Of a stretch of DNA of 22,667 nucleotides, positions 1-22,667 are shown piece after piece. The notes under the pieces were generated by a model, which was given only the letters and a program-made list of their open reading frames with translations, was not told the origin of the DNA and did no database searches. How positions within the stretch are numbered: the stretch's first letter is position 1; each line of letters opens with the position of its first letter. The stretch covers positions 1 to 22,667 of IMG/VR virus record IMGVR_UViG_3300040856_000134. One strand, given 5' to 3'. Source of the DNA: a virus. Both the position numbers and the translations under genes were made by a program.

Positions 1-2
1 CA

Positions 3-41
3 CGCACGGCTAACGAAGTTGACCGTGATACACTTGCCTAA
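3..41 (+). CDS. C-terminal tail of an upstream gene, possibly major capsid protein
   Basis: Frame 3 reads RTANEVDRDTLA and then stops with TAA at 39-41. It is cut by the window edge, so only 12 residues are seen. Frame 1 also stays open, to a stop at 45, so the frame choice is not certain. I prefer frame 3 because its composition looks protein-like and because it stops just before a hairpin terminator. In T7-type genomes the gene before the tail adaptor is the major capsid protein, which is also followed by a terminator. The capsid assignment is inference from position only; nothing in 12 residues identifies a family. Confidence 0.35.
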   Translation, partial: RTANEVDRDTLA

Positions 42-47
42 ATAGTT

Positions 48-80
48 GAGGGGGCAGGGCAACTTGCCCCTTCACTTTTG
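48..80 (+). terminator. Rho-independent-type hairpin before the tail adaptor gene
   Basis: GGGGCA at 51-56 pairs with TGCCCC at 65-70, and the stem extends outwards (48-50 with 71-73, including one G-T pair) to about 9 bp. The loop is 8 bases. A T-rich run (ACTTTTGTTTT) follows from 74. It lies between the gene ending at 41 and the adaptor start at 96. The position matches the T7 late terminator between genes 10 and 11, so partial read-through that lowers tail gene expression is a reasonable inference. Confidence 0.7.
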
Positions 81-95
81 TTTTGAGGATTTCAC

Positions 96-812
96 ATGGC
101 ATACGATTATCTTGGACTATCCAACGATGTACTGAATAGAATGAATGAGGTAGAACTAACTGCCGCTACATTTACTTCTGCACGTGGATTTCAAATCCAG
201 TGTAAAAACGCAGTTAACGATGCCATCAATTATATTAACTCACGTGAGTTTGGCTGGCCTTTTACACACAGCACGGCTACCATTACATTAGTAGCAAACC
301 AAACTCGTTATACACTTCCTGCAAATACACAATCTATAGATTACGAAACATTCCGTATTAGTAAGGATGCTGCACTTGGTGTAGCGGGTACTACGTTACG
401 AGTATTAGATTATAAAGAATATGTTGATAGGGCTATTGACCAAGAAAGTACAACAGGTGTAGGTGCTGTTCCTAGTTATGTATTCCGCACACCCGATAAT
501 AATTATGGACTGTACCCTTATCCAGACGCTGCTTACGAATTAAAATTTGATTATTATGAAAAGCCTGCTGTACTGGTAAATGCTACAGATATACCTACTA
601 TTCCAGAACAGTTTAGACAAACTATTGTAGATGGTGCTACTGCCTACGGCTATCAGTATCGTGGTGAGGCACAACAATACGGAATTAACTTTGCCCGTTT
701 TGAAGAGGGCATTAAATATATGCAATCAATTCTTTTGAACAGAACAGACTATGTGAGGTCAACTTATATCCCACACTCTCAAAGGTATGGCACTAACGTA
801 GCTGGATTTTAG
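96..812 (+). CDS. Tail adaptor / tail tubular protein A-like (T7 gp11 / SU10 adaptor type)
   Basis: A 238-residue protein whose opening (MAYDYLGLSNDVLNRMNEVE) and later 'FGWPF' and 'IPTIPEQFRQTIVDGA' stretches are typical of the head-to-tail adaptor of podoviruses. That ring sits under the portal and carries the nozzle. No enzymatic motif is present. It is somewhat longer than T7 gp11 (196 residues), as is usual in marine relatives. The ATG at 96 has a GAGGA ribosome site about 7 bases upstream. The nozzle-like gene follows after 9 bases, the normal adaptor-nozzle order. The family call comes from recalled similarity to marine phage adaptors, not from a search. The alternative name would be simply tail tubular protein A. 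Confidence 0.75.
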   Translation: MAYDYLGLSNDVLNRMNEVELTAATFTSARGFQIQCKNAVNDAINYINSREFGWPFTHSTATITLVANQTRYTLPANTQSIDYETFRISKDAALGVAGTTLRVLDYKEYVDRAIDQESTTGVGAVPSYVFRTPDNNYGLYPYPDAAYELKFDYYEKPAVLVNATDIPTIPEQFRQTIVDGATAYGYQYRGEAQQYGINFARFEEGIKYMQSILLNRTDYVRSTYIPHSQRYGTNVAGF

Positions 813-821
813 GTGGTATAG

Positions 822-2531
822 ATGGCAGATGAATCTGGCCTCAGTCCTTTTGTGTTTGCCTGTCAAGGTGGTTTGGTACTAGACCAATCTACTTTTGTTA
901 TGCAGCCGGGCATGGCACTTGAACTAGAAAACTTTGAGCCTGACGTACAAGGTGGCTATCGCCGGATTTCAGGTTATAACAAGTGGGTTGCTGGGGAAGT
1001 ACCATACACAGCTGATACTACTGAACCTGTTTTAATGACAGCATACTATAAAGGTGATGTACTAGCCGCACGTGGCGAAAATATTTTTTCTTCTACTAAT
1101 AGTAGTACTACACTAGACGGTGCTGTGTTAGTAGCTGATACAACAATTACTGTACAGTCAACTACAGGATTTCCTACCGCTGGTACAATCCTAATTGGTA
1201 CGGAACAGATTACCTACACAGGTACTACCGCTACCACATTTACTGGCTGTACTCGTGGTGCTAATGGTACTACTGCAGCAGGTTATCCGACTGGTACAGC
1301 AGTCCTTGCCTTTTGGACAGAGATTGATACAGGCAGAACTGGTGCAACAAAGTATACATTCTTTCGGTATAACTTAGGTGGTACAGATTACATTGTATGG
1401 GCAGATGGTGCAAATAATGCATCTAAATATGATGGTACTACAGTAACAGACTTAAATGCTACAGGCGCACCTGCTGACCCTAAGTTTGTAACAGGTTTCA
1501 AAAACGCACTATTTTTTGCTGGTATGTCTAACAATCCAGAAGAATTAGTTTTTACTGCGCCTTATACGGATACTGACTTTGCCGTTGCTAATGGCGCAGG
1601 TTCTATTGCAGTAGATAGTCCAATAACTGCTATCGTTCCTTTCCGTGAACAGTTATATGTTTTTTGCGAAGAACGCATTTTCAGACTGTCTGGTAACTCT
1701 AACGCAGACTTTATACTACAACCTGTGTCTCGTGAAATTGGATGTTTAAACGGATTTACTATTCAAGAATTTGCAGGTGACTTAGTTTATCTTGGTCCAG
1801 ATGGACTGCGTACAGTTGCTGGTACAGATCGTATTGGTGACGTTGAGTTAGGTACAATCAGTCGCCAGATTCAAGACCGTTTTACTGGATTAACTGATAT
1901 AGACGAGTTTGACAGTCTAGTTATTCCAGACAAAACACAGTACCGTTTGTTCTTCTCTAACTCAGATGTAGCACGGGCAAACACAAAAGGTATTATCTGT
2001 GTACGTAAAGGCGATACATATGAGTTTGGTGACTTAAAAGGTATCGCACCTAGCTGTACAGATTACACAATTGCACAAGGTCAAAGTTTTATTATACATG
2101 GTGGCTTTGATGGTTATGTGTACCGTCAAGAACAAGGCATTGACTTTGACGGTAACAATGTAACAGGTAAGTATCGTTCACCTGACTTGACTATGGGTGA
2201 TGCAGGTATACGTAAAGCGTTTCAGCGTGTGATCCTAAACTATTCACCAGAAGCAGCAGTTAATGCGGATTTATTTGTAAGATACGATTATGAATCACCT
2301 AATGTACCTAGACCTGCTGCATATCCATTTGATACTACATCAGCAGTAGCTATCTATGGCTCATCTATATTTGGAGTTGCTACATTTGGTGGTCAGTCAA
2401 GCCCATTGGTAAGACAGCCAATTGAAGGTTCAGGATTTGCAATAGCATTACGTGTTAATGATAGGGGAACGTCAGCCCCTTACTCACTGAAAGGCTTTCA
2501 GCTAGAGTTTGAAGCGGCGGCAAGGAGATAA
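822..2531 (+). CDS. Tail nozzle / tail tubular protein B-like structural protein
   Basis: 569 residues with a beta-rich composition, directly after the adaptor, where T7 gp12 lies. The N-terminus ('SPFVFACQGGLVLDQSTF', 'MQPGMALELENFEPD', 'GGYRRISGY') is the characteristic opening of the nozzle/stabilisation protein family in marine podoviruses. Residues about 97-164 ('STTGFPTAGTILIGTEQITY' and the following 'FTGCTRGANGT') form a small beta-domain insert that recurs in many phage structural proteins. T7 gp12 is about 790 residues, so this is a compact version. It should form the hexameric end of the tail tube through which DNA passes. An AGGTGG ribosome site precedes the ATG. Product role is family knowledge plus position; no catalytic residues are expected. 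Confidence 0.7.
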   Translation: MADESGLSPFVFACQGGLVLDQSTFVMQPGMALELENFEPDVQGGYRRISGYNKWVAGEVPYTADTTEPVLMTAYYKGDVLAARGENIFSSTNSSTTLDGAVLVADTTITVQSTTGFPTAGTILIGTEQITYTGTTATTFTGCTRGANGTTAAGYPTGTAVLAFWTEIDTGRTGATKYTFFRYNLGGTDYIVWADGANNASKYDGTTVTDLNATGAPADPKFVTGFKNALFFAGMSNNPEELVFTAPYTDTDFAVANGAGSIAVDSPITAIVPFREQLYVFCEERIFRLSGNSNADFILQPVSREIGCLNGFTIQEFAGDLVYLGPDGLRTVAGTDRIGDVELGTISRQIQDRFTGLTDIDEFDSLVIPDKTQYRLFFSNSDVARANTKGIICVRKGDTYEFGDLKGIAPSCTDYTIAQGQSFIIHGGFDGYVYRQEQGIDFDGNNVTGKYRSPDLTMGDAGIRKAFQRVILNYSPEAAVNADLFVRYDYESPNVPRPAAYPFDTTSAVAIYGSSIFGVATFGGQSSPLVRQPIEGSGFAIALRVNDRGTSAPYSLKGFQLEFEAAARR

Positions 2532-2534
2532 TAA

Positions 2535-4391
2535 ATGGCAGGTTATACTAGACAATCCTCATTCGCTGATGGTGATATTATTCAGGCATCAGACTTTAAT
2601 GATGAATATAACCAACTAGTAAACACATTTGATAATACCACAGGTCACTCACACGATGGCACTAGTGGTGAAGGTCCAGTCATTGGCTTGATTGGAGACC
2701 CCGGCGTTTCTATTCCTATCAATAAAGTTGTAGTAGATGACACTAATAATCGTGTAGGTGTTTTTATAGATGCTGCGGGTGCAGGTTCATCTGTTGAACA
2801 GGTACGTTTTGAAGATGGTGTTATTTTACCTGTAACAACAAACGATGTTGATTTAGGTTCTGTAACAAACCAATATAAAGATGCTTATTTTTCTGGTAGT
2901 TTAAATGTAGCTGGTATTAGCGTTGGTGGGGGTTCTAGTATTGGGACTGTACTTGATGAAGATGATATGGTTTCTGATTCAGATACTTCTATTGCTACGC
3001 AGCAATCAATTAAAGCCTACGTAGATGCACAGGTAACTGCACAGGACTTAGATGTTGCTGCAGATACAGGCACTGCTGCTGTTGACCTTGACAGCCAGTC
3101 ATTTACTGTAACTGGTGGCACAGGCATTGATACATCAGCTACAGGTCAAACTGTAACTATTGATATTGACTCTACAGTAGCTACTTTAACAGACACACAG
3201 ACACTCACAAATAAAACTATTGATGCAGCTAGTAACACACTATCTAATATAGACACTACTATGCTTGCTGCAGGTGTACTTGACACTGACCTTACATCCG
3301 TATCTCTTACAGATGATACCATTCCATCGGCTAAAGCCACTAAAGATTATATTGATACACAACTTACTGCAGAAGATTTAGACTTTCAAGGTGATACTGG
3401 TGGCGCACAAAGTATTGACCTAGATAGTCAAACACTCACTATTGCTGGTGGTGTAGGTATTGATACTACAGGTTCAGCACAGACTCTTACTATTGATATT
3501 GATAGCACTGTAGCTACCCTTACTGGTACGCAGACGCTTACCAACAAGACGCTTACAGCCCCTGTAATCAACACCATCAGTAATACTGGTACTATTACCC
3601 TACCGACTAGCACAGACACGCTTGTAGGCCGTGCTACAACGGATACTCTGACAAATAAAACCTTGACAAGTGCGGTGCTTGACGGTACAATAAGTGGAAC
3701 TTCTATTAAAGATGAAGATACAATGGTATCTGACTCTGCTACACACTTAGCTACACAACAATCTATTAAGGCTTATGTAGACTCACAAGTGGGTGCTATT
3801 CCTCTTGGTGATATTACAGAAGTAACTGCGGGAACAGGTTTATCTGGTGGCGGTACTAGCGGTGCAGTAACTCTTGATATTGACAGCACTGTTACTACCC
3901 TTACGGGTACACAAACACTTACAAACAAAACTTTAACCAGTCCAACAATTGATTTGTCAACAATAACATCTGCCGGTGATTTGGCAGTAGCAGATGGTGG
4001 TACAGGAGCAAGCAACGCTTCTGATGCACGTACTAATCTTGGCATAGCAATTGGTACAGACGTACAAGCCTATGATGCAGAACTCGCAGCACTGGCTGGA
4101 TTAACATCAGCGGCAGATAAAGGTATACAGTTCACAGGTGCGGGAACAGCGGGTACTTATGATTTAACAACAGCAGGTAAAGCACTACTTGATGACGCTG
4201 ACGCTGCAGCACAACGTACTACCCTTGGTTTGGGTACAGCAGCTACTTTAAATATAGGTACAAGTGCAAATAATATTGTACAATTAGACGGTACTGGAAA
4301 ACTACCAGCAGTAGACGGTTCACAGTTAACTAACCTCACCATAACAGAAACAGACCCAACAGCACTAGCATTTGCTATTGCGTTAGGTTAG
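2535..4391 (+). CDS. Main tail fibre protein with TQTLTNKT-type repeats
   Basis: 618 residues. The first 50 ('[20 protein letters not shown]', then '[12 protein letters not shown]') match the attachment domain of podovirus tail fibres, which binds the tail. The shaft is repetitive: TQTLTNKT or a close variant at residues 221-228, 332-339, 369-376 and 459-466; '[11 protein letters not shown]' at 154-164 and 406-416; and '[12 protein letters not shown]'-like strands before the TQTLTNKT copies. Residues 512-530 ('[19 protein letters not shown]') are a common fibre shaft motif. It is Thr/Asp/Gly-rich, as expected for a trimeric beta-structured fibre. There is no obvious C-terminal receptor domain or self-cleaving chaperone; the protein ends in a short Leu/Ala tail. 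Tip proteins are probably encoded downstream. The start has AGGAG 8 bases upstream. Confidence 0.85.
3195..3932 (+). repeat. TQTLTNKT-coding repeats in the fibre shaft
   Basis: Four degenerate 24-base copies encode TQTLTNKT or TDTLTNKT, at 3195-3218, 3528-3551, 3639-3662 and 3909-3932. Three of the four follow an 'IDSTV-TLT' strand. A fifth copy (TQALTNKT) is at 4872-4895 in a different gene. The peptide is conserved while codons vary, so this is an old, selected repeat and not recent slippage. Confidence 0.8.
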
Positions 4392-4394
4392 ATA

Positions 4395-4419
4395 ACACTT
4401 GACAATTAATACCAAGTGT
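4395..4419. promoter_or_regulatory. Inverted repeat across the -35 box (possible operator)
   Basis: ACACTTG at 4395-4401 is the exact reverse complement of CAAGTGT at 4413-4419, with 11 bases between. The left arm covers the first three bases of the -35 box and the right arm ends two bases before the -10 box. A regulator bound here would contact the promoter. It could also fold as a 7-bp hairpin at the end of the fibre transcript, but no T-run follows, so it is a poor terminator. Function is inferred. Confidence 0.45.
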
Positions 4420-4427
4420 GATATAAT
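4399..4427 (+). promoter_or_regulatory. Perfect-consensus sigma70 promoter with extended -10
   Basis: TTGACA at 4399-4404, a 17-base spacer, and TATAAT at 4422-4427, preceded by TGA so that the extended -10 (TGnTATAAT) is also present. Transcription would start near A4434, giving a leader of about 16 bases that contains the AGGAG ribosome site (4439-4443) of the gene starting at 4450. The first 12 bases, TTGACAATTAAT, equal those of the E. coli trp promoter. It lies in the only 58-base gap of this otherwise packed tail gene region. Host RNA polymerase should recognise it strongly. Confidence 0.85.
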
Positions 4428-4449
4428 TAGACTATATTAGGAGTAATAA

Positions 4450-4794
4450 ATGGCAAACGCTTTTAAATCAGAGACAGATACTGGAGTAGGAACATCCCCT
4501 GCTACTGTTTACACATGCCCTGCCTCAACAGAAACAACCATAATTGGTTTAACTATAGCAAATATACACACAAGCCAGATTGAAATTGATGTTCAGTTAG
4601 ATGCAAGCACTCGCACCAGTGGCGCAGAAGACAGTGTTTATATCATAAAGGACGCTCCTGTTCCTGTAGGGTCTTCCTTAATTGCGGTTGGTGGCGATCA
4701 AAAAATAGTTTTAGAACCCGGTGACACTATAAAAGTTACATCAAATACCGCCGCTTCGGCAGATGTTGCTTTGTCCTACCTTGAGATTTCATAA
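4450..4794 (+). CDS. Small beta-rich virion-associated protein, unknown
   Basis: 114 residues, Thr/Ser/Val-rich with alternating hydrophobic strands ('TTIIGLTIANIHTSQIEIDV', later 'KIVLEPGDTIKVTSN'). The pattern suggests a single jelly-roll or Ig-like beta sandwich. I recall similar proteins among fibre and structural genes of marine phages, with no known function. No signal peptide or membrane segment is seen. It is the first gene behind the consensus promoter at 4399-4427 and has a clean AGGAG site 6 bases before the ATG, so it should be well expressed. The fibre-type neighbours suggest a virion decoration or fibre accessory role, which is inference. Confidence 0.65.
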   Translation: MANAFKSETDTGVGTSPATVYTCPASTETTIIGLTIANIHTSQIEIDVQLDASTRTSGAEDSVYIIKDAPVPVGSSLIAVGGDQKIVLEPGDTIKVTSNTAASADVALSYLEIS

Positions 4795-4805
4795 GGATTA
4801 ACAGT

Positions 4806-5369
4806 ATGAGTTATATAGGACCAAAAGCTATAGGTGAATTTGCTGACAGTACTATTGTCACAATTACAGGCACACAAGCACTAACCAATAAAACTGTAAA
4901 TGGTGTTGATCCCGCTGGGGCAGCAATGCTGACCGGCGCAACTTTCAGCGGTGCGGTTGCTTTCAGCGGTGCGGTTGCTGTTGACAATCAGCTAGATATT
5001 GAGGAGGTCCACGAAAAAGTAACAGTAACTACATCTACGACTGGAACTTTAACTTTTGATACATCGGCTCAAGGCGTTGTTCTTGGAACAGCAAACCAAA
5101 CAGCCAATAGAACAATTAATTTTACAAATGTAAACTCAACCTTGGCTATAGGTCAAAGTGTGACTTGTGCTGTGATGTTAACTCAAGGTTCAACAGCCTA
5201 TTATTTAAATGCTTATCAAGTTGACAGTAGTGCTGTAACTCCTAAATGGCAGGGAGGCACTGCTCCAACAGCGGGTAACGCAAGTGGTATTGACGCTTAT
5301 AGCTTTACAATTGTTAAAACCGCTGACGCTACATTTACAGTGCTGGCTTCTCAAACGCAGTTTGCATAG
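4806..5369 (+). CDS. Fibre-associated protein, first copy of the KWQGG family
   Basis: 187 residues. The N-terminus 'MSYIGPKAIGEFADSTIVTI' followed by TQALTNKT (23-30) is a fibre-type attachment segment sharing the motif of the main fibre. Residues 48-59 hold a doubled FSGAVA, encoded by an exact 18-base tandem repeat. The C-terminal half (about 94-187: 'TANQTANRT', 'KWQGGTAPTAGNASGIDAY', final 'ASQTQFA') is clearly homologous to the C-terminal half of the protein at 8093-8623. The N-terminal halves differ. The glycine-rich tip gene follows after 12 bases, and the paired arrangement recurs at 8093-9976. It is probably a connector or short fibre that carries the next gene's product. The function is unproven. 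Confidence 0.7.
   Translation: MSYIGPKAIGEFADSTIVTITGTQALTNKTVNGVDPAGAAMLTGATFSGAVAFSGAVAVDNQLDIEEVHEKVTVTTSTTGTLTFDTSAQGVVLGTANQTANRTINFTNVNSTLAIGQSVTCAVMLTQGSTAYYLNAYQVDSSAVTPKWQGGTAPTAGNASGIDAYSFTIVKTADATFTVLASQTQFA
4943..4978 (+). repeat. Exact 18-base tandem duplication
   Basis: TTTCAGCGGTGCGGTTGC occurs twice in direct tandem, at 4943-4960 and 4961-4978, with no mismatch. It keeps the frame and doubles the hexapeptide FSGAVA in the protein encoded at 4806-5369. Perfect identity at synonymous positions suggests a recent slippage event or an unstable, length-varying site. Confidence 0.9.
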
Positions 5370-5381
5370 GAGAATTTTATA

Positions 5382-6317
5382 ATGCCTATGTTAGCAACGA
5401 TTGGCGCAGGTTCAGCTAGAGGATTTGGGTTTGGTTCAATTAGCGATCCACCTTTTGGAGACGAAGTATTCACATCGTCAGGTACTTTTACAGTACCAGC
5501 TGGAGTAACATCTATTAGTGCTGTTGCAATTGGCGGCGGCGGTGGGGGCTTGTATTATGCTGGTGCTGGTTCAACCTATACTTTTGCGATGAATGGTGGT
5601 GCCGGTGGTGGGCTTGCTTGGTTTAATGGTTTAGCCGTAACACCGGGACAAATAATAGACGTTACGGTTGGAGCAGGGGGTCTTGACGGGGCATATTCAA
5701 CAGGCAGTACAAACGGTGGAAATAGTATTTTAAGAACAGGTGGGCTTACTATTGTAACCGCTACAGGTGGAATTGCCGGAAGATATAACATAACTAGACC
5801 AACAGGCGGTACATATAGTTTTAACACAACTAATTTTACTTTTGCTTCGACAGGCGGCGGTAATGGCGGTGGTACTACTTCCACAGCGGCAACAAACTAC
5901 GGACCAGCAGGCGGGGGTGGAGCCGGAGGATATAGTGGCAACGGTGGAACCGGTAGAGATGATGCTGCTAGTTCAGGCGGTAATGGAAGTGGCGGCGGTG
6001 GCGGCGGCGGCGGGGCTTCTGGAAATTCAACCTATGTAGACCATATTTCTGGCGGTGGAGGTGGAACTGGACTCTATGGAGAGGGGTTAAGCGGCCTAGG
6101 TCAAGTAGATGGTTCTGCTACAGGTGGCAGTGGCGGTGGTAATAGTCCTGTCCCAACCAACACTAATGGCACTCAGGATGGCGGTCTGTATGGCGGCGGC
6201 GGCGGTGGAAAAAGCAGTGCTTGGTGGGGAGTACATGCTGGTAACGGAGGAGCCGGTGCAGTTAGAATTTTATGGGGTGAGGGTCGAGCATTTCCTTCGA
6301 CTAATGTAGGTGCATAA
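5382..6317 (+). CDS. Glycine-rich tip adhesin (polyglycine type)
   Basis: 311 residues. Residues 1-20 (MPMLATIGAGSARGFGFGSI) form a short anchor shared with the protein at 8636-9976. Residues 30-50 (FTSSGTFTVPAGVTSISAVA) form the usual beta strand leading into glycine-rich phage adhesins. From 51 on, glycine runs dominate (51-56, 177-180, 204-211, 224-228, 271-276) between variable polar loops. The end (GAVRILWGEGRAFPSTN) is the conserved C-terminal strand of this class. By analogy with gp38-type adhesins of T4-like phages, the glycine runs pack as a polyglycine-II sandwich with the loops binding the host receptor. The overlap with the next gene is one base (TAATG). The coding strand is strongly G-rich here, unlike its neighbours. 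The receptor is unknown. Confidence 0.75.
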   Translation: MPMLATIGAGSARGFGFGSISDPPFGDEVFTSSGTFTVPAGVTSISAVAIGGGGGGLYYAGAGSTYTFAMNGGAGGGLAWFNGLAVTPGQIIDVTVGAGGLDGAYSTGSTNGGNSILRTGGLTIVTATGGIAGRYNITRPTGGTYSFNTTNFTFASTGGGNGGGTTSTAATNYGPAGGGGAGGYSGNGGTGRDDAASSGGNGSGGGGGGGGASGNSTYVDHISGGGGGTGLYGEGLSGLGQVDGSATGGSGGGNSPVPTNTNGTQDGGLYGGGGGGKSSAWWGVHAGNGGAGAVRILWGEGRAFPSTNVGA

Positions 6318-6529
6318 TGGCAAATTGTTTTTGGGATGTCACATTTCAGATAGGCGATGATAGCAACGAAACAGTTCTGATTTGTATAAATGACGAGTTG
6401 CTTGAACCAGGATTTACTGAAGACACGGTAGTTGAAGAGGCTGCAACAGCAGTGTACGAATTAATGGGGGAACAGGTCACGCTTACCCTAGTACAAACAC
6501 AAGTGAGAGAACATGGCATATTTAGGTAA
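6317..6529 (+). CDS. Small acidic protein of unknown function
   Basis: 70 residues, acidic ('INDELLEPGFTEDTVVEEAA'), with no recognised domain, membrane segment or signal peptide. It starts inside the stop codon of the glycine-rich adhesin gene (TAATG) and its last 17 bases overlap the next fibre gene in another frame, so it is translationally coupled on both sides. The coupling supports it being real. It could be a chaperone or assembly factor for the adjacent adhesin or fibre, since such helpers often sit beside phage tip genes, but nothing in the residues shows this. Confidence 0.6.
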   Translation: MANCFWDVTFQIGDDSNETVLICINDELLEPGFTEDTVVEEAATAVYELMGEQVTLTLVQTQVREHGIFR

Positions 6530-7784
6530 AACACCCTCTCAGGGGACACGAAACAGGTTCTATTTTACAGCATCTGGTGGAGAAACATCTTTAAGTGGTG
6601 CCGATGATAACGGTAATACTTTAACATTTGCTGATGGAGCATTTGTTGATGTTAGTGTAAATGGAATTTCACTTGTCGCGGGTACTGACTACAACACCTC
6701 TACTGACAACACGATTGCTGGCCTGACTGCGCTTTCTGCAAGCGATGTAGTAGAGATTGTCGCTTACGATGTGTTTAATATATTTAGCGGAAGTGTAAAT
6801 GGACCTCTAAATGTCAGCGAGACTGTCACAGCATCAGCATTTAGTGGTGATGGCTCTGCTCTGACTGGTATCCCAAACCCAACTCTGACTAGCTTGGGTA
6901 TTGCTAACCATAATCTTCTTTCTGTTGATTCTAATGGTGTTTTAACTTTACCTGACAATTATATTGTTTCTGGATTTGAACCAACTCTGCCTTTTGATAT
7001 AAATAGCAGTGGGTCAAATCAGTCGATAGATGCTTTATATTATAATCAATGGGCACTTGGGATTTTAACTGATTTTAATATCCCTACATCAGAAACATTT
7101 AAAGCACCTTGGAGTAACACTACTATTCTTAAAGGTTCTTTAGTAGAGGGAAATTCTGCGGATGCATCAAGAGCAGCGTCTAGTTTACCTAGTAATAATT
7201 ATGGTGATACTTTTATATTAGGTAATCAAGATGCTAATAATAATTTAAAATCGGGTCTTAGCATTAGTGGTCATACTACTGCGTTGATAAGTGGCGCAGA
7301 TGGTGAATCTAAACTTTATAAAGGAACTTCACAAAAATTAAGCACTTCTAGCACAGGCGTATCTGTTACTGGTGATGTTAGTGTAACAGGCGGTGTCTAC
7401 GTAGGCGGCACAGGCTCAGCTAATTATTTGGATGACTTTGAAACTGGAACTTTTACTCCCACTGTAAATGGGGGGGTAACACTAACTATCGCGCAAGGTA
7501 GATACACAAAAGTGGGTCTTGCTGTATTTGTTGAATTATTTGTACGGTTTCCGTCCACAGCTGATGGCACATTTGCAATCTTTACCTTACCGTTTACTCC
7601 AGACCCGACTGGCAGTAATTATTTCTTTGGTGGGGTAAGCGTTGTTTCAAGTATAAGTACACACGTTAGAAATAGGGCGGTTACGGCTGGCATAAGTCCA
7701 CGAACCGACACCAACGGAACCTTTTACAATGCTAATTTTTCAGGCGCAGACGTACTTATTGGCGGTTGGTACACAACATCTTAA
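6513..7784 (+). CDS. Tail fibre / fibre-like protein with marine-phage N-terminal domain
   Basis: 423 residues. Residues 1-91 ('MAYLGKTPSQGTRNRFYFTA', 'TLTFADGAFVDVSVNGISLV', 'DNTIAGLTAL', 'SDVVEIVAYDVFNIFS') match a well-known N-terminal domain of marine phage fibres that presents the fibre on the virion. Residues 108-120 (SAFSGDGSALTGI) are a standard shaft connector. The middle (about 125-280) is Ser/Asn/Thr-rich and unrecognised. Residues 305-345 ('LDDFETGTFTPTVNGG', then 'GRYTKVGLAVFVELF') are the common C-terminal beta domain of side fibres and tailspikes. This is therefore a second fibre in addition to the one at 2535-4391. The start overlaps the previous gene by 17 bases. Receptor specificity cannot be read. 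Confidence 0.8.
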   Translation: MAYLGKTPSQGTRNRFYFTASGGETSLSGADDNGNTLTFADGAFVDVSVNGISLVAGTDYNTSTDNTIAGLTALSASDVVEIVAYDVFNIFSGSVNGPLNVSETVTASAFSGDGSALTGIPNPTLTSLGIANHNLLSVDSNGVLTLPDNYIVSGFEPTLPFDINSSGSNQSIDALYYNQWALGILTDFNIPTSETFKAPWSNTTILKGSLVEGNSADASRAASSLPSNNYGDTFILGNQDANNNLKSGLSISGHTTALISGADGESKLYKGTSQKLSTSSTGVSVTGDVSVTGGVYVGGTGSANYLDDFETGTFTPTVNGGVTLTIAQGRYTKVGLAVFVELFVRFPSTADGTFAIFTLPFTPDPTGSNYFFGGVSVVSSISTHVRNRAVTAGISPRTDTNGTFYNANFSGADVLIGGWYTTS

Positions 7785-7828
7785 TTATCTTAAGTGGACT
7801 CTTGAGACGGACTTAAAAGGAGACAAAA

Positions 7829-8089
7829 ATGGCACTAACAGAAGAAACAATCCAAGACAAAATTGAAATCGTAGGTGAACACAAGCACGTTCAAGTACGC
7901 ACCGCAACAGTCATCAAGCGTGATGGCGTTGAGATTAGTCGTAGTTTCCATAGGCATACTGTTGCACCTAACGCAGACATCACAGGCGAAAGCACAGAGG
8001 TTCAAGCCATCTGCGGGGCTGTGCATACACAGGCTGTTAAGGACGCTTATGCAATTTATTTGGCGGCAGAAGCGGCTGAAGGGGAATAG
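7829..8089 (+). CDS. Small conserved-type phage protein, unknown function
   Basis: 86 residues. The pattern 'DKIEIVGEHKHVQVRTATVI' and 'DGVEISRSFHRHTVAPNAD' looks like a small beta hairpin followed by an Ala-rich helix ('AVHTQAVKDAYAIYLAAEAA'). I recall similar short proteins next to fibre genes in marine phages, without a known role. Several His residues (18, 20, 41, 43) could bind metal, which is speculative. The ATG has a strong GGAG site in 'AAAAGGAGACAAAA'. The gene sits between the second fibre and the second KWQGG cassette, three bases before the latter. A head or tail fibre accessory role is inferred from context only. Confidence 0.6.
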   Translation: MALTEETIQDKIEIVGEHKHVQVRTATVIKRDGVEISRSFHRHTVAPNADITGESTEVQAICGAVHTQAVKDAYAIYLAAEAAEGE

Positions 8090-8092
8090 TAG

Positions 8093-8623
8093 ATGACTAG
8101 AGCAAGAGAAATGGCGGATTTGTTAGGTGGCGGTGCAACCATTGATGGCCCAATAACCATCCCGGCTAATAATAGTCAAAATACATTTACTGCGGGTGAT
8201 TTCTCTAACATTCCTTATCCTGCTCTTCTGCAAGCTGGTGAAAGATTTTTTGAGTACACAACTACATCGGGGATTATAGAGCAACCTTACCAAGGCAGTG
8301 TTACTTACTTAACAGCTAACCAAGCAGCCAATCGAACATACAATGCTAAATGGTTTTCAGTTATGCCAACTTCTAAGGGGGACTTCGTTGAAGATGTAGT
8401 TATATCTCACGCTGTTTTATTTACAAACGGTACTACTCCATACGTTATTAATGATGTAACAAGCAATGGTATTTTTAATCATACAATAACTCTGAAATGG
8501 CAGGGTGGTGCGGCTCCTACCGCCGGAAATGCAAACAGTGTTGACTTATATACATTCACCTTTGTTAGAACTGGTACTTTGGCGTACACTTGCTTTGCTA
8601 GTCAGCCTGTGAAATATGCGTAG
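8093..8623 (+). CDS. Fibre-associated protein, second copy of the KWQGG family
   Basis: 176 residues. The C-terminal half (about 73-176) is homologous to that of the protein at 4806-5369: 'TANQAANRT' at 74-82, 'KWQGGAAPTAGNANSVDLY' at 135-153, then an aromatic strand and a final 'AS' plus about six residues. The first half is different. It begins MTRAREMADLLGGGATIDGP, a fibre-opening motif seen in other marine phage fibres. Like its paralogue it is followed, after exactly 12 bases, by a tip protein with the RGFGFGS anchor. This supports duplication of a two-gene cassette with exchange of the N-terminal part. A connector role is inferred. Confidence 0.7.
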   Translation: MTRAREMADLLGGGATIDGPITIPANNSQNTFTAGDFSNIPYPALLQAGERFFEYTTTSGIIEQPYQGSVTYLTANQAANRTYNAKWFSVMPTSKGDFVEDVVISHAVLFTNGTTPYVINDVTSNGIFNHTITLKWQGGAAPTAGNANSVDLYTFTFVRTGTLAYTCFASQPVKYA

Positions 8624-8635
8624 GGATAGTTTGTA

Positions 8636-9976
8636 ATGCCTTTGCTCACAACATTAGCAAATTGCTCTGTCAGAGGGTTTGGGTTTGGGTCTTTAGCTGA
8701 TGATTCTTTTAGCTTTGATGAAACTCTTGCGGTTCCAAACTGGAACTCAGGCACAATGACAGAAAGAAAACTAACTCAGTCAGATGCGGCTGGGGGTCAG
8801 TTTGGTAGCGTAGTAACTCTTAGTTATGATAAAAATTATTTTGTGGGTGGTTCCTCTGCGGGAAACGACACTCCTAGTAACGCTGGTAAAGGTTATGTTT
8901 TTTTAAAGACTGGTGCTGCGCCAAGTTCTACTTATGTTCAACAGGCTATTTTACAGCATGACACTCCATCAGTAGATGATGCGTTTGCTTATAGTTATGA
9001 CACAATAGACATTAATAGTAATGGAACTTATTTTATTGGTGGAGCGAGAACCGAAGACCCGGTTGGCGCATTTAATGGTGGAAAAGCTTACATTTTCACA
9101 CGGTCAGGTACTAGCTGGAGCCAACAAGCCACATTAGAATCCAGCGATGTTCAAGGCAACGATCAGTTTGGCATAGGCGTTGCAATTAACGGTGATGGAA
9201 CAATCGCCGCAGTATCAGCAACAGGCGAAGATGGTGGTGCTGGTGACCCACTTGCATCGTCTGGTGCAGTTTATATATACACAAGATCAGGTTCTACTTG
9301 GAGCGAACAGACAATATTGAGGGCATCAAATGCTGGTGCGTCTGACCAACTTGGCGAACGGATTGATATGGATGAAGCGGGAGAATATTTGCTTGCATCC
9401 GCACATTCCGAAGATGGTCCAACTGACTCAACAAGTGGGGTGGGTTGTGCTTATGTGTTTAAAAGAACAGGTTCTAGCTGGGTTGAACAAGCAATATTAA
9501 GGCCATCTGATCCGACTGCTAATGCTTTTTTTGGAAGAGGCGCAATAAATAGCGAAGGAAATATTTGTGTAATTGGCGCGTTTGGTGTTTCAAGTAATGC
9601 TGGTGCAGTTTATGTGTTTACTCGCTCTGGTTCAGAATGGACACAACAAGCAAAAATCACATCTCCAAGTGGTGCTAATACTTATTTTGGAACTGGTGTA
9701 GCAATAAACGCAGGCAACACTATTGTTGCTAGGGCGTCTAGAACATCATCAGCAGTTAATAATGATGGGGTGCTTTATGTTTATCAGGTTACTGATCCAA
9801 CAGACCCTAGTTCAAGCTGGACTTTAAAGAAAACATTTAAATCTTCCGACATTGCTGATGGGGACAATTTTGGTTATCCAGTAGAGATTAGCAAAGATGG
9901 GTCAGTTATAGGTACTGGCGCGCTTGCTGAAGGCAGTAATGGTTCTTGTTATACTTTTGAGGTTCCTTTTGTTTAA
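8636..9976 (+). CDS. FG-GAP-like seven-repeat beta-propeller tip protein
   Basis: 446 residues. The anchor MPLLTTLANCSVRGFGFGSL (1-20) matches that of the glycine-rich adhesin at 5382-6317. The rest consists of seven repeats of about 50-65 residues, starting near 43, 106, 167, 229, 289, 341 and 399. The repeat theme is 'LxxSDxxxxDxFG' - 'xxINxxGxIxxxGA' - 'GAVYVFTRSGSxWxQQAxL'. Clear examples are 'GAVYIYTRSGSTWSEQTIL' at 210-228 and 'GAVYVFTRSGSEWTQQAKI' at 323-341. This pattern is that of FG-GAP/integrin-alpha-like propellers, and seven repeats would close one seven-bladed ring. Asp/Asn/Gly loops may bind calcium. No enzymatic motif is seen. It probably binds a host surface ligand. It is the last gene of the promoter-led module. 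Confidence 0.75.
   Translation: MPLLTTLANCSVRGFGFGSLADDSFSFDETLAVPNWNSGTMTERKLTQSDAAGGQFGSVVTLSYDKNYFVGGSSAGNDTPSNAGKGYVFLKTGAAPSSTYVQQAILQHDTPSVDDAFAYSYDTIDINSNGTYFIGGARTEDPVGAFNGGKAYIFTRSGTSWSQQATLESSDVQGNDQFGIGVAINGDGTIAAVSATGEDGGAGDPLASSGAVYIYTRSGSTWSEQTILRASNAGASDQLGERIDMDEAGEYLLASAHSEDGPTDSTSGVGCAYVFKRTGSSWVEQAILRPSDPTANAFFGRGAINSEGNICVIGAFGVSSNAGAVYVFTRSGSEWTQQAKITSPSGANTYFGTGVAINAGNTIVARASRTSSAVNNDGVLYVYQVTDPTDPSSSWTLKKTFKSSDIADGDNFGYPVEISKDGSVIGTGALAEGSNGSCYTFEVPFV
8762..9964 (+). repeat. Seven FG-GAP-like repeats (propeller blades)
   Basis: Seven degenerate repeats in the encoded protein, residues about 43-443, each with a 'DQFG'-like turn, a 'GDGTI' or 'NGTY' turn and a 'YVFTRSG' strand. 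Repeats 2-5 are the most alike; 1, 6 and 7 are more divergent. DNA identity between repeats is only moderate, so the array is old. Confidence 0.7.
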
Positions 9977-10014
9977 TAATTTTATACGCTGATGAGTGTT
10001 TAGGAAAATATAAA

Positions 10015-10245
10015 ATGGAAATGCAAAGTCTCATAGATACTCTTTTAGGTTTGCTTTTTGCTGCAGGTGCGTGGTGGGCTAACGGTATGAGCCGTGAACA
10101 AAAACGTGTAGAAATACTGTTGAACAAGACACGTGAAGACTATGCTACTCGTGTAGAGATGCGTGATGATATGCGCCGTGTCATGGAAGCACTACACCGT
10201 GTAGAAGATAAACTAGATAAAGTATTAAGTAGGGAGTCATTTTAA
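10015..10245 (+). CDS. Small single-pass membrane protein, holin-like candidate
   Basis: 76 residues. Residues about 5-23 (SLIDTLLGLLFAAGAWWA) form one membrane segment. They are followed by a highly charged helical tail rich in Arg, Glu and Lys (27-76, 'REQKRVEILLNKTR', 'HRVEDKLDKVLS') that should form a coiled coil in the cytoplasm. The design, a short N-terminal membrane helix plus a charged coiled coil, is common for small phage proteins annotated as holins or lysis regulators in marine podoviruses. The position between tail and internal virion genes fits. No endolysin is visible in this window to support lysis function. A virion membrane-associated role is the alternative. ATG 10021 is a second possible start. 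Confidence 0.6.
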   Translation: MEMQSLIDTLLGLLFAAGAWWANGMSREQKRVEILLNKTREDYATRVEMRDDMRRVMEALHRVEDKLDKVLSRESF

Positions 10246-12288
10246 ATGGCAATGTTTAAAGCATTTAAACCAGCCGCAATGAATAAGATTGCACAGGCAA
10301 TGGGCTATCAGGGCAATATGAACCAGTTTCAGCAGTTTATTGAACAAGACCCTGCCCGTCAACAGCAGATGAATATGTATACCAATGCTGCACAGCAAAT
10401 GGCACGTGGCGGCTATGCCCGTAGGAGATTTGCTGTCGGTGGTACAACAACCAATCCCTCAGGCACACAAGCGGCTACACCTACGGTGACAGGGCCAAGT
10501 GAGCAAAAGTCTACTGTAACTGATCCTACATATTATGTAGAGGGAGATACGTTACCAGAAGGAGTGAACGTAGGTGATGTAAAAACACCGGGATTTACAA
10601 CTAATCAACCTCAAATTGGAACATATACTGTAGAACAGATGTATCAGCCGGGTGTACCTGTAGGTGGCACCACAATTGCTGCAGAAACGCCTGTAACGGC
10701 TGCTCAAGACATTGCTGCTGGTACAGGTGCTATAACTGGTCAAGTGGCTGTACCGACAGCGACAGCGGCTACTGCACAAGCTGAACAGATTACACCATCA
10801 CAAGCAAATATAATGCAGGCTGCACAAGCTGCACCTGCAGTAGATTCAGCTATGAACGCTACACAAGCGGCACAAGCTGACCCTGATGACCCTCGTGCGC
10901 AGATTACGGCTGCTCAACAGACAACATCATCTGTAGGCGACCTGACTGCTGCACAGGGCAACGCTATTCTAATTGACAATCCTGTACAACGTCAGCTACA
11001 GGATGGTGAACTTATAAGCGGTACAGGTGTAGATGCTACGAAAGCTGCCGCTTTAGCTGAACAAACACAGGCTGCAGCAGCTACAGCTAATCCATCAGCA
11101 CAGGCAATGGTACAGGATCAATTGTCTGGATTGATGACGCAGTTTCAAGATGGTCAAACACCGTCATGGGCTGCGGGGGCAATGAGGGCTGCTACATCAG
11201 CTATGGCTGCACGTGGTCTAGGTGCTTCATCACTAGCTGGACAGGCTGTCGTACAGGCTGCTATGGAATCGGCAATGCCTATTGCAATGGCTGATGCTGC
11301 TACAGTAGCTAAGTTTGAATCACAAAACTTGTCTAACAGACAACAGTCAGCAATGCTTGCTGCAGAGCAACGTGCTAAGTTTATGGGGCAGGAGTTTGAC
11401 CAGACGTTTCAATCAAAGGTAATAAACGCTAGCAAAATTAGTGACATTGCCAACCAAAACTTTACAGCAGAACAACAAGTACAGTTAGAGAACTCACGTG
11501 CTGCTAATACAATGAATCTGCAAAACCTGTCTAATAATCAGGCTCTTGTAATGGCAGAAGCTGCTGCTCTGTCTCAACTGGATTCACAAAACCTTAATAA
11601 CCGTCAAGCAACAGCAGTACAAAACGCACAAAATTTCTTACAGGTTGATATGGCTAACTTATCTAACCGCCAACAGACTGAGTTGTTTAAGTCACAGCAA
11701 CGTGTACAGTCACTGTTTACTGACCAAGCCGCTACTAATGCTGCTGCACAGTTTAATGCATCTAGCCAAAATCAAGTTGACCAGTTTTTTGCTAGCTTGG
11801 GTTCACAAGTATCACAGTTTAATGCTACTCAACAAAATGCACAAGAACAGTTTAATGCAGGTCAAACTAATACAGTGGAACGCTTTAACGCTGAACTTAA
11901 TAATCAGCGAGATCAATTTAATGCACAGAACCAGCTTGTGATTGCACAGTCAAATGCGCAGTGGCGTAGACAGATTGCTACAGCAGATACTGCAGCAGTT
12001 AACCGTGCTAATGAACTTAATGCTAATGCTGTATTAGATATTAGTAAAGAAGCCTATAATAATCTGTGGAATTATTATAGTGATACAATGGAGTGGGCGT
12101 GGACTTCTGGAGAAAATGATTCAGACAGACTTGTACAAATGGCTTTAGGTGAACTGTCAGCTAAGACAAGTGCGGATATGCAAAAACTAAAATTGGACGC
12201 AGAAGAAAGCGGCATGATTGGCGGCTTCTTTAGTACTTTGTTGACTAGCCAAACGGGTGGAACTATTTTAGGTGGCCTTTTTGACTAG
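10246..12288 (+). CDS. Probable internal virion/ejection protein with 22- and 11-residue helical repeats
   Basis: 680 residues, very rich in Ala, Gln and Asn. Residues 52-66 (MARGGYARRRFAVGG) form a short basic Gly-rich motif; 67-300 are low-complexity Ala/Thr/Gln. Residues 361-492 are six 22-residue repeats (several begin NLSNRQQ or NLSNNQ). After a 9-residue break, 502-578 are seven 11-residue repeats (QFNAxxQNxxx type). The C-terminus (656-680, 'GMIGGFFSTLLTSQTGGTIL') is hydrophobic and Gly-rich, a possible membrane-inserting segment. Uniform 11/22-residue periodicity means long amphipathic or right-handed coiled helices. Its place in the late cluster, after the tail genes, fits T7 gp14-16-like ejection proteins. 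No lytic transglycosylase motif is seen. The start is the base after the previous stop. Function is inferred. Confidence 0.65.
   Translation: MAMFKAFKPAAMNKIAQAMGYQGNMNQFQQFIEQDPARQQQMNMYTNAAQQMARGGYARRRFAVGGTTTNPSGTQAATPTVTGPSEQKSTVTDPTYYVEGDTLPEGVNVGDVKTPGFTTNQPQIGTYTVEQMYQPGVPVGGTTIAAETPVTAAQDIAAGTGAITGQVAVPTATAATAQAEQITPSQANIMQAAQAAPAVDSAMNATQAAQADPDDPRAQITAAQQTTSSVGDLTAAQGNAILIDNPVQRQLQDGELISGTGVDATKAAALAEQTQAAAATANPSAQAMVQDQLSGLMTQFQDGQTPSWAAGAMRAATSAMAARGLGASSLAGQAVVQAAMESAMPIAMADAATVAKFESQNLSNRQQSAMLAAEQRAKFMGQEFDQTFQSKVINASKISDIANQNFTAEQQVQLENSRAANTMNLQNLSNNQALVMAEAAALSQLDSQNLNNRQATAVQNAQNFLQVDMANLSNRQQTELFKSQQRVQSLFTDQAATNAAAQFNASSQNQVDQFFASLGSQVSQFNATQQNAQEQFNAGQTNTVERFNAELNNQRDQFNAQNQLVIAQSNAQWRRQIATADTAAVNRANELNANAVLDISKEAYNNLWNYYSDTMEWAWTSGENDSDRLVQMALGELSAKTSADMQKLKLDAEESGMIGGFFSTLLTSQTGGTILGGLFD
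11326..11979 (+). repeat. Array of six 22-residue and seven 11-residue coding repeats
   Basis: Repeats of 66 bases start at encoded residues 361, 383, 405, 427, 449 and 471. After a 27-base break, repeats of 33 bases start at 502, 513, 524, 535, 546, 557 and 568. There is no insertion or deletion within either block. The 22-residue unit is two 11-residue units. The 11-residue units keep 'QFNA' or a close match at their start, with variable Gln/Asn/Glu after it. DNA is less conserved than protein. Confidence 0.85.
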
Positions 12289-12327
12289 ACCTATTATTAA
12301 AAAGTTAATGGATAAGGTGGTAAAAAA

Positions 12328-12564
12328 ATGAGCATTGAACGTCAACCAGCAAAACTTGCAGTAGTAAATATGCGTAATGCTGTAGCTGAAGCACAAAAAA
12401 ATAAAGTGAAAGCTAAAACACAAGGTAGAACAGGTTTACTTTCTCCTAATAATGTGCTACAATCACGTACTAAAACTGCAAACAAAACTAAGACGGAAAG
12501 TCAAAAAGTATTAGATTACATGCTTGCTATACGTGAAGCTATGTCAAATGAGGAAAAAGCATAA
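12328..12564 (+). CDS. Small basic protein, unknown
   Basis: 78 residues with a strongly basic middle (Lys, Arg, Thr, Asn; 'KNKVKAKTQGRTGLLSPNNV') and a helical C-terminus ('SQKVLDYMLAIREAMSNEEK'). No known domain is recognised. It could bind nucleic acid or be a small virion or scaffold component packed with DNA, but this rests only on charge. The stop overlaps the next start by one base (TAATG), so the two are translationally coupled. A GGTGG-containing purine-rich stretch lies upstream of the ATG. Confidence 0.6.
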   Translation: MSIERQPAKLAVVNMRNAVAEAQKNKVKAKTQGRTGLLSPNNVLQSRTKTANKTKTESQKVLDYMLAIREAMSNEEKA

Positions 12565-13073
12565 TGGCATTTAGAGAAACATCAGATTTTGATGCTCCTA
12601 TTCCGGGTCAGGGTTTAACCGCTGAACGTGGTTCTCGCCCGTGGCAAACTGCGCCTGAGTTATCTACTTTAGAAGAAGGTGTAGATTTTTACGTGTCTCG
12701 CATCGTTCAGCCTAAAATGGCTGCACAACTTTTAGACATTATCGAAATGAAAATTCCGTTGACCGCTATTGCAGAAACTCTAACTCTTGGTGGTGTAATG
12801 CAAGGGCTTCACACTGTTGATGTAGGTGTTCTTGTTAATCCTATCCTTGTAGAGTTAATGGAAGGTCTTGCAAAAAATGCAGAAGTTCCATACGTAGTTG
12901 GTGACACTGACGGAGAAGATATTCCAGACAAAGGTATTCTTAATAAAGCTATGGCTAGTCTTTCTGACATTGATGAACAAGAACTAGAAGAAGAAATGTC
13001 ATATGAAGATGATAATAACGAAAATGTATCTGTAGAACCAAAAGGTTTAATGTCTCGTAAAGGAGCAATGTAA
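12564..13073 (+). CDS. Conserved marine phage structural-region protein, unknown
   Basis: 169 residues. It opens with 'DAPIPGQGLTAERGSRPW' and contains 'TLTLGGVMQGLHTVDVGVLV', both typical of an uncharacterised protein found in many marine phages, including cyanophages (recalled, not searched). The core (about 40-115) is helical and hydrophobic without being a clear membrane segment. The C-terminus (137-160, 'DIDEQELEEEMSYEDDNNEN') is strongly acidic, opposite to the basic protein just upstream. The charge complementarity of two coupled genes hints at an interacting pair, which is inference. Only one base separates its stop from the next ATG. Confidence 0.65.
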   Translation: MAFRETSDFDAPIPGQGLTAERGSRPWQTAPELSTLEEGVDFYVSRIVQPKMAAQLLDIIEMKIPLTAIAETLTLGGVMQGLHTVDVGVLVNPILVELMEGLAKNAEVPYVVGDTDGEDIPDKGILNKAMASLSDIDEQELEEEMSYEDDNNENVSVEPKGLMSRKGAM

Positions 13074-13074
13074 T

Positions 13075-14751
13075 ATGGCTTTTAGATTACAATCGTTTCT
13101 AGCAGGTGCAGCTGAAAAAGCTACTAAAAATATACGAGCATTAGACGAAGAGTACGCAGAATCTTTAAAGAATACTGCTGCAAATTTAGCTAAAGAGGCG
13201 CAGGCTGTACGTAAAGAGCGTACAAAAGCTGTACTTGATTATAGGGACAGAGGTAAAAAACTAAAACGAGATTACAAATTATCAGATGCGCAAGTTCAAA
13301 CTTTGCTATCTGCTGGTACGGATTCATATGAGTCTTTCGTAAACTCAGTTAGAGCAGGAAATCAGGCCGCTAAACTCGCTAATCCTAATGCTCAATTTGA
13401 TGCAGCTAGTTTTGCACAAAGTCTGTTTCAGGGACAAGCTGCTGAAGAAGGTATTCTTTCCCTTGACCAGCAAGCGCAAGCCTATGCTGCTAGTAGAGTT
13501 CCTACAGATATTGATATACAGACTGCCGCTAGTGGCATTTCTGCTGGTACACAAACAATGCTTACAGGCGTAAGCCCAGAAGCTGTAGCAGCACGACTTC
13601 GTGGTAGCGTAGGAGATATACCTGAGTATACTGGTCCTGCTATGGGCGAAACTGGACTTAGCGTTTCTGGTCAAACAGCACTTACACCAGCAGATATTAT
13701 TGCATTGCAAGCTGCAAGAGCAGGTGTAGATAAAACGGAAGCTGAAATTAGTGGCATCAAAGCAACCGCTAAATTTACCGGAATTAAAGGTAAGTTGGTA
13801 GAGGCGCAAACAAAAACTGCAGAGATAACAAATAATAGGTTGCCTGAAACAATCCAAGCTGATCTGGAAGCCTCTTATGCATCTACAGAATTAAAAGAAG
13901 CACAGAAAGCAGGGGTAGAACAAGATATATCTAAAGGTATTCTTGAGCAAGCTAAACTAAAAGAAGAAGTCATTAACTACCAAAAATTTGGAGCAGCCAA
14001 CGAACAAGCTGCACTTGACTTGCTTGAAGCCAAGATTGCACAGGCTAATCGTCCTGCCGACCTTGAACAGTTGCAAGCCACGTTTGTGTCTACAGCGAGT
14101 GATTTACGTGCTAAAGCAAGTGAACTTGATGCCACTGATCCAGAGGCAGTTAGACTAACAGCAAAAGCTAAAACATACGATACACGAGCAGCGGGCGTGG
14201 CTAATATGATTAAAGCACAAGATACGTCTGCTAGTACTGACTGGTCAAAGGGTGCGCCAGAAAAACGCTTTGCTGCCTTGCTTAAAACAAATGCTCAAGC
14301 AGCTAATATTTCTGGCAGACTTAATTCTGCAGGTAATTGGGAATGGGATTTCTCAGACAAACGTCCTGCTTACTACACGGCCTATGCAAACACTGTAGAT
14401 CAATATTCGCAGTTATATGGCACTTCTGGAAATATGGGTTTAATATCCTCTCTACAAAATAAAGAGCAGTTAAATAACGTGCTTAACCAGTGGTCACAAG
14501 AAGGTACTTTTGTTGATGCATCCACACAAAGACCAGCAGCGTCAAGCGAAGGGCAAATAACTAACGTAGACTTTGGTTCAAAAAGCGTGGACGATTTAGC
14601 AAAATTACAAAGCAGTGGTAACTTGCAACCCGGAGATATCGCAAGAACAGAAGCACAAATTTACGATAGCGAGTCAGGTTCTGTAGTAACAAAACAAGTT
14701 GTTGTTATGTATAGCACACAAGGTGAATGGATTTCAGCAGGAGACTTCTAA
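13075..14751 (+). CDS. Helical internal virion-type structural protein, unknown
   Basis: 558 residues, mainly Ala/Glu/Lys/Gln-rich and predicted helical. Coiled-coil-like stretches lie near residues 10-65 ('EYAESLKNTAANLAKEAQAV') and 210-365 ('EAKIAQANRPADLEQLQATF'). The C-terminal region (about 400-558) is more mixed, with aromatic residues ('WEWDFSDKRPAYYTAYANTV'), and could be a folded domain. I do not recognise a family. Size, composition and position between two other large late proteins fit an internal core or ejection protein, as with the T7 gp14-gp15-gp16 series. Its TAA abuts the ATG of the next gene with no spacing, so expression is coupled. Confidence 0.6.
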   Translation: MAFRLQSFLAGAAEKATKNIRALDEEYAESLKNTAANLAKEAQAVRKERTKAVLDYRDRGKKLKRDYKLSDAQVQTLLSAGTDSYESFVNSVRAGNQAAKLANPNAQFDAASFAQSLFQGQAAEEGILSLDQQAQAYAASRVPTDIDIQTAASGISAGTQTMLTGVSPEAVAARLRGSVGDIPEYTGPAMGETGLSVSGQTALTPADIIALQAARAGVDKTEAEISGIKATAKFTGIKGKLVEAQTKTAEITNNRLPETIQADLEASYASTELKEAQKAGVEQDISKGILEQAKLKEEVINYQKFGAANEQAALDLLEAKIAQANRPADLEQLQATFVSTASDLRAKASELDATDPEAVRLTAKAKTYDTRAAGVANMIKAQDTSASTDWSKGAPEKRFAALLKTNAQAANISGRLNSAGNWEWDFSDKRPAYYTAYANTVDQYSQLYGTSGNMGLISSLQNKEQLNNVLNQWSQEGTFVDASTQRPAASSEGQITNVDFGSKSVDDLAKLQSSGNLQPGDIARTEAQIYDSESGSVVTKQVVVMYSTQGEWISAGDF

Positions 14752-17700
14752 ATGAAACTGCAACAAAAACTAGATAGCCTACTATCTGGTAAGGAAGTCT
14801 CTGATGAGGATGATGAAGTTCAGCTAGAACTACCTACCCGTGGGCGTAGCATACAAAGTATAATTAATGAAAGGCGTTCATCTCAAGCAGATGAGCCTGC
14901 AGTAGAAGCACCTGTTGTAGCAGATGACTTCACACCCAAGCCGTCCGATCCTAATGCGGCAAAACTCCCCCCTGAAGAACTAGATTTATTTAACTATGAG
15001 AGAACCGCTGCAGCCTATGAGCAGCAAGTTTCTCCTATTGATGATGTGTTAGCGGATGAAGAATTTCTGGTAGAATATGTACCAGATTACCTTCGTCCAT
15101 TTGTGCGTGTGGTAGCTAAAGGTGCAGACGGTGCTTTGGTTAAACCTACCATTCGTACTATGCGGTCATTAAACACAGGTTTAACAGCGGTAGGTGAAAC
15201 AACTTCTGATGCAATGGCTGCAATGACGCAAGCTGTACAAGACGGTATTGTAGAAGGTGGTGTGTTTGAAAGGCTTACAGGTCTAACAGGTAAAGACTTA
15301 ATACCATTTGATCCTAAAGCGTCAGGCCGTAGATTCACAGGCGACTTGATTGATGCAGCTATGGTAGCTGATGCGCCTATTGTTGCATCTGCGGGTATGG
15401 CTAAAATGGCTATGCAGGCACAAATGAAAGCCCTTACAAAACGTCCTGACTTAGTTGTACCTCGTACATCCCTGTTAGGTGCGCCACTTAAAGAAGGTAC
15501 ACTAACACAGAAAGCTGTTCGTGCTGTAGGTGCAGACGTAAAAAGAATTGATACTGATGTTATGACACCGGAGGTGATTGCTCGTGCGGAAAAGGCACGG
15601 CAAGCACGTGAAGAGTCTGGTGAAATGACTATTGGCGAAATACAACAGGCAACCAAAACTGTTGCAGATGAAAAACGTGCAGCAGCTAGAGCCAAGGCTA
15701 AAGAAAACGATGAAATTAGGCAGGCTGTTATCCAAAATTTTGAAGTTGAAAATGGATTAGAAGCTGGTTCCGTATCTAAAACTGTAGCAGGTAAAACCTA
15801 CATAGACTACGAAAAGATGCGTGAACTAGGCGTTGAAAAAGTAGAGTTCTTGGATTTAGACGATGACATTGCGTGGGATATAGGGGTTGGTCCTGCCGGT
15901 TATAGAAACCCTGTTCTTAACCCTGACAAGTTAGATGCTGTTGTTGCTACAGTAGCTGATATAAAAGCTATGAAACCTGATGCCTTTAAGGGCAGCAAGA
16001 ATGTAATGGAGACTCTGTTTAAAGAGACAGTAAACGGCAACTTAATTGCTTCTGATGAATTACTAACAATATTGAATCGGTACGGTTTGTCCTTAGATGA
16101 TTACATTTTAATGACTGTAGGTTCAGCTACTAAATACGGTAAAGGTTTGCAAAAATTCTCACAAATGGGTGAGGCTATGGGTAAGTATAAACTTGGCAGA
16201 CCAGCGGGTAAAAAAGCACAAGACGAATTAGACCAAGCGCAAGGTTTGTTGGAATGGCTTCAAGGAAAAGGTGTACCTATTCCCGGTGCAAAAAAGGTAG
16301 GGCAAAACATACGCCGTACAGAAAACATATCTCGTGGACTTATGGTTTCCGCATTTGCTACTGCAGCTAGAAACTTAGAGTCTACAATTATTCGTATGCC
16401 ATTAGAAGGCATGACAAACCTTTTATCAGAGGCTATCATACGTGGTGTACGTGCGGCAGAAAGAACCAAAGCAGGTGATATAAAAGGTGCTAGAGATGCT
16501 GTACTAGATACAGTAAACGCATTTAATCCTTTGTCACGTAAAAGTGCTATAGGCGATAGCTTTGCCTACTGGAAGAGCGTAAAAGACCCTCTAGAAGCGG
16601 ATGAACTAACTAAGTTTATTTTAGAACAGCCAGAAAATGTACAGCTTCTATCTCGCTATCGTGATCAGATTGTTGAAGCACAGAAGGCTACAGGTAAGGG
16701 CGAGGGTGGCATATCGGATTTTGTGTTTAATCCTATTGAGGATTTTGTAGACACCCTAAATGCAGCCAACCGTGGTCAAGAATTTTTAAGCCGTAACGCT
16801 TACTTTTTAACTGACCTTAGTAGAAATCTAAAACGTGAATGGGGCGTTAGCTTAGAGCAGGTAATCAAAGAAGGTAAGATTAGGGAACTTATAAACGATT
16901 CACCCACACTGCGTCCTACTAATGGAAAAACTCCACCACCTACATTTGCGGAGTTGGCAACAGATGCAGTTGAAAGTGCATTAGACAAAACATACGCCTC
17001 ACCACCTAAATTTGGACCGTTTAAAGCCGTGCTAAAAGTTCTAAATTCTATTCCGGGTAGTACAATAGCTATACCTTTTCCACGGTTTATGTTTAAAGCT
17101 ATGGAATATATTTATTCAGGTGTACCGGGAACAGCAATCCCAGCAGCACTTCGTATTGCGTTGGGTAAGGGTAATACTGTAAAAGATGCAGAAGCTGTGT
17201 CCAGAAACATTGTCGGATATGCAGCACTATATGCTGCCTATGAGTATAGAACATCAGACGATGCACCAGAAGAATATAATAAGATAGCTAATATGGATGG
17301 CACTACAACTAATGTTGATCCGCAGTTTCCGCTTGCCCCAGCATTTTACTTAGCTGAAGCTAAGAAACAGTACGATAAAGGTGGTGCAGAGTATCTAACG
17401 CAGTGGCTGTTTATGAACAGGGGCAGAAACTTCCAGAACGGTGTAAAGTCATTAACTGGTACTAACTTTAGGAACAACCAAACCTTTGGTGATGTATTGA
17501 GTGACGTTTCTAATATGTTTGCTGAAGATAATGATGCATTAAAATCAGAAGAAGCTGCAAAGGCATTTGGCAAGATGTTTGGTAATACACTAACTCGTAT
17601 GCTACAGCCTTACTCAATGGTTCTTGATACAGAACGTGCGTTAGGTATGCGAGATATGCGGTACAAGACTTTTGAAGGTGAGCCTAATCTTTCTGGTGGA

Positions 17701-18333
17701 GGTGCGTTTGTAAAAGGCTTTATGCTACCATTTGCATCTAGAGGATATCTGTCACCTAAAGATGAAGCTGATGCACCTGTTCGTAACTTCCCAATGATTG
17801 GTGAAAAGAAACGGATGGGACCAACATGGAAACTTGCATTAGGTATTAACATTGAGCAAGGAGACAATGAGTGGCAAAAATATCTAAAATCAATCCAGTA
17901 TGCAGATTATGATTTTGCATCTAAGTCTGGTATAGATATTATTGATAACACAATGAACGCATTGCATAACGAGTTGCTGCCTGACATAGCTAAAATGGTT
18001 ATGGAAGATGCGCCTAAAATAAAAGCAGAACTTAAAAAAGAAGGCAGGTTCAGTGAAAAAATATTTTTACTAGAACAACGCAACAGAATAGACAACAACA
18101 AAAGAGAAATGTTTAATGCTATAAAAGGCGCACAGTTTAGCGGATCATCTAATCCTGCTTATGTTATGGCAGTCAATGATCTACGCAGGATAACTAGAGA
18201 TAAGCGTGTGCTTGCTATGAGTAGGCTGTCTGCTATTAAAGCGGCAAGAGGTGAGCCACCTGTGAATTTAGGTAATACCAGTGATGTTAGGATGTTACTG
18301 AGAATAGCAAAGGGTCTAGCAAAAGAAAGATAA
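14752..18333 (+). CDS. Giant internal virion/ejection-type protein (1193 residues)
   Basis: 1193 residues, the largest gene here and the last of the plus-strand operon. The N-terminus (1-70) is charged and probably flexible ('RGRSIQSIINERR'). Residues about 270-330 are a highly charged helix ('RAAARAKAKENDEIRQAV'). About 525-625 are helical ('LMVSAFATAARNLESTIIRM'). About 753-830 hold hydrophobic patches ('IPGSTIAIPFPRFMFKAMEY', 'NIVGYAALYAAYEY') that may touch or enter a membrane. No lytic transglycosylase (ES...G) motif of T7 gp16 type is recognised. Length and terminal position resemble T7 gp16 (1318 residues) or the very large virion proteins of marine podoviruses. The role in DNA ejection is inferred. 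The stop (TAA) is followed within 4 bases by the convergent terminator. Confidence 0.65.
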   Translation: MKLQQKLDSLLSGKEVSDEDDEVQLELPTRGRSIQSIINERRSSQADEPAVEAPVVADDFTPKPSDPNAAKLPPEELDLFNYERTAAAYEQQVSPIDDVLADEEFLVEYVPDYLRPFVRVVAKGADGALVKPTIRTMRSLNTGLTAVGETTSDAMAAMTQAVQDGIVEGGVFERLTGLTGKDLIPFDPKASGRRFTGDLIDAAMVADAPIVASAGMAKMAMQAQMKALTKRPDLVVPRTSLLGAPLKEGTLTQKAVRAVGADVKRIDTDVMTPEVIARAEKARQAREESGEMTIGEIQQATKTVADEKRAAARAKAKENDEIRQAVIQNFEVENGLEAGSVSKTVAGKTYIDYEKMRELGVEKVEFLDLDDDIAWDIGVGPAGYRNPVLNPDKLDAVVATVADIKAMKPDAFKGSKNVMETLFKETVNGNLIASDELLTILNRYGLSLDDYILMTVGSATKYGKGLQKFSQMGEAMGKYKLGRPAGKKAQDELDQAQGLLEWLQGKGVPIPGAKKVGQNIRRTENISRGLMVSAFATAARNLESTIIRMPLEGMTNLLSEAIIRGVRAAERTKAGDIKGARDAVLDTVNAFNPLSRKSAIGDSFAYWKSVKDPLEADELTKFILEQPENVQLLSRYRDQIVEAQKATGKGEGGISDFVFNPIEDFVDTLNAANRGQEFLSRNAYFLTDLSRNLKREWGVSLEQVIKEGKIRELINDSPTLRPTNGKTPPPTFAELATDAVESALDKTYASPPKFGPFKAVLKVLNSIPGSTIAIPFPRFMFKAMEYIYSGVPGTAIPAALRIALGKGNTVKDAEAVSRNIVGYAALYAAYEYRTSDDAPEEYNKIANMDGTTTNVDPQFPLAPAFYLAEAKKQYDKGGAEYLTQWLFMNRGRNFQNGVKSLTGTNFRNNQTFGDVLSDVSNMFAEDNDALKSEEAAKAFGKMFGNTLTRMLQPYSMVLDTERALGMRDMRYKTFEGEPNLSGGGAFVKGFMLPFASRGYLSPKDEADAPVRNFPMIGEKKRMGPTWKLALGINIEQGDNEWQKYLKSIQYADYDFASKSGIDIIDNTMNALHNELLPDIAKMVMEDAPKIKAELKKEGRFSEKIFLLEQRNRIDNNKREMFNAIKGAQFSGSSNPAYVMAVNDLRRITRDKRVLAMSRLSAIKAARGEPPVNLGNTSDVRMLLRIAKGLAKER

Positions 18334-18336
18334 TAA

Positions 18337-18362
18337 AAGAGGGGGCAATTAAGCCCCCTTTT
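18337..18362. terminator. Bidirectional hairpin terminator between convergent operons
   Basis: GGGGGC (18341-18346) pairs with GCCCCC (18353-18358) around the loop AATTAA, with A/T-rich flanks (AAAAGA on the left, TTTTCT on the right after CCCCC) lengthening the stem. Read on the plus strand it ends in TTTTCT; on the minus strand it ends in TCTTTT. It therefore suits both the structural operon ending at 18333 and the mazG gene ending at 18366. Confidence 0.9.
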
Positions 18363-18365
18363 CTA

Positions 18366-18692
18366 TTACCTGTTATCTCCACTACCACCTAGCATACCCC
18401 TAGATTTCCTGTCTGCAAGTTTCTCCAGATTATCTTCCATAACTCTACCAAGGTTAACTCCTAGTTCTTGTGCTAGTACAGCAATATACCAACAGACATC
18501 ACCTAACTCTTTCGTAATCTCTGCACGTTTAGCGGGGTTATCTCCATCACGTATCAGCTTCTTAGCCTTGTTAGCAATCTCACCTGCCTCACCCGCCAGT
18601 CCTAACGTCAAGTACGCTAGGGCTGTTTCTTTTGGGAAGATAGCTGTTTCACAAGCCTTCTGTTGATATAGTGCTGCTGTAATGCCACTCAT
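18366..18692 (-). CDS. mazG: MazG-type nucleotide pyrophosphohydrolase
   Basis: 108 residues from the chosen start. 'LTLGLAGEAGEIANKAKK' and 'ELGDVCWYIAVLAQELG' are the two MazG helices; the metal ligands form E35xxE38 and E62xxD65, with the family's expected spacing. The enzyme hydrolyses (d)NTPs to monophosphates and pyrophosphate. In phages it is thought to tune nucleotide pools; a proposed action on ppGpp was not supported for a cyanophage enzyme. I chose ATG 18692 because AAGGAG sits 7 bases before it, it does not overlap the upstream gene, and it matches where phage MazG proteins usually begin. ATG 18740 would add 16 Lys/Glu-rich residues and overlap that gene by 26 bases. It is last in the minus-strand operon. 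Confidence 0.9.
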   Translation of the reverse strand: MSGITAALYQQKACETAIFPKETALAYLTLGLAGEAGEIANKAKKLIRDGDNPAKRAEITKELGDVCWYIAVLAQELGVNLGRVMEDNLEKLADRKSRGMLGGSGDNR

Positions 18693-18714
18693 TTGTTTCT
18701 CCTTCATCCACTGT

Positions 18715-18921
18715 TTAACTTCTTGTTCTAGCTTCTTCATTCCGTTGTACCTTTTGTAGATTCACATGGTAGGCAGTATCCCAACCTCGCTGCCATTCCC
18801 TTGCTTGCATTGTGTTGGAATCAATTGGGCAGGTAAGTCTGCCTCGTTTAAAGGCTTCCTGTCCCCACTCAAATTGAATCCTTAATGGTGCATCGTACTT
18901 ACTCAGTCCGTTACGCCGCAT
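18715..18921 (-). CDS. Ribosome modulation factor (RMF)-like small protein
   Basis: 68 residues. The core 'WGQEAFKRGRLTCPIDSN' and 'REWQRGWDTA' reproduces the RMF signature: Gly20, Gly27, Cys31-Pro32, Arg41, Trp43, Gly46-Trp47, Ala50. E. coli RMF has the same order (Gly, Gly-Arg, Cys-Pro, Arg, Trp, Gly-Trp, Ala), with spacings that agree within 1-2 residues, and identical W-x3-W-x2-A spacing. RMF binds the 30S subunit and pairs 70S ribosomes into inactive 100S dimers in stationary phase. A phage copy could silence or protect ribosomes; small CrpP-type proteins with a similar signature are the alternative. It overlaps the nuclease gene by 11 bases, with AGGAG in the overlap region. The homology call is from motif reading only. 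Confidence 0.7.
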   Translation of the reverse strand: MRRNGLSKYDAPLRIQFEWGQEAFKRGRLTCPIDSNTMQAREWQRGWDTAYHVNLQKVQRNEEARTRS

Positions 18922-19438
18922 CCTGCATCTCCTTAATCTGGTAATTGAAAAGTTTTATTGCTGTCAGCTTGCTGATTTTAAACCATTCCCCTCTGCGTTC
19001 TTCTGCAAAGTGTTCAAAGATTTTATGCATCTCTTTTTCTTTTGAATGTCTATTATCTACTGACATTGTAGCGACTACTTTATAGTCACGGAAAGGTGAA
19101 GATGTTTGATATCCGTTAAGCCTATCTTCAGATGAGACTGCCTTGCCTACCTTTACCCACTCAGGCCATGCGGTATTGACAATGATATAGACTTCGCCTT
19201 GATTAACACTTTCAATCTTATTGTGTGACCAAGCATCGTCTAAGGACTTGTACCTTCCGGGTTTCCACAATGGGTTATTCTGTGGAATATATTTACCGTT
19301 AATATACATACGCCGCTTATTAGAATAGTTGTTATACTGCTGTGAGCAGGACTTACATTGGGTACGTCCTATATCTTTCCAAGATTCAGACCAGTTGTCT
19401 TCTGTTAATTCTATGTTGCAAGAGTTACAGGTTTCCAT
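18911..19438 (-). CDS. GIY-YIG nuclease (T5orf172/MUG113 type) with N-terminal zinc knuckle
   Basis: 175 residues. Cys4, Cys7, Cys28 and Cys31 (CNSC...CKSC) form a likely zinc-binding knuckle like that of phage HNH and GIY-YIG nucleases. Residues about 81-157 form the nuclease domain: 'GEVYIIVNTAWPEWVKVGKA' is the GIY...YIG pair in its T5orf172 form, followed by Arg106 ('RLNGYQ'), the 'KEKEMHKIF' helix with Glu residues, and 'RGEWFKI' at the end. It would cut DNA. A free-standing homing-type or a host-DNA-degrading role are both possible. It sits between the reductase and the RMF-like gene and overlaps the latter by 11 bases. The ribosome site is AAGGAG. Confidence 0.8.
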   Translation of the reverse strand: METCNSCNIELTEDNWSESWKDIGRTQCKSCSQQYNNYSNKRRMYINGKYIPQNNPLWKPGRYKSLDDAWSHNKIESVNQGEVYIIVNTAWPEWVKVGKAVSSEDRLNGYQTSSPFRDYKVVATMSVDNRHSKEKEMHKIFEHFAEERRGEWFKISKLTAIKLFNYQIKEMQDAA

Positions 19439-19541
19439 CCTTATTCTCCTTCTCTTTTTGTTTCAGTTTTTGCCACTCTTCGTAGCTAGGGTGACTACGT
19501 GGGGGGTTGAACTGTACCCAACCATCCCCACGCTTCCACAC
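19425..19541 (-). CDS. Possible 38-residue protein with GTG start
   Basis: The 113-base gap between the reductase stop and the nuclease start holds an open frame whose product looks protein-like: 'VWKRGDGWVQFNPPRSHP' then 'SYEEWQKLKQKEKENKDGNL', ending in TAA at 19425-19427. The GTG at 19541 lies 10 bases after the reductase stop, suited to re-initiation. A TTG at 19571, inside the reductase gene, would give 48 residues. It overlaps the nuclease start by 14 bases, like other genes in this operon. Against it: no ATG, and no good ribosome site. It was not recognised as a known family. Confidence 0.4.
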   Translation of the reverse strand: MWKRGDGWVQFNPPRSHPSYEEWQKLKQKEKENKDGNL

Positions 19542-19551
19542 TAACTTACCA

Positions 19552-21483
19552 CTAAGCTGCTGCGATGTCAACTATTTCACACACCCCTGCAGTACAGGCT
19601 AACTCACGCCCACCTGAAGTTGTGTCCTCTTTCTCAAAGTCACTCAGCTTAGACCAGTCTACTTTCTTAGGCATTTTCTTGTTGAACTCAGCGTACTGTT
19701 CAGCATCAATGTCCTGATAAGGTGCTTGCTGATATGTGTGTTCGCTGAATGGCAGGAAGCTAATACCAGATACTTCATCGAAGTGTTCATATACCCAAGC
19801 ACCTACATCCATCCATTCATTTTCCTTAACTGAAATTGTTACGCTAGGCTTATGTTCGCACCAATGACGCTGGTAGGTAAGCCACAGTTCAAGCTGTTCA
19901 ATGGCAGTCATTTGAGTACGTGTTACCGCACCGTTAGGTGACTTCATTGGGAAGCTAAACACTGTTGTGCTATCAGGCTTCATTACGTCAGGCTCCGCTG
20001 GGATACCTTCAGCAATCAAGAACTGTGTCAGTGGGTCTTTGTTATCGCCACGTACTGTACGAATGTAGTACGGATTGTGACGTGCATGAATACCGCTGGC
20101 TGCATCAGTAAGCTGTGACACTGTACCACTAGGCTTCACACAAGTGACAGCAGTAGACTGTGGGATTTTAAGCTGCTTAGACATTGCTTCGTTAACAAGC
20201 ACCGCCTCTGCACGTAGTATTTCAAGCGCAGTCTCTAGCTTGCCGCCAGATGTAGCTGTCAGAGTATTGTCCATAATACCTGTCAGCGACACACCAAGCA
20301 ACCGTTCTTCCTCTGTATTCTTCTGCCAAATCTTACGCAGATACTTGAAGTTAGTTAGTGTAGCTTGGAATGTACCCAAGATGGTAGCTAGTCGTACCTT
20401 CTCTTTCAGTGTAGCAAGAGTGTCTGACTCACGTACAACTACTTCTGACAAGTTACAGAACTGGTATGGACGCAAGATAATTTCACTGCAAGGATTACAC
20501 CCGAAGTCATGTTCAGTCTCACGTCTACCATTCTTAGCTGCCTGCTTCTTAGCAGACTGTCGATTGAATATGCCACGTTCACCTGACTTACTATCATACA
20601 ACGATAGCCACTCACGCATGAACGTACCCATCTCAGGCTTAGTCTTGTAAGCTACAGAGTTATTAGCCAGCGCACGTTGACCTTCATTCTCCCACCACTG
20701 ACCTGACTTGGCATGTGCCATCTGGTCATCATTGAGATTAGACAATGAAATCAATGCACTACGGCGTACACCGCCAACAACTACAACCTCACCAATCTTA
20801 CACATGATGTCGTGACATTCAATTGGATATAGCCTACGTCCAGCAGCACCCTTGAACTTCTGAATACAAAACTCAAACAGTTCTACAAGGGGCTGTGGAC
20901 CTGATGCACGACCTCCAAAGGTCTTTAGCCGTGCGCCAGCAGGACGCACTTCGCTGACATCGAACTTAGGTATTTGTCCACTGTACAGCATAGCAATCAA
21001 TTCCTTGAGTGACTTAGCCCAACCCGGACGTGAATCACCCACTTTAATTACTGTGTCTGTATCGTGGAACTCTTCGCTAACCATAGGTAGCTTCTCAATG
21101 CAGTGACGCTCAACGCTGAAGCCAACGCCAGTGCCACACATAAGAATGTACATTGACTCATCAAAGGCACGAGGGCTATCTACAGGCACGTATGAACAGT
21201 TATATCCACCTACGTGACAGCGATCCAGTGCTGGCCCAGCAGTCATCAATGCCCGCATAGAAGGCATGATAGACTGGTTAAGTACAGCTTCTTCCAGTTC
21301 ACCTCTCAGTGTATCTGGTAGCTTATAGCCGTTGTTATTAAGCAAATGGTCAGCCATATAATCAAAGTATCTTGCGACAGTTTCACCCCATGTCTCCCTT
21401 CGCTGTTCGTCTTCTTTCCATCTTGCATAGCGTGAAAGTGCTATGAAGTTCTGGTAGTCTGTTGGTAATGTATTACTAATCAT
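19552..21483 (-). CDS. nrdJ: Class II (adenosylcobalamin-dependent) ribonucleotide reductase, monomeric RTPR-like
   Basis: 643 residues. Reduces ribonucleotides (triphosphates in the Lactobacillus-type enzyme) to deoxyribonucleotides using a B12-derived radical. Active-site residues can be read: Asn330, Cys332 (radical) and Glu334 in 'FGCNPCSEIIL'; the redox pair Cys96 ('NCSYVPV') and Cys343 ('QFCNLSEV'); and the C-terminal shuttle pair Cys630/Cys635 ('ELACTAGVCEI'). The 332-343 and 630-635 spacings equal those of L. leichmannii RTPR (408-419, 731-736). The family's usual NPCGE is NPCSE here. The enzyme is complete, with no intron or inserted domain. GGAG lies 10 bases before the ATG. It needs host B12. 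The products feed phage DNA synthesis beside MazG. Confidence 0.95.
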   Translation of the reverse strand: MISNTLPTDYQNFIALSRYARWKEDEQRRETWGETVARYFDYMADHLLNNNGYKLPDTLRGELEEAVLNQSIMPSMRALMTAGPALDRCHVGGYNCSYVPVDSPRAFDESMYILMCGTGVGFSVERHCIEKLPMVSEEFHDTDTVIKVGDSRPGWAKSLKELIAMLYSGQIPKFDVSEVRPAGARLKTFGGRASGPQPLVELFEFCIQKFKGAAGRRLYPIECHDIMCKIGEVVVVGGVRRSALISLSNLNDDQMAHAKSGQWWENEGQRALANNSVAYKTKPEMGTFMREWLSLYDSKSGERGIFNRQSAKKQAAKNGRRETEHDFGCNPCSEIILRPYQFCNLSEVVVRESDTLATLKEKVRLATILGTFQATLTNFKYLRKIWQKNTEEERLLGVSLTGIMDNTLTATSGGKLETALEILRAEAVLVNEAMSKQLKIPQSTAVTCVKPSGTVSQLTDAASGIHARHNPYYIRTVRGDNKDPLTQFLIAEGIPAEPDVMKPDSTTVFSFPMKSPNGAVTRTQMTAIEQLELWLTYQRHWCEHKPSVTISVKENEWMDVGAWVYEHFDEVSGISFLPFSEHTYQQAPYQDIDAEQYAEFNKKMPKKVDWSKLSDFEKEDTTSGGRELACTAGVCEIVDIAAA

Positions 21484-21490
21484 AAGTTGG

Positions 21491-21637
21491 TTACTCCGTT
21501 ACTGTTCTAATGTTTTTGATAGTGGCACCCTCTATATCATAGAAGTATTCGGTAATGCCATCCTCTAATTCCTCACCCACTCTACCATCGGCAGGGATAG
21601 GGTATTCGTCTTCGTCTACGTCAAGGGTAATGAACAT
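21491..21637 (-). CDS. 48-residue small phage protein upstream of the reductase
   Basis: A complete ATG-to-TAA frame coding for 48 residues: 'MFITLDVDEDEYPIPADGRV', then an acidic helix and a closing strand 'IEGATIKNIRTVTE'. Asp/Glu-rich. The pattern (strand, PIPADGRV turn, helix, strand) suggests a small alpha/beta fold. I recall similar short proteins in marine phages, with no known function. It starts one base after the DUF3310 stop and ends 7 bases before the reductase ATG, closing the only gap there, which supports it as real. The ribosome site is weak, so it is probably coupled to the DUF3310 gene. Confidence 0.7.
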   Translation of the reverse strand: MFITLDVDEDEYPIPADGRVGEELEDGITEYFYDIEGATIKNIRTVTE

Positions 21638-21638
21638 C

Positions 21639-21938
21639 TTAACTCTTATCATTAGCCATTACCTCTTCAATCAACTTGTCCAGATACCACTGCGCTTTCT
21701 TTAAGTCCTCAAGTGGTTTGTCCTTGTAGTCAAAACGCCACAGGTATTTCATTATGTTACCCTGCAGGTAATATTTGAACCCGTCACCAGTTGCAGCAGA
21801 GATAGCGTGTATACATTCAATGCCTGTCTGGTTGTAGTGTGGTGGACTGTTGACCATATCAACATTGCCCCAAGCTACTTTACCTGCTTGTTCTGCCTCT
21901 TCCATCATCTTTGCTTTCATAAACGCATCATGTCTCAT
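21639..21938 (-). CDS. DUF3310 protein (SaV-like)
   Basis: 99 residues. From residue 28 on ('MVNSPPHYNQTGIECIHAIS', 'YYLQGNIMKYLWRFDYKDK', 'DLKKAQWYLDKLIEE') it is a clear DUF3310 domain with the hallmark PPHY and the KYLWR-plus-KA-W-L helix. These proteins are common in phages and sometimes labelled nucleotide kinases, but no P-loop is visible here, so no catalytic role is claimed. The first 27 residues are a variable Met/Glu/Lys-rich helix; the ATG at 21938 has a perfect AGGAGG site and overlaps the upstream stop as ATGA. It belongs to the DNA metabolism operon. Confidence 0.88.
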   Translation of the reverse strand: MRHDAFMKAKMMEEAEQAGKVAWGNVDMVNSPPHYNQTGIECIHAISAATGDGFKYYLQGNIMKYLWRFDYKDKPLEDLKKAQWYLDKLIEEVMANDKS

Positions 21939-22306
21939 GCTGAACCTCCTGTCTTTGTGTTGAAGTTAAGGTGTATTACATTGCCGTCATATGTCTTCTC
22001 GACACCAGCTTCTTCCTCTAGTTCTACATCAATATCCATCTCCGTGTCAATAACTTTTGTTACATATTCATGTACAATATTACGAAATTCTTCTATCTCT
22101 TCCATGACAGGTACGGAAGAACACATCATCTTAGCAAGATGCATCACCTGATAGTAGTCTTCATCGTCCATAGGATTATCTGGCATTGCCATAATAGATA
22201 TGTCAACTTCACCTGACCACGTACCATCATCATTAGCGAATGGCCTAACACGTATAAGGAAGTCTTCTGTGTTTACTTCTTTGGATAGTTTCTCCATCAT
22301 GTCCAT
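21935..22306 (-). CDS. Acidic phage protein of unknown function
   Basis: 123 residues, strongly acidic (many Asp and Glu), with 'EDFLIRVRPFANDDGTWSGE' near the N-terminus and a helical middle ('MEEIEEFRNIVHEYVTKVID'). It has no membrane segment or recognised motif. The first part looks like a beta hairpin, then a helix, then an acidic strand and a polar tail ('GNVIHLNFNTKTGGSA'). Similar proteins are common in early regions of marine phages, as I recall, without a function. AAGGAG sits before the ATG, inside the end of the endonuclease gene two bases upstream, and it overlaps the DUF3310 gene by 4 bases. Confidence 0.65.
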   Translation of the reverse strand: MDMMEKLSKEVNTEDFLIRVRPFANDDGTWSGEVDISIMAMPDNPMDDEDYYQVMHLAKMMCSSVPVMEEIEEFRNIVHEYVTKVIDTEMDIDVELEEEAGVEKTYDGNVIHLNFNTKTGGSA

Positions 22307-22308
22307 AC

Positions 22309-22667
22309 TTATCTCCTTTTCACTTTTGTGCCGCCAAACTTAATAAACTTTGGATGCTTGTTCTTACCCTTCTCCTTCAACCAATCTTCAGGAATGATCC
22401 TGTCGTAATATCGGAAGCCGTGCTTAATGCACCAGTCTGCATACGAAGACTTGGCACCCTTACTTAACTTAGATTTACTATTAGTAAACACAAAGCGTAT
22501 ATCCAGCTTGGGATGCTGCTTCTTAATGGCGATATGCTTGCGCCTATCTGCTGCCATGAACCTGCCCTTTGTCTCAATGATGATACCATTGTCGAGTACA
22601 AAGTCAGGGGTATAGGTGCGGTAGGCTAGGTCTTCCCATTCAATCTTGATGTTCTCATAGTCATACT
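22309..22667 (-). CDS. T7 endonuclease I-like Holliday junction resolvase (N-terminus cut by window edge)
   Basis: 118 residues are visible before the stop; the frame stays open to the right window edge, so the real start lies beyond 22667. The visible part begins 'YDYENIKIEWEDLAYRTYTP' and continues through the PD-(D/E)xK site: 'TYTPDFVLDNG' and 'IIIETKGRF', giving Asp, Glu and Lys as in T7 gp3 (Asp55, Glu65, Lys67; the Asp-Glu spacing of 10 is the same). The later part ('HPKLDIRFVFTNSKSKLSKG', 'YADWCIKHGF', 'RIIPEDWL') matches the same family. It resolves branched DNA and, in T7, degrades host DNA to nucleotides for reuse. An internal ATG at 22557 would remove the catalytic motif, so it is not the start. 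Confidence 0.92.
   Translation of the reverse strand, partial: YDYENIKIEWEDLAYRTYTPDFVLDNGIIIETKGRFMAADRRKHIAIKKQHPKLDIRFVFTNSKSKLSKGAKSSYADWCIKHGFRYYDRIIPEDWLKEKGKNKHPKFIKFGGTKVKRR

Follow-up and report, generated by a model that had tools for sequence, protein, structure and literature searches.

Why would one phage encode two unrelated candidate receptor-binding heads, each placed directly behind what looks like the same attachment domain? This question is raised by a 22,667-nucleotide stretch of viral DNA (IMG/VR record IMGVR_UViG_3300040856_000134; hereafter the window), in which a two-gene cassette, consisting of a connector gene and a tip gene, is present twice. Its sequence marks the window as a genome fragment from a marine podovirus of the HMO-2011 type, with 76.7% identity to HMO-2011 DNA over 3.07 kb; the HMO-2011 translations were compared alongside.

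A preliminary description of the window held that the two connectors differ at their N-termini and share a C-terminal domain, and that the two tips share an opening peptide (the anchor) which leads into a glycine-rich body in one and a propeller in the other. The four open reading frames exist as described (Table 1), and this two-cassette observation was confirmed. By BLASTP, the connectors are 38% identical over their C-terminal 125 residues (E 9e-19); in shuffle tests this domain gave z = 20.6 and the N-terminal parts z = 0.0, and the phrog_5906 profile matches both proteins. The tip openings, MPMLATIGAGSARGFGFGS and MPLLTTLANCSVRGFGFGS, are identical at 12 of 19 positions, and the first 25 residues of the tips gave z = 15.3 as opposed to 0.0 for the rest, which is no more alike than shuffled sequence. 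Alignment of both pairs thus identifies the KWQGG domains and the anchors as homologous. Tip 1 is 32% glycine, tip 2 contains FG-GAP repeats (PF14312, E 1.8e-39, 6 stretches), and the gap between connector and tip is exactly 12 nt in both cassettes (GAGAATTTTATA and GGATAGTTTGTA).

Table 1. Features of the two cassettes and their surroundings in the window.
Feature	Position (nt)	Strand	Description
Main long fibre gene, HMO-2011 gp43-like	2535..4391	+	Upstream neighbour; tail fiber PHROG matches; HMO-2011 translation
Connector 1	4806..5369	+	187 aa; own N-terminal part, then C-terminal socket domain; phrog_5906 E 2.6e-19
Socket segment unmatched at DNA level in L276, a sister phage	4948..5243	+	Flanking N-terminal part, plug and head match; proteins still homologous
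Socket domain 1	5004..5366	+	HMM match; ends at stop codon; residue numbering starts here
Loop of socket 1, KWQGGTAPTAGNA	5244..5282	+	Q is residue 83; proposed plug-binding site (covariation)
Plug 1, MPMLATIGAGSARGFGFGS	5382..5438	+	First residues of tip gene 1
Tip gene 1	5382..6317	+	311 aa; plug, then glycine-rich head like cyanophage Pam3 fibre
Segment unmatched at DNA level in L276, a sister phage	8080..10014	+	Other genes there; neighbouring matches 88% and 97%
Connector 2	8093..8623	+	176 aa; N-terminus MTRAREMAD, then socket domain; phrog_5906 E 0.0018
Socket domain 2	8237..8620	+	HMM match score 119.8
Loop of socket 2, KWQGGAAPTAGNA	8495..8533	+	Coordinates from sequence
Plug 2, MPLLTTLANCSVRGFGFGS	8636..8692	+	First residues of tip gene 2
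Tip gene 2	8636..9976	+	446 aa; plug, then FG-GAP beta-propeller head; relatives in L010, L091 and L217

The explanation that we consider probable is that the window carries two copies of a two-part fibre tip, built from a socket, a docking plug and exchangeable heads. The C-terminal beta domain of the connector, of ~125 residues, would form a socket at the very end of the fibre, and the next gene would encode a receptor-binding head in which the opening ~19 residues (MPxLxTxGxxSxRGFGFG) serve as the plug. We infer that the plug physically docks into the socket, in a stoichiometry that is likewise conjectural, probably against the KWQGG-APTAGNA loop. Unrelated heads would be exchangeable because the plug is of one kind in all compatible heads; such heads, for example the Pam3-like glycine-rich head and the FG-GAP propeller of the window, may be swapped by recombination within the conserved socket-plus-plug block or, alternatively, by replacement of whole cassettes. 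The window has the coding capacity for two heads in one phage, and both may be present on one virion.

The linkage of socket and plug extends well beyond the window. In a first sample of 152 sources, made up of loci from IMG/VR, the window itself and seven loci of GenBank phages (L003-L009), with redundancy kept in the counts, an anchored gene follows 147 of 159 connectors among the matches listed, as opposed to 3 of 2,159 other open reading frames of the same loci, which had been chosen by their connector. In a second sample, the standard plug follows 109 of 192 connectors among the matches listed, and many of the others are followed by variants. Conversely, a connector domain lies at most 1.5 kb upstream of 59 of the 72 listed in-frame RGFGFG-pattern genes having at least 600 nt of upstream sequence, some on contigs that overlap with the first sample; the remaining 13 look unrelated by eye. 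Because the underlying database scans give only the matches listed (the best 80 in two cases), these numbers are counts of samples; among the sources of the first linkage counts is the contig L090, which matches the window at 100% identity over 12.5 kb and was dropped from tip clustering onward. The socket is terminal, since 159 of 160 listed copies having a stop end within 3 residues of the domain (the exception is a fusion, L053), and the connectors that bear it range from 153 to 1,420 residues with very varied N-termini. The spacing of exactly 12 bases was rejected as a special signal, as other values are equally common among the 147 anchored cases listed (−1 in 26, 9 in 27, 12 in 21). No connector was found in the plasmid contigs searched, and the bacterial and archaeal genome contigs yielded 6 MAG contigs with one. 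Isolates that have the module include the Roseobacter phages CRP-3 and CRP-738. The socket-plug arrangement therefore seems, from these sequence surveys, to be widespread among aquatic phages, and the modular socket suggested at the outset is well supported by the many contigs in which the domain and the opening peptide occur together, with unrelated heads after the anchor.

The diversity of these heads was assessed by collapsing 211 tips to 168 at 85% identity and scanning 158 of them, plus those of L010 and L276, against Pfam in batches of 126 and 34; ten very short, very long or similar tips were left out. Heads on the plug include glycine-rich, FG-GAP, RCC1, SBBP, LamG and gp38 types. Across 160 cassettes (4,000 sampled pairs), mean identity is 0.58 in the socket and 0.50 in the plug (2,834 usable pairs), and falls to 0.18 in the ~60 residues after the plug (shuffled, 0.16); in the 60 residues before the socket it is 0.24 (shuffled, 0.18; 3,835 pairs). 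When head classes are placed on the socket tree they require 32 changes, compared to a mean of 53.3 for shuffled labels, so head exchange is frequent but not free. A single-protein search of IMG/VR for close relatives of either whole window tip returned only the identical contig.

Structure prediction bears on both partners. Tip 1 has a weak Gly_rich_2 match (E 2.6e-4, below the family cut-off), and its modelled head (residues 25-301) aligns with 7ypx over 188 residues (VIA-align Z 16.1, rmsd 3.1, 28% identity); Foldseek also matched it to the Pam3 fibre fold (E 1.6e-6), part of the aligned model being of low confidence. On the strength of this model, head 1 is predicted to share the TNF-like/glycine-rich receptor-binding head fold of the Pam3 type. 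The AlphaFold2 model of socket 1 (4995-5366) is nearly all beta (pLDDT 89.7, pTM 0.83), and the KWQGG loop is a conserved stretch of lower model confidence within it. A search of PDB sequences with the connector profile found no solved relative, a profilin match (E 0.34) being taken as chance, and Foldseek gave no significant match for the socket. A second look gave weak matches, with Z no higher than 6.8, to T4 gp9 and to spike and tailspike domains of phages, and these were not used; T4 gp10 was not among the fold matches listed, and absence from that list excludes no fold.

Comparison with related phages provides examples of natural swaps. The socket DNA of L010, L235 and L217 is 82-88% identical to window socket 1, yet in these three phages the socket is followed by FG-GAP-type heads and in the window by a glycine-rich one; the match at DNA level is lost 53-62 nt into the tip gene, where the 57-nt plug ends. 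In a sister phage, L276, other genes replace the second cassette, and the DNA match in the first resumes at nt 5244, which is the first base of the KWQGG loop; crossing-over seems also to occur inside the socket. It had been suggested that heads are exchanged by recombination at the anchor. Exchange itself is well supported by these swaps; the exchanged block, however, comprises socket plus plug and not only the anchor. Of 3,919 less similar pairs (60-75% identity), 2,310 lose their DNA match before the tip gene is reached. Socket identity between the window and L010 is only 0.605 at third codon positions compared to 0.895 at the protein level, and therefore that transfer was not recent; the case for recent exchange rests on L276 and L229.

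These comparisons also address the origin of the pair. The same layout and the same 12-nt spacing could point to a recent duplication in the window phage, after which one head was replaced. Among the matches listed, however, and with the identical contig L090 set aside, the connector 1 domain is 90% identical to one in L010 and the connector 2 domain at best 56% identical, to one in L091, while the two are only 38% identical to each other; on these identities a local duplication was rejected. In L091, too, a connector-1-like cassette lies next to a connector-2-like one that carries an FG-GAP head; this reading is already largely refuted and has next to no chance of being correct. Over the 9 kb compared, L010 otherwise has only other fibre-gene segments in common with the window.

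If plug and socket make contact, their sequences might be expected to vary together. Socket column 83, the x of KWxGG, is by a wide margin the best covariation column for plug position P+15, which is hydrophobic beside 104 of the 121 sockets that have Q in column 83 and beside 0 of the 23 that have S. The trend recurred in new loci, with 50 of 74 (Q) as opposed to 1 of 10 (S) among the matches listed; set aside beforehand were 76 connectors whose plug could not be parsed, 5 close to the end of a contig and 3 that ran off it. A second pattern, N at P+14 only beside S sockets (14 of 14 in the first sample), was not upheld in the new loci, where one N stood beside Q and one beside S. Socket and plug subtypes, in classes drawn up after seeing the data, show 0 crossovers in 268 typed pairs, and 74 of 342 unique connectors resisted typing. 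In the L053 fusion, the socket is joined directly to a glycine-rich head, there is no plug and the KWQGG loop is degenerate. A general rule of 'no plug, no KWQGG' proved only partly true: two intact-looking sockets with no plugged gene (L025 and L052) keep the GG, which is lost in L053 and in two sockets of HMO-type fibres that have no plugged neighbour (L338 and L340).

Such unpartnered sockets would also fit an alternative in which connector and tip are co-inherited virion proteins, the peptide serves to attach the head at a site other than the connector, and the covariation reflects shared descent. The failure of the P+14 pattern is in keeping with this, and on supported tree branches the covariation is not significant (3 independent pairs, none opposite, median p 0.25), so shared descent may explain part of it. 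We nonetheless regard attachment elsewhere as improbable, given the strong reciprocal adjacency of connector and anchored gene, the matching subtypes, the persistence of the P+15 trend out of sample, and the loss of the plug exactly where a fusion joins socket and head covalently. In that same fusion a glycine-rich head belongs to the fibre itself, which weighs against the idea that the downstream gene encodes a tail-fibre chaperone of the T4 gp38 or Tfa type, released after assembly. A place directly after the fibre gene is typical of chaperones according to parts of two published accounts (PMC7289586, PMC9608196), but what lies downstream is a range of recognition folds (FG-GAP, RCC1, LamG, GP38 adhesin, glycine-rich) and the model of head 1 is similar to the receptor-binding portion of the Pam3 fibre, so a chaperone is very unlikely.

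If the socket-and-plug explanation is extended to other phages, aquatic tailed phages might share an exchange standard: a single C-terminal socket fold and a single short plug, divided into distinct compatibility groups. Fibres of short-tailed and long-tailed phages alike could then accept any head with the right plug, and some phages, that of the window among them, would bear two heads at once. The candidate groups are Q83 with a plug that is hydrophobic at P+15, S83 with a plug that is not, and an AGxK-ended socket with a KATV plug. To this whole reading we assign somewhat less than an even chance. To our knowledge, the receptor-binding protein is unknown for most marine phages, and heads are too diverse to be found by similarity. 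If the plug is a docking tag, then a plug-bearing gene beside a socket is a head, and heads and their fold families could therefore be listed directly from metagenomes and subsequently tested. Such a tag would also explain in concrete molecular terms how unrelated phages exchange host specificity, and socket residue 83 together with plug P+15 would supply a sequence rule for predicting which heads suit a given fibre.

The preliminary description knew of no named account of this arrangement. For the module itself none was found in the open-licence literature searched, including searches for the letters RGFGFG and for FG-GAP combined with tail fiber and receptor-binding; the principle, on the other hand, is already known, both as a swappable adhesin on a fibre tip (T-even phages) and as docking by a short N-terminal peptide (K1-5/KP32-type phages). 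The first interpretation, of one socket for holding two specificities or exchanging heads, was partly supported. T-even adhesins were reportedly found by Tetart in 1998 to be swapped by recombination between conserved motifs. As in gp37/gp38 of T2, PP01 and S16, the head gene directly follows a distal fibre gene (the connector being the presumed fibre end here), attachment would be N-terminal and heads are swappable. Parts of one report describe that PP01 gp38 failed in a T2-type phage lacking gp38, likely through misfit to T2 gp37, and worked once its N-terminal 113 residues were those of T2 (PMC12892980).

The system would work like gp37/gp38, but sequence and fold comparisons found no tie of socket and plug to that family; the connector has neither a PDB sequence match nor a significant fold match to relate it to gp37. 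PF05268 (GP38) matched 4 of 126 scanned tips at E≤0.001 (the L075 head at E 1.3e-12, above Pfam's cut-off; L252 and L036 below it), although neither window tip matched at E≤1, and heads on the window-type plug span many folds. S16 gp38 attaches via three short helices, as described in part of PMC9608196, whereas tip 1 has a ~19-residue peptide and its monomer model, built with no partner, contains no helix (residues 1-20, pLDDT about 39). The glycine-rich part of that model, the counterpart of the polyglycine type II sandwich of S16 gp38, is of low confidence; its best match is Pam3 gp24, and S16 gp38 was not among the fold matches listed for head 1, an absence to which no weight was given.

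Pam3 gp24 resembles head 1 in its TNF-like plus glycine-rich receptor-binding part, but is a single protein that docks to the baseplate by a helical stem of its own (PMC9608196, in part); no such stem is present in the sequence or model of tip 1, where there is only the plug. In K1E/K1-5/SP6, G7C and KP32-type phages, parts of the published accounts describe a second receptor-binding protein whose docking relies on a conserved N-terminal peptide as short as 7 or 11 residues, with two specificities on one virion (PMC6872550, PMC13082707). The short N-terminal peptide is common to both systems; the dock there is formed by a T4gp10-like domain of an anchor or adapter protein, and here it would be a C-terminal domain at the connector end. 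Finally, Alteromonas phages A5, V22 and P24 have a host-recognition fibre module common to morphologically different marine phages, as described in part of PMC10579305; in that account fibre and chaperone are shared as one module, whereas here socket, plug and head also recombine separately.

Two cassettes, each a connector gene followed by a tip gene, lie in the fibre region of the window, and ORF reading confirmed all four genes where the preliminary description had placed them (see the table). Its claim of a shared connector C-terminal domain was borne out by homology over ~125 amino acids (38% identity, E 9e-19, z = 20.6); this domain, which contains a KWQGG loop, is referred to as the socket, and homology is confined to it, the N-terminal parts differing as described (z = 0.0). 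The common opening reported for the tips was likewise recovered, with 12 of the first 19 residues identical (z = 15.3 for the first 25 amino acids); this opening, with its RGFGFG anchor, is called the plug, and the remainder of the tip the head. Nothing detectable is held in common beyond residue 25 (z = 0.0), in keeping with the claim of unrelated heads, and tip 1 is indeed glycine-rich and tip 2 an FG-GAP propeller. Both connectors have matches to phrog_5906, a protein family without assigned function. The reading proposed here is that the plug docks into a socket at the fibre end, which would make unrelated receptor-binding heads exchangeable.

Features of the fibre region and of a related natural fusion
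Feature	Coordinates	Remark
HMO-2011 gp43-like long fibre gene	2535-4391	borders fibre region on one side
Connector 1	4806-5369	window
Tip 1	5382-6317	window
Connector 2	8093-8623	window
Tip 2	8636-9976	window
680-aa gene with HMO-2011 relative		borders fibre region on other side
Natural one-gene fusion, socket plus glycine-rich head without plug	3638-5117	locus L053; same contig in L167

A tblastn search at E 1e-3 linked connector 1 to 26 phage records and connector 2 to four. Among six matched records whose neighbourhoods were read, the gene after the connector passes the plug profile in CRP-3, CRP-738 and Manatee Spring podovirus (annotated in the last as tail fiber adhesin gp38), has a weakly similar opening in S-MbCM6 and Syn30 (profile scores 4.4 and 5.0), and fails the profile in S-BM3 (-1.9). 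A connector-alignment scan of IMG/VR confirmed at least 558 of 600 stretches, the best 80 of which were used, a connector 2 scan gave 64 loci, and a profile search found 160 connector domains across 151 loci. A plugged gene came next after 147 of the 159 connectors with readable downstream sequence, the corresponding figure for the remaining ORFs in those loci being 3 of 2,159. Each of these three exceptions is found immediately downstream of a cassette: two follow another plugged tip and the third an extra small gene. When in-frame genes of the ATGCC...RGFGFG type were sought in reverse, a connector domain lay within 1.5 kb upstream of 59 of the 72 among the matches listed that had at least 600 nt upstream, the other 13 appearing unrelated by eye, and of 6 of 8 among the matches listed with less upstream DNA. 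In a second sample, chosen by socket motif, 109 of 192 among the matches listed had the standard plug, a lower share than in the first sample, and many of the other genes have variant openings, for example MPRLSKIGAAALAAFGW or MSPLLTGFAFGG...KATVTGTTGSP. A small gene (MLYxAARIDENNVV...) lies directly behind the connector in loci L533 and L150 (about 5640-6160), the plugged tip coming next in L150, and additional plugged tip genes lacking their own connector follow a plugged tip in L091 (6513-7562) and L151 (from 11610).

The connector domain is terminal and portable. Among 160 copies with a stop codon, 159 end no more than 3 amino acids from the domain, the exception being the fusion, and full-length connectors, 107 once redundancy is removed, measure 153 to 1,420 amino acids and start very differently; the L217 connector (138 amino acids) is MSRARDVAN plus the socket and nothing else. 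Two HMO-type long fibres (L338, 7724-9724; L340, 3175-5175) have a socket-like end (KWASGTAP) with no tip gene behind, so either the domain is the tip itself or the head was lost. Second-slot genes open like that of L217 in the window (MTRAREMAD, 8093), its sister phage L276 (MSRARDLAD, 6981), L229 (MTRARDMAD, 3821-4711, minus strand) and L091 (MTRARNIAN, 4787), those of L217, the window, L276 and L229 lying directly behind relatives of a small phrog_6228 gene; this opening may act as another plug, lying upstream, by which the connector itself is mounted.

When tips were aligned, only the opening had a common non-glycine consensus. Pfam matches for 126 tips of up to 446 amino acids comprised Gly_rich_2 (56), SBBP propeller (7), FG-GAP_2 (4), GP38 (4), another propeller family (4), and LamG, Lcl_C, RCC1 and others (one or two each); those for 34 longer tips were DUF7483 (12), Gly_rich_2 (7), Laminin_G_3 (6), SBBP (5), NHL (2), RCC1 (one) and FG-GAP (one). 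The tip 1 model (mean pLDDT 68, pTM 0.74) is disordered over its first 20 residues, of good confidence at about residues 25-160 and of low confidence over much of the glycine-rich remainder, and it resembles the fibre of cyanophage Pam3 (Z 16.1, rmsd 3.1, 188 residues, 28% identity). Segments such as YPWSxGFGxKY occur behind the plug in the L078, L216 and L240 tips.

The idea that heads are exchanged gained support from loci where the same socket and plug DNA precedes a different head (L010, L235, L217) and from replacement of cassette 2 in L276. L010, which over the 9 kb compared has only fibre-gene segments in common with the window, matches socket 1 and plug 1 over 4960-5434 with 82% DNA identity, and the match ends where the plug ends; its connector is a 786-aa fibre and its head an FG-GAP protein 38% identical to window tip 2. 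L235 and L217 repeat this pattern. Across cassette pairs, which are not independent of one another, DNA matches spanning the socket end at 80-90% identity stop 40-60 nt inside the tip gene in 43 of 96 cases and reach at least 300 nt in 16 of 96; 45 of 67 reach that length at 90% identity or more, and 2,310 of 3,919 stop before the tip gene at 60-75%. In L276, whose flanks are 95% and 97% identical to the window, the DNA match is interrupted over window 4948-5243, inside the socket; it restarts at 5244, where the KWQGG loop begins, and extends across the plug and the head with 88% identity. Where the window has cassette 2, L276 instead has two overlapping genes, one of 522 amino acids with a Peptidase_S74 end and one of 106 amino acids. 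On the socket tree, which comprises 160 cassettes, there are at least 32 changes of head class (glycine-rich or not), a smaller number than the shuffled-label mean of 53.3, so head exchange is frequent but not free. Relatives of window fibre genes 4450 to 8089 also occur in L229 (4757-8258, minus strand), whose backbone is long-tailed (tail tube, head completion and tape measure genes) and whose second slot holds yet another gene; matched stretches are 76-98% identical, one shared gene being matched over 121 of 423 amino acids. With such a run common to a podovirus and a long-tailed phage, the whole fibre array seems to move between phage types.

Several observations favour contact between socket and plug, beginning with covariation. 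With P taken as plug residue 2, P+15 is the second F of RGFGFG; in the socket, where numbering starts at nt 5004, residue 83 occupies the x position of KWxGG. In a set of 144 unique cassettes, P+14 and residue 83 form the most strongly associated pair of plug and socket columns after correction, all 14 plugs with N at P+14 lying beside S sockets, and P+15 is hydrophobic with 104 of 121 Q sockets versus 0 of 23 S sockets (normalised information with P+15 of 0.57 for residue 83 and 0.15 for the next column). At least 10 changes of the socket trait are counted on the tree, and supported branches yield three independent pairs, none opposite in direction, a number too small to reach significance. 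New loci were fetched by socket letter alone, leaving out 76 connectors without a parsable plug, and after 24 near-identical to earlier ones were dropped they collapsed to 85; among the matches listed, a hydrophobic P+15 went with 50 of 74 Q sockets and with 1 of 10 S sockets (Fisher p 7e-4, without tree correction), and the P+14 pattern was not upheld (one N beside Q, one beside S). Among 342 unique connectors, sockets ending AGxK pair exclusively with KATV plugs (16 of 16 typed), and all remaining typed sockets (252 of 252) with RGFG or AAFG plugs; 74 were untyped and the classes were defined after the data were seen. The fusion lacks a plug and its KWQGG loop is degenerate. Within the interior of the socket model, confidence is lowest at the conserved loop (model residues 81-100), which might fit a part ordered by a partner.

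The module would work like T-even gp37/gp38 and the short-peptide docking of K1-5/KP32 systems, from which the principle is known. However, the window tips do not match the gp38 profile, the tip 1 model lacks the helical N-terminus of gp38, and the comparisons made linked neither connector nor plug to either set of families; the portions of the literature searched contain no description of the module.

The 22,667-base virus record is a fragment of an HMO-2011-type podovirus, its right-hand part sharing 76.7% DNA identity with Puniceispirillum phage HMO-2011. The connector is absent from 76 of 79 HMO-type relatives (30 of 32 with at least 7 kb upstream), and CRP-3, assigned to this group by its authors (PMC6918029), has one connector; two cassettes are therefore unusual within the group. 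Among the 151 loci, mostly cut at 7-kb flanks, two split cassettes occur in L021, L026, L029, L085 and L091 besides the window and an identical contig, L053 has one split and one fused cassette, and L007 has two connectors and one tip. By blastp, the two tips show no similarity in L021 (second tip truncated), L026, L029 or L091, both being glycine-rich in L021 and L026, and those of L085 are 30% identical over 67 amino acids, plug included. The window combination recurs in L091, where an FG-GAP head on a connector-2-like socket lies beside a connector-1-like socket with another head. Secondary matches in the DNA comparisons revealed internal repeats, about 70-77% identical, in the long fibre gene at window 3079-3932. 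At the corresponding position HMO-2011 itself has another kind of multi-gene fibre arrangement, in which several small fibre proteins (4102-9363) end in GDLA and look like paralogues.

Follow-up and report, generated by a model that had tools for sequence, protein, structure and literature searches.

The question raised by this locus is whether a small open reading frame among the DNA-metabolism genes of a phage encodes a ribosome modulation factor (RMF), as its residue pattern had led a first-pass annotation to propose and, if it is a relative of RMF, whether it could act on ribosomes as RMF does. The window analysed here is the whole stretch of 22,667 nucleotides of the viral record IMGVR_UViG_3300040856_000134. 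Overall, the explanation we prefer, with a probability of roughly 0.45, is that the gene encodes a phage protein of the Rmf/CrpP superfamily, small and basic, which folds as a helical hairpin and keeps the RMF core.

The Rmf-like gene and its surroundings

The open reading frame has exactly the coordinates reported in the first-pass annotation, lies on the minus strand and encodes 68 residues (MRRNGLSKYDAPLRIQFEWGQEAFKRGRLTCPIDSNTMQAREWQRGWDTAYHVNLQKVQRNEEARTRS) with a net charge of +5. The features of the locus, all on the minus strand, are the following.

18340-18359, minus: terminator-like stem-loop AGGGGGC-TTAATT-GCCCCCT, GC-rich with a T-rich flank, between the convergent structural (plus) and replication (minus) operons
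18366-18740, minus: MazG-like pyrophosphohydrolase (Pfam PF03819, 5.7e-9; phrog_229, 1.1e-37), its first 26 nt shared with the 3' end of the Rmf-like gene
18715-18921, minus: Rmf-like open reading frame, 68 aa, ATG at 18921, TAA ending at 18715; counterpart of HMO-2011 gp20 (N386_gp20)
18929-18935, minus: ribosome-binding site TAAGGAG, strong, 7 nt upstream of the ATG
18911-19438, minus: GIY-YIG type (MUG113/T5orf172) protein, its last 11 nt shared with the start of the Rmf-like gene; varies among relatives
19552-21483, minus: nrdJ, adenosylcobalamin-dependent ribonucleotide reductase (RNR; phrog_367, 1.6e-196; TIGR02505), the constant upstream neighbour

The Rmf-like open reading frame is a real gene under strong purifying selection, with a median dN/dS of 0.046 in the window's clade for codons outside gene overlaps. 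Relatives in IMG/VR numbered 159 in a single-sequence search, and at least 597 were confirmed in an alignment search. It follows RNR and precedes mazG at the end of the replication operon, among the DNA-metabolism genes where the first reading of the sequence had placed it, and we infer that its product is made together with the DNA-metabolism proteins. The sequence of the stem-loop at 18340-18359 suggests a bidirectional terminator, which its position between convergent genes makes plausible, although such patterns are no more frequent across the region than chance would give.

DNA of the nrdJ region shares 77% identity with HMO-2011 and, judged by its sequence, the window phage is of the HMO-2011 type. 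In HMO-2011 itself the positional counterpart, flanked by gp19 and mazG, is gp20 (YP_008320282.1), annotated 'hypothetical'. The known hosts of HMO-2011-type phages are alphaproteobacteria. Phages of this type have been reported to dominate in the ocean and to be widely spread there (PMC9038755). Elsewhere in the window, 56 nt of a structural gene (3888-3943) are 87.5% identical to the gene for the baseplate wedge in Methylophilales phages Melnitz, probably through a shared repeat-type tail motif. An endonuclease I in the window looks short (82 aa), but this is only a first-ATG reading, and the frame is open to the window edge.

The Rmf-like protein is a remote relative of RMF

The residue pattern on which the RMF assignment had been based is present in full and aligns with RMF (G20, G27-R28, C31-P32, R41, W43, G46-W47 and A50). 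Its Cys-Pro element is found in the window protein, where C31 of the loop lies at RMF C29, but the cysteine is not a trait of the family as a whole: CPI occurs in 21 of the 156 distinct members, confined to the clade of the window protein. Six residues are invariant in canonical and divergent cellular RMF/CrpP proteins, with counterparts in the window protein at G20, A23, G27, P32, W43 and G46, and the E. coli core residues G16, G23, P30, W40, G43 and W44 correspond to window G20, G27, P32, W43, G46 and W47.

A profile search against the RMF family, proposed at the outset as a check, gave a mixed answer: the window protein matches Pfam RMF (PF04957) with an E value of 0.0012, but its 19.3 bits are under the gathering cut-off of 27.9 bits. 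It also scored below the cut-offs of two NCBIfam models, with 17.5 bits against 28 for NF041886 (Rmf_CrpP_fam) and 15.4 bits against 40 for NF041887 (Rmf_like_phage); among the members of family alignment A1 the best E value with these models was 0.00085. An HMM of cellular RMF/CrpP proteins, built from an alignment of canonical and divergent cellular sequences (A4), gave the window protein 19.1 bits, a score reached by 0 of 50,000 composition-preserving shuffles (maximum 15.0 bits). When the same HMM was run against 11,760 six-frame open reading frames from the window and related loci, there were 92 matches, each of them (92/92) to the Rmf-like gene.

Profile-profile comparison (hhalign) of the phage family with A4 gave a probability of 91% and an E value of 9e-7. 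Comparison with the single E. coli RMF was weak, at 10% with alignment A1; alignment A3 gave 40%. In the reverse direction, a phage-family HMM made without any cellular RMF recovered E. coli-type RMF (E 0.002) as well as cellular proteins with RMF-like domains (E about 4e-5). A protein of Delftia phage IME-DE1 forms a bridge, being matched by both the phage-family HMM (7.6e-6) and the RMF HMM (5.7e-12). From homology in both directions and the six-residue signature, the Rmf-like protein is, as far as sequence comparison goes, a member of the Rmf/CrpP superfamily in the broad sense; it is a distant relative of RMF and no RMF orthologue.

Several searches returned nothing. A PDB sequence search with the single protein yielded chance matches only (E 2, ACL4) and the alignment A1 profile none; PHROGs held no family for the window protein; tblastn with E. 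coli RMF, and likewise with a divergent cellular RMF, found no phage match; and no plasmid relatives of the Rmf-like protein were found. Weak matches of some relatives to Pfam P63C were dismissed as chance, being under the cut-off and confined to the C-terminal stretch.

Predicted structure

A first AlphaFold2 model, made from a 42-sequence alignment, has two helices and a mean pLDDT of 87. Placed on the DNA, its parts are the following.

18844-18894, minus: predicted helix 1 (residues 10-26; AlphaFold model), with G20 and A23; G27 is next
18811-18843, minus: inter-helix loop (residues 27-37; alignment and AlphaFold model), with C31-P32
18721-18810, minus: predicted helix 2 (residues 38-67; AlphaFold model and alignment), with W43, G46 and W47, and D48 at the place of RMF R45

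A plain Foldseek search against the PDB was not significant; RMF was absent among the best 50 matches listed, and none had an E value under 2. After re-alignment with VIA-align, solved RMF chains stood on top for the first model (9iot_y, Z 6.6; 2jrm, Z 6.4; 6h4n_v, Z 6.0) with 52-58 residues aligned, followed by the unrelated 8rc0_A at 5.0, with the rest not exceeding 3.2. For a second model, that of a relative whose loop carries an insertion, the RMF chains were alone at Z 6.0-6.3, and the next match had 2.6; such Z values can come from common helical arrangements, helical hairpins being simple folds. Over both models the RMF-chain alignments cover 52-60 residues, and the insertion of the second model is predicted to fold as a small beta-hairpin, flanked by the two helices seen in the first. 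Structural matches in BFVD include two phage proteins named ribosome modulation factor (from CcrBL9 and ctu2j3), both weak.

The assignment of the fold rests on the repeat with the second, divergent model and on the agreement with sequence. As modelled, the fold is the helical hairpin of RMF. The profile-profile comparison, the shuffle and real-ORF controls and the AlphaFold models thus bear out the likeness to RMF that had been claimed, in homology as well as in predicted fold, with the proviso that the homology is remote.

Departures from RMF within the family

Mutational data on E. coli RMF show which residues matter for its known activity. Alanine changes at conserved residues abolish 100S formation; G23 and R45 matter for dimerisation but not for binding, and R45 contacts the anti-Shine-Dalgarno at C1536 (PMC8126665). 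The equivalent of G23 is retained in 144 of 156 distinct members of the present family. The R45 position is occupied by N in 127 of the 156, by D in 27 (D48 in the window) and by S in 2, and never by R. The W44 position is F, W or Y across the wider family. A loop proline is present as xP[FYI] in 103/156 members, and no xP[FYI] was found in the loop of 53/156.

The N-terminus differs as well. The basic RMF motif KRQKRDRLERA, of which R3, K5 and R11 bind 16S rRNA, is absent, although MRRNGLSKYDAPLRIQ shares some of the basic charge; it is replaced by RRNGLSKYDAPL, with the conserved motif KYDAPL, and short-form relatives have no KYDAPL segment altogether. Read from the alignments, the family keeps the hairpin core (Gly, Gly, Pro, Trp, Gly, Trp/Phe) and has lost the contact to rRNA known for helix 2 of RMF.

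In other clades the loop carries an insertion of about 10-13 residues. At least three unrelated types (KGKFF..GDSGID, IKPKVERKLH and KKG.YLEHRPNMD) were seen at the same loop point in loci L033, L050, L060 and L146. Held between rigid helices, the loop looks as if it were diversifying or target-specific.

Sampled alphaproteobacteria lack canonical RMF

The first-pass annotation had called for comparison with the rmf gene of the host. In the alphaproteobacterial genomes sampled no canonical RMF was found; they have long HPF instead. The taxon labels of the sampled genome groups are inferred from the MAG at the centre of each sample. The best RMF match was 38.9 bits in the class sample around a Rhodobacteraceae MAG (385 genomes) and 39.0 bits in the family of that MAG (149 genomes). 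True RMFs in the phylum sample, by comparison, scored 63-82 bits. Among 97 genomes from the order of a Pelagibacter MAG, the only RMF match lay in a phage-like contig. By this score search, canonical RMF is absent from the sampled alphaproteobacterial groups. The C-terminal domain of long HPF was present in 59 of 61 genomes of the Rhodobacteraceae MAG family. RMF occurs only with short HPF, and 100S formation in E. coli depends on short HPF plus RMF (PMC6746590).

Two further observations concern genome contigs. RMF-like domains (GFDAYRAGQRPADNPY...SAWENGWCEA) occur at the C-terminus of longer frames of 197 and 273 aa (L284:1081-1671 and L270:844-1662, respectively) on cellular contigs from alphaproteobacterial samples. 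Phage-locus contigs of the same name and size (62,825 and 55,371 bases; L164-L167) appear in both a Flavobacteriales and a Neomarinimicrobiota MAG. This double binning is an artefact and would mislead host assignment.

The constant RNR neighbour and a possible role in nucleotide metabolism

We collected 171 distinct loci, of which 157 had at least 2.5 kb upstream and could be tested for RNR. An RNR gene lay upstream within 2.5 kb on the same strand in 157/157, as nrdJ in 131, as the CRP-212 type in 15 and as class I nrdA/nrdB in 11; mazG came next after the Rmf-like gene in 92/130. The loci were retrieved through the Rmf-like gene and not through RNR, so the RNR count is not circular, though many loci share one phage backbone. 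The spacing between the RNR match and the Rmf-like gene ranges from 0 to 2180 nt across relatives. The gap between the two genes (window 18911-19438 and 19425-19571; L169:4571-4996) is a hot spot in which GIY-YIG or endonuclease VII/HNH-like genes vary. In the stretches read, CRP-2, CRP-603, CRP-207, CRP-13 and CRP-738 have RNR with no Rmf-like gene detected, and HTVC033P has neither. The idea that the Rmf-like gene takes the place of glutaredoxin after RNR was rejected, both genes being found in several loci.

The alternative that survives best draws on this neighbourhood: the RMF fold may have been re-used in nucleotide metabolism, the protein serving the phage RNR or MazG as a small partner or regulator. 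The presence of RNR at every testable locus despite differing RNR types, the frequent adjacency of mazG and the loss of the rRNA-contacting arginine of RMF are consistent with such a role. However, the loci are not independent, since gene order is fixed in the one phage group that supplies most of them, the five CRP phages named above have RNR with no Rmf-like gene detected nearby, and a partner that survives swaps between unrelated RNR classes is mechanistically awkward. On balance we regard this role as unlikely.

How the Rmf-like protein might act on ribosomes

In the preferred explanation, that of a phage Rmf/CrpP-superfamily protein, the product would bind the host 30S close to the 3' end of 16S rRNA, in the RMF cavity or next to it. 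Bound as a monomer, it would either modulate initiation, with a milder or selective effect, or protect the ribosome, and RMF-type 100S dimers would not be formed. Taken as a whole, 30S binding with modulation or protection but no 100S dimers is the likeliest reading of the mechanism, though a tentative one. Ribosome-bound phage proteins have precedent (PMC10914614). Against a ribosomal mechanism count the loss of R45, the replaced N-terminus and the constant RNR neighbour, which could mean another role. P. aeruginosa PA3049 does not serve ribosome hibernation (PMC13411936) and is far closer to E. coli RMF than is the phage protein; fold therefore does not imply function here, and the prior is low. 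In a more specific proposal, a dimerisation-incompetent RMF-fold protein would target the 30S of RMF-less hosts as a dedicated mid-infection modulator of translation linked to the supply of dNTPs, and the loop hairpins peculiar to each clade would adjust the contact; this is speculative and rather unlikely.

An RMF-fold protein might also be directed at another nucleic acid or at a host-defence target, in anti-defence or takeover. The protein is small and basic, is encoded in a replication operon and has an RMF-type fold, and a variable loop with beta-hairpin insertions between rigid helices would suit a changing target. Yet there is no specific tie to any defence system, and the strong conservation of the helices sets the protein apart from many anti-defence proteins, so that we consider such a target distinctly improbable.

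The weakest alternative is a true functional analogue of RMF, one that in the infected cell would bring host ribosomes into 90S/100S particles by dimerisation or hibernation. In its favour are the predicted RMF fold, the core residues and the strong ribosome-binding site. It is nevertheless highly improbable: no family member has R45, on which dimerisation depends (PMC8126665); RMF cut-offs are missed; such hosts have long HPF and no canonical RMF, so that the E. coli arrangement of RMF, short HPF and bS1 is missing; and the phage genes themselves use Shine-Dalgarno motifs. The suggestion that the phage protein dimerises ribosomes or shuts off host translation is accordingly not upheld, the basic N-terminus being absent along with R45. 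A general RMF-type shut-off is also unlikely since a Shine-Dalgarno-like motif of at least 4 nt precedes 22 of the 24 genes in the window, so that a blanket block of the anti-Shine-Dalgarno would hurt the phage too.

Comparison with known systems

The gene is a conserved component of a group of ocean phages reported as dominant and is annotated merely as hypothetical in the isolates examined. Should its product act on ribosomes, it would target them in hosts that have no equivalent factor, and would illustrate how an RMF fold can function when the residue for dimerisation is missing. Otherwise, it would be a clear case of the RMF fold re-used and a warning against naming a protein 'ribosome modulation factor' by fold only.

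Compared to RMF (PF04957; E. coli Rmf, PDB 6h4n/4v8g; Vibrio, 2jrm), the family is alike in its two-helix hairpin and loop, G..A...G, loop proline, W..GW, small size and basic charge. It differs in that the phage protein falls under the Pfam cut-off, has no R45, begins with a KYDAPL N-terminus and has a longer C-terminal helix; the Gly-to-Pro spacing is 2 residues shorter in the window protein, whereas loops are about 10-13 residues longer in some relatives, and the family is encoded by phages of alphaproteobacteria. P. aeruginosa PA3049 (BatR), an RMF homologue with a C-terminal extension, is cellular and much closer to RMF. HMO-2011 gp20 and its counterparts in CRP-1 and CRP-345 are relatives that lie at the same RNR/mazG position and are all annotated hypothetical; gp20 differs from the window protein in having the loop insertion and lacking Cys-Pro.

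Phage proteins annotated as RMF are known from Caulobacter phage CcrBL9, Agrobacterium phage Milano (PMC6588377) and Myoviridae sp. ctu2j3. They are likewise phage-encoded and carry the RMF name, but they come from other phages, their structural matches are weak (CcrBL9 and ctu2j3) and they were not found by sequence. NF041887 (named for phages) and NF041886 describe the same fold over the same aligned region (20-50), and the present family falls outside the current models. Phage Rmf-like proteins are thus already a named class, of which the present family is an abundant, unannotated and new variant.
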